Assembly (NCBI RefSeq): GCF_001854805.1
Contig: NZ_MBLO01000147.1
Span: forward strand, 62,001 to 126,000
DNA: 64,000 nt
DNA from: Pseudofrankia coriaricola
GTDB lineage: Bacteria; Actinomycetota; Actinomycetes; Frankiales; Frankiaceae
Direction of reading: 5' to 3'
Shown here in pieces: positions 1-64,000 of this stretch. The notes under the pieces are model-generated. The model searched no databases and was not told the DNA's origin. It saw only the letters and a program-made list of their open reading frames with translations. Both the position numbers and the translations under genes were made by a program. The stretch's first letter is position 1. Each line of letters begins with the position of its first letter.

Positions 1-1
1 C

Positions 2-178
2 CGCACCGCCGAGGACAAGGCGCTGGCGGAGTCCCCGCCGGACTGGGCGGCCTTCGGCGCGGCGCGCGTGGACGAGGACAAGGCGATCCGCCGGATCAAC
101 GAGCTGACGGGCGCCAGCACGCCGTCGGCCTCACCGCCGCCGACAACACCGTCGCCCAGCACCGGTCCGTCCGGCTAG
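2..178 (+). CDS. C-terminal end of an unidentified protein (partial)
   Basis: Only the last 58 codons lie inside the window; the frame enters at base 2 and ends with TAG at 176-178. The visible part is hydrophilic and mildly helical (DEDKAIRRINELTG), then turns into a Pro/Ser/Thr-rich tail (PSASPPPTTPSPSTG), as in many exported or linker-tailed actinobacterial proteins. Two hairpins follow the stop, which supports a real gene end. No family can be named from so little sequence. Confidence 0.55.
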   Translation, partial: RTAEDKALAESPPDWAAFGAARVDEDKAIRRINELTGASTPSASPPPTTPSPSTGPSG

Positions 179-187
179 AGGGCCAAA

Positions 188-220
188 GGGTGTGCGAAAA
201 TGATCTTCCTTCGCACACCC
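188..220 (+). terminator. Hairpin downstream of the partial gene
   Basis: Perfect 10-bp stem (188-197 GGGTGTGCGA with 211-220 TCGCACACCC) around a 13-base loop, ten bases after the stop codon at 178. There is no T-run, so termination is inferred from position and stem strength. Confidence 0.5.
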
Positions 221-256
221 GGCGGCCCGTTGTCCCCAGGATCACTAACGGAGTCC

Positions 257-291
257 CGATGGGGCCGCCCGAGGGGCGGCCCCATCGTTTT
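257..291 (+). terminator. Rho-independent terminator
   Basis: A 14-bp perfect stem (257-270 with 274-287) with a three-base loop, followed directly by TTTT at 288-291. It is the second hairpin after the left-edge gene. Its T-run also supplies the first bases of the -35 box of the tRNA promoter. Confidence 0.85.
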
Positions 292-320
292 GACAGCCCA
301 CTCCGACCATCTGATACGGT
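290..320 (+). promoter_or_regulatory. Promoter of tRNA-fMet copy 1
   Basis: TTGACA at 290-295 and TACGGT at 315-320, separated by 19 bases, 11 bases before the tRNA. The same TTGACA-N19-TAnnnT layout precedes all three initiator tRNA genes in this window, which supports it despite the long spacer. Confidence 0.65.
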
Positions 321-331
321 AGTGACAACGA

Positions 332-405
332 CGCGGGGTGGAGCAGCTCGGTAGCTCGCTGGGCTCATAACCCAGAGGTCGCAGGTTCAAATCCTGTCCC
401 CGCTA
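332..405 (+). tRNA. Initiator tRNA-fMet (CAT), copy 1
   Basis: A 74-base cloverleaf with acceptor CGCGGGG/CCCCGCT, anticodon loop CTCATAA, and the three consecutive G-C pairs at the base of the anticodon stem (GGG/CCC) that mark initiator tRNA. Position 1 (C) is unpaired with T72, another initiator trait. CCA is not encoded (TACGA follows). It is identical over 74 bases to copy 2 at 5849. Confidence 0.97.
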
Positions 406-409
406 CGAA

Positions 410-444
410 TTCAGGCCCGGAGATCGTGGATCTCCGGGCCTGAA
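410..444. terminator. Bidirectional terminator between tRNA and sugar-kinase gene
   Basis: Perfect 16-bp stem (410-425 with 429-444) with a three-base loop. It lies between the tRNA on the plus strand and the 3' end of the kinase gene on the minus strand, so it can serve both. No long T-run on either side. Confidence 0.75.
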
Positions 445-456
445 CATTGTGATGCG

Positions 457-1461
457 TCAGATCTCCCCTCCCGCGGACATGGCCAGGGTCGCGTCCAGCT
501 CGGCGCGGGTGGGCGGGTCGGCGCCCTCCCTTCCCACCGTCAGCCCCGCGACGACGGAGGCCTGGGTCAGCACGTCGAACCACCCTCCGTCGTCGAGACT
601 CCGGAGAGCCTCGCGCCGCGCGGACCCGAGCAGGCCCAGGCACCAGAGCCGGTCGATCACCCCCGCGCAGAAGGCGTCTCCCGCCCCGATCGTGTCCACG
701 ACCTCGACCCGTTGGGCGGCCGCGGCGACGACCGCACCCGGCGTGACGCACAGCGACCCGCGGGCGCCGAGCGTCACCACCACCGCGCTCGGCCCCAGCC
801 CGAGGAGTCGTTCGGCGGCCTGGGCGGGCGCCAGCCCCGGCAGCAGGTGCGCGAGATCCTCGTCGGACGTGGTGACCACGTCCGCGAGTCGCACGATGCG
901 CTCGACCCGTGTCCGCAGACCCTCGTCGGCTCCCATCGCGGCCGGGCGTAGGTTGAGGTCGTAGGTAACGGTCGTGGCTGGGGCTAGGCCGCGGATGAGT
1001 TCGGCCACGTGCTGGGCACCGGGCGGGAGCACGGCACCGAACGATCCGGTGTGCACCACCACGGGCCGCGTGGCTGGAGGGTCGGGAGCGACGTCCCAGT
1101 CGAGGTCGAAGACGTATGACGCGTTGCCGTCGGCCCGCAGCCGTGCGTGGGCAGTCGACGTCCGCGGTCCGCGCTGGGCGAGCAGCTCGATGCCTTCGCC
1201 GCGGAAGTGCGCCGCCAGCCGCGCGCCTCGGCGGTCCGTCCCAAGCCGGGTGGCCAACGTCACCGGATGGCCGAGCCGGGCCAGCCCCACCGCGACATTC
1301 GCCGGACTTCCGCCGGGTCGCTCGCGAAGCGAGCCGTACGCGCCGTGCAGCACGTCAACGAGCGCCTCGCCGACGACCAGCGCGCTCCCGGGTCCCACCG
1401 CGCCCTGGCCACCGCGGCCGCGGGTCGTCGCCTGGAGCGGTACGCCGGCGTCGATCGTCAT
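457..1461 (-). CDS. PfkB-family carbohydrate kinase (FrcK-like)
   Basis: A 334-residue ribokinase-fold sugar kinase. The N-terminal sugar-binding strand (VVGEALVDVLHG, about residues 29-40), the glycine motif GGSPANVAVGLARLG (about 50-64) and the C-terminal anion-hole motif DTIGAGDAF with the catalytic Asp are present. It is the last gene of a minus-strand transport operon; its ATG overlaps the stop of the ATPase gene in an ATGA, so the two are translationally coupled. The gene order binding protein-permease-ATPase-kinase is that of rhizobial frcBCAK, so phosphorylation of the imported sugar (fructose or another furanose/pentose) is inferred. The exact substrate cannot be read from sequence. 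Confidence 0.92.
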   Translation of the reverse strand: MTIDAGVPLQATTRGRGGQGAVGPGSALVVGEALVDVLHGAYGSLRERPGGSPANVAVGLARLGHPVTLATRLGTDRRGARLAAHFRGEGIELLAQRGPRTSTAHARLRADGNASYVFDLDWDVAPDPPATRPVVVHTGSFGAVLPPGAQHVAELIRGLAPATTVTYDLNLRPAAMGADEGLRTRVERIVRLADVVTTSDEDLAHLLPGLAPAQAAERLLGLGPSAVVVTLGARGSLCVTPGAVVAAAAQRVEVVDTIGAGDAFCAGVIDRLWCLGLLGSARREALRSLDDGGWFDVLTQASVVAGLTVGREGADPPTRAELDATLAMSAGGEI

Positions 1462-2282
1462 GGTGCCGCACGTCCCGGGGTCTCGGCCAGCGTCGTGGCG
1501 CCGGTCATGATCGCGACGGCCTCGGACATCGTGTGCGACCTCGGCGTGATCACCCCGGCCGACCGCCCGAGCCGCTGAATCTGGATCCGGTTCGCCACCT
1601 CGAACACGTTCGGCATGTTGTGGCTGATCAGAATCACGGCGAGCCCGCGTTTCTTCACCTCCTCGATCAGCCGGAGCACCTGGGCCGTCTCCTTCACGCC
1701 CAGCGCGGCCGTCGGCTCGTCGAGGACGACGAGCTTGCTGGCGAAGGCCGCGGCACGCGCCACCGCGACCGCCTGCCGCTGGCCGCCGGAGAGGGTCTCG
1801 ACCGCCTGGCCCATGTTCTGCAGGGTCCCGATGCCGAGTTCGGTCATCGAGCGCTCGGCGCTGGCGCGCATCCCCTTCTTGTCGAGCATGCGCAGGACGG
1901 AGCCGAGGACGCCCTTTCGGCGTACCTCGCGTCCGAGGAACAGGTTGCTCGCGATGTCGAGGGCCGGTGCCACCGCGAGCGTCTGGTAGACGGTCTCGAT
2001 TCCGGCGGCCCGGGCGTCCTGCGGGCGCTTGAACTGCACCGGGGAGCCGTCGACCAGAATCTCGCCGGCGTCGGGGATGTAGGCCCCGGTGAGACACTTG
2101 ATCAGGGTGGACTTGCCGGCGCCGTTGTCGCCGATGATGGCCAGAACCTCGCCTGGGTAGAGGGCGAGGTCGACGCCGTCGAGGCCGACCACCCGGCCGA
2201 AGGTCTTCACAAGCCCGCGGGCCTCGAGGGCGGGGACCCGGCGTTCGGCCGCGGCTAACGGCTTGGTCATCGTTGTGCTCAT
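1458..2282 (-). CDS. Sugar ABC transporter ATP-binding protein, single-domain (FrcA-like)
   Basis: A 274-residue ABC ATPase: Walker A GDNGAGKST (about 51-59), signature LSGGQRQ (about 164-170), Walker B VVLDEP (about 185-190) and a switch His (ISHNM). Most CUT2 sugar importers use a fused double ATPase of about 500 residues; this is a single cassette, as in FrcA of Sinorhizobium. Start chosen at ATG 2282 because it overlaps the permease stop (ATGA); the open frame continues upstream but only antisense to the permease. It energises uptake through the permease encoded just upstream. Confidence 0.93.
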   Translation of the reverse strand: MSTTMTKPLAAAERRVPALEARGLVKTFGRVVGLDGVDLALYPGEVLAIIGDNGAGKSTLIKCLTGAYIPDAGEILVDGSPVQFKRPQDARAAGIETVYQTLAVAPALDIASNLFLGREVRRKGVLGSVLRMLDKKGMRASAERSMTELGIGTLQNMGQAVETLSGGQRQAVAVARAAAFASKLVVLDEPTAALGVKETAQVLRLIEEVKKRGLAVILISHNMPNVFEVANRIQIQRLGRSAGVITPRSHTMSEAVAIMTGATTLAETPGRAAP

Positions 2283-3313
2283 GCCCGCACTTTCCTGATC
2301 CATTGGTCGACACCCACGGCGGCGATGACGAGGATGCCGATGGCCAGCACGCGGTACTGGTCGTCGACCCCCGCGAGTGACAGGCCGCTGCGGAACACCC
2401 CGACGATCAGTGCGCCGATCAGCGACCCGACCACGACACCGCGGCCGCCGAAGAGGCTGGTTCCGCCGATCACGACGGCCGTGATGCTCTCGAGATTCGC
2501 GTCTGTCAGCGCATTGGGGCTGGCGGCCCCGGCGCGGCCGATGAGGATCCACGCGGTTATCCCGAAGATCACCCCGGCCGCGACGTACACCGACAGCAGC
2601 ACCCGGCCTACTCTGATGCCCGCGAGCCTCGCCGCCTCCGCGTCGTTGCCGACCGCGTAGACGTGCCTGCCCCAGGCTGTCTGGCCGAGCGCGTACGCCG
2701 CGAGGACGTACATCACCGCGACGAGCACGACCCCGGTGGTGATCCGGAACCGGCCCGCGCCGAAGGTGTCGCCCGTCCAGCTCAGCACGTCGGGCATGGA
2801 CGACGCCTGGATGCTGCGCGCCTTGGAGTAGAGCAGCCCGAGCGCCGTGAAGACGCTCAGCGTGCCGAGCGTGGCGATGAATGGCGGCACCTTCAACCGC
2901 ATGACGAGCAAGCCGTTGACGAGGCCGCCCAGCGCGCCGAGGGCGACGCCGATCGCGATCGCGAGCCCGCCCGGCAGGCCCTGCTCGGCGGCGAGCTTGG
3001 CCATCACCATCATGGAGAGCAGGGTGAGCGCGCCGACGGAGAGGTCGATGCCCGCCGTCAGGATGATCAGCGTCTGGCCGATCGCCAGCGCCGCCACGAT
3101 CGCTACCTGCTGGAGAACCAACGAGAGCGACTGCGCGGAGGAGAACCTCGGGTTGACGATCGTGAACACGACGAACGAGGCCACCAGCACGAGGATCGGG
3201 CTGATCGTGGGATGCCCGTGCAGGAGGTGCTGAACCGACTGCGTCGGCGACCGGCGCCGAGCGGCGAAGGCCTCAGCCGCCATGGCTGGCTGGTGCGGGA
3301 TCGTGGTTGACAC
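2279..3313 (-). CDS. Sugar ABC transporter permease (RbsC/FrcC family)
   Basis: A polytopic inner-membrane protein of 344 residues with about eight to ten hydrophobic segments and the CUT2 permease signature region GIDLSVGALTLLSMMVMA. Start set at GTG 3313: GGAGGAG lies five bases upstream, whereas the longer ATG at 3325 would place that Shine-Dalgarno inside the gene. It follows the binding-protein gene after 19 bases and overlaps the ATPase gene by four. It forms the channel for the sugar delivered by the lipoprotein. Confidence 0.93.
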   Translation of the reverse strand: MSTTIPHQPAMAAEAFAARRRSPTQSVQHLLHGHPTISPILVLVASFVVFTIVNPRFSSAQSLSLVLQQVAIVAALAIGQTLIILTAGIDLSVGALTLLSMMVMAKLAAEQGLPGGLAIAIGVALGALGGLVNGLLVMRLKVPPFIATLGTLSVFTALGLLYSKARSIQASSMPDVLSWTGDTFGAGRFRITTGVVLVAVMYVLAAYALGQTAWGRHVYAVGNDAEAARLAGIRVGRVLLSVYVAAGVIFGITAWILIGRAGAASPNALTDANLESITAVVIGGTSLFGGRGVVVGSLIGALIVGVFRSGLSLAGVDDQYRVLAIGILVIAAVGVDQWIRKVRA

Positions 3314-3332
3314 AGGCTCCTCCATCCCGGCC

Positions 3333-4445
3333 TCAGCTGACGGTGCCCCAGCAGATCTTGCTGGCCTCGTCGGTTCCGATGCTGTCGACGCCCGCGGCCG
3401 GCTTCTCGGTGACCAGCGCCGCGCCGGTGTCGATGAAGTCAAGGCCCGGCGAGGTGGCCGGCTTCGCGCCGCCCTTGGCGATCTGGGCGATGGCCTCGAC
3501 GCCGAGCTGGGCCATCTTGAGCGGGTACTGCTGCGAGGTGGCCGCGAGCGTGCCGTCCTTCACCTTGCTGACGCCGAGACAGCCGCCGTCGACAGAGACG
3601 ATGGTCGCCTTCTTACCCGCCGCCGCGAGGGCCTCGGACGCCCCGATCCCGGCCGGCTCGTTGATCGAGTAGACCAGGTTGATGTTCGGGTTCTTGGCCA
3701 GGCAGCGCTCCATGGCGCTCTTGCCGTCGGGCTGGGCGCCGTTGGTCGGCTCGTTGCAGGCGATCGTGTACCCGCCGCCGCTGTAGGTGCCGGCCTTGGC
3801 CTCGTCGCCGTTCTTGGTCTTGTCCTTGACGTCGATCCCCATGCCGGTCAGATAGCCCTGGTCGCGGTTGTAGTCCACGGAAACGATCTTGTCGTTGAAG
3901 AGGTCAAGCATCGCGATCACGACGTCCTGGCCCTTCATGGTCTTGGCCGCCCACTGGCCGATGAGCTCGCCGGCCTTGAAGTTGTCGGTCGCGTAGGTGA
4001 TGTCGACGGTGTCGGCCGGGTCGGGCGGGGTGTCGAGCGCGATCACGTACAGGCCGGCGTCCCGAGCCTTCTTGATCGCGGAGTTCACGCCCGGCCCGTT
4101 CGGGGTGATGAGGATGCCGTCCTGGCCGGCCGCGATCGCGTTCTCGATGAGCGTGATCTGGCCCTCCTCGTCACCGTCCTCCTTGCCCGCGCCGACGGTG
4201 AGGTCGACGCCCTGGTCCTTGGCGGCCTTCTTGGCGCCCTCCTGCATCGCGACGAAGAACGGGTTGATCGAGTCCTTGGTGATCAGCGAGACCGCGACCG
4301 TGTCGGACCCGGACCCGGACCCGGAGCCGCCGCAGGCCGCCGTGGCGGTGACGGCAGACAGTAAGACGGCCACGCAGGCGACTCGGCTAACGCGGGAGCG
4401 GACCCGGCCGGACGCCGCGGGTCGGGTGTGGCGGGTTCGGTGCAT
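3333..4445 (-). CDS. Sugar-binding lipoprotein of the ABC transporter (FrcB-like)
   Basis: 370 residues. An Arg-rich N-terminus, a hydrophobic core and a lipobox ending TAAC give a lipoprotein signal; a Gly/Ser spacer follows. The mature part is a periplasmic-binding-protein-like domain of the ribose/fructose class (SLITKDSINPFFVAMQEGA; ALDTPPDPADTVDITYATDN; SINEPAGIGASEAL). First gene of the operon; the Shine-Dalgarno GAGAAGGG precedes ATG 4445. A palindromic operator sits about 50 bases upstream, facing the divergent LacI-type gene. Sugar identity is inferred only from operon architecture. Confidence 0.93.
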   Translation of the reverse strand: MHRTRHTRPAASGRVRSRVSRVACVAVLLSAVTATAACGGSGSGSGSDTVAVSLITKDSINPFFVAMQEGAKKAAKDQGVDLTVGAGKEDGDEEGQITLIENAIAAGQDGILITPNGPGVNSAIKKARDAGLYVIALDTPPDPADTVDITYATDNFKAGELIGQWAAKTMKGQDVVIAMLDLFNDKIVSVDYNRDQGYLTGMGIDVKDKTKNGDEAKAGTYSGGGYTIACNEPTNGAQPDGKSAMERCLAKNPNINLVYSINEPAGIGASEALAAAGKKATIVSVDGGCLGVSKVKDGTLAATSQQYPLKMAQLGVEAIAQIAKGGAKPATSPGLDFIDTGAALVTEKPAAGVDSIGTDEASKICWGTVS

Positions 4446-4493
4446 CGTGGCGACCCTTCTCTCGACTGTCCGGCAGACCTCGGCCCCGGACCA

Positions 4494-4505
4494 GACAACG
4501 TTGTC
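4494..4505. promoter_or_regulatory. Palindromic operator upstream of the transport operon
   Basis: GACAACGTTGTC is a perfect 12-bp palindrome with a central CG step, the form expected for LacI-family operators. It lies 49 bases before the binding-protein start. On the minus strand TTGACA (4539-4534) lies upstream of it, so binding here could block transcription. A near copy lies at 4570. Confidence 0.7.
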
Positions 4506-4569
4506 AGGCGATGGTCATAGCGGGATGGCCCCGTGTCAAGTCTCATATGTCTGGATGCCGGGTATGATT

Positions 4570-4581
4570 GACAGCGTTGTC
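4570..4581. promoter_or_regulatory. Second operator, at the regulator promoter
   Basis: GACAGCGTTGTC, one base different from the perfect palindrome at 4494. It begins two bases after a good -10 box (TATGAT 4563-4568, plus strand) and 38 bases before the LacI-type start, a position suited to autoregulation. The -35 is not recognisable. Confidence 0.65.
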
Positions 4582-4618
4582 GGGACCCGGTACTCCTGGT
4601 TCCGGAGGGAGGCCGCGC

Positions 4619-5641
4619 ATGCGCAAGCGCGCCACCATGACGGACGTCGCCGCCTTGGCTGGCGTGAGCCTCAAGACCGTCTCGCGGGTCGTCAACGGCG
4701 AGCCGGGGGTGTCGCCCGATCTGGTCGAGCGGGTCCGCCGAGCCGTCGAGCAGCTCGACTACCGGCACAACCTGGCGGCGAGCAACCTACGGCGCGGGGT
4801 GCGCACCCAGACGATCGGCGTGCTGCTCCATGACCTCCGTAACGAGTACGCCGCGGAGCTGCTGCGCGTGATCGACGACCATGCCCGGCCGCTCGGCGTC
4901 GCGGTGCTTGCGTCGAGCCTCGACGACCACGAGGACCGCGAGCAGGTTCTCGTCCACGACATGGTCACGCGGCGCGTCGACGGGCTCGTGCTGATGCCGG
5001 CCAGCCCGGACCAGAGCTACCTGCTCCCGGAGGTCCGAGCGGGCCTCCCCGTCGTCGCCGTGGACCGGCCCACGGCGGGCCTCGCGGTCGACACTGTCGT
5101 CGTCGACAACCGGGACGGTGCCCACCGGGCGACCGAGTACCTTCTTGGCCGAGGCCATGTTCGCGTCGCGTGTCTGACCGACCGCGGTCGGCTGTGGACC
5201 GCGCGGGAGCGACTCCGCGGGTACCTCGAAGCGATCACGGAAGCTGGCCTGCCCGTCGACGAGCGGATCGTCGTCAAGGACCTGGTTACCGCCGACGAGG
5301 CGACGGCGGCGACCCGTGCGCTCCTCGATCTCGCCGATCCGCCTACCGCGGTGTTCGCCGGCCGCAACGACCTGTCGGTCGGCGTGGTCAGGGCGCTGCG
5401 TGAGCGCGCCCTCGAGCGCAGGGTCGCGGTCGTCGGCTTCGACGACTTCCCCTTGGCCGATCTGATGAGCCCGGCCGTCACGGTGGTCAGCCAGCGGGTG
5501 ACCGAGATCGGCGCGACCGCGGCACAGCTGCTTTTCGCCCGCATGCACGGCGAAGCGCCCACGCCACGGACTGTGGTGGTGCCGACCCGGCTCGTCGAGC
5601 GCGAGTCCGGGCTGATCCCCGTGCCGGTCACGTTTGCTTGA
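4619..5641 (+). CDS. LacI-family transcriptional regulator
   Basis: 340 residues. The N-terminal helix-turn-helix and hinge helix are typical (MTDVAALAGVSLKTVSRVVN, residues 7-26; NLAASNLRRG hinge), followed by a sugar-binding-like core (TIGVLLHDLRNEY; VVGFDDFPLADLMSP; TVVSQ). Start ATG 4619 is preceded by GGAGGGAGG with a six-base spacer; the open frame further upstream runs through the operator and is not coding. It is divergent from the sugar transport operon, and two matching palindromes lie between them, so it most likely represses both until the sugar or its phosphate binds. Confidence 0.94.
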   Translation: MRKRATMTDVAALAGVSLKTVSRVVNGEPGVSPDLVERVRRAVEQLDYRHNLAASNLRRGVRTQTIGVLLHDLRNEYAAELLRVIDDHARPLGVAVLASSLDDHEDREQVLVHDMVTRRVDGLVLMPASPDQSYLLPEVRAGLPVVAVDRPTAGLAVDTVVVDNRDGAHRATEYLLGRGHVRVACLTDRGRLWTARERLRGYLEAITEAGLPVDERIVVKDLVTADEATAATRALLDLADPPTAVFAGRNDLSVGVVRALRERALERRVAVVGFDDFPLADLMSPAVTVVSQRVTEIGATAAQLLFARMHGEAPTPRTVVVPTRLVERESGLIPVPVTFA

Positions 5642-5809
5642 CGGCGGCCCGCGCCAGATCGCGCTCGCGTCCTCCTGGGCGAGCGGGACCAACTCACCGT
5701 CACCCCGTCGATGGTGAACGTCGCCGGCCTCACCCCGCTCGACGAGGTCGCCTGCCCGCTGCCCGCGGCCGGGCGAGGCCGCGCGGGCCGGCGCCGCCGC
5801 TCGCTTTGA
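5642..5809 (+). pseudogene. Possible decayed coding fragment
   Basis: Right after the LacI-type stop, the frame 5642-5809 reads a protein-like stretch (VLLGERDQLTVTP, then VNVAGLTPLDEV) with GC-rich third positions and no start codon or Shine-Dalgarno, ending in the TGA that forms part of the tRNA -35 box. It may be the 3' remnant of a gene cut off when the tRNA duplicated. No family is recognised; it could be chance. Confidence 0.25.
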
Positions 5810-5836
5810 CAGGCTCGGCCAGCCGGTGTGTATAGT
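5806..5836 (+). promoter_or_regulatory. Promoter of tRNA-fMet copy 2
   Basis: TTGACA 5806-5811 and TATAGT 5831-5836, 19-base spacer, 12 bases before the tRNA. The -10 is preceded by TGTG, resembling an extended -10. Confidence 0.75.
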
Positions 5837-5848
5837 TTGCAACAATGA

Positions 5849-5925
5849 CGCGGGGTGGAGCAGCTCGGTAGCTCGCTGGGCTCATAACCCAGAGGTCGCA
5901 GGTTCAAATCCTGTCCCCGCTACCA
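5849..5925 (+). tRNA. Initiator tRNA-fMet (CAT), copy 2, CCA encoded
   Basis: Identical to copy 1 over the 74-base body, with the 3' CCA encoded in DNA (5923-5925), unlike copies 1 and 3. The initiator marks (GGG/CCC anticodon-stem base, unpaired C1) are present. Confidence 0.97.
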
Positions 5926-5942
5926 GTTTGGTTGTACCGTCG

Positions 5943-5975
5943 AGGCCGTCCCGGAGAGATCCGGGGCGGCCTTTG
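5943..5975 (+). terminator. Terminator after tRNA-fMet copy 2
   Basis: A 12-bp stem with one G-T pair (5943-5954 with 5961-5972), six-base loop, then a short T-run, about 20 bases after the tRNA end. Confidence 0.7.
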
Positions 5976-6140
5976 ACGTTTCCTGAGGGACGCTCGTCCG
6001 TGGCCGATCCATACCTCCGCCCCAGCCCGGGTTCGCCGGGGCGAAGCTGCCCAGTTTGGCCAGGTTGGGCTCCGTCGCGTACGGGTCACTCTCCGGGCGG
6101 TTGGGTTCGGTGGGGCCAGCTCACGGATCGGACATCCGCT

Positions 6141-6171
6141 TTGACACCTCCTGGCCACGAGCGTGTATAGT
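6141..6171 (+). promoter_or_regulatory. Promoter of tRNA-fMet copy 3
   Basis: TTGACA 6141-6146 and TATAGT 6166-6171 with a 19-base spacer, 12 bases before the tRNA; nearly the same arrangement as at copy 2. Confidence 0.75.
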
Positions 6172-6183
6172 TGCCATTACCGA

Positions 6184-6257
6184 CGCGGGGTGGAGCAGCT
6201 CGGTAGCTCGCTGGGCTCATAACCCAGAGGTCACAGGTTCAAATCCTGTCCCCGCTA
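6184..6257 (+). tRNA. Initiator tRNA-fMet (CAT), copy 3
   Basis: Same as copies 1 and 2 except for one base: A instead of G at 6233, the first base of the T-stem. There it converts a G-U pair into A-U, so the change keeps the fold. CCA is not encoded. Confidence 0.96.
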
Positions 6258-6284
6258 CGAGACCAGGGATAGAAGTAGCCCTGG

Positions 6285-6325
6285 ATGACAAAGGCCGGCG
6301 CGATCGCGCCGGCCTTTGTCATTTC
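6285..6325. terminator. Bidirectional terminator between tRNA copy 3 and aminotransferase
   Basis: An 18-bp perfect stem (6285-6302 with 6305-6322) with almost no loop, carrying A-tracts on one side and T-tracts on the other. It lies between the tRNA (plus) and the 3' end of the aminotransferase (minus). Confidence 0.85.
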
Positions 6326-6351
6326 CGGGACTGGTTTTCGGGAGGGACGGG

Positions 6352-7773
6352 TCAGCCGGCCGCTCGGGCTAGGTCGGCGCACATCGCGTCGAGGCTGTCC
6401 AGGTAGCGGTCCACGTCGGCGTCGGTGTGCTGGACCGAGAGGGTCCACTCCTCCTCGCGCCCCGGGGCCATCAGCACGCCGCGGTTGGCGTTGTAGAGCC
6501 AGGCGAGCTCCGGCAGCTCGGCGTTCTGATGTTCCATGAATGTCGTGTAGTCGCGGATCGGGGCGTCGGTGAAGTGGACGCAGCCCTTCGACGAGATGCC
6601 GACCGTGTAGCCCGGGATGCCGTGGCGGGCGAGGATCGCGTCGCACCCGGCGATGAGCCGGTCGTTCAGGCGGTCGAGGTGCGCGTACGCCTCCGGGGTG
6701 AGCACGCCGAACAGGCTCGCGCGCGCCGCGGCCATCGTCAGCGGGTTGCCGTTGTAGGTGCCGACCTGCTTCACCTTCCCGGTCGCCACGACCTCCATGA
6801 TCTCGTCGGTGGCGCCGATCGCCCCGGCCGGCAGGCCCCCGCCCAGCGCCTTGGCGAGCGTCACCATGTCCGGCGTGACACCGAACCGCTCGGTCGCGCC
6901 ACCGGGAGCGACGCACAGGCCGGTCTTCACCTCGTCGAAGATCAGGACGATGCCGTGCCGCCGGGTGATGTCCCGGACGGCCTCCAGGTAGCCGGGCTCG
7001 GGCAGGATGACGCCGAGGTTCATCATCGCCGCCTCCATGATCACGCAGGCGGGCTTGCGGCCCTCGTCGATGAGCCGCTCGATCCGGCGCTCCATGGCCG
7101 GAGCGTCGTTGAACGGCACCGGGACGGTGAGGTCGACGACCGCCTCCGGGATGCCGGCGCCGTAGCCGAGCGAGTTCATGTCGTCCGCCGGGCCGATGTC
7201 GGCGTAGGGAGCGCCGATCGAGACCATGACGTAGTCGTGGTGGCCGTGGTACGAGCCGAAAATCTTGACGATGGTCTCCCGGCCGGTGAGCCCGCGCGCG
7301 ATCCGGATCGCGTCCATCGTCGCCTCGGAGCCCGAGTTGACGAAGCGCCACTGCGGCAGCCCGAACCGGCGGGCCAGCTCCTCGCTCACCACGACGGCGT
7401 CCTCGGTCGGCATCGCGAAGTGGCTGCCCAGCGCGACCCGTTCCGAGACGGCGCGCACGATCGCCGGGTGCGCGTGGCCCTGCACCATCGAGCCGAACGC
7501 GTTGTGGAAGTCGGCGTACTCATTGCCGTCGACGTCCCATACCCGCGACCCGCGCCCATGGGTGAGGTAGATCGGCCATGGGTCGCGTTCCTGGTAGGAC
7601 GACGGCACCCCTCCGGTCATGGTGCGCAGCGCGCGCTCGTGCATCGTGCCGGAGCCGGGGGTGGCCGCCTCCAGCCGCGCCTCCTCCCGCCCGGCGAGGT
7701 CGGCGGCCCGTTCGGTGAGTGCCGCCGTCGAGATCCTCTCGGCCGGTTGGTTGCGTGTGTCAGCCGTGGTCAC
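6352..7773 (-). CDS. Class III pyridoxal-phosphate aminotransferase
   Basis: 473 residues, fold type I, class III (glutamate-1-semialdehyde mutase/omega-amine transaminase group). NSGSEATM (about 146-153) binds cofactor phosphate, IFDEVKTG (about 278-285) holds the Asp for the pyridine nitrogen, and Lys308 in LAKALGGG is the Schiff-base lysine. It starts at GTG 7773, divergent from an Lrp regulator, with a PuuB-like FAD oxidase and an aldehyde dehydrogenase nearby; streptomycetes have a similar polyamine/GABA group. A role in transamination of an amine or omega-amino acid is inferred; the substrate is unknown. It is not hemL itself, as no other tetrapyrrole genes are present. Confidence 0.9.
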   Translation of the reverse strand: MTTADTRNQPAERISTAALTERAADLAGREEARLEAATPGSGTMHERALRTMTGGVPSSYQERDPWPIYLTHGRGSRVWDVDGNEYADFHNAFGSMVQGHAHPAIVRAVSERVALGSHFAMPTEDAVVVSEELARRFGLPQWRFVNSGSEATMDAIRIARGLTGRETIVKIFGSYHGHHDYVMVSIGAPYADIGPADDMNSLGYGAGIPEAVVDLTVPVPFNDAPAMERRIERLIDEGRKPACVIMEAAMMNLGVILPEPGYLEAVRDITRRHGIVLIFDEVKTGLCVAPGGATERFGVTPDMVTLAKALGGGLPAGAIGATDEIMEVVATGKVKQVGTYNGNPLTMAAARASLFGVLTPEAYAHLDRLNDRLIAGCDAILARHGIPGYTVGISSKGCVHFTDAPIRDYTTFMEHQNAELPELAWLYNANRGVLMAPGREEEWTLSVQHTDADVDRYLDSLDAMCADLARAAG

Positions 7774-8123
7774 GGCGGCCTCCCGGGGCTCGCGATGGGC
7801 AGTTCAACGCTGGAAGCGTAGCCCCCAACCCCGGTTTGCGATGGAATCCGTCGAGATAATCCCTTCTGATCATCGCATCACGGCCGAGATCGTGCGGTCA
7901 TACGATGGCGGGTACTGTCGGCCGGCATGGCGCCGCGAATGGTGACCGGCTGGACGAGAGGTCGCCCGGCGGCTCTGTCTCGTGCCTTGCCGTCATGCCC
8001 GTCGGGGACGGGGTGACGTTCCCGCTGCCGGGTTCCATCGGGTCCAGCGGTATCCGATAACAGCCGTCAGGATTGTGGTCATCGGTGGCCAGGATTGGTG
8101 GCGAGGAGGAAGTGGAGGAAGCG
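7774..8123. other. Divergent promoter region, aminotransferase / Lrp regulator
   Basis: A 350-base gene-free interval between two divergent starts. A clearly AT-richer patch at about 7840-7920 (GAGATAATCCCTTCTGATCATCGCA) is the likely control region, where the Lrp-type protein could bind. No unambiguous promoter hexamers or palindrome could be assigned. Confidence 0.4.
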
Positions 8124-8612
8124 GTGCAGATGCGCAGGGCGTCGGGTGGTCGCTCCTCGTCCGAGCCTCTGCTGGACGACGTCAACAAGGCGATCATCGA
8201 GCAGCTCCAGCAGGACGGCCGGCGGTCCTACGCGGCGATGGCGGCGGCGGTGGGGCTGTCCGAGGCCGCCGTGCGCCAGCGGGTGCAGCGGCTGCTCGAC
8301 GCCGGGATCATGCAGATCGTCGCGGTCACCGACCCGTTGCGGGTGGGTTTCAAGCGTCAGGCGATGATCGGCGTGCGAGTGATCGGTGATACGAGGGAGG
8401 TCGCGGACGCGTTGTCCGCGCTGCCCGAGGTCGACTACGTCGTGATCACGGCCGGGTCGTTCGACCTGCTGCTGGAGATCGTCGCCGAGGACGACGAGCA
8501 CTTGATCTCGCTGGTCAACGACCACATCAGGGCGCTTCCCCAGGTCAGGGAGACCGAGACGTTCGTCTACCTTCGCCTGGTCAAGCAGACCTACACCTGG
8601 GGCGTCCGCTAA
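8124..8612 (+). CDS. Lrp/AsnC-family transcriptional regulator
   Basis: 162 residues: an N-terminal winged helix-turn-helix (LDDVNKAIIEQLQQDGRRSY, then AAVGLSEAAVRQRVQRLLDAGI) and a C-terminal RAM ligand/oligomer domain (EVADALSALPEVDYVVITAGSFDLLLEIV). Start GTG 8124 is chosen because GGAGG ends five bases before it; the frame is open further up to a TTG at 8073. Divergent from the aminotransferase gene, as in the streptomycete polyamine-catabolism group, so it probably controls that gene and itself in response to an amine or amino acid. Confidence 0.92.
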   Translation: MQMRRASGGRSSSEPLLDDVNKAIIEQLQQDGRRSYAAMAAAVGLSEAAVRQRVQRLLDAGIMQIVAVTDPLRVGFKRQAMIGVRVIGDTREVADALSALPEVDYVVITAGSFDLLLEIVAEDDEHLISLVNDHIRALPQVRETETFVYLRLVKQTYTWGVR

Positions 8613-8690
8613 CACCCGCAGATGGGCCTTCGGCCGCCTGGACAGCAGCGCCGCGGTTGCCGGAGGACGCCGTTCAGTGCCGGCTTGCCC

Positions 8691-8972
8691 TCAACGAGGG
8701 CGTGGTGGGGTGCGCCAGCCGCCGGGGGCGGTCGGGTCGATGGTGTCCGCGGCGGCGAGGAGTGCCTGGGCGAGGGCCCGAGCCTCGGTTGGGCCCAGGT
8801 AGGCGACCGCGAGCGTGTCGAACATCGGGGAGACCAGGCGAAGCAGAATGACGGGCCCGTTGTCGCGGCCCGCTGGCGGTTCCGGCCGGACTGTGATCTC
8901 AGAACCGCCGAGGCGGGTCACCAGGATGTCATCGGCTGGTTCACGTCCGACCTGAGGCATGGGCCGTCCCAT
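8691..8972 (-). CDS. Small conserved-looking protein of unknown function
   Basis: 93 residues, soluble, with alternating beta-like and helical segments (DILVTRLGGSEITVRP; GPVILLRLVSPMFDTLAVAYL; PTEARALAQALLAAADT). Codon use is GC3-rich in this frame and it occupies an otherwise empty gap, so it looks real, but I do not recognise the family. ATG 8960 is an equally possible start; neither has a strong Shine-Dalgarno. It shares orientation with the FAD oxidase upstream. Confidence 0.6.
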   Translation of the reverse strand: MGRPMPQVGREPADDILVTRLGGSEITVRPEPPAGRDNGPVILLRLVSPMFDTLAVAYLGPTEARALAQALLAAADTIDPTAPGGWRTPPRPR

Positions 8973-9203
8973 CTACCCGGGCCGGCTGACATCCGGCCAC
9001 CGCGCTCTGTCGGACTCCTGAAACCACCCCCTGGTTGTGTATCGGTTGATTTTTGCGACTATTCGGCACGTTCGCCCGAGATCTCCCGCCGGTGCGGGGG
9101 AGCCGGTGCGACGAGGAAGCCGACCGACACCGCGACCAGCATCAGGTGAAACGAGTTGAGGCTGGTGCACCGGGTGGAGGCCGCGATCCGCGGTGACGAG
9201 CCG

Positions 9204-10565
9204 TCAGTGGCCGGTGAGACGATCCACGGCCTTGCCAAGGTGGGACGGCCGGCCGGTGCGGTTCTCCCGGGCGTCGGCCGTCGCGGCGCCGAGACGGCCG
9301 GCATTGACGCCGAGCCACCGCAGCGGTTCGGGCTCCCACGGCCGGGTCCGCCGGTTCACCCAGGGAAGCCTTGTGTTCGGCGTGTCCAGGCCCGCGACCA
9401 GCTCGGCGAGCGTCCGCCCGGCCAGGGCGCTCGCGGCGACGCCGTCGCCAACGTAGCCACCGCCGCTGCCCAGACCCGTGGCCGGGTCGAAACGCACCGA
9501 CGGGGCCCAGTCGCGGGGCACACCGAGCGGGCCGCCCCAGCGATGGGTGATCTCGGCTCGCGCCGCCGCCGGGAACAGGGTGCCGAGGGTGCGGCGCAGG
9601 TGTTCGAAGACGGCGTCCTCATGGTCGAACGACGGCTTGATCCGCGAGCCCAGGTGGTAGGGCGCTCCCCGGCCGCCCAGCACGATGCGCCCGTCGGCGG
9701 TGCGCTGGGCGTAGATGATCAGGCGGCGGGCGTCGTTCAGGGTGAACCGCTCCCGCCAGCCGATCTCGTCCCAGGCCGCGGCCGGCAGCGGCTCGGTCGC
9801 GATGACCAGCGAGTAGATGGGCACGAGCTCGCGGCGGTGGCCGGCAAACCGGGGCGTCCACGCCTCGGTCGCCCGGATCACCGCGTCGGCTCGGACCGTG
9901 CCACCGTCGAGCTCGACGAGCCCAGGGGCGATCGCACGCGCCGGCGAGTGCTCGAAGACGGTCACGCCGCGCCGCTCGACCGCGTCCGCCAGTCCCCTGA
10001 CCAGCTTCCCGGGGGACAGCGCGGCGCACTCCGGGTCGAACACACCGCCGAGCGCGCCCGGGATGCGCACCCGCGCCGCCACCTGGTCGGCGTTCAGCCA
10101 GCCGCGGCCCTCGGCACGCAGCCTCGCCTCCTGCGCGGGCGTGGTGGCCAGGCACAGGTAGCCGTCCTTGGCGAAGTCGCAGTCGATGCCCTCGGCCGCG
10201 GCGACCGCTCCCACCTCGTCGACGGTGGCGGCCAGCGCTGGGCGCAGCTGGTCGGCCATCGAGGCGACCGGGAACAGCGCCGAGCACCAGCCGCCGTTGC
10301 GGCCGGACGCGCCGAATCCGGCGACCTCGCTCTCGACCACGACCACGCGCCTTTCCGGGGCGAGCGTGGCCAGGTGGTACGCGGTCCACAGCCCGGTGAA
10401 CCCGGCGCCGACGACGCACACGTCGGCGCGCAGCTCGCCGCGCAGCGCGGACCGTGGCGTCACCGGGCCCAGGAGCTGGTCGGCCCACAGTGAGGCCGGC
10501 AGCGCCGTCGACGGGCGCGCCGGGCGCCGGCGTATCCGCTGGACGATCCGGCTCGCGTCAGCCAC
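9204..10565 (-). CDS. FAD-dependent amine oxidoreductase (DAO family, PuuB-like)
   Basis: 453 residues. The dinucleotide-binding motif VVGAGFTGLWTAYHL (about 51-65) with an acidic residue ending the second strand (VVVVESE), the GASGRNGG segment and a C-terminal GGYVGDGVAAS place it in the D-amino-acid oxidase/gamma-glutamylputrescine oxidase group. It would oxidise an amine to the imine/aldehyde; the aldehyde dehydrogenase divergently encoded at 10979 and the aminotransferase at 6352 fit the following steps. Start GTG 10565. Specific substrate is inferred from context only. Confidence 0.88.
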   Translation of the reverse strand: MADASRIVQRIRRRPARPSTALPASLWADQLLGPVTPRSALRGELRADVCVVGAGFTGLWTAYHLATLAPERRVVVVESEVAGFGASGRNGGWCSALFPVASMADQLRPALAATVDEVGAVAAAEGIDCDFAKDGYLCLATTPAQEARLRAEGRGWLNADQVAARVRIPGALGGVFDPECAALSPGKLVRGLADAVERRGVTVFEHSPARAIAPGLVELDGGTVRADAVIRATEAWTPRFAGHRRELVPIYSLVIATEPLPAAAWDEIGWRERFTLNDARRLIIYAQRTADGRIVLGGRGAPYHLGSRIKPSFDHEDAVFEHLRRTLGTLFPAAARAEITHRWGGPLGVPRDWAPSVRFDPATGLGSGGGYVGDGVAASALAGRTLAELVAGLDTPNTRLPWVNRRTRPWEPEPLRWLGVNAGRLGAATADARENRTGRPSHLGKAVDRLTGH

Positions 10566-10978
10566 CTGCCCTGCCTACCCTTCGGAACGGGGCGCGCACC
10601 GGATCCTGTCCGGTTGGCGCGGCCGGACGGAGGTGCGATCCGTGTTCTACCTCGGAACTCTGGCGCCCTTCGGCGGCGGGACCGGCTGCGGCCTGGGGCC
10701 ACCGCATCGTGTGGGCCGTCCGTCACCGCGTCCCGACGACCTTCGGCCGCGCGATGGGCGACGTGCTCAGCGACATCTATCCGAGCGTGGTATCCGTGCC
10801 CTAGTGTGCGGGCAACTGCCGTCTTCGACCGTACTTGCCCGGTCCGAAGACGGCATCCGTAGGTCCGTCACGTTCTCGCCGCCGCGCGGCCGCGTGCCGG
10901 AATCCGGAATGTGGTGGAGTCTGAGCCCGGCGGATGTGGGGACCGCGGAGGGCTGACGTCGGGGACGGGAGAGGGTGG
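10566..10978. other. Divergent intergenic region, FAD oxidase / aldehyde dehydrogenase
   Basis: 413 bases with no convincing gene. An open plus-strand frame ending at 10804 contains a protein-like piece (GRAMGDVLSDIYPSVVSVP) but no Shine-Dalgarno. The main feature is the inverted repeat at 10817-10855. Confidence 0.4.
10817..10855. repeat. Inverted repeat between divergent amine-catabolism genes
   Basis: TGCCGTCTTCG (10817-10827) is repeated inverted as CGAAGACGGCA (10845-10855), and the inner GACC/GGTC extends the stem past one bulge. It stands between divergent promoters, so a regulator site or a transcript hairpin are both possible. There is no T-run. Confidence 0.6.
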
Positions 10979-12409
10979 ATGGGCACGGTTCTGGGCAACT
11001 TCATCGGCGGCGAGCACGTGCCGGCGGCCGACGGCCGAACGATGCCGATCGTCGACCCGTCGACCGGCGAGCAGTACGCCGAGGCGCCGCTCTCGGGCCC
11101 CGCCGACGTGGACCGCGCCGTCACCGCGGCGGCGGGCGCGTTCGAGTCATGGCGGGACGCGACGCCGAGCGAGCGCGCCCGCGCCCTGCTGAAGATCGCC
11201 GATGCGATCGAGGAGCGTGCCGACGACATCGTCGCGGCCGAGAGCCGCAACACGGGCAAGCCCGTCCAGCTCACCCTGGACGAGGAGATCCCGCCGTCGG
11301 CCGACCAGGTCCGGTTCTTCGCCGGTGCCGCGCGGCTGCTGGAGGGCCGCGCGGCCGGGGAGTACATGGCGGGGCATACCAGCTATGTACGGCGCGAGCC
11401 GATCGGCGTCTGCGGCCAGGTCACCCCGTGGAACTACCCGTTCATGATGGCGATCTGGAAGATCGCCCCCGCGCTCGCGGCTGGCAACACCGTCGTCCTT
11501 AAGCCGTCGGACACCACCCCGGCGAGCAGCCTGCTGCTGGCCGAGATCGCGGCCGAGTTCCTGCCGCCGGGCGTGCTCAACGTCGTCTGCGGCGACCGTG
11601 ACTCCGGGCGGGCCCTGGTCACCCACAAGGTGCCAGCGATGGTCTCGGTGACCGGCAGCGTCCGCGCCGGCACGGAGGTCGCCAAGGCCGCGGCGGACGA
11701 CCTCAAGCGGGTGCATCTGGAGCTCGGCGGCAAGGCGCCGGTCGTGGTGTTCGACGACGTCGACCCGGTGCGGGTGGCGGAGGGGATCGCCGGCGCGGGC
11801 TACTTCAACGCCGGCCAGGACTGCACCGCGGCGACGAGGGTGCTGGCCGCCCCCGGTATCTACGACGACCTCGTCGCGGCGCTCGGCGAGGCCGCCCGCG
11901 CCACCCACATCGGCCCGCCGTCGGACGCCGAGGCCGCCTTCGGGCCGCTGAACAACGCGAACCAGCTCGCCCGGGTGAGCGGGTTCGTCACGCGGGCGCC
12001 CGCGCACACCGAGGTCGTGGCGGGTGGCGTGGCGGTCGATGGTCCGGGGTACTTCTACCCACCCACGGTCATCGCCGGCGTACGTCAGGACGACGAGCTC
12101 GCCCAGCAGGAGGTCTTCGGGCCGGTCGTGACCGTGCAGCGGTTCTCGGACGAGGACGAGGCGGTGCGATGGGCCAACGGTGTCGAGTACGGCCTGGCGT
12201 CGAGCGTGTGGACGTCGGACCACGGGCGCGCCATGCGGGTCACCCGTCGCCTCGACTTCGGCTGCGTGTGGGTGAACACGCACATCCCGATCGTCGCGGA
12301 GATGCCGCACGGAGGTTTCAAGAAGAGCGGTTACGGTAAAGATCTCTCGGTCTACGGGCTCGAGGACTACACCCGGATCAAGCACGTCATGCATAACCTC
12401 GAGTTCTAG
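10979..12409 (+). CDS. NAD(P)-dependent aldehyde dehydrogenase (aminobutyraldehyde/betaine-aldehyde type)
   Basis: 476 residues, close to the family norm. Catalytic residues are visible: Asn152 in TPWNYPF, Glu248 in LELGGKAP and Cys282 in NAGQDCTAATR; the HLELGG and GQDC contexts are those of PuuC/PatD-like and betaine aldehyde dehydrogenases. Start ATG 10979 has GGGAG seven bases upstream; a longer frame opens at 10934 without a Shine-Dalgarno. Divergent from the FAD amine oxidase, it would oxidise the amino-aldehyde that this enzyme produces, completing an amine to amino acid route with the aminotransferase. Confidence 0.93.
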   Translation: MGTVLGNFIGGEHVPAADGRTMPIVDPSTGEQYAEAPLSGPADVDRAVTAAAGAFESWRDATPSERARALLKIADAIEERADDIVAAESRNTGKPVQLTLDEEIPPSADQVRFFAGAARLLEGRAAGEYMAGHTSYVRREPIGVCGQVTPWNYPFMMAIWKIAPALAAGNTVVLKPSDTTPASSLLLAEIAAEFLPPGVLNVVCGDRDSGRALVTHKVPAMVSVTGSVRAGTEVAKAAADDLKRVHLELGGKAPVVVFDDVDPVRVAEGIAGAGYFNAGQDCTAATRVLAAPGIYDDLVAALGEAARATHIGPPSDAEAAFGPLNNANQLARVSGFVTRAPAHTEVVAGGVAVDGPGYFYPPTVIAGVRQDDELAQQEVFGPVVTVQRFSDEDEAVRWANGVEYGLASSVWTSDHGRAMRVTRRLDFGCVWVNTHIPIVAEMPHGGFKKSGYGKDLSVYGLEDYTRIKHVMHNLEF

Positions 12410-12531
12410 GCCTCGCGGAGGCGCTGCCCCCAAGGTCCGCGAGCGACGTCGGCGCGGTGCCGGCGGAGTGCACGGTCTGCTCCTCCCGCGCACCTCCGCC
12501 AGTCCTCAGGGGCACGGAGGCGGTGGTCGCG

Positions 12532-13851
12532 ATGCGGGTGGATGGGACGGCCGGGCCCGAAAAACGTTCCGGTGGCCACGGCGCGTCGGGCCGTGGGGCG
12601 TCGTCAGGTGGCGGTGGCACCGAGGGGCCCGGCGGCGCCAAGCTGGAGGGCGCGGCAGCCACCAGGGCGGGTGAGCCGCGGAGCGGGCGGACGAACCAGC
12701 GGTCGCAGCGGTTCGTCACGCTGCACGGCTATCGTCGCGCCTACCTGCGCGCCGGGCGTGGCCCGGCCGTGCTGCTCATTCACGGCATCGGGGACAGTTC
12801 GGCGACCTGGAAGCCGGTGCTGTCCAGGCTCGCCCGCAGGCACACGGTCATCGCGCCCGACCTGCTCGGCCATGGCCTGTCCGACAAACCACGTGGCGAC
12901 TACTCCCTCGGCGGGTTCGCCTGCGGGATGCGTGACCTGCTGACCGTGCTCGGCATCGACCGGGTCACCGTGGTTGGGCACTCGCTGGGTGGCGGTGTGG
13001 CCATGCAGTTCGCCTACCAGTTCCCCGAGCGCTGCGAGCGGCTGGTGCTGGTCGGTACCGGCGGCGTCGGGCCCCAGCTGCACCCCGCCCTGCGGCTGGC
13101 GGCCACTCCGGGCGGGGAGGCGCTGCTTTCGCTGCTTCGGCTGCCGCCGGCCCGCCTCGCCGGCCGGGGCGTGTTCGGTGCGCTCAGTCTGCTGGGGGCC
13201 GACCTCGGCCGGGACGCGGCCGATCTCGGTCAGGTGTTCGACGCGCTGACCGCGCCGGGCGCGCGGGCGGCGTTCCTGCGCACGCTACGGGCCGCCGCGG
13301 ACTCCCGCGGCCAGGCGATCACGATGCTCGACCGCTGCTACCTGGCGCAGGGGATGCCGACGCTGATCATCTGGGGCGAGCACGACGCCGTGATTCCGGT
13401 CACACACGCCCGGATCGCCCACGAGGCGATGCCTGGTAGCCGGCTGGAGATCTTCCCCGACGCCGGCCACTTTCCCCACCACACCGACCCCGATCGGTTC
13501 CAGGCCGTCCTGGAGGACTTCCTCGCCACCACCCGCCCGGCGAGCCATTCGGCCCGCAAATGGCGCGCGCTGCTGCGCTCGCGCTCCCTGCCACCCGGCG
13601 AGCCCCTCGCGGGTGCGGTGGGCACGGACTCGACGGCCCCGGCCGGCCAGGGCGCGGCCACCGACCGCCCGGGGGCGCTCGGCGGCGGGACGCGTGGCGC
13701 CCGCGGCGCGCGTGTGGGGACCGCCCGGGCGGCGCAACGGCCGGCGAAGCCCGGTCGACCGGTGGAACGGACCGAACCGGCGGAATCGGCGGAACCCGCG
13801 GCGAGAACGGAGCACACCGAGCTGCTGGGACGTTTCTACAAAGCGGGATGA
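12532..13851 (+). CDS. Alpha/beta hydrolase with long disordered tails
   Basis: About 440 residues. The central hydrolase domain has the oxyanion loop LLIHGIGDSSATW, the nucleophile elbow GHSLGGG, the acid EHDAVIP and the His in DAGHFPHHTDP. Flanking it are a Gly/Ser-rich N-terminus of about 50 residues and an Ala/Arg/Pro-rich C-terminus of about 100, both probably disordered. The start is uncertain: ATG 12532 (GGAGG 11 bases upstream) or GTG 12457. It follows the aldehyde dehydrogenase after 120 bases. Substrate unknown; esterase, lipase-like or epoxide-hydrolase-like activities are all compatible. Confidence 0.87.
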   Translation: MRVDGTAGPEKRSGGHGASGRGASSGGGGTEGPGGAKLEGAAATRAGEPRSGRTNQRSQRFVTLHGYRRAYLRAGRGPAVLLIHGIGDSSATWKPVLSRLARRHTVIAPDLLGHGLSDKPRGDYSLGGFACGMRDLLTVLGIDRVTVVGHSLGGGVAMQFAYQFPERCERLVLVGTGGVGPQLHPALRLAATPGGEALLSLLRLPPARLAGRGVFGALSLLGADLGRDAADLGQVFDALTAPGARAAFLRTLRAAADSRGQAITMLDRCYLAQGMPTLIIWGEHDAVIPVTHARIAHEAMPGSRLEIFPDAGHFPHHTDPDRFQAVLEDFLATTRPASHSARKWRALLRSRSLPPGEPLAGAVGTDSTAPAGQGAATDRPGALGGGTRGARGARVGTARAAQRPAKPGRPVERTEPAESAEPAARTEHTELLGRFYKAG

Positions 13852-14356
13852 GTCCGCGCCCGGGCGGGCAACGTGCTGTCCGAAGGAGTCGTGGTGGCTT
13901 TCGGTGGCGTCGACAAGCAAGGCGGCGGTGACCCAAAGATGAGTGGATCATGTCTCCCACCCGGTCGGCGGTGGCATGAGTGTCCGAACGGGTCGGACCG
14001 CGCGGGCCCGGCCGTATCGGGCGCCGCGCGCCGGTCGGCGATGCCCGTGGCCCGTGGTGGTCAGCTACTGGTAAGGCCAACGCCAGTGACAAGCGGCACG
14101 GGTAAGTTCCACATTTAGTCTCCAGGAAGCGCTACCGTAGAGTTAGGCCTGTCGGCCACCGGCAATCTGACCAATGTTGGTGACCAGTCCCGGCGGCAAA
14201 GCTGGTGACGAGGCTGGCGACGAGGGACGGTGCGAGCCGCCTTGTTCGCCGAAGGGGTTATGTGGACACCCCGATGGACTATTCGGAGGTCGATCCTTGG
14301 CACGCCGTGCACGTCTCAGCTGGCCGGATGAACGCCGGGGGGCGAGTGAGGTAGTG
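13852..14356. other. Gene-free interval
   Basis: 505 bases between the hydrolase and a small gene. Nothing with a credible start and codon bias was seen in either strand. The part 14100-14180 is relatively AT-rich and may hold the promoter of the small downstream gene. Confidence 0.35.
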
Positions 14357-14500
14357 GTGACGCGGTTCGATCCGGGCCGCGGCTGGACCCTCGAGCAGGC
14401 TCGCGACCTGGTACGCCAGGGTTACTCGGTGGATAATGTCGCGGAGCGGACTGGCTTTCCGTCGCAGATGTTGAAAGTCGCGGCCGTCGACGAGGACTGA
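14357..14500 (+). CDS. Short predicted DNA-binding-like protein (47 residues)
   Basis: Starts at GTG 14357 with GTGAGG five bases upstream; GTG 14354 is also possible. The peptide (TLEQARDLVRQGYSVDNVAE, then RTGFPSQMLKVAAVDED) looks like a helix-turn-helix fragment: a helix, a GYS turn, then a recognition-like helix. It is too short for a complete DNA-binding domain unless it dimerises. No family name can be given. Its stop lies inside the left arm of a hairpin shared with the convergent glycerophosphodiesterase gene. Confidence 0.6.
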   Translation: MTRFDPGRGWTLEQARDLVRQGYSVDNVAERTGFPSQMLKVAAVDED

Positions 14501-14548
14501 ACCTAGCCTGTCAGATTGCCGATGCCGATTTGCGAGGGTTAGGTTCAG
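14497..14548. terminator. Hairpin covering two convergent stop codons
   Basis: CTGAACCTA (14497-14505) pairs with TAGGTTCAG (14540-14548), extended by a G-T and two G-C pairs. The TGA of the small gene lies in one arm and the stop of the minus-strand glycerophosphodiesterase in the other. A bidirectional terminator is plausible; the loop of about 28 bases is long. Confidence 0.5.
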
Positions 14549-15315
14549 CGCCCGACGGCGTGTCTTGCGGTGACGGTCACGAGACGGTCGACGTGGTCCG
14601 AGTAGACGGCGTCCAGGCCGTAGCCGAGCAGCCGGGCGAGCGTGGCTGGGCGCTGCGCGTCCCAGCCGAAGGCCAGCAGGCCGTGGTCGTGCAGCACTTG
14701 GGCTATCGGGGCGGTGGGCGCCACCCACTCCCGGGAACGCAGATTTAACGCGGTCACTCCGGCGGCACGCAGTTCGTGCGCGTAACGGCCGATTCCGCCG
14801 GCCGCCCGGACCTCGCGCATCGACGTGGAGTTGACCAGGCGCACATCGGGGTCGAGCTCGCGCCAGACGCGCAGGCTACCCAACGGGCCACATATCCACA
14901 GGCGGCGTGGCGCGTCCGCGCCGGCCGCCCGCGCCACGGCCAGCACCGCGGCCACGGTGGCGTCGGCCGCCCTGCCCGCCGGCGTCTTCACGTCCAGGCT
15001 GAACTCGAAGCCGGTGCCGAGCGCCCGGTAGAACGAGGACAGCGTCGGCAGCCAGCTCGGCAGCGCGTCGGCGGGCAGCGCCGTCACGTCACGGCGCAGC
15101 CTCGGCGGCCCATACACCCCGTCATGATGCAGTACGGGCACTCCGTCGGCGGCGAGCCAGGCGTCCGACTCCAGCCCCGTCGCCCTGTTCGCCAGCGCGC
15201 GGGCGAAGGCCGCCAGCGTGTTCTCCCGCTGGTACCAGGCGGGTGCCCCCCGGTGCGCGAACCCGATCGGCCCGCGTCGGGCGGTCGGCACCGGGCCGAC
15301 GTCCGGGCCGTCCAT
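14545..15315 (-). CDS. Glycerophosphodiester phosphodiesterase family protein
   Basis: 256 residues, GDPD TIM barrel. The first catalytic block is IGFAHRGAPAWYQRENTLAAF, read from the start as a His-Arg-Gly followed by Glu-Asn-Thr, then GLESDAWLAADGVPVLHHDG with the metal Glu/Asp and second His. The C-terminal LLAFGWDAQRPA and YGLDAVYSDHVDR close the barrel. It cleaves glycerophosphodiesters to glycerol phosphate and an alcohol; no signal peptide, so probably cytoplasmic. A second, diverged GDPD gene lies at 32407 in this window. Confidence 0.9.
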   Translation of the reverse strand: MDGPDVGPVPTARRGPIGFAHRGAPAWYQRENTLAAFARALANRATGLESDAWLAADGVPVLHHDGVYGPPRLRRDVTALPADALPSWLPTLSSFYRALGTGFEFSLDVKTPAGRAADATVAAVLAVARAAGADAPRRLWICGPLGSLRVWRELDPDVRLVNSTSMREVRAAGGIGRYAHELRAAGVTALNLRSREWVAPTAPIAQVLHDHGLLAFGWDAQRPATLARLLGYGLDAVYSDHVDRLVTVTARHAVGR

Positions 15316-15473
15316 GCGTCACCGTCCATGTCGTCGCTCTCACCGAGCGAAGGTTGGTGCCGAGGGGCCGCGGAGCGGCCCTGGCGGGAGCGCCGGGCGC
15401 GGGCCCGCCGGCCGGCGCGCGGGGCTGTCGGCGACCACCCCGCCGATCGGTGAGGCGGCCCGACGGCACGCCG

Positions 15474-16346
15474 TCAGCGCCTGGAGCCGCTCGTCACGAA
15501 GGAGGCCAGCGCCGCCTCGTGCAGGTGGCCGTTCGTCGAGAGCACCGTGCCGTGCCCGGCCCCGCGCCGGCCGCGCAGGTCGGTGAACCGGCCGCCGGCC
15601 TCCTCGACGATGACCTGCAGCGCGGCGAGGTCCCACAGCGAGACGACCGGCTCGGGAGCGACGTCGACGGCGCCCTCGGCCACCATCATGTGCGACCAGA
15701 AGTCGCCGTACGCCCTGGTCCGCCAGACCTGGCCGGCGAGGTGGAGCAGCTCGTCGAGGCGCCCACGCTCGGTCCAGCCCTCCAGCGAGGCGAACGACAG
15801 GAACGCGTCCTCCAGCCGGGACACCGAGGACACCCGCAGGGCCCGGGTGTCGCCGGTGGCGGTGCGGGTGAACGCGCCGCCGCCGCTGGCCGCCCACCAC
15901 CGCCGGCCCATGGCCGGGGCGCTGGCGACGCCGACGACCATCTCACCGTCCACCTCGAGCCCGAGCAGCGTCCCCCAGACCGGGACGCCCCGCACGAAGT
16001 TCTTGGTGCCGTCGACCGGGTCGAGGATCCAGCGCCGCTGGGCGTCGCCGGTCAGCCCCTCCTCCTCGCCGAGCACCGCGTCGTCCGGACGGGCCACCGC
16101 CAGCCGCTCCCGGATCATCGACTCGACGGCCGTGTCCGCGTCCGACACCGGGGTGTTGTCCGGTTTTGACTCCACCCGCAGATCCACCGCCAGGAACCGA
16201 GCAAGCGTGATCTTGTCGGCGGCGTCCGCGAGACTCAACGCCAGGGCAAGGTCGTCGGCCGGCGTGGGCCAGCCGTCCGCGGCCGGCTCGGTCGCCGAAC
16301 CGGAGTTGGTGGCGGAGTCGGCCGCCGCCGGGTCAGACAGCTTCAC
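15474..16346 (-). CDS. hisN: Histidinol-phosphatase, inositol-monophosphatase type
   Basis: 290 residues of the IMPase superfamily. Metal ligands are seen in GEEEG (about 93-97), DPVDGTKNF (about 109-117) and the late WDLAAL. The [19 protein letters not shown] pattern and the neighbourhood with aroA and rsgA are those of actinobacterial HisN, which dephosphorylates histidinol phosphate in histidine synthesis, rather than a SuhB inositol phosphatase. Start GTG 16346 with a weak AGG upstream; a longer frame runs on into a repeat-rich gap and is not credible. Confidence 0.88.
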
Positions 16347-16379
16347 GGCTGTAGAGCCTACGGTTCCTTTCCTGCCGAT

Positions 16380-16780
16380 TCTCCTTCCCCACAGGTCGCC
16401 AGTACCGGGGTCGAGACCGATCGGCCAGGTGCTTCGAATCGGTGGCCGGAGGCGATCCGCGGGGACCCGCGGACGGGGGTAGACCTTGAAGCGCGGCGGA
16501 TCTCGGCCTGTGACGGTGGTGAGCAGGTCAGAAAGTAGACCGTGAAATGGAGGCGGGGTCACCCGCGGCCGTGGCGAGCGGGCCAGAAGGCGGACCTTGA
16601 AATGAGACGGGTCTCACCCGACGACGGCTGGGCAGAAAAATGAGAGACAGCTCTCATCCCTCCTTCCCCACAGATCGCCCATGTCTGGGGCCGGGCGGAT
16701 CTGTGAGGTGCTGCCAGTCCATGGCTGGAGGCCGATCCGCGGGGACCCCGCGGGCAGCTAGGCCGGGAAGAGGGGGGTAG
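16380..16780. repeat. Nested tandem and direct repeats upstream of hisN
   Basis: A gene-free interval of 437 bases. In the middle are three imperfect tandem units of about 55 bases (16480-16535, 16536-16590, 16591-16640) sharing tAGACCnTGAAatG and a closing CAGAA. They are flanked by two diverged copies of a unit of about 100 bases (from 16380 and from 16660) that begins CTCCTTCCCCACAG and ends near CGATCCGCGGGGACC. A 7-bp hairpin ATGAGAG/CTCTCAT lies at 16640-16657. No coding capacity was seen. Confidence 0.7.
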
Positions 16781-16783
16781 TCC

Positions 16784-17800
16784 TCATCCGCCCCGAGCGG
16801 CGAGAAGGCGGCGCAGGCTGGTGAGTCGGGCGGGGTCGGCGTGGCCGTCGCGGGCTGCCTGGTCCAGGGCGCAGTCCGCGAGGCCTTCGGCGTGGGTGCA
16901 GCCGGGGGGACAGTTGGCGGCGGCTTCGGCCAGCTCGGCGAACGCGGCGAGCACCCTGGCCAGGCTGACCGCCCCGAGCCCGAACGAGCGCACCCCCGGG
17001 GTGTCCACCACCCAGCCGCCGCCGGGCACCGGCAGGGCCACCGCGGCCGACGAGATGTGCCGGCCCCGACCGGTCACCGCGTTCACCTCGCCGATCTCCC
17101 TGGCCGCGTCCGGGACGAGCCGGTTGACCAGGGTGGACTTCCCGACCCCACTGTGACCGAACATCACACTCACCCGGTCGGTGATCAGCGCCCGTAGCTC
17201 GGCGGGGTCGACGTCCGGGCGGCTGGTGACGATGGTCACGCCGAGCGGCCGGTACAGGTCGCGCAGCTCCTCGTCGCCCGCGAGGTCCGCCTTGGTCAGG
17301 CAGAGCACTGGGTCGAGACCACCGTCGTAGGCGGCGACCAGGCAGCGGTCGACCAGGCCGGTACGCGGCGGCGGGTCGGCGAGCGCCGTCACGATGATGA
17401 GCTGGTCGGCGTTCGCGACGATCGGCCGCTCGGTCGGGTCGGTGTCGTCGGCGGTGCGCCGCAGCACGCTGGTGCGCTCGGCACGGCGCACCATCCGGGC
17501 GAGCGCGCCCGGATCGCCGGACACGTCACCGACGAGCGCCACCCGGTCGCCGACGACGACCGGCACCCGGCGCAGGTCCCCGCCCCGGATCGCGGCGACC
17601 ACGGCGCCGGCAAGGTCCGCCCGGCCGTCCGGCAGGGTGCGCCGGCAGCTGTAGCGGCCCCGGTCGACGGCGACCACCACCGCGTCGACGGCGTCGGCAT
17701 GCTCGGGGCGCTCGCGGGTACGCGGCCGTGAGCCGCGCCCCGGGCGGGTGCGGACGTCGTCCTCGTCGAGGTCGCGCCCGCTTCGTCGCGCGCCGCTCAT
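16784..17800 (-). CDS. rsgA: Ribosome small-subunit-dependent GTPase A
   Basis: 338 residues. The circularly permuted GTPase order is clear: G4 TKAD (169-172) comes before G1 GHSGVGKST (215-223) and G3 DTPG, and the C-terminal zinc knuckle is CPPGCTHAEGLADC. An OB-fold segment precedes the G domain. RsgA checks maturation of the 30S subunit. Start ATG 17800 overlaps the aroA stop as ATGA, so the two are co-translated; the aroA-rsgA pair is conserved in actinobacteria. The longer upstream frame is antisense-free but unnecessary. Confidence 0.95.
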   Translation of the reverse strand: MSGARRSGRDLDEDDVRTRPGRGSRPRTRERPEHADAVDAVVVAVDRGRYSCRRTLPDGRADLAGAVVAAIRGGDLRRVPVVVGDRVALVGDVSGDPGALARMVRRAERTSVLRRTADDTDPTERPIVANADQLIIVTALADPPPRTGLVDRCLVAAYDGGLDPVLCLTKADLAGDEELRDLYRPLGVTIVTSRPDVDPAELRALITDRVSVMFGHSGVGKSTLVNRLVPDAAREIGEVNAVTGRGRHISSAAVALPVPGGGWVVDTPGVRSFGLGAVSLARVLAAFAELAEAAANCPPGCTHAEGLADCALDQAARDGHADPARLTSLRRLLAARGG

Positions 17801-19191
17801 CCAGTGTCGCTTGGGGCCGAATGCGGGCCGGTGTTGCTTGAGGCCAGGTGCGGGCCGGCGAGCATCGCTGCCCACATGGCCGGGAACTCGGGCACCGTCT
17901 TGCCCGTCGTGGCGATGTCGTCGACCGTCACCCCCGGCACCGCGAGGCCCACCACGGCGTAGGTCATGGCGAGCCGGTGGTCGGCGAGCGGGTCGAGCCG
18001 CGCCCCGCGCAGCGGCGCCGGCCGGATGGCCAGGCCGTCCTCGGTGACGGTGATGTCGGCGCCGAGCCGGCCGAGCTGGTCGGCGAGCGCCCCGAGCCGG
18101 TCGGTCTCCTGCAGCCGCAGGTGGGCGATCCCGCGCAGGCGGGACGGCGAGTCGGCGAGCACGGCCAGCGCGGTGAGGACCGGGGCCGCCTCGCCGACGT
18201 CACCGAGGTCGGCGTCCAGGCCGCGCAGGCCGTCGCCGGCGCGCACGCGCATGCCCGCGGGCGTCCGCTCGGCGCGCGCGCCCATCTGCTCCAGCAGAGC
18301 GGGCAGCATGCGGCCGGGCTGCGTGGTGACCTCGGGCCAGTCCGGGATCAGGACGTCCCCGCCGGTCGCCACCGCGGCGGCGAGGAACGGGGCGGCGCTG
18401 TTGAGATCCGGCTCGATCGCCCGGTCGTAGGCGCGCAGCGGGCCGGCCGCCACCCGCCAGGTCGGCGGCTGGCCGGCGGCGGCCGCCACGACCTCGACCG
18501 CCGCACCCGCCGCCCGCAGGTCGGCGACCGTCATGTCCAGGTACGGGCCGGAGGGCAGCCGGCCGCCGACGTGGCGGACCTCGACGCCCCGGTCATAGCC
18601 CGGCGCGGCCAGCAGGAGGCCGGAGATCAGCTGGCTGGAGCTGGAGGCGTCGACGGTCACCGGGCCACCGGGGAGGCGGCCCTGGCCATGGATGGTGAAC
18701 GGCATCGCGTCGCCGTCGATGGCGGCGCCGAGGCGTCGCAGCGCGTCGAGCAGTGGGGTGAGCGGGCGCTCGCGCATCCGTGGGTCGCCGTCGAAGCGCG
18801 CGTCGCCGCGGGTCAGCGCGGCGAGCGCCGGGGTGAAGCGGGCGACGGTGCCCGCGTTGCCGCAGTCGACCGCGGTCGGGCCGCCGTCAGCGGAGCGCGA
18901 GCCGAGACCGCCCCGCACCACCCATTCCGTGCCCATGGCGACGGGAGAGGACTCCGTGTCCACCTCGATGCCGAGCGCCCGCAGCGCGCCGGCCATGAGC
19001 AGCGTGTCCCGGGAGCGCAGCGCGCCGCGCAGCCTGGAGACGCCGTCCGCCGCCGCGGCCAGGATCAGGGCCCGGTTCGTCCCGGACTTCGAGCCGGGCA
19101 CCCGCACCACGGCCCGCACCGGACCGCTCGCGGTCGGCGCTGGCCACGGGTCGGCCGGAACACGTGTCGCTGTCGTCACGCCCTCTAGCAT
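17797..19191 (-). CDS. aroA: 3-phosphoshikimate 1-carboxyvinyltransferase (EPSP synthase)
   Basis: 464 residues. PGSKSGTNRAL is the shikimate-phosphate/PEP site (most homologues have a hydrophobic residue where Gly stands), NAGTVAR is the loop that contacts PEP, and GDPRMRERP, DASSSSQLISGLLLAAP and LQETDRLGALADQL are all typical. It makes EPSP in the shikimate pathway to aromatic amino acids. The last 15 or so residues are a short Ser/Pro tail not usual in the family. ATG 19191 is used; GTG 19179 with AGAGGG is an alternative. It overlaps rsgA by four bases. Confidence 0.95.
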   Translation of the reverse strand: MLEGVTTATRVPADPWPAPTASGPVRAVVRVPGSKSGTNRALILAAAADGVSRLRGALRSRDTLLMAGALRALGIEVDTESSPVAMGTEWVVRGGLGSRSADGGPTAVDCGNAGTVARFTPALAALTRGDARFDGDPRMRERPLTPLLDALRRLGAAIDGDAMPFTIHGQGRLPGGPVTVDASSSSQLISGLLLAAPGYDRGVEVRHVGGRLPSGPYLDMTVADLRAAGAAVEVVAAAAGQPPTWRVAAGPLRAYDRAIEPDLNSAAPFLAAAVATGGDVLIPDWPEVTTQPGRMLPALLEQMGARAERTPAGMRVRAGDGLRGLDADLGDVGEAAPVLTALAVLADSPSRLRGIAHLRLQETDRLGALADQLGRLGADITVTEDGLAIRPAPLRGARLDPLADHRLAMTYAVVGLAVPGVTVDDIATTGKTVPEFPAMWAAMLAGPHLASSNTGPHSAPSDTG

Positions 19192-19281
19192 GCCCTCGCC
19201 CCCGCACTGATTCGCGGGCCGGTCCGCGGGTTCGACGGCTGCCCGACGCCTGAATGTGGGCGAATCGGCGCAGGCCGCGAT

Positions 19282-20481
19282 CTAGCTCGGTCTTCTCGCG
19301 GAGGCGATGAGGTGGATACCGATGGACTCGCCTTCGCGCTCCGCGGCGAGTTCGACCTCGGTGCGAACCAGAGTGGGGAACGAGGACATGTCCGCTGACA
19401 GCGCCCGCTTCACCGCCTCGACGGACAGCACGGTGCGCGGCCGGACCCAGTCGACCTCCAGGCCGGCGCTCGTCAGCACGGCCTTGAGCTCCTCGGGCCA
19501 GAAGCACCGGGTGATCGTGCCGTCCTCCGCCGGGACGAGCACGACGTCGGCCCGTGGCACGTCGGAGAGCTCGGCCCAGCGGTGCTGCTCGGCCAGCCGG
19601 GCCAGGCCCAGCAGCAGCGAGTCGACGCACAGCAGCAACTGGCCGCCCGGCCGCAGCAGCCGGTGGATCTCCTCGAGGGTGCTCTCGGTGGCCAGGCAGA
19701 ACGACAGTGCCCGTCCCTCGGCCAGCACCGCGTCGAACGACGCCGGCGCGAACCAGTCGAGGCTGCGGGCGTCGCCCACCACGCTGCGCAGCGCACCAGG
19801 CGGACCCCCGCCGGGCTGTTCGCCCGCGCGGCGCGCGCCGGACGCTGTCCTCGTCATCGCCTGCGAGGACGGCACCGACCGGCCGCGGCCGAGGGGCGGC
19901 GCCTGGCCACGTGCGCGCTCCCTGGGCCCCCCGAAGTCCCTGGGGCCCCGACCGGATCGGCCAAGGCCGGGACTCCCGCCGGATGGGCGAAGCCCGGCGC
20001 CCCCGCCGGATCGGTGCCAGGGTTCCTCCCAGACCGGTGCCAGGGTTCCTGCCGGGTCGGCGCCGGGATCCCTGCCGGATCGGCGAAGCCGATCGGGCAG
20101 GCCTGGAAGCCGGTCCGGGAAACCTGTTGGGAGGTCCGCGATCTGGGAGGTCTGCTGGGAGTCCGGCGATCTGGGAGTCCGGCGATCCATGAGGTCCGCC
20201 GGGAGGTTCGTGACCTGGGCGGCGTCACCGACGACGCGGATGACCTGGTGACCGGCCGCCACCATCTGCCGGGCGAACCGGTCACGCTGCCCGGAGACGT
20301 CGAGCACCCTTGACGGCGCGCCCGGCAGCCACTCGCGCAGCTGGACCGAGGCGACCTCGTCGTAGAACGACCAGTAGGGGTCGTCGCTGCCCGCGGGCGC
20401 CTCGCAGACCACGGTGGGTGCGAGGGGGCGACGAAACTCCGGATCACCAAGCTCAGGATCGGCGCCGGGACCAGAAAGCAT
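19282..20481 (-). CDS. SAM-dependent methyltransferase with in-frame repeat insertion
   Basis: 399 residues, a class I methyltransferase fold split in two. Residues 1-90 contain the SAM strand RVLDVSGQRDRFARQMVAAG, where the usual glycine-rich loop is degenerate. Residues from about 205 continue with SVVGDARSLDWFAPASFDAV and the LRPGGQLLLCVDSLLLGLA strand. Between them, about 110 residues are Pro/Gly/Arg-rich low complexity encoded by the 25-bp/12-bp repeat element (19967-20211). Without the insertion the protein would be about 290 residues, the normal size. The reading frame is intact. Substrate unknown; it sits next to aroA on the same strand. Confidence 0.85.
   Translation of the reverse strand: MLSGPGADPELGDPEFRRPLAPTVVCEAPAGSDDPYWSFYDEVASVQLREWLPGAPSRVLDVSGQRDRFARQMVAAGHQVIRVVGDAAQVTNLPADLMDRRTPRSPDSQQTSQIADLPTGFPDRLPGLPDRLRRSGRDPGADPAGTLAPVWEEPWHRSGGGAGLRPSGGSPGLGRSGRGPRDFGGPRERARGQAPPLGRGRSVPSSQAMTRTASGARRAGEQPGGGPPGALRSVVGDARSLDWFAPASFDAVLAEGRALSFCLATESTLEEIHRLLRPGGQLLLCVDSLLLGLARLAEQHRWAELSDVPRADVVLVPAEDGTITRCFWPEELKAVLTSAGLEVDWVRPRTVLSVEAVKRALSADMSSFPTLVRTEVELAAEREGESIGIHLIASARRPS
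19967..20211. repeat. Composite repeat (R25/R12 family), copy A, inside the methyltransferase gene
   Basis: On the plus strand five diverged R25 units start at 19967, 19993, 20017, 20040 and 20063 (23-26 bp, consensus near CCGGGATCCCTGCCGGATCG), followed by several R12-like units built on TGGGAGGTC between 20127 and 20211. The same order, R25 then R12, occurs at 20718, 43130 and 62935, and inverted at 35493. Confidence 0.8.
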
Positions 20482-20799
20482 GAACCATTCCTACCCTTCG
20501 AAGGGCCGCGATGCGAGGCATGTCACAGACCAGGGGCGGAAGCCTCAAACGTCGGAGGGTTTGCGGTCATCCTTCCTCCTGCCGCGCAGTGCACGGGCGG
20601 CGGGACCGCCCGTGATGTCGCGGGGAGGGCTTCGGTGGGGCTCACAGCACAACCTGATCTCATGACTCGAACCGTCGATGGCGCGACGCCCCGAGGTTGC
20701 TCCCAGAGCGGTGGAATCCGGGGTTCCTCCTCGATCGGCGAGGCTGATCCGGGAGGTCTGCCGGGAGGTCGGCTGGCAGGTCCAGCCACCCAGATCGCT
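20482..20799. other. Gap between methyltransferase and Tex30-like hydrolase
   Basis: 318 bases between divergent genes. The right part holds repeat copy B (20718-20783); the left part has no recognisable gene or promoter hexamers. A plus-strand frame (20635 onward) is continuous with the hydrolase gene, so translation from further upstream cannot be excluded. Confidence 0.4.
20718..20783. repeat. Composite repeat (R25/R12 family), copy B
   Basis: One R25 unit (20718-20742, CCGGGGTTCCTCCTCGATCG and five more bases) followed by three R12-like units (CCGGGAGGTCTG, CCGGGAGGTCGG, CTGGCAGGTCCA). It ends 17 bases before the chosen hydrolase start. Confidence 0.75.
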
Positions 20800-21588
20800 A
20801 TGGCCACATCCGCCGCCGCGCAAACCCCTGTTTCTGTGGACGGCGGACGGCTGCTCGTGGTTCCCGGTGTTGGCCAGCAGCTGGCCGCCAGTGCCGGCGG
20901 CGCGGCCGGCGGCACCGATGGCACACCGGTGGTGGTGCTGCTGCATGGCGCCGGGTCCGGCACCGACACGCCGCTGCTGCGGCGCCTGACCGAGCTGCTC
21001 GTCGTCGCGGGCGTCACCGTCGGCCGGCTGGAGATGCCCTACCGGGTCGCCGGCCGCAAGGCGCCCGACCGCCCGGCGCGCCTCGACGCCGTGCTCATGG
21101 CCGCCGTCGCGGCGCTGACCGGGGGTGCGCCGCCCGCCGAGGGCGCGCCGCGCCGGCTCGCGTTGGCGGGCGCGTCCATGGGTTCCCGGGTCGCGGTGCG
21201 CACCGCGAGGGCGGTCGGGGCTCGTGCGGTGCTGGCGCTCGGGTTCCCGCTGAACCCACCGCCCCCCCGGCCATCGCTTCGCGAGAGCCCGGGGACCCCT
21301 GCTCGCGACCGGCCCTCGCGCCAGGTGGAGCTGTCCGGCGCCGGCGTGCCGGTGCGCGTCGTCCAGGGAGAACGAGACTCCTTCGGCAGGCCAGAGCCCG
21401 ATCCGCGGCGCGGCGTCGAGGTGGTCGTCGTGGCCGGCGCCGACCACTCGTTCAAGGTCAGGGTCCGGGATTGCCGTGCCGCCGAAGAGGTGATCGAGGA
21501 AGCCGCCATGCTCGGGGCGACCTGGCTGCTGCAGCGGCTGGACGTGCCCTCCTCGCCCGCCGGCGGCTCGGGGAGGCCGGTCTCGTAG
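20800..21588 (+). CDS. Alpha/beta hydrolase of the Tex30/KANL3 type
   Basis: 262 residues. VVVLLHGAGSGTDTPLLRRL gives the oxyanion loop, GASMGSRVA the nucleophile elbow, VQGERDSFGRP the acid and VVAGADHSFKV the His; this spacing is typical of the Tex30/KANL3-like hydrolases, whose substrates are unknown. ATG 20800 was chosen because the frame upstream is made of repeat DNA. The Shine-Dalgarno is poor, so translation may begin upstream and carry a repeat-encoded N-terminus. It stands alone, 256 bases before the sigR promoter. Confidence 0.87.
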   Translation: MATSAAAQTPVSVDGGRLLVVPGVGQQLAASAGGAAGGTDGTPVVVLLHGAGSGTDTPLLRRLTELLVVAGVTVGRLEMPYRVAGRKAPDRPARLDAVLMAAVAALTGGAPPAEGAPRRLALAGASMGSRVAVRTARAVGARAVLALGFPLNPPPPRPSLRESPGTPARDRPSRQVELSGAGVPVRVVQGERDSFGRPEPDPRRGVEVVVVAGADHSFKVRVRDCRAAEEVIEEAAMLGATWLLQRLDVPSSPAGGSGRPVS

Positions 21589-22269
21589 CTTTCCCAGGCC
21601 CGCCTTCGACCGGTGGTCCCGACCAGGCCTGTCCAGGCCCGTCGTGGCCGTGACGGCCGGTCCGGCCGAAGCGCCGCCCGGACGACGGCGAGTCCTAAGG
21701 AGGCCCGGAGGCCTCCGGCCCGCCCGGTCAGGAATTCCTCGGGCCTGTCCAGGGATCCGCTCCAGGGATAGGGATCCGCCCTGAGCGGTCGCTCAGGAAT
21801 CCCGGTCCGGTGGACCTGGGGAATCCCGAAGACGGCCAGGTGGTTGGCTGAGACGGAAGCCAAGGTCACGGAGGTCAGATTGACGTCTGAGAGCCAGCTG
21901 CGCCGGCCTGCCGCCCCGGCGGGGATGATCGGCGGTACAGGCCCATGGGCGGCCCGCGAGGTCGGCTCGTGGACGGGCGTACCTCCGCTGAGCGGGGTAT
22001 CGTCACCACGGAAGGCCAGTGACAGCCGCTCGGCGCAGCCGATCACGCGATGGGAAGACGTGGCGGGCCGTGAGGCCCTGAAGGGCGACGTCCCGGCGGG
22101 CGAAGGCACGACGGACGAGAATCCGTCGGCGGCCGGCGACATCGCGACGACGGCGACGACGGCGGGCGGCCGGCGGACCAGCACGGTTGTTGACGTTCAG
22201 TCAGCTTCCCGGGGGCCCGCGACGTCGGCCGGGGAGGACCGCCTCCCGGGCCACCCGAGCGGTGAGGGA
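21589..22269 (+). other. sigR leader region with long open frame
   Basis: 681 bases before the conserved part of sigR. It contains the sigma-R promoter (21820-21845). The sigR frame stays open back to TTG 21844, with an in-frame ATG at 21925, about 115 codons of low-complexity Ala/Gly/Thr sequence before the conserved domain. Streptomyces makes a longer, unstable sigma-R isoform from an upstream start; this region could encode a counterpart, but no strong Shine-Dalgarno is visible. Confidence 0.45.
21820..21845 (+). promoter_or_regulatory. Sigma-R-type autoregulatory promoter
   Basis: GGAAT (21820-21824), exactly 18 bases, then GTT (21843-21845): the published consensus for Streptomyces sigma-R (GGAAT-N18/19-GTT) without a mismatch, lying upstream of sigR itself. 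A second GGAAT at 21796 has no matching -10. This supports thiol-stress-induced positive feedback. Confidence 0.82.
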
Positions 22270-22881
22270 GTGATCCTGGTCGACGAGACCACCGAGGAGC
22301 GGGGCGCGCGATTCGAGCGTGACGCCCTTCCCTACCTCGACCAGCTGTACGCGGCCGCGCTGCGGATGACGCGCAACCCGGCGGATGCCGAAGATCTTGT
22401 TCAGGAGACCTTCGTCAAGGCGTTCGCGGCCTTCCACCAGTTCCAGGAGGGCACGAACCTCAAGGCCTGGCTGTACCGCATCCTCACCAACACCTTCATC
22501 AACAACTACCGGAAGCGCCAGCGCCAGCCGCTCCAGAGCCCGACCGAGCAGGTCGAGGACTGGCAGCTCGCGGAGGCGGAGTCGCACACCTCGACGGGTC
22601 TCAAGAGCGCAGAGATGGAGGCGCTCGAGCACCTGCCAGACAGCGACATCAAGGAAGCGCTCCAAGCGCTCCCCGAGGACTTCCGGATGGCCGTCTACCT
22701 GGCCGACGTGGAGGGTTTCGCCTACAAGGAGATCGCCGAGATCATGGGCACGCCCATCGGCACGGTGATGTCCCGGCTGCATCGAGGCCGGCGCGGCCTG
22801 CGCAAGTCGCTGGAGCAGTACGCCAGGGAGCGCGGGCTGGTTCCCGCCGGCTCCCCTGGGAACGAGGGCGGTGCCTCGTGA
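22270..22881 (+). CDS. sigR: RNA polymerase sigma factor SigR (SigH), ECF group
   Basis: 203 residues from GTG 22270. Region 2 ([20 protein letters not shown], then [18 protein letters not shown] and [20 protein letters not shown]) and region 4 ([20 protein letters not shown], then [20 protein letters not shown]) match streptomycete SigR and mycobacterial SigH almost word for word. It directs the response to disulfide stress and is held inactive by RsrA, encoded with a GTGA overlap. Start: GAGGGA lies just before GTG 22270, but the frame stays open to 21844, so a longer isoform is possible. It is driven by its own sigma-R promoter at 21820. Confidence 0.95.
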
Positions 22882-23168
22882 GCTGCGGCCACCCGCACGA
22901 CATCGACTGCCGCAAGGTTCTCGACGCGGTCTTTCTGTACCTCGACGGAGAGTGCGACGGGACCCAGCAGAACCTGATCCGCGCCCACCTCGACGAGTGC
23001 TCGCCGTGCCTGCGCGAGTTCGGCGTCGAGCACGAGGTGAAGCTGCTGGTGGCGCGCAAGTGCGGCGGCGACCGGGCCCCCGACTCACTGCGCGCCAACC
23101 TGCTGGTCCGCCTGCGCGCCGCGCGGGTCGAGGCCGACGCGACCACCAGTGAGCTGAGCGCCGAGTAG
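22878..23168 (+). CDS. rsrA: Zinc-dependent redox anti-sigma factor RsrA
   Basis: 96 residues. The ZAS motif HLDECSPC (His37, Cys41, Cys44) with Cys11 in the segment DIDCRKV reproduces the residue numbers of the Streptomyces protein, where these ligands hold zinc and form the disulfide that frees sigma-R. Additional Cys at 3, 26 and 62 could take part in trigger disulfides. GTG 22878 overlaps the sigR stop (GTGA), coupling the two proteins. Release of sigma-R on oxidation would raise transcription from the promoter at 21820. Confidence 0.95.
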
Positions 23169-23523
23169 GGCAGCCAGGCCCGCGCGGAGCGCTGCCGGGC
23201 CGCCTTCGGCCGCTGAACGCCCTCCCCGGGTTTCGGCCCGGGTCGAGTCGAGGCGTATGACAGCGCCGGCACGATCAGCCATCGGCGAGCCGGCTGGGCT
23301 GGCGGCTCCGGCCGCGGAGCGCGCCCCTGCTGGGCCTTACTTACGGGCACCGCCAGGCTCAGCCGGCCTGCCAGCGGCGGCCTTGGCGCCCCTGCTGGGC
23401 CTACGGGCACCGCGCTTCCCAACCGGCCGGCCGTCGAGCAACGCTTGACGCTTGTGCCCGCTCGGCGGCCAGGCGGTGGGAACCCCCATGAGGGCCGCAC
23501 TGCGGGCCGATGGGGGGCGTCTG
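23169..23523. other. Gap between convergent rsrA and bL37 gene
   Basis: 355 bases without a gene. It contains a short hairpin CCCGGG/CCCGGG near 23227-23245 and an imperfect direct repeat of about 26 bases: CGCCCCTGCTGGGCC followed by ACGGGCACCG at about 23321 and again at about 23388. The first could help terminate rsrA. Confidence 0.4.
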
Positions 23524-23598
23524 TCAGGTGTTGGGGCGCTTGCCGTGGTTGGCCTTGCTCTTCGCGCGGGCGCGCCGCTTACGCTTCTTCTTCGCCAT
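23524..23598 (-). CDS. 50S ribosomal protein bL37
   Basis: A 24-residue basic peptide: MAKKKRKRRARAKSK followed by ANHGKRPNT. The ANHGKRPN ending is that of mycobacterial bL37, a ribosomal protein found in actinobacterial 50S structures. GGAGG lies seven bases before ATG 23598. It is encoded opposite to rsrA. Such short genes are normally missed by gene finders with a length cut-off, so the motif and Shine-Dalgarno carry the call. Confidence 0.88.
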   Translation of the reverse strand: MAKKKRKRRARAKSKANHGKRPNT

Positions 23599-23721
23599 GC
23601 CGCGACCTCCTTCCCTTGCCTGTCGCCGCCTTGGGCGGCGGGCGCAGTGCGCCCGCCGTCGAACGCTTCGCGTCCGACAATGTAGCCCGGGGTGGGTGCG
23701 GCAGGCTGGGGACCCGCCTGA

Positions 23722-24516
23722 TCACGGGCCGGTCCCGCGGCCGGGTTCCTTCGTGACGGACGTGGCGGTGGACGTTCCCGAGGAGGACGCGTCCGCCGGG
23801 CGCCCGGCGGGCAGGGCCGCCGTCGGTCGACGGGGCCGGCGAGTGGCGGCGGGGGAGCCGTCGCGGTCTCCCCGAGTGTCCGCGTCCGCGTCGTCGGCCG
23901 AGCCGTCTTCGTCGGTCGTCGCCGTGGCTCGCTGCCGCTGGCGGCGCCGGCGGGCGCGTTCGGCCCCTCGGGCGCGCAGCGTCCGGTTCGCCCGTACGGG
24001 CGCGAGCCCCGCGAACAGCGCCACGCCGGACACGATCAGCACGTCCCCGGCGCTGAGCACCGACGGAGCCACCCAGAAGGGAAACGGGATCACGTCGCCG
24101 AGCACACGCAGCCGGGTGTCGTCGCCCGCGAGCGTGTAGTACCGCGAGGACGCCACATCGTCCCGCTCAACCCCGGCCGAGCTGATCGCCGCCGTCGAGA
24201 CCGGCATCTGGCCATGGTTCGCGCCGATCACCGCCGCATTCAGCGCCAGCCCGAAGAACAGCAGGAATAGTCCGGGAACCCGCCGGTTCGCCGCGGTCAG
24301 GGCAGCGGCGAGTGCGGCGGCGGCGATCCAGCCCACGGTCCGGGCGCTGTCCACAAGCGCGGCGATGACCAGCGCCAGGACGATGCCCGCGGCGAGCCAG
24401 CCGAGCCGTACCCGGATGCGTCCCAGGGCGTCGAGGGTCCCTCCGCGCAGTCGGGCGACCAGCAGGCCGATCAGCAGGGCGAGGACGAGAAGAACGAACA
24501 CACCTGTAGTTTGCAA
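23722..24516 (-). CDS. Membrane protein of the DUF5317 type
   Basis: 264 residues. The first 180 contain about five hydrophobic helices (VLLVLALLIGLLVARL; WLAAGIVLALVIAALV; TVGWIAAAALAAALTAA; GLFLLFFGLALNAAVIGAN; VLIVSGVALFAGLAPV), with the LGDVIPFP segment seen in DUF5317 proteins. The last 80 residues are an Arg/Asp/Thr-rich disordered tail, presumably cytoplasmic. Start TTG 24516 follows GGAAG; GTG 24501 is an alternative. Function unknown; it is frequently near sigma-R/biotin-carrier genes in this lineage only as far as I can infer. Confidence 0.8.
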   Translation of the reverse strand: MQTTGVFVLLVLALLIGLLVARLRGGTLDALGRIRVRLGWLAAGIVLALVIAALVDSARTVGWIAAAALAAALTAANRRVPGLFLLFFGLALNAAVIGANHGQMPVSTAAISSAGVERDDVASSRYYTLAGDDTRLRVLGDVIPFPFWVAPSVLSAGDVLIVSGVALFAGLAPVRANRTLRARGAERARRRRQRQRATATTDEDGSADDADADTRGDRDGSPAATRRPRRPTAALPAGRPADASSSGTSTATSVTKEPGRGTGP

Positions 24517-24754
24517 GCCAAGGCACTTCCACCGCTTCCGTGGGGTCCCGCCCGACCTTCGCCACGCCGGCTGGGCTCGCCGCGAAGCGGTTTTGCGATG
24601 GCGCTCCGCGACATCCGACGCCTGAAACGGTCTAGCGGCGTCAGCCGACTACGCTGGCAGACGGACCGGAGAGCCGGTGACGTGGGCGGCCCGGTCAGCT
24701 GCCGGATCTCTGGTGATGTGCGCGACGCGCACTGTGCCCCCCGAAGGGATGACC

Positions 24755-24982
24755 ATGGCCGAGGAAGTCCGCGCCGAGATGGTGGCGAACGTCTGGAAGG
24801 TCGTCGTGGGGGTGGGAGACCCTGTCGGCGCCGGAGACGCGTTGGTGATCCTCGACTCGATGAAGATGGAGATCCCGGTCATCAGCGAGGACGGCGGCAC
24901 GGTGGCCGAGATCGCCGTCCGGGAGGGCGACGTCGTCCAGGACGGCGACCTCATCGCGATCGTGGAGCCGACCCCGGCCTGA
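24755..24982 (+). CDS. Small biotinylated carrier protein (TB7.3-like)
   Basis: 75 residues, a single biotinyl domain with the acceptor Lys37 in LDSMKMEIPV and the half-repeat GTVAEIAVREGDVVQDGDL. It matches mycobacterial Rv3221c/TB7.3 along its length and has the same location between sigR/rsrA and pdtaS. Its enzyme partner is not known; a carboxylase carrier function is likely. Start ATG 24755 is six bases after GAAGGG; ATG 24749 would leave no spacer. The biotin genes bioF-D-B-bsaP lie next door, convergent. Confidence 0.92.
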   Translation: MAEEVRAEMVANVWKVVVGVGDPVGAGDALVILDSMKMEIPVISEDGGTVAEIAVREGDVVQDGDLIAIVEPTPA

Positions 24983-24999
24983 GGGCATGGGCGGCCTCC

Positions 25000-25038
25000 G
25001 CCGCGGGCTGGGGTCCTCGGTGGATCCCCGCCCGCGGC
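25000..25038. terminator. Hairpin between convergent biotin-carrier and bsaP genes
   Basis: GCCGCGGGC (25000-25008) pairs with GCCCGCGGC (25030-25038) and, past a one-base bulge, GGGG with CCCC. Strong stem between the stops of the carrier (24982, plus) and bsaP (25045, minus). No T-run. Confidence 0.6.
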
Positions 25039-25044
25039 CGCTCG

Positions 25045-25305
25045 TCAGCTGGCGGTGACGCCGTGTTCCGCGCAGCGAGCCGTCCAGCCGGTGGGAACGA
25101 CCTGGACGACCAGCCTGCGCCGGCAGGTGGGGCAGTAGCGCGGTGGTTCCAGCGCGCGCGCCGCCGCGCAGCGATCATGGGAGCCCGTGGCCGCCGGCTC
25201 GCCGCAGCGGTCGCAGTAGCCGACCGGCGCGACCTGAACCGCTCCTGCTCGGTACGGCGAAGGGCCGTCGTGGGGGCCTGCCACCTGGTCCTCGTTCCTC
25301 GTCAC
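25045..25305 (-). CDS. bsaP: Biotin synthase auxiliary protein BsaP
   Basis: 86 residues with cysteine pairs YCDRCGEP (31/34) and RYCPTCRRR (58/61), further Cys46 and Cys78 and several His, in the pattern of the small protein encoded after bioB in mycobacteria (Rv1590), shown to support BioB activity, probably by serving its auxiliary Fe-S cluster. Located 73 bases after bioB on the same strand. GTG 25305 has GGAGG nine bases upstream; an in-frame GTG at 25335 lacks one. Identification rests on context plus the Cys pattern. Confidence 0.82.
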
Positions 25306-25378
25306 TGTCTGGTTCCTCCGCGGTCGTCTGGACACCGGTACAGCGCCTCGGGCTCGCTTCGCCGCCGCGCTGCCGCCT

Positions 25379-26419
25379 CTACAGCGTCGCCTGCAGTGAC
25401 TTGATCGGCATCGACAGGCGGTCGAGCATGGCGAGGTCGACGTCGGGGGACTGCCCGAGGGTCGTCAGGTAGTTGCCGACGATGACGGCGTTGATCCCGC
25501 CGAGCATGCCCTTGTCTGCCAGGTCGCCGAGGGTGATCTCCCGGCCGCCCGCGTAGCGCAGGATCGTGCGCGGCATCGCCAGGCGGAATGCCGCGATCGT
25601 GCGCAGCGCCTCGCGCGGCTCGACGGGGGGCAGGTCACCGAACGGCGTGCCCGGCCGCGGGTTGAGGAAGTTCAGCGGTACCTCGTCCGGTTCCAGCGCC
25701 GCGAGCTGCGCGGCGAGCTCCGCGCGCTGCGCGAGGCTCTCGCCGACGCCGATGATCGCGCCGCAGCACAGTTCCATCCCGGCCGCGCGGACCATCCGGC
25801 AGGTGTCGAGCCGCTCGTCCCAGCTGTGGGTGGTGACGACGTTCGGGAAGTGCGAGCGGGCCGTCTCGAGGTTGTGGTTGTAGCGATGCACGCCCATCGC
25901 GACCAGTTCGTCGACCTGCTCCTGGGTGAGCATCCCCAGCGAGCAGGCGACGTTGATGTCGACGGCGGCGCGGATCGCCGCCACGCCCTCGCGGACCTGG
26001 GTCATCAGCCGGGTGTCCGGCCCGCGTACCGCCGCGACGATGCAGAACTCGGTCGCGCCGGTCGCGGCGGTCGCCTTGGCGGCCTCGACCAGGCTCGGCA
26101 CGTCCAGCCAGGCAGAGCGGACCGGCGATTCGAACTTGCCGGACTGCGAGCAGAAGTGGCAGTCCTCCGGGCAGCCACCCGTCTTGAGGCTGACGATGCC
26201 CTCCACCTCGACCTCGGGGCCGCACCAGCGCATCCGCACCTCGTGCGCGAGCGCGAGCAGCTCCGGCAGCGCCTCGTCCGCCAGCTCGAGCACGGCCAGC
26301 ACCTGCCGCTCGTCCAGGCCCCGGCCCTCGAGAAGGACCTGCTGGCGGGTGGTGGCGAGCAGTCCGGCGGCGTCGGCCGGCAGGACAGCCGGACTGATGG
26401 TGGTCACGGGTGGGGTCAC
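25379..26419 (-). CDS. bioB: Biotin synthase
   Basis: 346 residues. Radical-SAM cysteines CPEDCHFC bind the 4Fe-4S cluster; SQSGKF, the YNHNLET block, and [18 protein letters not shown] contribute the second cluster and substrate site. BioB inserts sulfur into dethiobiotin. GTG 26419 was chosen because GGAG lies eight bases upstream. The frame is open 20 codons further to ATG 26479, but that codon is the edge of a 62-bp repeat and has no Shine-Dalgarno. It follows bioF-bioD after a 450-base repeat-containing gap and precedes bsaP. Confidence 0.95.
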
Positions 26420-26476
26420 TTCGTTCGCTCCAGCCGCCGAAACCGGCATCGGGGACAGTGGCGTCATCATCGAGTC

Positions 26477-26662
26477 CATGGCCGAGGGGCGCGCGACGAT
26501 GGCGAAGCCTCGCGCGCCCGGAGGCGCTTTCTAGCGTTCATGGCCGAAGGGCGCGCGACGATGGCGAAGCCTCGCGCGCCCGGAGGCGCTTTCTAGCGTT
26601 CATGGCCGAAGGGCACGCGACAGCGGCGAAGCCGCGCGCGCCTGAAGGCCCATTCCTAGCAT
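26477..26662. repeat. Three 62-bp tandem palindromic units upstream of bioB
   Basis: Units at 26477-26538, 26539-26600 and 26601-26662; the first two differ by one or two bases and the third is degenerate. Each contains a stem GGGCGCGCGA/TCGCGCGCCC of 10 bp with a 13-base loop CGATGGCGAAGCC (first unit: 26487-26496 and 26510-26519). A single related palindrome with the same loop is at 37881-37913, and two coding copies are at 60684-60790. Confidence 0.85.
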
Positions 26663-26872
26663 CAGAGCCGTCGGGTGAGCGGGCATCGCCGCGTTCGTCA
26701 CCACACGCCCGCTCATTGTCGAACTCAGGCCGCCCGCGGCGCGCGCCTGACGGACGTGGTATCTGGCACGTCGCCGCGGCGAGCCCTACCGTTCCGTGCT
26801 TCCGCTCTGGCCCCTCCGTGGCGTCGCCGGAGTCTGTTCCAGACCCAAGGCGTCCGGAGCTCCGGCAGGCCG
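26663..26872. other. Remainder of the bioD-bioB gap
   Basis: Between the 62-bp repeats and the bioD stop. No gene, hairpin or promoter hexamer was recognised. It must hold the bioB promoter if bioB is not read from bioF-bioD. Confidence 0.3.
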
Positions 26873-27676
26873 TCACGAGGCCCGCGACGGGTCGCTGAGC
26901 GAGCCGGATGCCAAACGCGTGGCCGCCGAGCCCGGCCAGCCCGCGGACCGGGGCAGGGATGGGGGGCTGTGCAGGGCGCGGAAGGCGGCGGGGTCGAACG
27001 TCCCACCGAGGGACGGGGCTAGCGACCGTCGGGCGAGCTCGCGGAACCCCACACGGTCGAGCAGGCCCGCCCCGGCCGGGAGCACACCGGCGAGCGGCCG
27101 GCCGGCGACCGTCTCCAGATCGGCGAGGTTGGCTCGTTCGGCGAGGCCCGGGTCCGCCGGCCAGCTGCCGATGACCACACCGGCCGGTTCCAGGCCGCGG
27201 TGCGCCAGCGCCTCCAGCGTGAGTGCGGTGTCGTTCAAGGTGCCCAGTGCCGGCCGGGTGACCACGAGTACCGGCGCCCGGAGCAGCCGGGCCAGGTCGG
27301 CGAGCGTACGGCCGTCGTCGTCGTAGCGGACCAGCAGCCCGCCCGCCCCTTCCACGAGCACGAGCCGGTGATCGGCCGCCAGCCTGGTCACCGTGTCAGC
27401 CGCGGCAACCAGGTCGAGGGGGGGAAGCCCCGCGCGCCGGGCCGCGGTCGCCGGAGCGAGCGGCTCCGGGTAGCGGGCGAGCTCGTGCACCTCGCTGACG
27501 CCCGTCAGGTCGCGGACCAGGTCGGCGTCGCCGAGCTCGCCCGGCCCGACGCCGGTCTGCGCCGGCTTGACCACCGTCACCGGTGCGCCCCGGCCGCGTG
27601 CCAACGCCGCCACCGCCGCCGTGACGACGGTCTTGCCGACCTCCGTACCCGTACCGGTGACGACGAGGATGCTCAT
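26873..27676 (-). CDS. bioD: Dethiobiotin synthetase
   Basis: 267 residues. P-loop GTGTEVGKT (8-16), the KPAQTG motif and LVEGAGGLLV are the ATP and diaminopelargonate-binding parts of BioD, which closes the ureido ring using CO2 and ATP. The last 40 residues (PSLPRSAGWPGSAATRLASG) are an extra low-complexity tail. ATG 27676 overlaps the bioF stop (ATGA). Confidence 0.94.
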   Translation of the reverse strand: MSILVVTGTGTEVGKTVVTAAVAALARGRGAPVTVVKPAQTGVGPGELGDADLVRDLTGVSEVHELARYPEPLAPATAARRAGLPPLDLVAAADTVTRLAADHRLVLVEGAGGLLVRYDDDGRTLADLARLLRAPVLVVTRPALGTLNDTALTLEALAHRGLEPAGVVIGSWPADPGLAERANLADLETVAGRPLAGVLPAGAGLLDRVGFRELARRSLAPSLGGTFDPAAFRALHSPPSLPRSAGWPGSAATRLASGSLSDPSRAS

Positions 27677-28863
27677 GTCCCGGTCTCCGGCCTGACGGCG
27701 CCGTCGGCGGCGCGCAGTGCCCCGGCGAGCGCGCTCGCGAACAGGGCCACGTCGTCGTCGGTGAGGTCGGCGCGCGCGGACAGCCGCAGCCGGCTGGTCC
27801 CCGGCGGCACCGTCGGAGGACGGAAACAGCCGACGGCCACGCCCCGCTCCCGACAGGCCGCGGCGGCCGCGACCGCCCGCTCGGGCGCGCCGAGCACGAC
27901 GGAGACCACGGCCGCGGCGGGCGCTGGCGCGCCGGCGAGACGTGCCAGCTCCGCCGCCCTGGCCCGGCTGCGGGTGGCCAGGCCGGGGTCGGCCGCCAGG
28001 AGCCGCAGGGCACCTAGCGCGGCGCCGGCCGCCGCGGGCGCGAGGCCGGTGTCGAAGATGAAGGTGCGGGACGTGTCGATCAGGTGGTCGCGTACCTCGA
28101 CCGGCCCCAGCACGGCGCCGCCCTGGCTGCCCAGGGACTTGGACATGGTGACGGTGGCTATGACGTCTGGCTCACCGGCGAGGCCGGTAGCGGCGGCCGC
28201 GCCCCGCCCGCCGGGGCCGACGACGCCGAGGGCATGCGCTTCGTCCAGCAGCAGCACCGCGCCGTGACGGCGGGCGGCCTGGTGCAGCTCGGCCAGGGGC
28301 GCGAGGTCACCGTCGGCGGAGAAGACCGAGTCGGTGACGACGAGAGCCCGCCGGTACCGCCGGTGCGTCAGGGCGCCGTCGACGGCGGCGACGTCCAGGT
28401 GCGGCACGATCGCGACGTCGGCGCGGGACAGCCGGCAGGCGTCGACGATCGAGGCGTGGTTTCGCTCGTCGGAGACGATCAGGTCGCCCGCCCCGACGAG
28501 CGCGGTGACGACGCCGAGGTTCGCGGCGTATCCGGAGGCGAAGACCAGGGCCGCCGCGAACCCGGTGTGCGCGGCGAGCGCGTCCTCCAGCTCGGCGTGC
28601 AGCGCCGTCGACCCGGTCACCAGCCTGCTGCCGGTGGAGCCGGCACCCCAGATCCGCAGCGCCTCGACACCGGCCTCGATCACGGCCGGGTGCCTGGAGA
28701 GGCCCAGGTAGTCGTTGCCAGCCAGGTCGACGCGCACCTGGTCGTCCAGCGCGGGCCGGGGCCGTACCGACCGGCGCAGCCCGGCCTCGCGTCGGGCCCG
28801 CGCGTTCGCGTCCAGCCAGGCGAGTGGGGCGGGCGGGGCGGAAAGTCGCTGGTCCACGGTCAC
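27673..28863 (-). CDS. bioF: 8-amino-7-oxononanoate synthase
   Basis: 396 residues of the alpha-oxoamine synthase family. GNDYLGLSRHP is the substrate loop, GAGSTGSRLVTG the glycine-rich segment, DERNHASI holds the His that stacks on PLP, LLDEAHALGVVG the Asp, and the Schiff-base Lys is in TVTMSKSLGSQGG. It condenses pimeloyl thioester with alanine. Start GTG 28863 is at the beginning of homology (VTVDQRLSAPPAPLAW); the frame above is not conserved in character. First gene of the minus-strand bio cluster; bioA is not in the window. Confidence 0.94.
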   Translation of the reverse strand: MTVDQRLSAPPAPLAWLDANARARREAGLRRSVRPRPALDDQVRVDLAGNDYLGLSRHPAVIEAGVEALRIWGAGSTGSRLVTGSTALHAELEDALAAHTGFAAALVFASGYAANLGVVTALVGAGDLIVSDERNHASIVDACRLSRADVAIVPHLDVAAVDGALTHRRYRRALVVTDSVFSADGDLAPLAELHQAARRHGAVLLLDEAHALGVVGPGGRGAAAATGLAGEPDVIATVTMSKSLGSQGGAVLGPVEVRDHLIDTSRTFIFDTGLAPAAAGAALGALRLLAADPGLATRSRARAAELARLAGAPAPAAAVVSVVLGAPERAVAAAAACRERGVAVGCFRPPTVPPGTSRLRLSARADLTDDDVALFASALAGALRAADGAVRPETGT

Positions 28864-29159
28864 GTCGCGACTGTATGACGGCGTTCTGGCTACGGCCCTT
28901 GGCGCTGTGAGCCAGGAATCGCCTGGCGCGCTTGTACGGCTGCCCAATGTGGAGCGCTGGTTGCGGGCCAGGGCCGGCCGTGGGCCACGCTGCTTCGGCC
29001 GTTTGGCTCGGAGGCTCTGGTTCGCCTGGCATGTACTGCCTCGGACGCGCTGTGGGCCTGGGGGCAGGCCGCGCGCCCAGGCACCAGGCGGAGGCGGACA
29101 GGGGCCCTCGGGGCACCGAGATTGTTCAGGAGGCAGCTTCGTCTGGCAGTCTGCCTGCC

Positions 29160-30635
29160 GTGGGAACCCTGGCCGACATGCTGCGCGCGAGCACCGACCT
29201 GAACGACGACGACATCGACCAGCTACACGCGCTCGTCGCCGACTGGGCGTTGCTGGCCGATCTCTCCTTCGCGGACCTGCTCCTGCTGGTTCCCAGCCGT
29301 ACCTCGAGCCAGCGGGCGGCCAAGGTCGGGCACGCGGAGTTCCTCGTCGTCGCCCAGGTGCGCCCGACCACTGGCCCGACGGCGTATCACAACGACGAGG
29401 TCGGCAGCGTCGTCATCAATCGCTGGGTGGTACGCAACGCGTGGCGAGAGCACCGGATCGCCCGGGAGGGCGAGCCCGAGTGGGACGGCGGCGTTCCGGT
29501 GCGGACCGAGGCCATCCCGGTCCGGCACGGTAACCGGGTGATCGCCGTGCTTGCCCGGGACACCAACCTCGCGACCACCCGCACCCCGAGCGCGCTGGAG
29601 TCCGCCTACCTGCAGTGCGCCAACAACCTGGCCCTGATGGTCGCTGAGGGGCTGTTCCCGTTCCGGGGCAGCTCCGCCGAGCTCCCGGAAGCGCCTCGGG
29701 TGGGCGACGGGATGGTCCGCCTCGACGGCGCTGGCAAGGTCATCTTCGCGAGCCCGAACGCGCTGTCGGCCTACCGCCGGCTCGGCTACACCGGCAACGT
29801 CACCGGTGAGGACCTGCGTTCGGTGCACCGGGCGCTCAGCCTGCCGGCGACCACTCCCGCGGTGTGGCACGCGATCGGCCGGCGCCGGCCCGTGGAGGTC
29901 GAGCTCGCGGTCGGTAGCACTGTGGTGCTGCTGCGCGCGATTCCGTTGTTCCCCGGGCAGACCAGGGAGGTCCTGGTCCTGGTGCGCGACGTCTCCGAGC
30001 TGCGCCGCCGGGAGGCGCAGCTGCTGAGCAAGGACGCCACCATCCGGGAGATCCACCACCGGGTGAAGAACAACCTGCAGACGGTGGCGGCGCTGCTGCG
30101 GCTGCAGATGCGTCGCACGAAGGTCGACGAGGCCAGGGACGCGCTGCGGGAGTCGGTCCGCAGGGTGACGTCGATCGCGCTGGTGCACGAGACGCTCTCG
30201 CAGACGTTGGGGGAGTCGGTCCCGTTCGACGAGATCGCCGACCAGATCACCTCCGTCACGGTCGACCTCGCGACCACCGGGACGCGGGCGACGACACGGC
30301 GGGTCGGCTCGTTCGGCATGCTCTCGGGTGCGCTCGCCACGCCGCTGGCCCTTGTCCTCTCCGAGATTTTGCAGAATGCTGTCGAACATGCGTTCGATGG
30401 TTCGGCGGGCTCGATCGAGATCCGGGTACGGCGCACGGCCAGCCGGCTCGATGTCGTGGTCGCCGACGACGGCGCAGGCCTGCCGGACGACTTCCAGCTG
30501 GAGCATTCGCCGCGCCTCGGCCTGCAGATCGTCCGTCAGCTCGTGCTTGGGGAGATGCAGGGCACCATCCGCCTGCAGGCGGGCGCCGAGCGGGGGACCG
30601 AGGCGTTGCTCTCGATCCCACTTTCTTCAGGTTGA
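29160..30635 (+). CDS. pdtaS: Sensor histidine kinase PdtaS
   Basis: 491 residues. The N-terminal GAF-like domain (LHALVADWALLADLSFADLL) and central PAS domain (VRLDGAGKVIFASPNALSAY) lead to the HisKA_2 phosphorylation helix IREIHHRVKNNLQTVAALLR with the His, and a HATPase with LVLSEILQNAVEHAFDG and VADDGAGLP. It resembles mycobacterial Rv3220c, which controls the antiterminator PdtaR; no PdtaR gene is in the window. Cytosolic (no membrane segment). GTG 29160 places the first residues (GTLADML) as in homologues; AGGAGG lies 26 bases further up. Confidence 0.93.
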   Translation: MGTLADMLRASTDLNDDDIDQLHALVADWALLADLSFADLLLLVPSRTSSQRAAKVGHAEFLVVAQVRPTTGPTAYHNDEVGSVVINRWVVRNAWREHRIAREGEPEWDGGVPVRTEAIPVRHGNRVIAVLARDTNLATTRTPSALESAYLQCANNLALMVAEGLFPFRGSSAELPEAPRVGDGMVRLDGAGKVIFASPNALSAYRRLGYTGNVTGEDLRSVHRALSLPATTPAVWHAIGRRRPVEVELAVGSTVVLLRAIPLFPGQTREVLVLVRDVSELRRREAQLLSKDATIREIHHRVKNNLQTVAALLRLQMRRTKVDEARDALRESVRRVTSIALVHETLSQTLGESVPFDEIADQITSVTVDLATTGTRATTRRVGSFGMLSGALATPLALVLSEILQNAVEHAFDGSAGSIEIRVRRTASRLDVVVADDGAGLPDDFQLEHSPRLGLQIVRQLVLGEMQGTIRLQAGAERGTEALLSIPLSSG

Positions 30636-31472
30636 GTGTTTGGGGCGCTGGAAGGCGGGTATTACCGGACTCGTGGAGTGTGCCCTCAGTGAGCGCCCAT
30701 CGAGCGCTCACGCTGCGTCTCACTTCATGCCGGTTGAGGTGACGCCCCGCTCTCGGGGCGCCGAGTCGGGCTCGGCGACCGGTCAGTGCGACGTGGCCAC
30801 CACCGTGCCCGCGGCCGTCCAGGCCGCCTCCCGCAACGCAGCTCTTGCGTCGGGCCGTAGGCACGCCAACTCGGGCTCGGTCACCGGTCAGCGCGACTCG
30901 GCCACCACCGTGCCCGCGGCCGTCCAGGCCGCCTCCCGCAACGCAGCTCTTGCGTCGGGCCGTAGGCACGCCAACTCGGGCTCGGTCACCGGTCAGCGCG
31001 ACTCGGCCACAGCCGGAACCGCGGCCGTCCAGGCCGCCCCACGCAACGCAACCGTCGCACCGACCCTGACGAGCGCCAAGTCGGAAGCGTCCGCCAGCCC
31101 CGGACCAAGGCCCTCGAGTTTTTGGGCCGTCCAGGCCCCAAAAACAGCATCGGCCGTTCCGTCCATGGCGCGCCAGCCGGAGGCGGCGGCCATACGGACA
31201 GAACGGCCGAGAGTGCCGTGGTCGGAGGCGCACCGACTGGGCGCGCTCCGTGACATGGGCACGGATGCAACTATCGCTGAGCCACGCGTCGCGTCGGCCA
31301 GCGATTTCTGCGATATATGGCCAGGTAGTGGCGTTGTTGGCCGCTGGCCCGCGGACCCGTGCGTCGAGAGTCGCACGAACTCACGGGGAGGGATGACCCC
31401 TCAGGCGCAGCTGGTGTGCGATCCCGGCGCGCAGTGGACCGATCACCGGTCCTCGGCCGGAGGCACCGCCGG
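30636..31472. other. pdtaS-whiB1 intergenic region with 105-bp repeats
   Basis: 837 bases between convergent genes. Besides the three 105-bp units it has an imperfect inverted repeat CGGCCGTTCCGTCC (about 31150) with GGACAGAACGGCCG (about 31195). Both strands stay open through the repeat because its length is a multiple of three, but neither frame has a start with a Shine-Dalgarno, and the plus frame runs antisense through whiB1. Confidence 0.5.
30766..31080. repeat. Three tandem 105-bp repeats
   Basis: Units start at 30766, 30871 and 30976, each with TCGGGCTCGGTCACCGGTCA. Units 1 and 2 are nearly identical except at the first 30 bases; unit 3 is diverged in its second half. Period 105 = 35 codons. 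Confidence 0.9.
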
Positions 31473-31718
31473 TCAGGCGGTGCGGACTCGCAGCACCTGC
31501 CGCTTCAGGGCGCGCCGTTCGTCCTCGCTCAGGCCACCCCAGACGCCAGCGTCCTGGCCGGTCTCCAGTGCCCAGTTCAGGCAGTCGGAGGTCACGGCAC
31601 AGCGTCGGCATACGGCTTTGGCTTCGTCGATCTGGCGCTCAGCAGGCCCGGTGGTCCCGATTGGGAAGAAAAGCTCGGGGTCCTCGTCACGGCAGAGCGC
31701 TCTGTGGCGCCAGTCCAT
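31473..31718 (-). CDS. whiB1: WhiB-family iron-sulfur regulator, WhiB1 type
   Basis: 81 residues. Four cluster cysteines at 9, 37, 40 and 46 (ALCR, AVCRRC, SDCLNW) sit at the same positions as in mycobacterial WhiB1, followed by GVWGGLSEDERRALKR. The 4Fe-4S cluster reacts with nitric oxide, and WhiB1 binds the housekeeping sigma factor. Position next to pdtaS and a lipid-kinase gene repeats the Rv3218-whiB1-Rv3220c order. ATG 31718 with GGGAG upstream. A CRP-like palindrome lies 69 bases upstream of the start. Confidence 0.95.
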   Translation of the reverse strand: MDWRHRALCRDEDPELFFPIGTTGPAERQIDEAKAVCRRCAVTSDCLNWALETGQDAGVWGGLSEDERRALKRQVLRVRTA

Positions 31719-32406
31719 GCGTCCTACTCCCTCTGTCGTAGCGGGCGACTCTGCACAAGAGACGCTCGACTGACTCCTAGGGTTGCGTCACGAGACGTGA
31801 CCACGCGGCGAGCCCCGTTCTCGTCGCGACCCCGGGTGTCGTCTAGTCAACTGCGTGCAGGAGTGCGCCCGGGTGTATGTGGTCCATCCACCTCGGACAT
31901 TCGCCACCCTCCCACCGGAACCGGCAGGGGCGCAAGAACCTGCAACCGCGTTCACACCATCTCTGGCCTGCACTTGTCCGTTAAGGACACGGACGGACCA
32001 CGATCGGCTGCGCTCCGGATGACTAGTCCGGGCTGTCTGGATGCCTGGTGGCCATGGGCAGTTGGCTCCATCAGCCGGGTCTTGTCCGGATAGTCCGACC
32101 AGGCCATGCCCTGTCACCCGCCGATCCACCATGCCAACTAGGCATCCCGCCCGCTGCGCCGGGCCGCGGTACCGAGGTGGCCTCCGGTGACCCAGCCGGC
32201 CTCGTCGGGCCGCGCCAGCGCCCGTCCTGCTCCGCGCTCATTTCCTGTGCGGTGCCCGCGTCAGGCCGGGCGGCCGAGGGGCGTGCGGGCGGGCGCGGTG
32301 GCGAGGTGTGGCGGTCTCCACCGATCTGCCTACTGAGCAGAAACGGCGCGTCCGGTGCAGGATGGCTCCGGGACATGGTCTGGTGGCGGATCGCTGGGGA
32401 GGCCGC
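31719..32406. other. Gene-free region upstream of whiB1 and of the second GDPD
   Basis: 688 bases between divergent genes. Relatively AT-rich from 31720 to 32070, consistent with a regulated promoter region. Apart from the palindrome at 31787 I found no gene, tRNA or repeat. Mycobacterial whiB1 also has a long, complex upstream region. Confidence 0.45.
31787..31801. promoter_or_regulatory. Palindrome upstream of whiB1, possible CRP-type site
   Basis: GTCACG-AGA-CGTGAC, six-base arms with a three-base centre. The GTGAC/GTCAC half-sites resemble CRP/FNR-type boxes but in the outward order and closer than in the classical TGTGA-N6-TCACA. Mycobacterial whiB1 is CRP-controlled, which makes the position of interest. 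Confidence 0.4.
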
Positions 32407-33132
32407 ATGGAGGTACTGGGGCATCGCGGCAGCCGGAGCCCCGGGCCCGAGAATACGGCCGCGGCGGTCGACGCGGCGTTAGCGGCCGGGGCGGACGGGA
32501 TCGAGATCGACATCCGGCGCACCGCCGACGGCGATCTCGTCTGCGTCCACGACGCGCGGCTGCCCCGGCTCGGGGGCCGGGCGGTGATCCGTCGGCCCAC
32601 CGCCGACTTGGCGGCCAGGGGCATACCGACGCTGCATGATGTGCTGGACGCCTGGAGCGGCCGGGGACGGATCATCATAGAGATCAAGAACCAGCCCGGC
32701 CAGCCGGATTTCGATGCCCCCCGCGAGCGGTCCGCGCAGGCGCTGGTCGAGCTGCTGCGCGCCCGCGGGCTGACCGGGCCCGGTGCCGGGGTGACCGTGT
32801 CGTCGTTCGACTGGTTCGCGATCGAGCAGGTGCGAGGCAGCGGCGTGGGGGTGCGTACGGCGTTCCTGACCATGCCGAGGATGTCGGTGAGCGGCGGCCT
32901 GTCCTACGTGCGCTCCGCCGGGCACGCCGAACTGCATGCCCACACCTCGGCTGTGCTCGCCGCCGCCGACGCGGCCGAACGTGCCCGCGCGGCTGGGATC
33001 CGGCTGGTCACCTGGACCGTGACCAACGAGCGGGCGGCGCTGCGCCTGCGCGACGCGGGCGTCGACGGCATCATCTGCGACGACCCGGCCGGCGCCGTCC
33101 GCGCCCTGCGCCCCGCCCCACCGTCGCCCTGA
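32407..33132 (+). CDS. Glycerophosphodiester phosphodiesterase
   Basis: 241 residues. VLGHRGSRSPGPENTAAA gives the catalytic His-Arg and Glu-Asn; GADGIEIDIRRTADGDLVCV and HDARLPRLGG supply metal acids and the second His; LHDVLDAW and TWTVTNERAALRLRDAGVDG finish the barrel. Start ATG 32407 has GGGGAGG four bases upstream; the frame is open further up. Only weakly alike to the GDPD at 14545, so not a recent duplicate. Probably recycles glycerophosphodiesters from lipid turnover; a lipid kinase gene lies 0.6 kb downstream. Confidence 0.92.
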   Translation: MEVLGHRGSRSPGPENTAAAVDAALAAGADGIEIDIRRTADGDLVCVHDARLPRLGGRAVIRRPTADLAARGIPTLHDVLDAWSGRGRIIIEIKNQPGQPDFDAPRERSAQALVELLRARGLTGPGAGVTVSSFDWFAIEQVRGSGVGVRTAFLTMPRMSVSGGLSYVRSAGHAELHAHTSAVLAAADAAERARAAGIRLVTWTVTNERAALRLRDAGVDGIICDDPAGAVRALRPAPPSP

Positions 33133-33203
33133 CCGCAAGCTCGTGACAACCCCGGGTCGGGGACTGGACTGAGGTCGGCCGGGGTTGGGCGGGAAGGTTG
33201 TCA

Positions 33204-33748
33204 TGGTTCGCTCCGTGCGGGCGGCGCGCTCCGGCCCCGTACTCGCTTCGCTCCCACGGGACCTCCGCGCGCCGTCCTCCTGCGCTCACGTGCGCTGCGG
33301 CGACCTCCGCTGCGGCCCAACCACGTTCGCTTCGCTCCGTGGCCGGGCCTCCGCGGAGGCACGCCTCCGCGCCAGCACGGTGACCTTGCGTTGGGACGTC
33401 ACCAACCCGAGACCACGGCGTTCGTATGGGCACTTCGCTTCGCTCGTGGGACGGTCTTCGCGCCTGATGGGTATGGATTGCTCGACTCGTCACCGTGTTA
33501 GGCGCTCCACGAGCGCAGCGAAGTGGCCCGACGGATGGGCATGCTTCGGATGGGTGACGTTCAGCGGCGGGCGACCGTGCGGCGCGGAGGCGCGCCTCGC
33601 GGAGGCCCGGCCCACGAGCGAAGCGACGTGGGCCGGGCCGCAGCGAGGTCGCCGGAGCGCCCGTTCGCGGAGGAGGACACGGCGCGGAGGTCCCGTGGGA
33701 GCGAAGCGAGTACGGGGCCGTAGCGCCGTGCCCGCACGGAGCGAACCA
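33204..33748. repeat. Large imperfect inverted repeat (arms about 205 bp)
   Basis: Left arm about 33204-33410 and right arm about 33540-33748 are reverse complements with few mismatches in the outer 90 bases (TGGTTCGCTCCGTGCGGGC at the left end; its complement at the right end). Inside the arms are many small palindromes of the CGCTTCGC/GCGAAGCG type. No transposase or start codon with coding bias was found. It fills the gap between the GDPD and the lipid-kinase gene. Parts recur at 40110-40250. Confidence 0.8.
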
Positions 33749-33757
33749 GAAATACAG

Positions 33758-34765
33758 CTATACAGCCGCGATCACACGCAGGGCCTGGGGGTGGGCGGTC
33801 AGCTCGACCTCGGCGTGCTCGCCGAGGTACTCGCCGTCCATCTGGAAGGGGGCGGTGGGTGCCGCGGTCATCCGGATCCTGGTCAGGTCGTGCTCGAGGA
33901 CCACGTTGCGGCCGTGCGGGCCACGGTCGCCGGCGAGCATCTGCCCGGTGGTGCGCAGCAGGCTCGACAGGCGCGCCCTGCGCAGCCCCAGCAGGTCCAG
34001 GCCGGTGTCGAACGACGCCTCAGGGCAGGCGCGAACCGGCATGCCGCCCAGATAGGTCCACGGGACCGCGTTGCAGACGATGGCGACCGTCACCTCGCGG
34101 TCCGGCGTGGCCGCGCTCTCCTCAGCGCCGTCCTGGGTCTCCGCGGCGGTCCTGGGTATCTCCGGCCCCGCCTCGAGCTCGAGGTTGATGCCTACCCGGT
34201 CGCGGCCGATGCCGCGGCCGTACCGCGCCACCGCGCTGCGAAGGAACAGCCCGGCGCTGTTCGGCCGCCCGCCCGAGCGCCTGCGCTCGACCCTGCCGAC
34301 GACCTCGGCGTCCAGCCCCATCCCCGCGCAGAACGTGAACCAGCGTGCCTCGCCGGCCCAGCGGGCATGGCCGAGGCCGACCAGTCGGGTCCTGCCGTCG
34401 CGCAGGTTGGCCAGCAGTTCCCCGGTCGCCTCGACGGGGGACGCGGAGTAGCCGAGCGCTCTGGCGAACACGTTGGTGCTGCCGCCGGGAACGACGGCGA
34501 GCGCCGGCGCGTCCGGCCTCGGCCCGCCGTGGAGAAGGCCGTTGACGACCTCGTTCACCGTGCCGTCGCCACCGAGGGCGATGACCACGTCGACACCGGT
34601 CTCGGACGCACGCTGGCCGAGCTCGGCCGCGTGCCCGCGTCCCTTGGTGATGACGGTCTCGACGGCGACGTCGGCGGACAGGGCCGTGACGAGGACGTCG
34701 CGGACCCGTTCCGTGGTCGTCGTCGCGGCGGGATTGACGACCAGGAGCCCTCGCATGCTCACCAC
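33758..34765 (-). CDS. Diacylglycerol/sphingosine kinase-family lipid kinase
   Basis: 335 residues of the DAGK catalytic fold. GLLVVNPAATTTTERVRDVL begins the domain, ALGGDGTVNEVVNGLL is the nucleotide-binding GGDGT loop, PGGSTNVFARALG the next, and DGEYLGEHAEVEL closes the C-terminal domain. It probably phosphorylates a lipid alcohol. The corresponding mycobacterial gene next to whiB1 (Rv3218) is of this family. GTG 34765 and ATG 34756 are both possible starts. Confidence 0.88.
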   Translation of the reverse strand: MVSMRGLLVVNPAATTTTERVRDVLVTALSADVAVETVITKGRGHAAELGQRASETGVDVVIALGGDGTVNEVVNGLLHGGPRPDAPALAVVPGGSTNVFARALGYSASPVEATGELLANLRDGRTRLVGLGHARWAGEARWFTFCAGMGLDAEVVGRVERRRSGGRPNSAGLFLRSAVARYGRGIGRDRVGINLELEAGPEIPRTAAETQDGAEESAATPDREVTVAIVCNAVPWTYLGGMPVRACPEASFDTGLDLLGLRRARLSSLLRTTGQMLAGDRGPHGRNVVLEHDLTRIRMTAAPTAPFQMDGEYLGEHAEVELTAHPQALRVIAAV

Positions 34766-35002
34766 GGTAGTACCCTGCCGCTTTCCGGCGCCGGCATGCG
34801 GAATGTCTCACAATGACAGCGAAGTATCGGAATGTCGCCAAGGCGTGAAACGGAGCGTGCTGTTGCTTGATAGACGCGTCTGCGTCACCTGGTGGCAACG
34901 GAGCGGCAGAACCGTCGTTCTGCCCTCGCCTCACACCATGCGGACCGGCCGCGGGGCATGTGAGCGGAATCGGCCTGGGGGCGGCGCCGTAAGGTCAACG
35001 CC

Positions 35003-35452
35003 ATGGGAAGTGGCGAGACGCCGGGTGCTCGACCGGGAGCCTGGGCACGCGAGACAGCGACCGCGCTGGCGGCGGCTCCGCCCGCGCTGACGGTGGCCGC
35101 GGCGCTGGTAGCGGCCGAGGGCCTGCTGCTCGTGGGCCTGGGCGCTTTCCAGGTCATACGGGGCTTCGGGAACGGCATTGACGACCTTGCTCGCGCGGAG
35201 TTCGGTGGTGTGCTGTCGCTCGGGTGCGGACTCGTGGTGTTGGTACTCGCCCGCACGCTCATGGTCAACCGCGCCGCGACGAAGTCCCCGGTCATCGTCA
35301 TCCAGCTGCTGTGTGTGCCGGTCGGCGCCGCGATGATCCAGAATGGTCTCTACGCCTATGGCATCCCGCTGCTGGTGGTCGCCGTGGCGGTCCTTCTCGC
35401 TCTGGCGGTCGCAGGGCTGCGCCGCTCCTCCGACCGCGACCCCAAGGCCTGA
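35003..35452 (+). CDS. Small integral membrane protein
   Basis: 149 residues with four hydrophobic helices (ALTVAAALVAAEGLLLVGLG; VLSLGCGLVVLVLARTLM; VIVIQLLCVPVGAAMIQN; GIPLLVVAVAVLLALAVAGL) and short charged ends (RDPKA at the C-terminus). Position next to the lipid kinase and whiB1 matches mycobacterial Rv3217c, an uncharacterised membrane protein. ATG 35003 has AAGG seven bases upstream. No function can be named. Confidence 0.83.
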   Translation: MGSGETPGARPGAWARETATALAAAPPALTVAAALVAAEGLLLVGLGAFQVIRGFGNGIDDLARAEFGGVLSLGCGLVVLVLARTLMVNRAATKSPVIVIQLLCVPVGAAMIQNGLYAYGIPLLVVAVAVLLALAVAGLRRSSDRDPKA

Positions 35453-35492
35453 GCCCGCAAGGCCCTGAACACGGGCTGGCGGGAGCGTCCGG

Positions 35493-35655
35493 GACCTCCC
35501 AGCAGACCTCCCAGCAGACCTCCCAGATCGCTCCGCGATCCGGCAGGGACCCCGGCTCCGCGATCCGGCAGGGACCCCGGCTCCGCGATCCGGCAGGGAC
35601 CCCGGCTCCGCGATCCGGCAGGGACCCCGGCTCCGCGATCCGGCAGGAACCCCGG
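35493..35655. repeat. Composite repeat (R25/R12 family), copy C, best-preserved array
   Basis: Three 12-bp units GACCTCCCAGCA (35493-35504, 35505-35516, 35517-35528 with one change), then five tandem 25-bp units at 35531, 35556, 35581, 35606 and 35631, each reading CTCCGCGATCCGGCAGGGAC plus CCCGG; the first four are identical and the fifth has one change. Inverted in orientation relative to copies A, B, D and F. Located between convergent stops, 10 bases from the sigma-factor stop. Confidence 0.95.
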
Positions 35656-35665
35656 CGCGCTGGCC

Positions 35666-36742
35666 CTAACCGTCCTCGAGGAGACCGCGGCGCAGCTGGG
35701 CCAGGGTGCGCGCGAGCAGGCGCGAGACGTGCATCTGGGAGATCCCCAGCTCCGTGGCGATCTGGGACTGGGTCATGTTCCCGAAGAAACGCAGTAGCAG
35801 AATGCGCTTCTCGCGCGGCGGAAGCTTCTCCAGCAGTGGCTTGAGCGACTCGCGGTACTCCACGCCCTCCAGGGACTCGTCCTGGACGCCGAGCGTGTCC
35901 GCGACGGCCGGCGACTCGTCGTCGCCGGAGTCGGGTGCGTCGAGCGAGACAGCCGAGTACGCGTTGGCCGACTCTAGCCCTTCGAGCACCTCCTCCTCGC
36001 TCATCTCGAGGTGGGCGGCGATCTCGGCGACCGTCGGTGACCGGCCGAGCGACTGGGACAGCTCCGAGGTCGCCTTCGTCAGCGACAGCTTGAGCTCCTG
36101 CAGCCGCCGCGGAACCCGGATCGCCCAGCCCTTGTCCCGGAAGTGCCGCTTGATCTCGCCGACGATGGTCGGCGTCGCGTAGGTCGAGAACTCGACGCCG
36201 CGCTCCGGGTCGAACCGGTCGACCGACTTGATCAGGCCGATGGTGGCGACCTGGACGAGGTCGTCCAGCGGCTCGCCGCGGTTGCGGAACCGGCGGGCGA
36301 GGTACTCGACGAGCGGCAGGTGCATCCGGACCAGCTGGTCACGGATCTGCGATCGCTCGCTGTCCCCTTCGGGCAGCTCGGCCAGCCGGGCGAACAACAC
36401 GCGCGCGTGCGCCCGGTCGGGGGAGCTGGTCCGGTCCGGCGTGTGCTCGTCCCGCTCCGGGGCTTCGGGTGTCTCGCCCTTGGGCTCGTCCACGCCGGGC
36501 CGCTCGGTTCCGGTGTCGGTCACGGCATCCTCGGGCTTGAGGTCGTCCTCACCGGCCCTGGGCGGCGTCTGGCTCGCCAGCATGGCCGTCTCGGCGTCGC
36601 CGCGGGGAGGCTGGGGCCGCGGAGGCCGCGCGCTCGCGGACTCGGGCGGGTCGGCAAGCGCCTCGTCCGGCCCGCCGGCGCGCTGGCTCAGGGCCGGCAC
36701 CCGGTCGCGCGGGGTGGTCGGGGTACGTCCTGGCGACGTCAT
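35666..36742 (-). CDS. SigB/SigF-type RNA polymerase sigma factor
   Basis: 358 residues. A Pro/Glu-rich N-terminal extension of about 110 residues precedes region 2 (VRMHLPLVEYLARRFRNRGE, then DLVQVATIGLIKSVDRFDPE and STYATPTIVGEIKRHFRDKG), region 3 (LQELKLSLTKATSELSQSLG) and region 4 (KLPPREKRILLLRFFGNMTQ, then IATELGISQMHVSRLLARTL). The set is that of the actinobacterial stress/developmental SigF/SigB group. ATG 36742 overlaps the stop of the RsbW-type gene (ATGA), the usual anti-sigma/sigma pair. The long N-terminal extension is unusual. Confidence 0.94.
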   Translation of the reverse strand: MTSPGRTPTTPRDRVPALSQRAGGPDEALADPPESASARPPRPQPPRGDAETAMLASQTPPRAGEDDLKPEDAVTDTGTERPGVDEPKGETPEAPERDEHTPDRTSSPDRAHARVLFARLAELPEGDSERSQIRDQLVRMHLPLVEYLARRFRNRGEPLDDLVQVATIGLIKSVDRFDPERGVEFSTYATPTIVGEIKRHFRDKGWAIRVPRRLQELKLSLTKATSELSQSLGRSPTVAEIAAHLEMSEEEVLEGLESANAYSAVSLDAPDSGDDESPAVADTLGVQDESLEGVEYRESLKPLLEKLPPREKRILLLRFFGNMTQSQIATELGISQMHVSRLLARTLAQLRRGLLEDG

Positions 36743-37272
36743 GACGTTCCCACGGCACCGAGCTTCGCACCCTGGCCAAGCTCGGTCGATTCGGCGCTGC
36801 GGCTGCGCACGTGGCCCGCCGGCGGCTCGCCGAGGTCGGCGCGGGCGCCCTGTCGTTTCGCCAGCTCGATGGTCACCCGCTGACCGGGGCCGGTCGAGCT
36901 GGACACCTCACCGGCGAGTGCGTCCAGAACGGTCCAGGCGAAGGTGTCCTTCGACGGCGGTTCGCCGTCCAGGCTGTCCACCGAGACTGTGACCCGCATC
37001 ACGCCAGGCGAGAGCGCGAACACGCACTCCAGCGCCGAGCCGGGCACGGCCGACACCAGGAGCAGCGCGGAGGCCTCGTCCACGGCGATCCGCAGGTCCT
37101 CGATGTCGTCGAGGGTGAAATCCAGCCGGGCGGCGAGGGATGCCGTCGCGGTGCGCAGGACCGTCAGGTACGCGCTCGCGGCCGGGAGGGTGAGCTGCAC
37201 GACATCGCGCAGCCCGCCACCGTGGACACCGCCGGAGCTCACCGTGCCGCCGGCCGAAGGCGTCGGATCCAC
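36739..37272 (-). CDS. RsbW-type anti-sigma factor (serine kinase-like ATPase)
   Basis: 177 residues, a HATPase_c_2 fold: LTLPAASAYLTVLRTATASL, LDFTLDDIEDLRIAVDEASA, and VTIELAKRQ at the end of the core. The N-box position (VDEASALLL) lacks the canonical Asn and the glycine boxes are weak, so kinase activity is uncertain, as in the mycobacterial UsfX group. The last 30 residues (RSRSAESTELGQGAKLG) are a flexible tail. It is co-translated with the sigma factor it presumably holds. Start GTG 37272 after GGGGGT. Confidence 0.87.
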   Translation of the reverse strand: MDPTPSAGGTVSSGGVHGGGLRDVVQLTLPAASAYLTVLRTATASLAARLDFTLDDIEDLRIAVDEASALLLVSAVPGSALECVFALSPGVMRVTVSVDSLDGEPPSKDTFAWTVLDALAGEVSSSTGPGQRVTIELAKRQGARADLGEPPAGHVRSRSAESTELGQGAKLGAVGTS

Positions 37273-37919
37273 GTTCTACCCCCAGTGACTACGTCGTTCC
37301 AACGGCGGGCCTCGCCGTTGGTGGTGGTTGTTGTCCGGTCGCGTCGAGGCTCCCGGGTAGAACCGCCCGCCTACATCATCCGGCTTCGATGCCGGCTCGT
37401 CGCGGCGGGCATCCGGCTGTCGACTGCCGGCCACCGCCCGGTCAACCCACGACCGCGCCAGCGTGGCCCCGGGTCATGGTGGTCATCGATGGCGTATCCA
37501 GCATGCCGCCTCCCCGGCACACGCCACCGACGGCCCATGAGAGCCCCGCACCTGGCGCCGCCCCCGTCCGAGCGGCGGGAGCCCCGGGGAGCGGTTCTCG
37601 GGCCTGTCGTGGGCCCGCGGGGCACCAACCAGGACCAGGCGGGCGCGCAGCGCCGCGTGCCGAACCACCACGGCCGCGCTCGACGCCCGACTCCGTGCCG
37701 CTCGCCGTCCCCACGGTACCCAGCGTTGCCCCGGTGGCGCAGGTCGGGTGATCGGAAGTGTTTGGCACCTTGCCAGCCCGGGTGGTGAGCCTGGTGTGTG
37801 ATTCCGGACCCCGTTTATAAAAAGGCGTCCAGGTGCGGGGGTGTTCCCCGGCCGCGGCCAGGGGCTGCCTGATGGCCTCCGGGGGCGCGAGGCTTCGCCA
37901 TTTTCGCGCCCCCTTTGGC
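37273..37919. other. Gap upstream of the rsbW-sigma operon
   Basis: 647 bases with no credible gene. It contains the 9-bp hairpin CCAACGGCG/CGCCGTTGG (37299-37321), 27 bases before the RsbW-type start, and the palindrome at 37881-37913. The promoter of the sigma operon must lie here, but no clear SigF-type hexamers could be fixed. Confidence 0.4.
37881..37913. repeat. Single copy of the conserved-loop palindrome
   Basis: Stem GGGGGCGCGA/TCGCGCCCCC of 10 bp with a 13-base loop whose complement reads AAATGGCGAAGCC, matching the loop of the 62-bp units at 26477. Flanking GGCCTCC and TTTGGCC also match. It lies immediately downstream of the acetyltransferase stop. Confidence 0.75.
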
Positions 37920-38417
37920 CTATGCGCTCCCGGTGAGGGCGGCGAGGGCGTCGGCGTCGAGCCGCCAGGTCGTCCAGCCCTGCTGGGGAGCGGCACCGAG
38001 CGATCGGTAGAAGTCGTGCGCGGAGGTGTTCCAGTCCAGCACGTCCCACTCCAGTCGCGGGTGGCCGCGGTCGCGCGCCATGGCCGCCAGCGCGACGAGC
38101 AGGGCCCGGCCATGGCCGGCGCGACGGTGTTCCGGCGTGACGAACAGGTCGACGAGGAATGTCCCCGTGCGTCCCGTCCAGGTAGAGAACGTCTCGTGGT
38201 AGATCGCGAACCCCACTACCGGTGCCCTACCGGCGGCGAGGTCCGGGCCGTCCGCCGTGGCCACGAGTGCCGCCGCCTTCGGCGGGTCCCCGAAGAGCGC
38301 CTCGGTGAGGTCGGGCTCGGTCATCCTCACCGCGTCCGGCTCCCGCTCGTACTCCGCGAGCGCCCGCACCAGCTCCAGCACGACCGGCACGTCATCCGGC
38401 TCGGCCGAACGAATCAC
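37920..38417 (-). CDS. GNAT-family N-acetyltransferase
   Basis: 165 residues. The acetyl-CoA loop is FLVDLFVTPEHRRAGHGRAL and the C-terminal part is RLEWDVLDWNTSAHDFYRSL followed by GAAPQQGW, features of the diamine acetyltransferase-like GNATs. GTG 38417 is preceded by GGAGG with a seven-base spacer; the longer open frame has none. Substrate unknown: a polyamine or aminoacyl group is possible. Confidence 0.9.
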   Translation of the reverse strand: MIRSAEPDDVPVVLELVRALAEYEREPDAVRMTEPDLTEALFGDPPKAAALVATADGPDLAAGRAPVVGFAIYHETFSTWTGRTGTFLVDLFVTPEHRRAGHGRALLVALAAMARDRGHPRLEWDVLDWNTSAHDFYRSLGAAPQQGWTTWRLDADALAALTGSA

Positions 38418-38456
38418 TGACCTGCCTCCACTTCCGGGAGCTCGCCCCAAACAGAC

Positions 38457-38494
38457 GTCGCCGGCCTCCGGTCGAATGACCGGAGGCCGGCGAC
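38457..38494. terminator. Strong hairpin after sodN
   Basis: Perfect 17-bp stem (38457-38473 with 38478-38494) around a GAAT loop, 17 bases beyond the sodN stop on the minus strand, and 40 bases upstream of the acetyltransferase start. The sequence after it on the minus strand includes GTCTGTTTGG, a weak U-tract. Confidence 0.85.
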
Positions 38495-38511
38495 ATGGTC
38501 GCGCCCCAGGA

Positions 38512-38910
38512 TCAGGCCGCGGCCTTGGTCTCCCAGAAGATCTTCGCGATCTCATCGATCTTGTCGAGCAGCTTCTGGCCGTCCGCCGGGTCTACCGAGG
38601 CCTTCGCGCCGGCGGCGCCGGCGGCCTTGGTGGCCTGCCAGAACAGGTCATGCAGCTGCGGGTACTTCTCCAGGTGGTTTGGCTTGAAGTAGTCGGTCCA
38701 CAGCACCCAGAGGTGGTGCTTGACCAGGTCGGCGCGCTCCTCCTTGATGGACAGTGCCCGGGAGCGGAACACCGGGTCCTCGTTCCCCTGGTACTTCTCC
38801 TGGATCGCCTTGACCGACTGGGCCTCGACTCGGGCCTGCGCCGGGTCGTAGACGCCGCAGGGCAGGTCGCAGTGCGCGCTCACCCGGGTGGTGGGGTGCA
38901 GCAGGCTCAT
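38512..38910 (-). CDS. sodN: Nickel superoxide dismutase
   Basis: 132 residues. The nickel hook HCDLPCGVYDPAQA begins at residue 13; the first 12 residues (MSLLHPTTRVSA) are the propeptide removed to expose the His that ligates nickel. The remaining four-helix bundle (KAIQEKYQGNEDPVF; LWVLWTDYFKPNHLEKYP) has the family length of about 117-120. It converts superoxide to peroxide and oxygen. The maturation protease SodX is encoded divergently just upstream. ATG 38910 after AAGGA. Confidence 0.97.
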   Translation of the reverse strand: MSLLHPTTRVSAHCDLPCGVYDPAQARVEAQSVKAIQEKYQGNEDPVFRSRALSIKEERADLVKHHLWVLWTDYFKPNHLEKYPQLHDLFWQATKAAGAAGAKASVDPADGQKLLDKIDEIAKIFWETKAAA

Positions 38911-39050
38911 GCCGCCGTCCTTCCTCGCACGTTCGTCCGTCGGGGGCACGGGCGGCGCCTCGGCGCGAGACAGACCGTTTACCCGTCCGCCGCGGTGGCG
39001 TCGTACGGGGGGCGGCGGCCCGTGTCCCCACCTTCTGGCAACCTACCCTT

Positions 39051-39377
39051 GTGCGGCCTTCGGTTCCCGTGAGGGCGGTCTCCGTTCGCGGCGCGTCGAT
39101 GGCGCCGACACTGCGTGACGGCGACGCCTGCCTGGTCTGGTGGGGCCGCGAGCCCCGCCCGGGTGATGTGGTCGTCGCCCGGCTGCCCGCGGGCCGCGGG
39201 CTCGGCGTGAAACGCGTCGCCTTCGGCGACGAGGACGGCGGCTGGTGGCTGCGCTCGGACAACGTGGGCGTCGGCACCGACAGCGCCGCCTTCGGCATGA
39301 TCGCCACCGGCGACGTGCTCGGCCGGGTGGTGCTGCGCTACTGGCCCCGGCCGGCCTGGTTCCGCAGGTCGGCGTAG
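39051..39377 (+). CDS. sodX: Nickel-type superoxide dismutase maturation protease
   Basis: 108 residues, a signal-peptidase-I-like (S26/S24) protease core without a membrane anchor: SVRGASMAPTLRDGD holds the catalytic Ser and LGVKRVAFG the Lys, with GDVLGRVVLRYWPRP at the end. It trims the SodN propeptide. Divergent from sodN with a 140-base promoter region. GTG 39051. Its last 40 bases overlap the 3' end of the rmlC gene on the other strand. Confidence 0.92.
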   Translation: MRPSVPVRAVSVRGASMAPTLRDGDACLVWWGREPRPGDVVVARLPAGRGLGVKRVAFGDEDGGWWLRSDNVGVGTDSAAFGMIATGDVLGRVVLRYWPRPAWFRRSA

Positions 39378-40036
39378 AAGGCCAGACAGTCGGCGTACCG
39401 GGGCAGCAGCCCGGCGGCGTCCGCCTCCTTCAGGGTCGGCGCGACAGCGTCCTTGTCGGACAGCAGCGGGGTCAGGTCGGCCGGCCAGGGCAGGCCAAGA
39501 TCGGGGTCCAGCGGGTGCACGCCATGCTCGCGTCCCGGGCTGTACGAGGTGGAGCACAGGTAGGAGACCTGCGCGCCGTCGGTGAGGGCGACGAACGCGT
39601 GCCCCAGGCCCTCGGAGAGGTAGAGCCCCTTGCGGTCCACGTCGTCGAGGACGACCGCGTCCCATCGGCCGAACGTCGGCGAGCCGGAGCGGATGTCCAC
39701 CACGCAGTCCAGCACCCGCCCGGACACACATGTGACGTATTTCGCCTGGCTGGGCGGCACATCCGCGTAGTGCACGCCGCGCAGCGTCCCCGCCCTGCTG
39801 ACGCTGTGGTTGGCCTGGGCGAGCCGGAGCGGGTGGCCGACGGCCTTCTCCAGCGCCTCGACGCGGAACCATTCGAGGAAGGTGCCGCGGCCGTCGGTGT
39901 GCTGGCGGGGGGTGAAGACCCACGCGTCCGGTACGGACAGTTCGGTGACATCCACGCCTGCGGACCGTACCGGTTCAGCCGCCGGTCCGTACGCAGTCTC
40001 CCCGCCGACCCCACCACGGTGTGACTCCGTAGGCAC
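39338..40036 (-). CDS. rfbC: dTDP-4-dehydrorhamnose 3,5-epimerase-type protein
   Basis: 232 residues of the RmlC cupin family: DGRGTFLEWFRVEAL, QANHSVSRAGTLRGVHYADV with the active-site His, the base-binding VSGRVLDCVVDIRSGSPTFG, and EGLGHAFVAL with the Tyr/His region. Members act in dTDP-rhamnose or related deoxysugar synthesis. No other dTDP-sugar gene is near, so its route is unclear. The start is uncertain: GTG 40036, or a GTG near 39954 where conserved sequence (DVTELSVPDAW) begins. The 3' end overlaps sodX by 40 bases, convergent. Confidence 0.88.
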   Translation of the reverse strand: MPTESHRGGVGGETAYGPAAEPVRSAGVDVTELSVPDAWVFTPRQHTDGRGTFLEWFRVEALEKAVGHPLRLAQANHSVSRAGTLRGVHYADVPPSQAKYVTCVSGRVLDCVVDIRSGSPTFGRWDAVVLDDVDRKGLYLSEGLGHAFVALTDGAQVSYLCSTSYSPGREHGVHPLDPDLGLPWPADLTPLLSDKDAVAPTLKEADAAGLLPRYADCLAFYADLRNQAGRGQ

Positions 40037-40109
40037 GGCACCCCCCTCAGCCCGCGCCGAACCCGCTCAGACCCCAGCGTTCAGGTCAAAATAGTGTCCT
40101 TCCCGTGAC

Positions 40110-40250
40110 AATCCGGAGCGCACCCCCGCACGAGCGAAGCGAAGTGCCCCCGCGCCAGCCCTGCCCCGGGTCCTGCACGCTCCGGCGGCGGGTGACCGTG
40201 CTGGGCGCCTCCGCGCCAGCACGGTTGCGTTGCGCTGGAACGTCACCAGC
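40110..40250. repeat. Partial copy of the 33-kb inverted-repeat element
   Basis: Shares CACGAGCGAAGCGAAGTGCC (with 33430-33450, opposite strand) and CCTCCGCGCCAGCACGGT plus the following TTGCG and ACGTCACCA stretch (with 33360-33405). It lies between the rmlC and amino acid ABC genes, a few bases from the ATPase stop. Confidence 0.65.
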
Positions 40251-40263
40251 CCGACGCTGCTGG

Positions 40264-41058
40264 TCACAGCACCTTGGACAGGAAGGACCTGGTCCGCTCG
40301 TGCTGGGGGTCGACCAGCACCTGGCCGGGCGGGCCGCTCTCGACGACGACACCGCCGTCCATGAAGACGACGGTGTCGGCCACCTCGCGGGCGAAGCCCA
40401 TCTCGTGGGTGACGACGACCATCGTCATGCCGTCCGCCGCGAGCCCCCGCATGATGTCGAGCACCTCGCCGACGAGCTCGGGGTCGAGTGCCGAGGTCGG
40501 CTCGTCGAACAGCATCAGCTTGGGCCGCATCGCCAGTGCCCTGGCGATCGCGACCCGCTGCTGCTGCCCGCCTGAGAGCTGGGACGGGTAGGCCTCGCAT
40601 CGGTTCCCGAGACCAACCCGGTCCAGCAGGGCACGGGCGCGCTTCTCGACCTCGGAGCGTTTCTCCCGACGCACCCGCAAGGGCGCCTCCATGATGTTCT
40701 CCAGCGCCGTCATGTGGGCGAACAGGTTGAAGCGCTGGAAGACCATGCCGATGTCGGCGCGGCGCCGGCAGACCTCGCGCTCGCGCAGCTCGTGCAGCCG
40801 GCCGCGGTGTTCCCGGTAGCCGACCAGGTCGCCGTCCACCCACAGCCGGCCCGAGTCGATCTTCTCCAGGTGGTTGATGCAGCGCAGCATGGTCGTCTTG
40901 CCCGAGCCCGAGGGCCCGATCAGGCAGAGCACCTCGCCGGGCTCGACCCGCAGGTCGATCCCGCGGAGCACCTCGTTGTGGCCGAAGGAGCGGCGGATGC
41001 TCTCGGCGAGCACCATCGGCGTGCCGTTCTCCGCCTCGGCCGGGATCTCGCTGGTCAC
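40264..41058 (-). CDS. Polar amino acid ABC transporter ATP-binding protein
   Basis: 264 residues. Walker [10 protein letters not shown], signature [17 protein letters not shown], Walker [21 protein letters not shown] and the switch His in [15 protein letters not shown] define the GlnQ/GltL/HisP subfamily. An unusual insert of about 15 residues ([15 protein letters not shown]) follows the first strand region, as in several actinobacterial homologues. GTG 41058 overlaps the permease stop (GTGA). Drives uptake of glutamate, glutamine or a relative. Confidence 0.94.
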
Positions 41059-42038
41059 GTGACCACCCCGCTCTGGTCGCGGCGCATCGGACGGCTGGGA
41101 CCCACCCTGTTGCGGCCAGCCGGGTCGTAGTGCCGTTCCAGGAAGTACTGGCCGACGCTGAGCACCGACGTGACCGCCAGGTACCAGATCGCGGCGACCA
41201 TCAGCAGCGGGATGGTCTGGAAGTTGCGGCTGTAGATGATCTGGGCGGCGTAGAGCAGCTCGGTGTAGGCGATGACGCTGACGAGCGACGTCGTCTTGAG
41301 CATCGAGATGGTCTCGTTGCCGGTCGGCGGGATGATCACCCGCATCGCCTGCGGCAGCACGATCCGGCGCATCGTCTGCGCCTGGTTCATGCCGAGCGCC
41401 TGCGAGGCCTCGGCCTGGCCGGTGTCGACGGCGCCGACGCCGGCGCGCACGATCTCGGCCATGTACGCCGCCTCGTTGAGCCCGAGGCCGAGGACGGCCG
41501 CGCCCAGCAGCGGGATGAGCGTGTTCGACTCGGCGGAGGCGAACTCGGGGCCGAACGGGACGCCGATCGACAGCCTCGGGTAAAGCGCGCCGATCGATGC
41601 CCAGAACAGAATCTGGATCATCACCGGCGTACCGCGGAAGAACCACGTGTACAGCCAGGAGGCCGAGCGCAGGACCGGGTTCGGCGACAGCCGCAGGATG
41701 GCGAGCAGCACTCCGCCGACCACGCCGATGGCCATCGCGTAGAGCGTCAGGAAGAGCGTCGCCCACAGGCCGCGCAGTATCTGCTCGGAGAACAGGTACT
41801 TCCAGACGATGTCCCAGTGGAAGGCCTCGTTGGTGACCAGGGCGTGCACCAGCATCGCGGCGAGGAGGGCGAGGACGGCGACGCCCACCCAGCGTCCCGG
41901 GTGGCGGACCGGAACCGCCTTGATCACATCGGCCGTCGACGCGCCGGCGCCGGCCGCCCCGGTCACCGGGGCGGCCGGTGAGCCGGGGGCCTGCGCCCCC
42001 GGCTCACCGCCTGGCGCCTTGTCAGCTGAGAGCGCCAT
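41055..42038 (-). CDS. Polar amino acid ABC transporter permease
   Basis: 327 residues. An Ala/Gly/Pro-rich N-terminus, then about six hydrophobic helices including [18 protein letters not shown] and [20 protein letters not shown]. The EAA-like coupling loop is [20 protein letters not shown], the usual contact to the ATPase in HisMQ-type permeases. It overlaps the binding-protein gene by 17 bases and the ATPase gene by four. One permease only, so it probably forms a homodimer. Confidence 0.93.
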
Positions 42039-42960
42039 TGATCTTCGGGTCCGTGATGGCGCCCTCCTGCACGCCCCACTTCTCCAGCGTCTTCTGGTAC
42101 GAGCCGTCCGCCATGACCGCCTTCAGCGCCGCCAGCAGCGGCTCGGCGAGGCCCGAGTTCTTCGGCACCGCGATGCCGTACGGAGCCGTGCCGTAGGGCG
42201 TGCCAACCAGCTTGAGCTTGCCCTCGGACAGCTTCACCTGGTAGTCGGCGACCGGCGAGTCGGCCATCGACACCTGCGCCCGGCCGGCGGTCAGCGCCAG
42301 GTTCGCCTGGTTCTGGTCCGGATAGGCCTGGACGGTCACGCCCGGCTTGCCGGCGCTCTTGCACTTCGTGTCCTGCGCGGTGGCGTCGTCGGCCTGGACG
42401 GTGCCCGTCTCGACGGCGACGGTCAGGCCGCAGAGGTCGTCCAGCCCGGTCAGGGTGGCCGGCTTGGCGGCGCTGGTGAAGAACGAGGTGCCGGCCGAGT
42501 AGTACGTGACGAAGTCGACGACCTGCTCGCGCTCCTTGGTGTCGGTGAACGACGAGATGCCGATGTCGTACTTGGCGGCGGCGAGCCCCGGGATGATGTC
42601 CTCGAAGCCGGCGTTCTCGACCTCGACCTTGACACCGAGCGCGGCGCCGAGGGCCTTGATCAGGTCGACATCCATGCCGATCACGGTCTTGCCGTCCGTG
42701 TCGAAGAACTCGTTCGGCGCGTAGGACGCGTCCGAGGCCACCTTGAGGGTGCCGCCCGCGTACTTGGCGGGCAGCGTGGCCGCGACGGAGGGATTCGCGG
42801 AGGGCGCCGCCGTCGTGCCGCCACCGTCCGACGAGTCGTCGCCACCGCCACAGGCGGCGAGGACGGCGAGCAGGCCGGCCGCCGCGGTCGCGGCCACCGC
42901 CCTGCGCGCGGCCCGGCGGCCCACGCCGCCGCCCATGATCCGGTGTGTTCGAAGGCGCAT
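42022..42960 (-). CDS. Polar amino acid-binding lipoprotein
   Basis: 312 residues. Signal peptide with lipobox LLAVLAAC, a Gly/Ser linker, then a type II periplasmic-binding fold: LKVASDASYAPNEFFDTDGK, VIGMDVDLIKALGAALGVKV, FEDIIPGLAAAKYDIGISSF and YGTAPYGIAVPK. This profile (SBP_bac_3) fits glutamate/glutamine or aromatic amino acids. First gene of a three-gene operon. ATG 42960 with GAGAGGA upstream. Repeat copy D lies 170 bases upstream of the start. Confidence 0.93.
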   Translation of the reverse strand: MRLRTHRIMGGGVGRRAARRAVAATAAAGLLAVLAACGGGDDSSDGGGTTAAPSANPSVAATLPAKYAGGTLKVASDASYAPNEFFDTDGKTVIGMDVDLIKALGAALGVKVEVENAGFEDIIPGLAAAKYDIGISSFTDTKEREQVVDFVTYYSAGTSFFTSAAKPATLTGLDDLCGLTVAVETGTVQADDATAQDTKCKSAGKPGVTVQAYPDQNQANLALTAGRAQVSMADSPVADYQVKLSEGKLKLVGTPYGTAPYGIAVPKNSGLAEPLLAALKAVMADGSYQKTLEKWGVQEGAITDPKINGALS

Positions 42961-43713
42961 GCCGATCCTCTCCAGTTCCAGCCAGTTCCCGGTGCGGACG
43001 GCCCCACCGCCCTGGCCCAGGCTGGCGGTCGGCTCGCGGGCAGGTGAGCACACGCTCATCGGCTGCCCGGCCAGCAGACCCCTGGCTGGCTGGTTGGCGC
43101 TGGATGCACCCCCCGTCACGACGCGCGGCCCGGGGTCCCTGCCGGACCGCGAAGCCGGGGTTCCTGCCGGATCGCGAATCGATCTGGGAGGTCGGCTGGG
43201 AGGTTCGGGTTGCCCGTTCCGTATGTCCGTACTCGGGTGGGCAGGCGACAACGGCGGCGCACGTCCTGGGCCTTCACCCAAGCGTGGTTACGTGTCAGTA
43301 GTGCTACATGCATGCTTCGGCAACGTTGCAAGACATTTCGACCAGATGTCGTCGGTGTGATCGTCATGTGTAGTCGAACGATTGCATCTGGCCGACCGCC
43401 CGCCGCATACCGGCGCTGACGTGCAATATTTGAAGGTGCCCCGGGCGACCCCCGGTCCTACCCCCGCCGGCTCACCCGCTTGCCGCCGGGGTTCCCGCTG
43501 GTCCGCGCGGCAGACTGGCGGGTGAGCCGCTCAGGTCATCTCCTCGCGGCTGAGAGCTCCGCCCACGGGGACGGCCCGCCGGCCCCGGACGCCGGGCTGT
43601 GCCCGGCATCACCTCTCACGATGGGCGACCCCCGGACCACCGCAGACAACAGCCCCTCGACGACCCCGGGCCGTACGTAGGCAGCCGGGCCGCCCGTACC
43701 CAGGAGCACTTCC
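42961..43713. other. Divergent region, amino acid transporter / malic enzyme
   Basis: 753 bases with no convincing gene. Contains repeat copy D and a clearly AT-rich patch, 43290-43420, with CCAGATG (about 43340) and CATCTGG (about 43387) as an inverted pair and the palindrome ACATGCATG. The patch is the most likely place for divergent promoters. Confidence 0.45.
43130..43206. repeat. Composite repeat (R25/R12 family), copy D
   Basis: Two R25 units (43130-43154 and 43155-43179, beginning CCGGGGTCCCTGCCGG and CCGGGGTTCCTGCCGG) followed by R12-like units TCTGGGAGGTC and GGCTGGGAGGTT. Same orientation as copies A, B and F. Confidence 0.88.
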
Positions 43714-44955
43714 GTGACAGCGACCGCAGACCACCCGATCCTCGACCAGTCCTCCAGTGCCGTCGCGGGCGCCATGCCCGTTCCCGTGAGCCCGCGGGTG
43801 TCCGACGACGACCCGGTGTTCGCGCTGCACCGCGGCGGGAAGATCGCGCTCGAAGTGACGTCGCCACTGGCGAACGCCGACGACCTCTCCCTCGCCTACA
43901 CGCCCGGCGTCGCCCGGGTGTGCCTGGCGATCGAGGAGACGCCGGCCCTCGCCGAGGACTACACCTGGCGCGGCAACCTGGTCGCCGTGGTCACCGACGG
44001 CACCGCCGTGCTCGGCCTCGGTGACATCGGCCCGGCCGCCGCCATGCCCGTCATGGAGGGCAAGGCGGCCCTGTTCAAGCACTTCGCCCGTGTCGACGCG
44101 GTGCCGATCTGCCTGGACACCAAGGACGCCGATGAGATCATCGACACGGTCGCCCGGATGGCGCCGAGCTTCGGCGGGATCAACCTCGAGGACATCTCCG
44201 CGCCCCGCTGCTTCGAGATCGAGCGGCGCCTGCAGGCGCGTCTCGACATCCCGGTCTTCCACGACGACCAGCACGGCACCGCCATCGTCGCGCTCGCCGC
44301 GCTGGAGAACGCCGCCCGGGTGACCGGCCGGCAGCTGTCGGACCTGCGGGTTGTCGTGTCGGGCGCGGGTGCTTCCGGCATCGCGGTGACCCGCATCATT
44401 CTCGCCGCCGGCATCGGCGACATCGCGGTCGGCGACCGTAAGGGGATCATCTACGCCGACCGGGGCGACCTCACGTCGGTCAAGGCGGACATCGCGGCCG
44501 TCACCAACCGGACCGGGCTGACGGGTTCGATCAACGACGCGCTGGCCGGGGCAGACGTCTTCATCGGCCTGTCCTCGGGCACCGTCCCCGAGGAGGCGGT
44601 CGCGACCATGGCGCCGGGCTCGATCATCTTCGCGATGGCCAACCCCGACCCGGAGGTCCAGCCGGAGGTCGCCCGCAAGTACGCGAGCATCGTCGCCACC
44701 GGCCGGAGCGACTTCCCGAACCAGATCAACAACGTGCTCGCCTTCCCCGGTGTCTTCAGGGGCGCGCTGGACGTGCGGGCGAGCCGGGTCACCGAGGGCA
44801 TGAAGCTCGCGGCGGCCCGCGCGCTCGCCGACGTCATCGCCGACGAGCTCGCGCCGGACCACATCATCCCGAGCCCGTTCGACACCCGCGTCGCCCCGGC
44901 GGTCGCCGCCGCGGTCGCGGCCGCGGCCAAGGCGGACGGCGTCGCCCGCCGGTAA
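43714..44955 (+). CDS. NAD(P)-dependent malic enzyme
   Basis: 413 residues, the short bacterial form. [18 protein letters not shown] contains the Tyr, [20 protein letters not shown] and [13 protein letters not shown] the metal-binding residues, [13 protein letters not shown] the catalytic Lys/Asp environment, and [16 protein letters not shown] the Rossmann dinucleotide site. It decarboxylates malate to pyruvate. GTG 43714 has AGGAG eight bases upstream. Cofactor preference cannot be read safely. Confidence 0.95.
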
Positions 44956-44966
44956 GGCGGAGGCGC

Positions 44967-44997
44967 GTTAGGCAGGGCGCGCGGCGCCCTGCCTAAC
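44967..44997. terminator. Bidirectional terminator after malic enzyme
   Basis: Perfect 14-bp stem GTTAGGCAGGGCGC/GCGCCCTGCCTAAC (44967-44980 with 44984-44997), three-base loop, between the malic enzyme stop and the convergent zinc-ribbon gene, whose TAG stop abuts it. Confidence 0.8.
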
Positions 44998-45401
44998 TAA
45001 CGCCTGCCGCAGCCCGGGCAGGGCGCCTTCGCGGTGACCTCCTCGATCGGGCGCAACGTCCCGCAGCTTTTGTAGGAACAGGCCACGAAGTCGGTCGGGG
45101 TCACGGTGATCACCGGGCGGCCGTCCTCGGTGAACGTCAGCGTCGGCGGCTCCGGGTCGAGCACCAGCCGGCGGCGGCGCCAGCGTGGCCCGCGCGTCGA
45201 CCGTTCCCGTCCGGGCGCCGCCGCGGGCTCGGATGCCGCGGGCTGCGCGGCGGCCTGGGGCTGTGTAGCGGCCGGCGCCGCCTCGGCGGGCTCGGCCGTC
45301 AGCGGGCGCGCCGCGCGGGTCGGTGGCATGGACGGCTGAGCTGTCGGGAGGCCCGCGTCCACGGGACCGGTCGGGGGCCACGTCGGTTCAAGAGCCACCA
45401 T
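44997..45401 (-). CDS. Zinc-ribbon protein with Ala/Pro-rich N-terminus
   Basis: 134 residues. About 75 N-terminal residues are Ala/Pro/Glu-rich; then comes a short beta segment (PTLTFTEDGRPVITVTPTDF) and a C-terminal zinc ribbon, ACSYKSCGTLRPIEEVTAKA then PCPGCGRR, with a CX4C pair and CX2C pair. Such proteins often bind nucleic acid or serve as metal-stabilised adaptors; none can be named here. ATG 45401 is used; the frame is open upstream to 45470. It is divergent from a quinone oxidoreductase gene. Confidence 0.7.
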   Translation of the reverse strand: MVALEPTWPPTGPVDAGLPTAQPSMPPTRAARPLTAEPAEAAPAATQPQAAAQPAASEPAAAPGRERSTRGPRWRRRRLVLDPEPPTLTFTEDGRPVITVTPTDFVACSYKSCGTLRPIEEVTAKAPCPGCGRR

Positions 45402-45534
45402 GATGACGAGTCCAGCACATCCGGCGACAGACCGCGACCCAGCCTCCCCCCATCGACCGGTACTGGACACCAGCTGTCCTGTTGACCCGGGACTTCCGGT
45501 GGCGTCGCCTGACTCGGCGCCCTACGGTTTGTCC

Positions 45535-46509
45535 GTGCTTGCCGCCGCCGCAGTGACGATCAACCCGTCCGACCCGCTGGCCGGTCTGGCCGTGGGAGAG
45601 CAGCCGGAGCCGGCCGTGCCGGACGGCTGGGAGACCGTCTCGGTGCGGGCCGCCGCTCTCAACCACCATGACCTGTTCAGCCTGCGCGGCGTCGGCCTGC
45701 CTGCCGAGCGCCTGCCGATGATCCTGGGCTGCGACGGCGCGGGCGTGACGGCCGACGGCACCGAGGTCATCGTCCACGCGGTGATCGGCGATCCCGCGGC
45801 CGGCGGCGGTGACGAGACCCTGGACCCGAAGCGAACGCTGCTTTCGGAGCTGCACCCCGGCACGCTGGCCGAGCGGGTCGCGGTACCCACCCGCAACCTC
45901 GTGCCCAAGCCCGCGTCGCTCTCCTGGGCGGAGGCGGCCTGCCTGCCGACGGCCTGGCTCACCGCCTACCGGATGGTCTTCACCAAGTCAGGGCTGTCCG
46001 CCGGGGGCGGCGGCACGCTGCTCATCCAGGGCGCGGGCGGCGGCGTCGCCACGGCCGCGTTGCTGCTCGCCAAGGCCGCCGGCCACACCGTCTTCGTCAC
46101 CTCTCGCGACGAGACCAAGCGCAAGCGGGCGCTGCAGCTGGGTGCCGACGCCGCGGTCGAGTCGGGTGCCCGGCTGCCGGCCAGGGCCGACGCGGTCATC
46201 GAGACCGTCGGCGCGGCCACCTGGAGCCACTCGCTGAAGTCGCTGCGCCCGGGTGGCATCGTCGTCTGCTCCGGCGCGACCAGCGGCCCGAACCCGCCGG
46301 CCGAGCTGAACCGGGTGTTCTTCCTACAGCTCAACATCGTCGGCTCGACGATGGGCACCCGTGACGAACTGGCCGCCCTCGTCGACTTCCTCGACCGCAC
46401 GGGCGTGCGGCCGCTGATCGACGACGTCCGCCCCCTGGCCGACGCCCGCGCCTCCTTCGAGCGCATGGCCCAGGGCGAGATCTTCGGCAAGCTCGTCCTC
46501 ACCGTCTGA
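45535..46509 (+). CDS. Zinc-binding-type alcohol dehydrogenase/quinone oxidoreductase (MDR family)
   Basis: 324 residues. GroES-like N-terminus (VSVRAAALNHHDLFSLRGVG), then LGCDGAGVTADGTEV, and the NAD(P)-binding motif LLIQGAGGGVATAALLLAKA. Zinc ligands of true alcohol dehydrogenases are not evident, so NADPH:quinone oxidoreductase or enoyl reductase-like activity is more likely. GTG 45535 chosen to match the start of homology (VLAAAAVTINPSDPL); an ATG at 45400 is further upstream. The stop overlaps the 3' end of the convergent kinase gene by 11 bases. Confidence 0.9.
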   Translation: MLAAAAVTINPSDPLAGLAVGEQPEPAVPDGWETVSVRAAALNHHDLFSLRGVGLPAERLPMILGCDGAGVTADGTEVIVHAVIGDPAAGGGDETLDPKRTLLSELHPGTLAERVAVPTRNLVPKPASLSWAEAACLPTAWLTAYRMVFTKSGLSAGGGGTLLIQGAGGGVATAALLLAKAAGHTVFVTSRDETKRKRALQLGADAAVESGARLPARADAVIETVGAATWSHSLKSLRPGGIVVCSGATSGPNPPAELNRVFFLQLNIVGSTMGTRDELAALVDFLDRTGVRPLIDDVRPLADARASFERMAQGEIFGKLVLTV

Positions 46510-47761
46510 GCGCGGACGGCCGGATCAGGACGGTGCCGAAGGCGACCGCCCAGGAGCCGAAGAACACGGTGATGACGGCCGCGGCCGAGTAGCCCCACCA
46601 GGGGAGGCCAGCGAGGCTCGCGGCCGGCCACGGAGCGAGCGCGAGCACCACGGTGGCGGCCAGCAGGAACCCGCCGACCGCTCGGTCGAGCGCGGACCGG
46701 TCGGACCGGGCGAGGCCGGCCGGGCCAAGCCCGGATGGCCGCGCCCGCGGCCCCGTCGCCGTGACCGGCTCGGTACTGGGTCCCCCCGTCGGGCCGACCT
46801 GCTCCGCCCCGTGTCCGGGCGACGTGGCGGCCGTGCCCGGTATGCCCAGAAGGCCCGGCCCAGCCTGGGGGCCCGATGGTGACGAACCCGTCAGGCCGGC
46901 CACCGGCGCCCGCGCGGCGGCGGCTGGCGCCTGCTCCGCGGCGACGGCGGTGAAGGCGGCGGCGGCCTCGTCCGCTGTGATCCGGCCGGCGAGGTCCTTC
47001 ACCAGCAGCCCCAACACGGCATCCACCAAACGATCCGGGCCGGCCGGGCGGGTGGGAACGTGGTGGAGCACCGCCTCGATCGTCGCCGCCTCGGTCGACC
47101 GGCTGAAGGGGGATGCGCCGGTCAGGGCGAAGTAGAGCGTGGCACCGAGCGAGAACAGGTCGCCGGCCGGTTTCCCCCGCACGCCGGCGAACTGCTCCGG
47201 CGCGATGTAGGCGAGAGTGCCCACCGGGCCGCCGGCAATCGTCGGCTGCCCGTCGTGGGACGCCACTCCGAAATCGGCCAGTACCACGCGGCCTCCGTCG
47301 CCGATCAGAATGTTCGCCGGCTTGACGTCCCGGTGGGTGATACCCAGGCCATGCGCCGCGACGAGCGCGGCGAGCACCGCCACTCCGATGGTCGCGACCC
47401 TCTCCGGCGGCAGCGGGCCGGTCGCGCGCACCAGCTGCGCGAGTGACCTCGACTCGACGAGTTCCATGACGATCCATGGCAGGCCACCATCCGAGACGAC
47501 GTCGAGCACCGTGACGACATGCGGATGATCTCGCAGCTTCGCGACGATGCGAGCCTCACGTTCGACCCGGGTGAACGCTAGGTGGTCGTCGGCGTCGCCA
47601 GCCGAGTTGTCCAGCCGCAGTTCCTTGACGGCGACCTGTACCTCCAGAACGCCGTCGAACGCCCGCCACACGGTGCCATGCGTGCCGGAACCAAGCTTTT
47701 CGAGCAGCCGGTACCGGCCGGCCACCACGCGGCCGCCCGACCCGTCGACGTCAGCGGTCAC
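46499..47761 (-). CDS. Membrane-anchored Ser/Thr protein kinase
   Basis: 420 residues. Hanks-type catalytic domain: Gly loop LLEKLGSGTHGTVWRA, VAVKELRL with the Lys, HRDVKPANIL catalytic loop, DFGVAS for metal, and APEQF. A Pro/Ala/Gly-rich juxtamembrane stretch of about 100 residues leads to two C-terminal membrane helices (GFLLAATVVLALAPWPA and YSAAAVITVFFGSWAVAF) with no extracellular sensor domain. GTG 47761 chosen because homology starts there; the frame above is antisense to the fibronectin gene. Neighbouring fibronectin-III protein could be functionally linked, but no direct evidence. Confidence 0.9.
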   Translation of the reverse strand: MTADVDGSGGRVVAGRYRLLEKLGSGTHGTVWRAFDGVLEVQVAVKELRLDNSAGDADDHLAFTRVEREARIVAKLRDHPHVVTVLDVVSDGGLPWIVMELVESRSLAQLVRATGPLPPERVATIGVAVLAALVAAHGLGITHRDVKPANILIGDGGRVVLADFGVASHDGQPTIAGGPVGTLAYIAPEQFAGVRGKPAGDLFSLGATLYFALTGASPFSRSTEAATIEAVLHHVPTRPAGPDRLVDAVLGLLVKDLAGRITADEAAAAFTAVAAEQAPAAAARAPVAGLTGSSPSGPQAGPGLLGIPGTAATSPGHGAEQVGPTGGPSTEPVTATGPRARPSGLGPAGLARSDRSALDRAVGGFLLAATVVLALAPWPAASLAGLPWWGYSAAAVITVFFGSWAVAFGTVLIRPSALRR

Positions 47762-48091
47762 GGTCTGCTTCGCCCCCTTAGTTCCGCCGTTCGACGGCCC
47801 AGCCCGAGCACCCACCGCATCCCGTGAACTCGCCGGATGCCGATCCGGGCTCCTGTCGGGAATGCAAAGCTGACAATAGGCTAGAGACTGCGTGGATATT
47901 GGACAGTTCGAGGCAATTATGCTGGGATCGGAAGGCGAACACGCTGGCGGCTTGGCGCGGTCGCCGCTACATCTGCCTCTGGCGGTGCCACGTGTGGCGG
48001 TGGTCGCTTGTTCGGCCGCCGCCCGTGGCCGTTCTTTCCTGTGCCGCTCGTCATCGGTGGGGCTCAGAACCCGGATTGGGAGGATCCAGCG
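47762..48091. other. Divergent gap between kinase and fibronectin-III genes
   Basis: 330 bases. AT-rich around 47870-47930 (AAGCTGACAATAGGCTAGAG; GATATTGGACAGTTCGAGGC), which should contain the promoters of both genes, but no hexamer pair with normal spacing was convincing. Confidence 0.4.
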
Positions 48092-49216
48092 GTGGTGACG
48101 CCCGCCAGCGGCCGGCGCCCTGGTGGCCGGCTGAGCACCGCCGTGGCCACCCAGATCGGCCTGGCGGCGGGCCTGCTGCGCGGCTGGCTGTTCAGTAGCC
48201 GGCGGCTGCCGGCCGTGATCCTCGCGACGGCACTCGCGGCGGCGGCCACGGGGCTGCTCGCGCCGCGGGTGGACGCCGGTGGGCCGTCCGACCCAGCCAG
48301 GCCGCCGGCACGAGCGCCGGGCGCGCTCACGACCACCGCCGGCGGCACGGTGCTCGAATCGGGCGCTGATCCGCTCCCGACGGGCACACCGCCGGGAGCG
48401 GTCGCCGGGCTCATCGGTTCCAGCGGCACCCGAACCGCGCGGCTGTGCTGGCAGCCGGCCGACGGCGCCGCCGAGTACGTGCTGGAGTCCCGGGACGTGG
48501 CCGTCGGCGAGACGTGGACCACGATGCCCTACCCGATCAAGGAGCTGTGCTACACCGTTCAACAGCTACTCACCGGACATGCGTACGAGTTCCGGATTAT
48601 CGGGTCGAACAGCGCCGGCAGGGGCGCACCGTCGAACACCGTCACCGTCACAGCGGGCCCGCCCCTGCCCGGCGCGGTGAATGGCCTGGCCGCCGTGCCT
48701 GGCGCGGCGACCGTCGAGTTGTGCTGGCACGCGGCGTCGGGAGCGAACCTTTACCTTTTCGACCACCGCGATGTCACCGCTGGCGAGGCGTGGACGACGA
48801 TGCCCTACCCGATCAAGGAGCTGTGTTACACCGTCCAGCAGCTGGTCGCCGGTCATGCGTACGAGTTCCGGATCGCCGGGTCGAACAGCGCCGGCAGGGG
48901 AGCCCCGTCGAACACCGTGACGGCCTCGGTCGCCCCGGGAATGCCTTTGCCTGGTGCGGTGGCCGGCCTGACCGCCGCGCCCGGCCAGGGTACGGCCGAC
49001 CTGTGCTGGCAGGCGGCCAAGGACGCCGCCGAGTACGTGCTGGAGTCCCGGGACGTGACCGCCAGCGAGGCGTGGACGACGATGCCCTACCCGATCAAGG
49101 AGCTGTGTTACACCGTCCAGCAGCTGGTCGCCGGTCATGCGTACGAGTTCCGGATCGCCGGGTCGAACAGCGCCGGCAGAGGAGCGCCGTCGAACACCGT
49201 CACCGTGGCCGTGTGA
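48092..49216 (+). CDS. Exported or anchored protein with three fibronectin type III repeats
   Basis: 374 residues. A basic N-terminus and the hydrophobic LPAVILATALAAAATGLLAP (about 45-64) act as signal or anchor; a Pro/Ala linker follows; then three fibronectin-III repeats (about residues 100-190, 191-283, 284-374). Each carries a conserved Cys pair, LCW and ELCYTVQQL, with the shared core TTMPYPIKELCYTV and AYEFRIAGSNSAGRGAPSNT. Repeats 2 and 3 share more than 100 identical consecutive bases (offset 282). GTG 48092 follows GGGAGGA. Probable adhesion or scaffold protein; partner unknown. Confidence 0.88.
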   Translation: MVTPASGRRPGGRLSTAVATQIGLAAGLLRGWLFSSRRLPAVILATALAAAATGLLAPRVDAGGPSDPARPPARAPGALTTTAGGTVLESGADPLPTGTPPGAVAGLIGSSGTRTARLCWQPADGAAEYVLESRDVAVGETWTTMPYPIKELCYTVQQLLTGHAYEFRIIGSNSAGRGAPSNTVTVTAGPPLPGAVNGLAAVPGAATVELCWHAASGANLYLFDHRDVTAGEAWTTMPYPIKELCYTVQQLVAGHAYEFRIAGSNSAGRGAPSNTVTASVAPGMPLPGAVAGLTAAPGQGTADLCWQAAKDAAEYVLESRDVTASEAWTTMPYPIKELCYTVQQLVAGHAYEFRIAGSNSAGRGAPSNTVTVAV

Positions 49217-49407
49217 CCTCCGGCGCGCCCGTCGTCGCTCAGAGCAAGACCGTCGGCCGGCTCGCCCTGACCCGGTGAGGCCTTGCGGCGTGAGCCGTAT
49301 ACCCGCGTATACTGGTCGGCGTTGGCAGGTGTTGACTTGCCGAAAGTGGCGCCGGGTGAGCCCGCGGTGGTGGGACCCCGGCGTTCGCGCTGTCTGAGCT
49401 AGGTCCT

Positions 49408-49953
49408 TCAATGAGCATCTACCACGTGCTGCTCTATCTTGCCGAGACGACCGAGTATCCAGGCCTCGTCTCGTCGGTGGGCGTGGAAGACCCCGCTAGC
49501 CAGAATGTCGGACACCCAGAGTGTTGGTTCCTCGGTGCCCAGCGGGAAGTCGTAGCGAAACCTGCCGATCCGTTCTCGTAAGGCTGCCAGTATGGTCGCG
49601 TCGTCGCGATTCTGCTGTTTGCCACGTGATTCGATCGCGATGGCATCGACTCGACCTTTCAGTTCCCAAAGAAATCGTTCCATCGCCTTGCGGCTGGCAC
49701 GTTCTGGCCGGATACATGGCCGGGTGAGGACTACGATCTTCGGTCGATCCATTGCCGCCACGGCGTCCAGGTATGCGGTTACACGGGCTGGCTCCGCGTC
49801 GCGGAAATGGAGCTTCGCCGTCCCACGCCAGCGTTCGCGCAGGGCCAACATGGCCTCGCGGACCTCGGCGTCGTCGTCATGGGCGACGACGGCCGCGAGG
49901 ACGTAGAGGCCGTTCGGTCCGGCCTCGTACGACTCGTCAATATATGCCCGCAT
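49408..49953 (-). CDS. DUF3800-type protein
   Basis: 181 residues beginning MRAYIDESYEAGPNGLYVLA, with the early Asp-Glu of the DUF3800 family (RNase H-like fold in structural predictions). Codon use and base composition are lower in G+C than the surrounding genes, and its product contains more Lys/Ile/Asn than its neighbours, which suggests horizontal acquisition. DUF3800 genes often occur singly in genomic islands; no partner is visible here. Start ATG 49953 has no strong Shine-Dalgarno. Confidence 0.78.
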   Translation of the reverse strand: MRAYIDESYEAGPNGLYVLAAVVAHDDDAEVREAMLALRERWRGTAKLHFRDAEPARVTAYLDAVAAMDRPKIVVLTRPCIRPERASRKAMERFLWELKGRVDAIAIESRGKQQNRDDATILAALRERIGRFRYDFPLGTEEPTLWVSDILASGVFHAHRRDEAWILGRLGKIEQHVVDAH

Positions 49954-50082
49954 CCGTCATGCATAGCAGACAATTTCGGCAAACCGCGGCGGGGTGGTAA
50001 TCGGCTCGCGCGTGAGCGCTATTCTGGCGCTCGAAACCGCCCGTTTTGTTTTCTCTTCTTGCCCGGCCGGCGGAACTGCGTC

Positions 50083-50262
50083 CTAAAGGTCGGGATCGTC
50101 GTCGGGGCGGGCCAGCCAGGTGGCCAGGGACTCGATGGCGGCCTCGTGCTCGGGGTGCTCGTCGACGAAGGTACGCAGGGCGTCGGAGAGCCACTCGAGG
50201 GTGACGGTCTCCTCGCCGCGGCGCGCGGCCAGCTCCTCGATCCCCCGGTCGGTGAAGTACAT
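50083..50262 (-). CDS. DUF6104 small protein
   Basis: 59 residues: MYFTDRGIEELAARRGEETV then TLEWLSDALRTFVDEHPEHE, acidic, two helices, ending in DDDPDL. It resembles the DUF6104 proteins of streptomycetes, encoded beside the kgd gene as here. ATG 50262 with GAGGGAAG upstream. Function unknown; possibly a regulator or assembly aid of the 2-oxoglutarate complex, by location only. Confidence 0.85.
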   Translation of the reverse strand: MYFTDRGIEELAARRGEETVTLEWLSDALRTFVDEHPEHEAAIESLATWLARPDDDPDL

Positions 50263-50404
50263 CGCCCGCTCGCTTCCCTCGCCCACCGATCGCCGTGACG
50301 TTCCATCCTCGCCGGCCCGCCGGGGGCATCCGGGCCGGCTTGTCCTACCCCGCGTTGCGGTGCCCGGGGCCGTGCCAGCAAACCCTGGCCGTCCCGGAAC
50401 GCCA

Positions 50405-50438
50405 GGATCCGGCGGGCCGAAACCGCCCCGCCGGATCC
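50405..50438. terminator. Hairpin downstream of kgd
   Basis: Perfect 12-bp stem GGATCCGGCGGG/CCCGCCGGATCC (50405-50416 with 50427-50438), ten-base loop, 22 bases after the kgd stop (minus strand). No T-run. Confidence 0.7.
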
Positions 50439-50459
50439 CAGGTCCTACGCGCCACCGCC

Positions 50460-53400
50460 TTAGGCCGCGAAGGCGGCCTCGATGAGAGCGCGCTGCTCCT
50501 TCTCGTGGACCTTCGACGAGCCCGACGCGGGGGCGGCCGAGGCCTTGCGGGAGACCCGGCGCAGCCGCAGGCCGGCCGGCAGGTGCTCCGGCAGGTGCAG
50601 GCCCATGTGCGGGTAGGCGCCCTGGTTCGCCGGCTCCTCCTGGACCCAGACGATGTCGGTCGCGTTCGGGTAGCGGCGTAGCGCCTCGGCGACCTCCGCT
50701 CCGGGGGTCGGGTAGAGCTGCTCGACCCGGAGCAGCGCGAACTGGCCCTTGTCGTCCCGCTTGTTCCGCGCGTCGGCGAGGTCCCAGTGCACCTTGCCGG
50801 CCGACAGCAGCACCCGGCGCACGGCGGCCGGGTCGGTGACCGTCGCGTCGTCGATCACCGGCCGCCACGAGCCTGACGTCAGCTCCTGCACGGTCGACGT
50901 CGCCGCCTTCAGCCGCAGCATCGACTTCGGCGTGAACACCACCAGTGGGCGACGCACCGGCGAGAGCGTCTGGCGGCGCAGCAGGTGGAAGTAGCTCGCC
51001 GCCGACGAGGGGTACGCCACCGTCATGTTCTCGTCGGCGCACAGGGACAGGAACCGCTCGATGTGGGCGGACGAGTGGTCGGGGCCCTGGCCCTCGTAGC
51101 CATGCGGCAGCAGGAGTGTCAGCGCGGTGCGCTGGCCCCACTTGGCCTCGCCGGCCGACAGGAACTCGTCGATGATCGACTGGGCGCCGTTGGCGAAGTC
51201 GCCGAACTGCGCCTCCCACAGGACGAGCATGTCGAGGCGCGCGACCGAGTAGCCGTACTCGAAGCCCATCGCCGCGTACTCGGACAGCAGCGAGTCGTGG
51301 GCGTAGAACGTGCCGACGGGGCCGCCGTCGGCGCGGCGCAGGGTGCGCAGCGGGACGTGGTCCTCACCGGAGTAGCGGTCGACCAGCACGGCGTGGCGCT
51401 GGCCGAAGGTGCCGCGCCGGCTGTCCTGGCCGGTGAGCCGGACCGAGCGGCCGTCGAGCAGCACGCTGCCCAGCGCGATCGTCTCGGCGCACGCCCAGTC
51501 GATCGCGCCGGTCTCGACCATCTGCGCGCGGCGCTCCAGCTGCGGGCGCAGCCGGGGGTGGATGGTGAAGTCGGCCGGCAGGTTCACCTGTGTGTCGATG
51601 ACCTGCTTGACGACCTCCAGCGGCACCGCCGTGCTGACGGCCGCGGCGGCGGCCGCGTCCTCCGCCGTGGTGACGATGCGCGGCTGCGGGGTGGGCCGGT
51701 CGCCGGTGGCGTCGCGGGTCTCGGCGAACGCCTTCTCCAGCTCCAGGCGGTAGCTCTTCATCGCCTCCTCGGCCTGGTCGCGGGTGATGTCCCCGCGGCC
51801 GATGAGCGCCTCGGTGTAGAGCTTGCGCACGGAGCGCTTCGCCGCGATCTCGTCGTACATCAGCGGCTGGGTGAACGACGGCTCGTCCATCTCGTTGTGG
51901 CCCCGGCGCCGGTAGCAGATCATGTCGATCACGACGTCCTTGTGGAATGCCTGCCGGTAGGCGAACGCCAGCGTCGCCACCCGGACGCAGGCCTCCGGGT
52001 CGTCGCCGTTGACGTGGAAGATCGGGGCCTGCACCATCCGGGCGACGTCGGTGGCGTACACCGACGAGCGGCCCGAGGTCGGCGAGGTGGTGAAGCCGAC
52101 CTGGTTGTTGATGACCAGGTGCACGGTCCCGCCGGTGCGGTAGCCGCGCAGCTGCGAGAGGTTCAGCGTCTCGGCGACCACGCCCTGGCCGGCGAACGCC
52201 GCGTCGCCGTGCACGAGCACGGGCAGGACGGTGAAGCCCTCCGGCCCCTTGTCCAGGATGTCCTGCTTGGCGCGCGCGACGCCCTCGAGGACCGGGTCGA
52301 CCGCCTCCAGGTGCGACGGGTTGGCGACCACGGAGACCGGCACCTTCCTGCCGTCCGGGCCGCTGTAGACGCCCTCGGCGCCCAGGTGGTACTTCACGTC
52401 GCCGGAGCCGTGCGCGGTCTGCGGGTCGAGGTGGCCCTCGAACTCGGCGAAGATCTGCCGGTAGGACTTGCCGACGATGTTCGCCAGCACGTTCAGCCGG
52501 CCGCGGTGCGCCATGCCGATGACGACCTCGTCCATGCCGGTGCCCGCCGCCCGCGCCAGGACCTCGTCGAGCAGCGGGATCGCGGACTCGGCGCCCTCCA
52601 GCGAGAAGCGGCGCTGGCCGACGTACTTGGTCTGCAGGAAGGACTCGAACGCCTCCGCCGCGCCGAGGCGCTCGAGCACGCGCAGCTGCTCGGCCGGGTC
52701 CGGCCGCTCCGCGGAGCGCTCGACCCGGGCCTGGATCCACTGGCGCTCGTCCGGCTCCTGGATGTGCATGTACTCGATGCCGACCCGGCGGCAGTACGAG
52801 TCGCGCAGCACCCCGAGCACGTCGCGCAGCGTCATCGTCCGGTGGCCCGCGAACCCGGCGACCGGGAACTCCCGGTCGAGGTCCCACAGTGACAGGCCGT
52901 GGCTGCGGATGTCGAGGTCCGGGTGGCTGCGGATGGTGAACTCGAGCGGGTTCGTGTCCGCCATCAGGTGGCCGCGCACGCGGTAGGCGTGGATCAGCTC
53001 CTGCACCCGGGCGCTGTGGTCGAGGTCACCCTCGTGGCTGGTCGGGATGTCGGTGACCCAGCGGACCGGCTCGTACGGAACCCGCAGGGAGCGGAAGATC
53101 TCGTCGTAGAACTCGTCCTCGCCGAGCAGCAGCTGGTGGACCCGGCGCAGGTACTCGCCCGACTGGGCGCCCTGGATGATCCGGTGGTCGTAGGTGCTGG
53201 TCAGCGTGGTCACCTTGGAGATGGCCATGCGGGCGAGCGTCTCTGTGGACGCGCCGGCGAACTCGGCCGGGTACTCCATCGAGCCGACGCCGATGATCGT
53301 GCCCTGGCCCTCCATCAGCCGCGGCACCGAGTGCACGGTGCCCAGACCGCCCGGGTTCGTCAGGCTGATCGTGACGCCGGTGAAGTCGTCGGTGGTGAGC

Positions 53401-54266
53401 TTGCCCGCGCGGGCGCGGCGCACGATGTCCTCGTACGCGGCCCAGAACTGGGCGAAGTCCATCGCCTCGGCTTCCTTGACCGCGGCGACGACGAGCTGGC
53501 GGCCCTTCGACGTGACCAGGTCGATGGCGAGGCCCAGGTTGACGTGCCCCGGCGTGACCAGCGCCGGCTTGCCGTCGACCACCGCGTAGGAGTTGTTCAT
53601 CTCGGGGAAGTCGACGAGCGCCTTCACCATCGCGAAGCCGATGAGATGGGTGAAGGAGATCTTGCCGCCGCGGGAGCGAGCCAGGTGGCGGTTGATGACG
53701 ATCCTGTTGTCGATCATCAGCTTGGCCGGCACGACGCGCACCGAGGTTGCCGTCGGCACGTGCAGCGACGTCTCCATGTTGGTGACGACCCGGGCCGCGG
53801 CGCCCCGCAGCGTCGTCTGGGCCGCTGCCCGATTGGCGGAACCGGGGGGGCTGGCGGGGGAGGCCTGCGGCGCGCTGGGGGCCGGCGCCGCCTTCGCGGC
53901 GGGCACGGGGGCCGGCGGAGGAGCCACGGGCGCGGGCGGGGCGGCAGGGGCCGCGGCCGGGGTGGGCGCGGACGGCGTGGCGGCGGCTGGGGCCGCGGGC
54001 GCCTGGGCGGCGGGCGCCTGGGCGGCGGGCGCCTGGGCGGCGGGGCTCTGTGGCTCGGCTGGCGTGGTGGCGATGACCGCGCGAGCGCTCTCCGGGTCCG
54101 TGTTGTCGGTCGCGGTGGGCGCGCTCGGGTGATAGTCGGAGAGGAACTCGCGCCATTCGGGTGACACGCTGTCCGGATCCGCGAGGTACTGCTGGTAGAT
54201 CTCGAACACCAGCCACTCGTTGGTTCCGAAGTCAGGTCCTGACGCGGGTACCGTCGGTGCTGTCAC
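50460..54266 (-). CDS. kgd: Multifunctional 2-oxoglutarate metabolism enzyme (KGD)
   Basis: 1268 residues. Order: an N-terminal subunit-binding peptide ([20 protein letters not shown]), an Ala/Pro linker with AAQAP repeats (about 80-150), an acyltransferase-like (E2o) domain (about 155-370, with [20 protein letters not shown]), and the thiamine-diphosphate E1 part (about 400-1268: [69 protein letters not shown]). Actinobacteria use this fusion for 2-oxoglutarate dehydrogenase/decarboxylase activity in the TCA cycle, controlled by the phosphoprotein GarA elsewhere. GTG 54266 start. Confidence 0.97.
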
Positions 54267-54716
54267 GGGGCCAATCGCCTCTATCCAGGTGGAGACTTCA
54301 CTTTGCCGAAAGGGGCCTTCGAAAGGCCCTTCCGCTACCGCCTGTCCAGGCTACTCGCCGGGCCGAAGGTCCCTGGCGCGGCCCATTGCGGCAAATCAGT
54401 ATGACGCCGCTCGCGCCGGCGTCGCCCCCGCTGGCCGGGCGGCCGCTGGTGGCGAGGCGTGGTCGCGGGGCTGCCCTGAGGCATCCGTCGCGGCATCGGC
54501 GGCGTGGCGTTCCGGCCGTCCCACCCATCGCGGGCGCCCGTCATCGCCTGCCGTGATTGACCGGCTACCCGTTGGCTCTCGGGCGCGGCCGATGTGAGTT
54601 TCCCAGCATCACGACCATCCCTCCCGCCGGCCCGGCCGGCCGGCCGGGCCGGCGCTCGCGGCCCGGATGGACATCCCCGCGCCCGGTGCCGGCGGCGGCG
54701 TGCGACGCTGCCCGGC

Positions 54717-56948
54717 GTGGTGGTGGGCAGGCGGGAAGGCACGGGAGGCGCCGCGGCGGCTCCCAGGACGGACGGGCGACGCGCGGCGGACCTGCCGGGT
54801 TACCGGGTGGGGATCGACGTCGGCGGTACCTTCACCGACCTCGCCGCCGTCGCGCCGGACGGGCGGACGCTGTTCGCGAAGGTGCCCTCCGTGCCGGCCG
54901 ACCCGTCGATCGCGGTCCTGTCCGCGTTCGCCGCGGCGGCGCTCGCCGGCCTGGCGGCCCCGGCACGCGCCGAGGAGCCGGCCGGGCGGGTCGAGCGGTT
55001 CGCCCACGGCACGACGGTCGCCACCAACGCGCTGCTGGAACGGGCGGGCGCGAGGACCGCGCTGGTCACCACCCATGGCTTCCGCGACGTCATCGAGATC
55101 GGCCGACAGAACCGGCCGTCGCTCTACGACCTGACCATGGACCGGCCGGCCCCGCTCGTCCCGCGCGCGCTGCGATTCACGGTGCGTGAGCGCTGCGGCC
55201 CGGGCGGGGTGCTGGAGACCCTCACCCCTGGCGAGATCGCCCGGGTGGTCGACCAGGTCGCCGCCGTCGACGGCCTGGAGGCCGTCGCCGTCTGCCTGCT
55301 GTTCTCGTTCGCCTGGCCGGAGCACGAGCGGCGGCTGGCGGAGAGCCTGCGCGCCCGGCTGCCCGGGGTGACGGTCGTCGCCTCCAGCGAGGTGCTGCCC
55401 GCCTTCCGCGAGTACGAGCGGTTCGCCACCGCCACCGCGGATGCCTACCTGACGCCGAAGCTCTCCGCCTATCTCACCCGGCTGCGCGGGCGCCTGGCCG
55501 AGGTGGGCATCGGCGAGCCGCTCGTGATGCAGTCGTCGGGCGGGGTGGCGCGGCTGGCGGAGGCCGCGGCGCACGCGGCCACCTGCGTGCTGTCCGGCCC
55601 CGCCGGCGGGGTGGTCGGCGCGGCCTACGTCGCTGGTCTGTCCGGCGTGCGCGACCTGCTGACATTCGACATGGGCGGGACGTCCACCGACGTCGCACCG
55701 GTGCTCGGCGGGCGGGCACTGACCACCTCGGAGTCGGTGCTGGCCGGTATCCCGATCATGCTGCCGACGGTCGACGTGCACTCCGTCAGCGCGGGTGGCG
55801 GCTCGATCGCCTGGGTCGACTCGGGCGGCGCGCTGCGCGTCGGGCCGGCCTCCGCCGGCGCCGATCCCGGGCCGGCCTGCTACCAGCACGGGGGGCAGGC
55901 GGCGACGGTGACCGACGCCGACCTCGTCCTCGGCTATCTCGGCGACGGCGCGGGCCTCGGGGGGGAGGTCACGCTGTCGGCCGCGGCGGCTACGGCCGCG
56001 CTGGAGCGGCTGGGCGCGCGGCTCGGCCTCTCGGCGACCGACGCCGCGGCCGGGGTGGTCGCCGTCGCCGACGCCGAGATGACCCGCGCGCTGCGGGTGG
56101 TCTCCGTCGAACGTGGCCTCGACCCGCGCGCGCTCGCGCTGGTGGCGTTCGGCGGAGCGGGCGGGACGCACGCCTGCGCGCTCGCCGAGGCGCTCGGGAT
56201 GACGATGGTGCTGGTGCCGCGGGCGGCGGGCGTGCTGTCCGCGCTGGGGCTCGCGCTCGGTGACGTGCGCCGTGACCACACGGCGCCGCTGCGCGGGCGG
56301 CTCGGCGACGTGGACCTCGCGGGCGCCTTCGGCCGGCTCGCCGGCCAGGTGTCGGCCACGGCCCGGAGCTCCGGCGGCGGAGATGGTGGGGAGGGCGGGG
56401 AGAGCGGGGACGGCCCGCTGCTGGAACGGCAGGTGGACTGCCGTTACGTGGGGCAGGCACACGAGCTGACCGTCTCCGCCGGCTCGCCGACGCCCGGCGA
56501 CGCGGACGATCCGGCCGGCGCGGACGAGGCGCTCGCCGCCGCGGTGCGCGCGGCCTTCGAGGACACCCACGCCCAGCGCTATGGGCACGCGGCGCCCGGC
56601 CGGGACGTCGAGGTCGTCGCCGTCAGGCTCGTGGCCACCGCGCCCGGCCTGCGCCCCGCGCTCGCCGCCGAGCCGGCGGATCCGGCCGCCGCGCGCATCC
56701 GTCGCCGCGTCTGGCTGGGCAACCACCCGGATGGCGCCGGCCGCGTGCCCGAGGAGCCCGGCCACGCGGACCTGGGCGGGGGCTGGCACGAGGTCGACGT
56801 GGTCGCGCGCGCGGCCCTCGGCCCGGGCGACACGCTGGCCGGGCCTGCCGTCGTCGAGTTCACCGAGGCCACCTGCCTGGTCCGCCCCGGTTGGACCGCG
56901 CGCGTCGACCCGGTCGGCACGCTCACGCTCACCCGCCCGGCCAGCTGA
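54717..56948 (+). CDS. Hydantoinase/oxoprolinase family protein, HyuA subunit
   Basis: About 743 residues. VGIDVGGTFTDLAAV is the phosphate-1 nucleotide motif; HGTTVATNALLERAGARTAL, EVLPAFREYERFATATADAY, VMQSSGGVARL, LLTFDMGGTSTDVA and FGGAGGTHACALAEALGM are the family blocks. It is an ATP-dependent ring-opening subunit of N-methylhydantoinase/5-oxoprolinase/acetone-carboxylase type. The partner HyuB, normally adjacent, is absent. The GTG at 54717 gives about 35 linker residues before the motif. Close to an acetamidase, so amide catabolism is a possible theme. Confidence 0.9.
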   Translation: MVVGRREGTGGAAAAPRTDGRRAADLPGYRVGIDVGGTFTDLAAVAPDGRTLFAKVPSVPADPSIAVLSAFAAAALAGLAAPARAEEPAGRVERFAHGTTVATNALLERAGARTALVTTHGFRDVIEIGRQNRPSLYDLTMDRPAPLVPRALRFTVRERCGPGGVLETLTPGEIARVVDQVAAVDGLEAVAVCLLFSFAWPEHERRLAESLRARLPGVTVVASSEVLPAFREYERFATATADAYLTPKLSAYLTRLRGRLAEVGIGEPLVMQSSGGVARLAEAAAHAATCVLSGPAGGVVGAAYVAGLSGVRDLLTFDMGGTSTDVAPVLGGRALTTSESVLAGIPIMLPTVDVHSVSAGGGSIAWVDSGGALRVGPASAGADPGPACYQHGGQAATVTDADLVLGYLGDGAGLGGEVTLSAAAATAALERLGARLGLSATDAAAGVVAVADAEMTRALRVVSVERGLDPRALALVAFGGAGGTHACALAEALGMTMVLVPRAAGVLSALGLALGDVRRDHTAPLRGRLGDVDLAGAFGRLAGQVSATARSSGGGDGGEGGESGDGPLLERQVDCRYVGQAHELTVSAGSPTPGDADDPAGADEALAAAVRAAFEDTHAQRYGHAAPGRDVEVVAVRLVATAPGLRPALAAEPADPAAARIRRRVWLGNHPDGAGRVPEEPGHADLGGGWHEVDVVARAALGPGDTLAGPAVVEFTEATCLVRPGWTARVDPVGTLTLTRPAS

Positions 56949-57201
56949 CCGCGGCTCCCCACTCGCGGCCACGAGCCACGCGCCGAGCCGAGCCGGTGAG
57001 GGGAGCGGAGGCGAGCGACGCTACGTGACGAAAATTGGGCATAGTAGGGACCTTTTCCCCGCCGTCCCGCGCCGGGAACAGTCCTGTGGCCTGCGTCGTT
57101 AACACGACCGTACCGGTCCGCATCATGGCCCCCGGACCTAAAAATTGTCGCTACGTGCGACCTTGCCCCGTGAGGCGACCTGGCGGGCCGGTGCTTTTCG
57201 T

Positions 57202-57233
57202 CAAGATCGCGCCCCAGCTGGGGCGCGATCTTG
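57202..57233. terminator. Bidirectional terminator between hyuA and thiL
   Basis: AAGATCGCGCCCC (57203-57215) pairs with GGGGCGCGATCTT (57220-57232), extended by C57202-G57233: 14 bp, four-base loop AGCT. It lies between convergent stops, with TTGCATTT after it on the plus strand and TTGACGAAAA on the minus strand. Confidence 0.88.
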
Positions 57234-57236
57234 CAT

Positions 57237-58187
57237 TTAGGGGTGTCTGTAGTGGTCCCAGCCCTGCGGGCCCTCATACGGGGTGCCGTCGACGAGGACA
57301 CCGGAGCCCTCGGTCACCTCGCCGATCAGGCTCACGCCGGCCGGCAGCGCGGAGCTCGGCGGGAGGCAGGCGACGAAGGCGTTGTCGTCACCGCCGGTGA
57401 GGACCCAGCGCAGCGGGTCGGCGGCCAGGCGCTCGGCGGCCGCGCGCAGCGGCTCGGCGATGTCGAAGGCGGCCGAGCGCAACTCGACGCGGATGCCCGA
57501 CGCGGTGGCGATGTGGCCGACATCGGCCAGCAGGCCGTCGCTGACGTCGCACATCGCGCTCGCGCCCGCGGCCGCCAGCGCCCGGCCGGCGGCGTAGGGC
57601 GGCTCGGGACGGCGGTGGGCGTCGAGCAGCTCGGCGGGGTCGCCCGCGCCCGCGCCCAGCAGTTCCAGGCCGGCCTGCGCCCAGCCCAGGCGGCCGGCGA
57701 GCACCACCCGGTCACCTGGGCGCGCCCCGGAACGCCGGATGGGCTCGGCGCCGCCCAGGTCGCCGAGCGCGGTGACCGCCAGGATCACGCGGTCCGCTGA
57801 GCTCACGTCCCCGCCGGCGATGACGGCGCCGACCTCGGCACACTCGTCGCGCAGCCCATCGGCGAGCCGCAGCACCCATGCGACCGGGAGATCGCCCGGC
57901 GCGGCCAGGCCAAGCAGCAGACCCGTCGGCCGGGCTCCCATCGCGACCACGTCGCTGAGGTTCTGCGCCGCGGCCTTGCGGCCGACGTCGTACCCGGACG
58001 AGTAGTCGCGCCGGAAGTGCCGGCTCTCGAGCAGCAGGTCGGTGGTCGCCACGACTCGGCCGTCCGGCGCGGCGAGCAGCGCGGCGTCGTCACCCGGGCC
58101 GATCAGCAGCCCGTCGCCGCCGGGGAACCGGGCGGTGATCGCCCTGATCAGGCCGAACTCGCCGAGATCGGCCACAACGCCCGTCAT
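57237..58187 (-). CDS. thiL: Thiamine-monophosphate kinase
   Basis: 316 residues of the PurM-like ATP-grasp group. GEFGLIRAITARF, IGPGDDAALLAAPDGRVVAT and TDLLLESRHFRRDYSSGYDV then GRKAAAQNLSDVVAMGARP form the N-terminal metal/ATP site; CDVSDGLLADVGHIATASG and LTGGDDNAFVACL follow. It makes thiamine diphosphate from the monophosphate, the cofactor of KGD encoded nearby. The usual GGEDYEL motif reads GGDDNAF here, a moderate deviation. No TPP riboswitch was seen upstream. Confidence 0.94.
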   Translation of the reverse strand: MTGVVADLGEFGLIRAITARFPGGDGLLIGPGDDAALLAAPDGRVVATTDLLLESRHFRRDYSSGYDVGRKAAAQNLSDVVAMGARPTGLLLGLAAPGDLPVAWVLRLADGLRDECAEVGAVIAGGDVSSADRVILAVTALGDLGGAEPIRRSGARPGDRVVLAGRLGWAQAGLELLGAGAGDPAELLDAHRRPEPPYAAGRALAAAGASAMCDVSDGLLADVGHIATASGIRVELRSAAFDIAEPLRAAAERLAADPLRWVLTGGDDNAFVACLPPSSALPAGVSLIGEVTEGSGVLVDGTPYEGPQGWDHYRHP

Positions 58188-59054
58188 CGAAAGTGAGCGG
58201 CTGGGGAGGGGCGCACGCCCGGCACTCTAGCCTCGCGGCCCGCCGACAGTCATGCGCCGACCGTGTACACCGCTCGCGCCGAATACGGCGTTCCTTGTGA
58301 AATCGTCGCCCGCGGGTGCGCGGACCACCCGCTCATGGCCGGGCCATCCGCCCCGGCGGCGCGCGAGAGCGGTCTCCGCCTGGGAGGACGAACAGCGCCG
58401 TTTCCGCGGTATGGGACATTGTTTTCCTGGCGTTTCTTCGCGCGCGATGTCCGGTCGAAATACCCCGGCCCGGCGCGGCTGAATTCCGCCGCGAAACGGC
58501 GGCGCGATGCCGGGGCCGCCATCGCGGCGCGGTCGACGGGGCCCGGCGCGCGGGCCCGGTGATACGGCGCGGTTGCCCTCGGCCGGCGCCGCGATCCCGG
58601 TCGTCATTTCCGGCCGTCATCGTGATGTCGCCGGATGCCGCGTGTGCGGCGTCACGGCCGGCCAGGTGGGCGGCCGGAGCGACGCCCGGCCGCCGGGCGG
58701 ACCACCAGACGACCGGTCCCGCCGGAGCGGGTCGCCACTGCTCTCGGCGGGTCCAGCGCGACGCCCGCACCCGGCAGCCGGCGGCTCCCGATGTTCCATC
58801 CGGGCGGCACCCTCGGCGTTCGGCCGGCAAGGTCACGACGGATGCCGTCGATGGCAACATCGCTGACATCTGACCGTCATATCCCGCTGGGACTCTGACG
58901 GCCGTGCCGCTCGTCATCCCCTGCCGCCCGTATCGCCCGGCGGTGCCGGCCGCGCATGCCTCGAGGCCGAGGCCGCGGACGCACCCTGGGCCGGTACCCG
59001 GCGCCCCGCCGGACGCCGGCGGGCGGGCCGGGACCAGGCGACGGTAGGGCGCCG
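58188..59054. other. Gene-free region upstream of the amidase
   Basis: 867 bases between divergent genes. Many overlapping open frames on both strands, all without Shine-Dalgarno or codon bias. Contains GC-rich hairpin-forming sequence near 58460-58530 (CCCCGGCC with its complement GGCCGGGG nearby). The amidase promoter could not be placed. Confidence 0.4.
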
Positions 59055-60881
59055 GTGGCACTGCAGCCAGGGAAGGGAAAGGTCGAGGGCAAGCACTACC
59101 TGCCGTCCACCCCGGAGACGGTCCGCTGGGGGGAGCTGCCGACGGCGCGCACCAGGCCGGTGCTGACCGTCGACACGGGCGCGACCGTCACCGTCGACAC
59201 GGTCAGCCAGGAGGGCATCCTGGAGGACCAGGGCCGCGACCCCGACGCGTTCTTCGGCCGTCACGGCGTCACCACGGCGGAGGTCCTCGAGGACGCCAGG
59301 GCGATCGCGGCGTCCGGGATGCCCCACCGCTTCGGCGTCGACGGCCCGCACATCGTCACCGGCCCCGTGTACGTGCGCGGCGCCGAGCCCGGCGACGTGC
59401 TGCGGATCGAGGTCGTGTCGCTCCTGCCCAGGGCCCGTTACGGCCTCATCTCCAACCGCCACGGGCAGGGCCTGCTCGCCGGCGAGTTTCCCGAGGGGCC
59501 GCCGCCGGACGACGACGCCGACTCCCGGCACTGGCACGGGTTTCGGACCGTCAGCAGCTTCTGCGCGGTCGAGCGCCGGCGCGGCAAGCTGTTCGGCGCG
59601 CTCGACGCGTCGACGGCCGGCGGCGCGCGGGTGCGTTTCCCGCTCATGCCGTTCATGGGAATCATGGCGGTGGCTGTGGAAACCGGCGCGGAGTCCGGTA
59701 CCGACGGCGACGGCGGGGCGGTTGCGATGCCGTCCACGTCGGTCGGACTGCACGGTGGCGCGCTGGACTGCCGGGAGCTGGGAGTCGGTGCCAGGCTCTA
59801 CCTGCCGGTGCAGGTGCCCGGAGCGCTCTTCGCCGTCGGGGACCCGCACTACTCGGCGGGAGACGGCAAGATCGGGCTGACCGCGCTGGAGGGGCCGCTG
59901 CGGGCGACGTTCCGGCTCACCGCCCTGCGCGAGCCAGCCGCGCGGTCGGCACTCGGGACGCTGCGGGAGCCGTTCGTCGAGACCGAGGCCTGCTGGCTCA
60001 CGCTGGGGCTGGACGTCGACGTCACCGAGGCGGTCCGGCGGGCCGCCCGTTCGGCGGTGCTCTTCCTTTCCAGCCGGCTGGGACTGGAGCGCGCGGCCGC
60101 GCTCGCCTACCTGACGGCGGCGGCGGACTTCGGGATCAGCCAGGTCGTCAACGGCGTGCACACCGCTTACTGCCGCCTGCGGCGGGCCGACTTCAGCGAG
60201 ACGCCGCCCAGGCCGCGGCTGCCGCGCGCCGCGCTCGGCCGGCTGGTCGGGCCCGAGGACGACGACGGGCTCGACCGGGACGCGGCGATCGACAGCGAGA
60301 TCTCGGACAACGGCTCCCGCGACACCATCGGTCGTCATGGCGGCGGCCGTGGCCGCCCGTCCGCGGGCGCGGGAACCGCCCGCCCGCTGGCTGCCGGCGC
60401 CAGCCTCGCGGACGCGGATGGCGACGGGCAGGAGTCGTCCGCGGTCGACGGGCAACCGGTTGACGGACACACCGTCGATGGGTCCGCGGGTGACGGACAC
60501 GCGGTCGATGGGCAACCGGTCGACGGGCATGGCGCCCGCACGCCCGGTGGCGACGGTCCCGGCTCGGACCCGGCCGACGTGAGCCCGAACGACCAGGCCG
60601 AGGACGAGGACACCGACGGCGACACGCCGGCAGTCCCGGTCGGGCAGGAGGCCACCGCCGCGTCCCGCCCGCCCCCGCCGCCCGGCCAGCGATCGCACGA
60701 TCATGACGAAGCCCGCGCGGCCGGAGGCCAGACCGCGGGCGTCATCGGCCAGAGGTCGCGCGATCATGGCGAGGCCCGGGCGGCCGGAGCCCGGCAGCCA
60801 GGTCGCGATCCCGCGCCGCGCGGCGCGGGCAAGGCAACCGGGCGCCCAGCTCCCGACAGCCCGTCCGCCGCCGGCCGCTGA
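59055..60881 (+). CDS. Acetamidase/formamidase-family protein with repetitive C-terminus
   Basis: 608 residues. About residues 1-410 are the FmdA/AmdA domain: HYLPSTPETVRWGELPTAR, VTVDTVSQEGILEDQGRDPD, HIVTGPVYVRGAEPGDVLRI, ARLYLPVQVPGALFAVGDPH and FGISQVVNGVHTAYCRLR. It hydrolyses short amides to ammonia. The last 200 residues are not in normal family members: tandem VDG-type repeats (QPVDGHTVDGSAGDGHAVDG, at about 465-490), acidic stretches and two copies of a genome-wide palindrome (60684-60790). GTG 59055 follows AGGG. The tail may have grown from repeat DNA. Confidence 0.86.
   Translation: MALQPGKGKVEGKHYLPSTPETVRWGELPTARTRPVLTVDTGATVTVDTVSQEGILEDQGRDPDAFFGRHGVTTAEVLEDARAIAASGMPHRFGVDGPHIVTGPVYVRGAEPGDVLRIEVVSLLPRARYGLISNRHGQGLLAGEFPEGPPPDDDADSRHWHGFRTVSSFCAVERRRGKLFGALDASTAGGARVRFPLMPFMGIMAVAVETGAESGTDGDGGAVAMPSTSVGLHGGALDCRELGVGARLYLPVQVPGALFAVGDPHYSAGDGKIGLTALEGPLRATFRLTALREPAARSALGTLREPFVETEACWLTLGLDVDVTEAVRRAARSAVLFLSSRLGLERAAALAYLTAAADFGISQVVNGVHTAYCRLRRADFSETPPRPRLPRAALGRLVGPEDDDGLDRDAAIDSEISDNGSRDTIGRHGGGRGRPSAGAGTARPLAAGASLADADGDGQESSAVDGQPVDGHTVDGSAGDGHAVDGQPVDGHGARTPGGDGPGSDPADVSPNDQAEDEDTDGDTPAVPVGQEATAASRPPPPPGQRSHDHDEARAAGGQTAGVIGQRSRDHGEARAAGARQPGRDPAPRGAGKATGRPAPDSPSAAGR
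60684..60790. repeat. Two palindrome-family copies inside the amidase gene
   Basis: Copies start at 60684 (GGCCAGCGATCGCACGATCA) and 60747 (GGCCAGAGGTCGCGCGATCA), 63 bases apart, both with a loop like TCATGGCGAGGCC and ending GGCCGGAG. They match the 62-bp intergenic units at 26477 but with a period divisible by three, keeping the reading frame. They encode QRSHDHDEARAAGG and QRSRDHGEARAAGA. Confidence 0.7.
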
Positions 60882-60988
60882 CCGCTCCACGCCCATCGCC
60901 CGTTCCTGGGCGGCGGGCGCCCGCCGTCCAGCCTCAGAAATCCCATGCGCTCAGCTGTGGGCGCGGAGCGTCCGGCAACGGGAGCGCC

Positions 60989-63900
60989 TCAGGCCGGGGC
61001 GTCGTCCAGGCCGTCGAGCTCGGACAGCGTGATCGGGGACCACCGGCGGGCGAGTTCGCTCGGCTCGGCGCGGACGGCCGCCGTCCGGTCGGCCCGGCTG
61101 GCCCCGCCGGGGCTCGACGGCCCGCCCGCCTCCCCGCCCGCGCCGCCCGGTGTCTCGTCGAGGGCGGCACCCGTCGCCTCCTGGGGCGCGGCGGCGCGGT
61201 CGACGCCCGCGGAGGGGATGAGCTCGGCACCGGCTGGGCCAGCCGTCGCACGCTCGGCGGGGCCCGTTTCGGGCGTTCCCGCCCGGCCACCGGCCGGGCC
61301 GATGGCGGCGGCGGACAGGCGCGGCCACAGACTGGCCAGCGCCGCCGCCGGGTCACTTTCGAAGTCGGACTGGCGGACGCGCCAGAACGGCCAGCCGGCG
61401 CGGCGCAGCTGGCGCTCCCTGGCGAAGTCGTGGGCGACCTGTGCCGGCGTGCCGACCTCGTCACCGTCGCACTCGACCGCGAGCCGGGCCCGGCCGCCCG
61501 CGACGACCAGGTCGATCCGCCGGCCGTTCACCTCGACCTGCGGCAGCACGCGGTAGCCCGCGGCGGTGAGCTCGCGGAAGACCCGCTGCTCGAACAGCGA
61601 GTCGAAGCGGGGATGCGGGATGTCCGGGGACACCTGGTCGAGTCGCGGCGGCTCGTCGGCGTCCGCCTCCTGGGCACGGCTGCGGGCCAGCACGTAGCCG
61701 AGGTGGCTGTGCCGCAGGTCGTCCGGCCGCAGGTCCTCGAGGCCGACGGAGTGGAACAGCCACATCTGGTCGCGGGCGCGCGAGGCCGCCACGTTGAACC
61801 GCCGCTGGTACTCCTGCCTGGTCAGGGCCGGGGTCGCCGTGTCCGGCGTGACCACCATCGACAGGAACACCACGTCGCGCTCGTCGCCCTGGAAGTCCGG
61901 GGGCGTGCCGACCCGCAGCCGGCGGCGCTGCTGCTCGGCGGCCGACATCCGGGCGGCGAGCAGCGAGCGGACGAGGTCCGCCTGCCCGGTGCCCTGCAGG
62001 ACGACGACGCCGAACGAGGCCCCGTCGTAACGCGGGTCGGCCGCGCAGCTCAGGACCTGTGAGACCAGCGCCTCCGCCTCCGCCGAGTTACGCAGCGCGG
62101 CGCCGGCGCCGGTGGTGTAGGCGTGCGGCACATAGCGGGCGCGCAGCGGAGGCAGCCGGTCGGCGCCGAACTGGCGCAGCGGCACCAGCGGCGCGTCCCG
62201 GTAGAACATCGCCGACGACCACTCGATGATCTCCGGCATGCAGCGGAAATGCTCGCGCAGGCGGATGACCTCGCCGAACCTGGTCCGCAGCAGGCTGAAC
62301 AGGCTCGACCGGGGGGTGAACGAGACGCGCAGCCAGCCGGGCAGGTCGGGCAGCAGCGCGTCCAGGCGACGGAACATCGGGTCCAGGCCATCGTCGTCGG
62401 CGGTGGCCAGGCCCTCCCCGTCGGCGCTGGTGAGAGCGACGCGCGTCGTGTCGCCCGGCGCGGCCGCCGGGGCGCACTGCCGGTCGTCGCCGACGATGAT
62501 CACTCGTGGGGCGAGCCACAGGAGGAACAGGCTGTCCAGGCCGGCCTGGCTGCCCTCGTCCACGATCACCACGTCGAAGCTGTCGCGGACAGCCGGGATG
62601 GTGGCGAGCACCTCGGCGATCGGCATGACCCAGGCGGGCACGCCCGTCTGGGCGATCGCCATCGCCTCCCTGGCGGCCTGCCGGTAGCGGTCGGCGTGCC
62701 GGCCGGCGAACCGGCCGCCGGCGGCGACCGCGTCCGCGTAGGCGCGCAGCGCGGCCGACTCGCGGGTGCCCATCCGCTCCAGGCAGTGCTTCCAGGCCTT
62801 GGCGCCGGCGAGCTCGGCGGTGGTGGCGGCGACCGCGTCCTCGGCGGCGTCGAGCTGGGCGTCGAGGTCAGCCGCGCCGGGGGTGGGTGCCCGGCCGGCA
62901 TCGCCCGTCGGGCCACGCCGGGCGGTGCCCTTGCCCGGGGCTCCTCCCGGATCGGCTCGGCCAGTCCGGGAGGCCGTGAACCAGCCGGCGGCCAGCCCCC
63001 AGGACCAGGCGGCCTCGAACCGCACGAGCCGATGGCGCCATTCGTCGTCGTCCACGGGCTCGGGGGCGCCGCGCGGGCCGGCCGTGCCGGTGGCCGCCTG
63101 GGCGAGCAGCAGTTCCGCCAGTGCCGGGTGGGCGCCCCTCAGCCGCCGGAGCAGGACCTCGCGGCGGGCGGCCGCGCGCCGGGCGCCGACCGCGGCCAGC
63201 AGCCCGTCGCGCGCCAGGCGGTAGCCGGCGAGATCGCGGGCCGCGAGCGTGCCCGCGAGCCGGCGCAGCTCGGCGGGGAACCCGCTCCTGTCCGCGGCGG
63301 CCTCGACCTCGGCCCGCGGCCGCTCGATCTCCGCCCGGGCCTCGGCCGCGGCGAGCCGCAGCCGGGCGAGTGCCAGAGCCCCGGCCAGCGCCCGCAACGC
63401 GTCGGCCGATCCCAGGTCGACCAGGCCGCTCCCGAGGCCCGGGCCGGCCAGGTGCACGCCGGTTTCGGTGCCCAGCGACGCGAGCAGGGAGTGGACCTGG
63501 TCGCGGGCCGTGAGGACGGCGACGACGGCGCCCAGCGCGTCCTGCGCCTCGGTGAGCCGGGCGAGCCGGATCTCGGGGGCCACGACCTCGCCACCCGGCT
63601 CGCCGGCCGCGTCCTGGCCCGCGAGCTGCCCGGGACGGCCCCCGCCGTCGGACCCGGCGGATGAGCCGGCCGTCTCGCCCCGCCCGCGCGCGTCGCCGGG
63701 CCCGAAGCCGACGTTCACACCCGCGAGCGCCCAGGCCCTGGCGGCGGCGTCGATCGCGACCTCGGCGCGCAGCCGGGCGATCACGAGGTCCAACAGCTTG
63801 GGCGTGGTGGGCGCGCGGCCGTCGACCGTGGACTCGGCGAGCAGGTCGGCCGCGTCCCTCTGGACCTGGGAGCGGAACATCCGGCGCAGGCTGCCGCCCT

Positions 63901-64000
63901 GATCCAGATGCCGGCGCAGTGCCTCACCGGCCGCGAGCATGCGCGCGGCCGGCGTCGCCAGGGGGTCGCCGGTGCCCGCCGGGGCCAGGACCGCGGCGGC
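60989..64000 (-). CDS. SF1 helicase with C-terminal nuclease-like domain (N-terminus off the window)
   Basis: At least 1003 codons; the frame is open to base 64000. Helicase motif II is DVVIVDEGSQAGLDSLFLLW, motif III VIIVGDDRQCAP, motif IV EHFRCMPEIIEW, motif V and VI FQGDERDVVFLSMV and NVAASRARDQMWLF. The P-loop must be in the missing part. At the C-terminus a PD-(D/E)XK/Vsr-like domain is visible: FEQRVFRELTAAGYRVLP, RRIDLVVAGGRARLAVECDG with Asp and Glu, HDFARERQLRRAGWPFWRV. The middle is coiled/low complexity. Such fusions occur in DNA repair or phage-defence contexts; none can be chosen here. Confidence 0.85.
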   Translation of the reverse strand, partial: AAAVLAPAGTGDPLATPAARMLAAGEALRRHLDQGGSLRRMFRSQVQRDAADLLAESTVDGRAPTTPKLLDLVIARLRAEVAIDAAARAWALAGVNVGFGPGDARGRGETAGSSAGSDGGGRPGQLAGQDAAGEPGGEVVAPEIRLARLTEAQDALGAVVAVLTARDQVHSLLASLGTETGVHLAGPGLGSGLVDLGSADALRALAGALALARLRLAAAEARAEIERPRAEVEAAADRSGFPAELRRLAGTLAARDLAGYRLARDGLLAAVGARRAAARREVLLRRLRGAHPALAELLLAQAATGTAGPRGAPEPVDDDEWRHRLVRFEAAWSWGLAAGWFTASRTGRADPGGAPGKGTARRGPTGDAGRAPTPGAADLDAQLDAAEDAVAATTAELAGAKAWKHCLERMGTRESAALRAYADAVAAGGRFAGRHADRYRQAAREAMAIAQTGVPAWVMPIAEVLATIPAVRDSFDVVIVDEGSQAGLDSLFLLWLAPRVIIVGDDRQCAPAAAPGDTTRVALTSADGEGLATADDDGLDPMFRRLDALLPDLPGWLRVSFTPRSSLFSLLRTRFGEVIRLREHFRCMPEIIEWSSAMFYRDAPLVPLRQFGADRLPPLRARYVPHAYTTGAGAALRNSAEAEALVSQVLSCAADPRYDGASFGVVVLQGTGQADLVRSLLAARMSAAEQQRRRLRVGTPPDFQGDERDVVFLSMVVTPDTATPALTRQEYQRRFNVAASRARDQMWLFHSVGLEDLRPDDLRHSHLGYVLARSRAQEADADEPPRLDQVSPDIPHPRFDSLFEQRVFRELTAAGYRVLPQVEVNGRRIDLVVAGGRARLAVECDGDEVGTPAQVAHDFARERQLRRAGWPFWRVRQSDFESDPAAALASLWPRLSAAAIGPAGGRAGTPETGPAERATAGPAGAELIPSAGVDRAAAPQEATGAALDETPGGAGGEAGGPSSPGGASRADRTAAVRAEPSELARRWSPITLSELDGLDDAPA
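62935..62978. repeat. Composite repeat (R25/R12 family), copy F, inside the helicase gene
   Basis: One R25 unit (62935-62959, CCGGGGCTCCTCCCGGATCG and five more bases) followed by one R12-like unit (AGTCCGGGAGGCC). In frame; it encodes SRTGRADPGGAPG in the insert between two helical parts of the helicase. Confidence 0.6.

Follow-up and report, generated by a model that had tools for sequence, protein, structure and literature searches.

The Reported Locus and Other Copies in the Window

The repeat under study lies in a 64,000-nucleotide stretch of the genome of Pseudofrankia coriaricola, referred to below as the window, where it sits between two convergent genes, one a frame of 149 amino acids and the other a sigma factor gene. 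It is composed of two short units, R25 and R12, which are designated here as the left arm (L) and the right arm (R), with figures giving the number of units of each. The features of the locus and the remaining copies in the window are as follows:

35003..35452, plus strand: reading frame of 149 aa without a Pfam match, ending 40 bp ahead of the reported locus
35493-35656, minus strand: the reported element, L5R3, nested/tandem, three R12 units and five R25 units
35493..35526, minus strand: the three R12 (right-arm, R) units
35517..35547, minus strand: the innermost core hairpin, CCTGCCGGATCGCGGAGCGATCTGGGAGGTC
35530..35656, minus strand: the five R25 (left-arm, L) units, four of them identical 25-mers
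35666..36742, minus strand: sigma-70-type sigma factor gene, its stop codon 10 bp off the reported locus
19948..20217, plus strand: degenerate array of L and then R units, inside a methyltransferase-like frame (19282-20481, minus strand)
20718..20785, plus strand: degenerate copy with one diverged L and three R units
43129..43207, plus strand: L2R2 element, L1R1 in its Pseudofrankia asymbiotica ortholog
62935..62976, plus strand: diverged single copy (one and two mismatches), inside an AAA_12/MTES_1575 frame (60989-63940, minus strand)

A preliminary description had counted at least five loci in the window, of which 35493 is confirmed and 43130 is a good two-by-two copy, whereas those at 19967 and 20718 are degenerate and that at 62935 is a diverged single copy. 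Taken alone (one mismatch allowed), TGGGAGGTC occurs 23 times in the window against 22.2 expected, which is no excess over chance, and its significance lies only in its position beside R25. Other tandem repeats are present in the window at 26477-26649, 30759-31050, and 48443-49206, with periods of 62, 105, and 282 bp.

The Two Units as Arms of One Hairpin

R25 and R12 had initially been taken for separate modules, a view that has to be given up, as they are the left and right arms of one imperfect hairpin, GGGGTYCCTGCCGGATCG..GAA..CGATCTGGGAGGTC. The simplest copies read GGGGTYCCTGCCGGATCGGC GAA GCCGATCTGGGAGGTC, and in a second simple form, ..GGATCGC GAA GCGATCTGG.., the loop region is two bases shorter. 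The hairpin unit measures about 40 bp, has a small GAA-type loop and conserved ends (GGGGTYCC on the left, GAGGTC plus about two bases on the right), and its stem, in most copies, is paired apart from one retained G-G mismatch and a G-T wobble.

For the longer class, pairing was scored at 13 positions in 32 distinct cores; of the resulting 416 cells, 407 hold a Watson-Crick or G-U pair, a sum that leaves out the position of the conserved G-G mismatch. In a set of 24 distinct cores pairing is complete (312 of 312 cells), both partners have changed at four of the pairs (19 cells versus 3.0 in shuffled data), and sliding the partner by one to three columns lowers the pairing to 24-52%; because these 24 cores were picked by hand, the count over 32 cores is the fairer measure. 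These compensatory changes establish the hairpin. Its folding energy is -24.2 kcal/mol for the top strand as opposed to -18.2 kcal/mol for the bottom strand.

Abundance and Taxonomic Spread

The repeat family of these soil bacteria is real and much larger than first reported. A 22-base R25 core (at most three mismatches) gives 101 + 108 matches in the whole 11.2 Mb genome, as compared to 0 + 1 for the control; an exact pattern of the two arms matches 80 times in this genome and is present in 8 of the 58 genomes searched, and a 33-base core pattern (at most three mismatches) is found at 110 places. The latter was also scanned in a family-level set of 35 genomes. Within the genus it occurs 60 times in Frankia nepalensis CN7 (G004), 36 times in G006, 34 times in G002, 24 times in P. 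asymbiotica NRRL B-16386 (G005), 14 times in Frankia sp. AgB1.9 (G003), and 10 times in G001, with no match in G007. A second genus yields 11 matches in Candidatus Frankia californiensis (G024), four in G009, and one in G021, with none in two further genomes of that genus, and the remaining 22 genomes of the family have no match. The two-arm exact pattern has no match in 23 more distant genomes, and a contig scan with an exact pattern matched 33 stretches, all of them within four Frankia-group assemblies.

Nesting of Whole Hairpins

The order of the two units, described earlier as fixed, is indeed so: 102 of 171 L units are followed by an R within 140 bp downstream on the same strand, and two have an R upstream. 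This count covers 1.26 Mb of the genome, in contigs chosen for holding matches, and uses an L 12-mer with at most one mismatch; a reversed (not complemented) control sequence gives 18 L and 2 R matches, versus 171 and 102.

When 159 elements were parsed (129 of them in this genome, 30 in relatives), the number of L units equaled that of R units in 118, against a shuffled mean of 63.0 (sd 4.7, maximum 80), with a Spearman coefficient of 0.77. Single copies account for 81 of the 118, and the 78 multi-unit elements divide into 37 that are equal, 29 that are off by one, and 12 that are off by more. The inequality among them is partly due to slippage and partly to the parser, which extends units falsely in 5.6% of random tries on the left and 3.3% on the right.

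The junctions between units follow the same order. Left junctions of 9, 11, 10, and 4 bases pair with right junctions of 7, 3, 6, and 12 at equal depth, and 53 of 61 junctions are matched in this way (22, 17, 11, and 3 by type), compared to 18.3 in shuffled data (sd 3.4, maximum 34); after removal of repeated sequences the figure is 37 of 45. Since the copies are related, these counts are not independent events, and the recurrence of the same junction types partly reflects descent. In mixed-type elements at least three levels deep, a nested order fits 33 of 39 cases and a parallel order 7 of 39. The combination of R25 with R12 corresponds to one junction type, in which the loop GCGAAG is cut and CGAT lost. 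A hairpin inserted in the loop of another hairpin would leave just such an outer loop split in two pieces, and the agreement of left and right copy numbers and of junction types arises because the “tandem” copies are for the most part entire hairpins inserted one inside another. Multi-unit loci are thus mostly nests of the form L^nR^n rather than two tandem arrays.

All nests share one orientation, as 91 followers of an L are again L; nine candidates for nests in reverse orientation were discarded, as on visual inspection they looked like series of R units with an altered letter on the opposite strand. RNA folding (MFE) pairs only 54 of 98 nest levels with their nested partner.

According to an alternative account, two ordinary tandem repeats would lie side by side, each arm having been multiplied separately by replication slippage. 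This process does operate on single arms, and to that extent the earlier description of the copies as tandem holds: four of the five L units at the reported L5R3 locus are identical, and their number would have been changed on that side by later slippage, and a single L unit distinguishes the element at C210:65466 from its ortholog. As the main process slippage is hard to keep, given that the copy numbers of the two arms covary, that junction types match in nested order, and that at two loci the ortholog has different numbers of both arms. The latter are the copy at 43130, which is L2R2 in this genome and L1R1 in P. asymbiotica so that a whole nest level differs on both sides, and that at C210:133212, which is L1R1 here and L3R3 there, its levels again differing on both sides. 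Separate slippage of the two arms is therefore regarded as quite improbable.

Insertions at Orthologous Sites

Comparison with P. asymbiotica shows insertions of the element. One hundred clusters of this genome were examined, and for 25 rows, representing 24 distinct loci, the two flanks could both be located in the P. asymbiotica sequence used; by our own reading 13 of the 24 loci are without a copy in that species, and the rest are shared, degenerate, diverged, or different in depth. At the reported locus the element is absent from P. asymbiotica, which has 38 bp between the aligned flanks in contrast to 181 bp here and reads GCGCG-GCC-GGACGCTCC in its place.

One clear case is a tRNA gene in which 119 bp (L3R3) replace three nucleotides (CAT) in this genome, with the consequence that ARAGORN no longer detects the gene; the same program finds it intact in F. 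nepalensis, P. asymbiotica, and G006. From its anticodon loop, CTTCCAA, we read it as Gly(TCC). The notion that the element struck the sole tRNA-Gly gene of its kind was refuted by a second gene with the anticodon loop CTTCCAA at C72 of this genome. At this place (L131:1452-1572, contig C11) ARAGORN detects 12 tRNA genes arrayed within 3 kb, accompanied by the broken one.

In the gene of an Lhr helicase (C210:54341; Pfam matches to DEAD_assoc, WH_Lhr, and others), a single hairpin of about 44 bp replaces about five bases and adds 13 codons while preserving the frame, in the stretch that separates the DEAD match from the Helicase_C match. Near position 6765 of C147, this genome equals P. asymbiotica plus 40 bp, which are set in a half-copy of an L arm. 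The preliminary description had stated that the element has no coding capacity; the palindrome is non-coding, but some copies lie inside open genes and that in the Lhr gene is read in frame.

At five orthologous sites compared by eye (the tRNA gene, the Lhr gene, C147 near 6765, the reported locus, and 43130), three to five nucleotides have been replaced and no target duplication was seen, so the element lacks, at these sites, the duplication by which MITEs are recognized. The alignment of loci with and without the element thus bears out the earlier remark that typical target-site signs are missing. A separate insertion of about 165 bp at C210:153906-154161 (L068), absent from P. asymbiotica, contains an LR hairpin and is bounded on either side by GCTCAC, in appearance a 6-bp target duplication belonging to another, larger element.

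Composites That Travel as Units

It had also been proposed that the composite spreads as one element, which is confirmed by the nest in the tRNA gene. Its L3R3 composite, a stretch of 121 bases, recurs with at least 90% identity over at least 105 bases at nine places in the portion of this genome’s sequence that was examined, and once in F. nepalensis. The flanks differ from place to place: one composite is in the tRNA gene, two lie in copies of a longer host repeat, and five occupy loops of other copies (L151, L135, L156, L025, and L144), while at L037 the composite is in a loop on the left side only. From the presence of one composite at nine places with unlike flanks it follows that nests are built by insertion and move about whole.

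These data also bear on the possibility that nest depth has changed mainly through homologous recombination or gene conversion between dispersed copies, with few true insertions. The copies are numerous and alike, and the same junction types recur at many loci, as would be expected if old composites were exchanged, so that differences between nests could partly stem from recombination between copies. As the principal explanation it is nevertheless unlikely, since the sites of the tRNA and Lhr insertions and that in C147 near 6765 have no full copy in P. asymbiotica and since one composite is found in unlike contexts.

Proposed Mode of Movement

The element is, with good probability, a short, non-coding, self-nesting, and non-autonomous mobile palindrome. 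In the model proposed here, a hairpin of about 40 bp would be copied from place to place and joined in with the loss of three to five target bases, the joining duplicating none of them. The loops of other copies would be common landing sites, always entered in the same orientation, and for this reason nests of the type LR, LLRR, LLLRRR, and so on would be formed. A whole nest could then move as one unit, and slippage may later add or remove identical arm units on one side. Taken together, the process would resemble transposition, with a preference for loops of the element’s own kind. Of these steps, insertion, nesting, and the travel of composites have been demonstrated. The copying may proceed via a single-stranded hairpin, with an enzyme presumably supplied in trans. 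The better folding of the top strand together with the fixed orientation gives a weak hint of a strand-specific, single-stranded step.

More tentatively, and with a probability that we place somewhat short of even, the mechanism may be a distinct one, in which a hairpin lands in hairpin loops, above all its own, replaces three to five bases, and builds L^nR^n nests that move as larger units, by neither a REP-associated Y1 tyrosine transposase (RAYT) nor a target-duplicating transposition. A single-stranded hairpin, or its cDNA, captured at a small gap would be one example of such a mechanism.

Among the closest known systems are the REPINs, hairpins built of two inverted arms and present in hundreds of dispersed copies (Bertels and Rainey 2011, PMC3116915). 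Like REPIN and REP sequences, the present element is a short imperfect palindrome of high copy number, small and mostly intergenic, with a conserved mismatch and wobble in its stem, and it might accordingly be thought of as a REPIN-type element moved by a RAYT. REPINs accompany RAYT genes, however, and a search for the Y1 transposase domain (PF01797) found nothing in any of the seven genomes of this genus in which the element occurs; the control was positive in 5 of 14 named genomes. The sole genome of the genus with PF01797, G007, is without the element. The L^nR^n grammar, moreover, is not mentioned in the consulted part of PMC3116915, and movement by a RAYT is judged highly improbable. A larger partner carrying both arms around a gene was likewise sought, and no pair 400-4000 bp apart was found among 16 lone L and 36 lone R units in 1.46 of 11.2 Mb.

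The self-nesting mobile palindrome preferred here shares single traits with several other known systems, as far as the relevant passages of the cited papers describe them. SDR5 of cyanobacteria (Elhai and others 2008) is a mobile repeat whose insertion point is a precisely defined position of the HIP1 palindrome (PMC4390886), and both it and the present element are very small mobile repeats that enter an existing palindrome precisely; host and sequence differ, and self-nesting with matched arms does not figure in the portion of PMC4390886 consulted. The GC clusters or double-hairpin elements of fungal mitochondria consist of a palindromic, GC-rich mobile unit of about 42 nt and undergo merger and shuffling (PMC4478555), but they are mitochondrial and show putative target duplications of 2-3 bp (AG, ACT), whereas bases are lost here. 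The pneumococcal BOX has modules in fixed order, a variable number of inner units, and repeats inserted into one another (PMC3049150); it varies one inner module, while in the present case both arms vary together. Palindromic elements of Rickettsia are found in frame within unrelated genes (PMC10969869, PMC3733652), in contrast to a single in-frame copy, a majority outside predicted genes, and self-nesting here. Insertion of small repeats into one another is, according to these sources, already known from REPINs, BOX, and GC clusters. For matched L^nR^n nests no account was found in the available passages of the open-license literature, including PMC1525189, PMC2884548, and PMC4447401, and the earlier statement that the element is undescribed agrees with the open-license papers on Frankia, in which no description was found.

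The significance of the element lies in the question of how the smallest bacterial repeats move, as its insertions can be read at the level of single bases, from close relatives in which the site is empty, from a spare tRNA gene that has been broken, and from a helicase gene with an insert in frame. The nests in addition record the order of events, because an inner copy postdates the one around it, except where a nest came in as a whole. The joining reaction, with its loss of three to five bases, fixed orientation, and preference for the element’s own loops, is directly testable, and the search for the enzyme has been narrowed.

Genomic Placement and Sequence Context

Genes were predicted with a home-made caller, which called 72% of the sequence coding. 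By this measure 13 of 60 clusters fall inside predicted frames, compared to 69% of random points, and 47 lie outside predicted genes, 45 of these being intergenic and two at a sequence edge. The intergenic clusters comprise 15 between convergent, 19 between tandem, and 11 between divergent genes, the corresponding values for random intergenic points being 21%, 51%, and 28%.

Such placement invites the reading that the element is a functional RNA or regulatory part, either a ribozyme-like fold or a transcription terminator selected at gene ends, to which the reported locus, itself between convergent genes, would conform. Two arrays of the R25/R12 type also match the model of the CPEB3 (HDV-like) ribozyme over its full length, one in the window (35513-35589) and one at L096:3451-3527, both on the minus strand, with 25.3 and 25.8 bits and E-values of about 6e-5 and 5e-5. 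Both scores are below the curated cutoff of 35, the nests in the tRNA gene and at 43130 give no match, and the position that we take to be the catalytic C of the model aligns with G in both arrays. An HDV-like ribozyme was hence rejected, the matches being sub-threshold and confined to one nest type, and they are treated as a probable by-product of GC-rich stems. A pattern search of the reported locus found neither a T-tract terminator nor a promoter, and copies also occur within genes, including the tRNA gene. Selection for a function of this kind has, in our estimation, a very slight probability.

As regards the mobile palindrome itself, its outer flanks exceed mismatched flank pairs a little in self-complementarity (p = 0.04); because the increase is only slight, a general preference for palindromic flanks is weakly indicated.

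Two further repeats are found in the company of the hairpin. A longer dispersed repeat, GTGACGGCGCATCAGCGC...GGAACCACG...GCTCAGCGCCCG, hosts it at three recurrent sites and is present at many loci, e.g., L099:12850-13100 and L100:6600-6850. A second hairpin, GGGCGTGCGAAAATGATCTT..CTTCGCACGCCC, is repeatedly located directly upstream of a single LR copy, as seen at L045, L087, L100, and L030.
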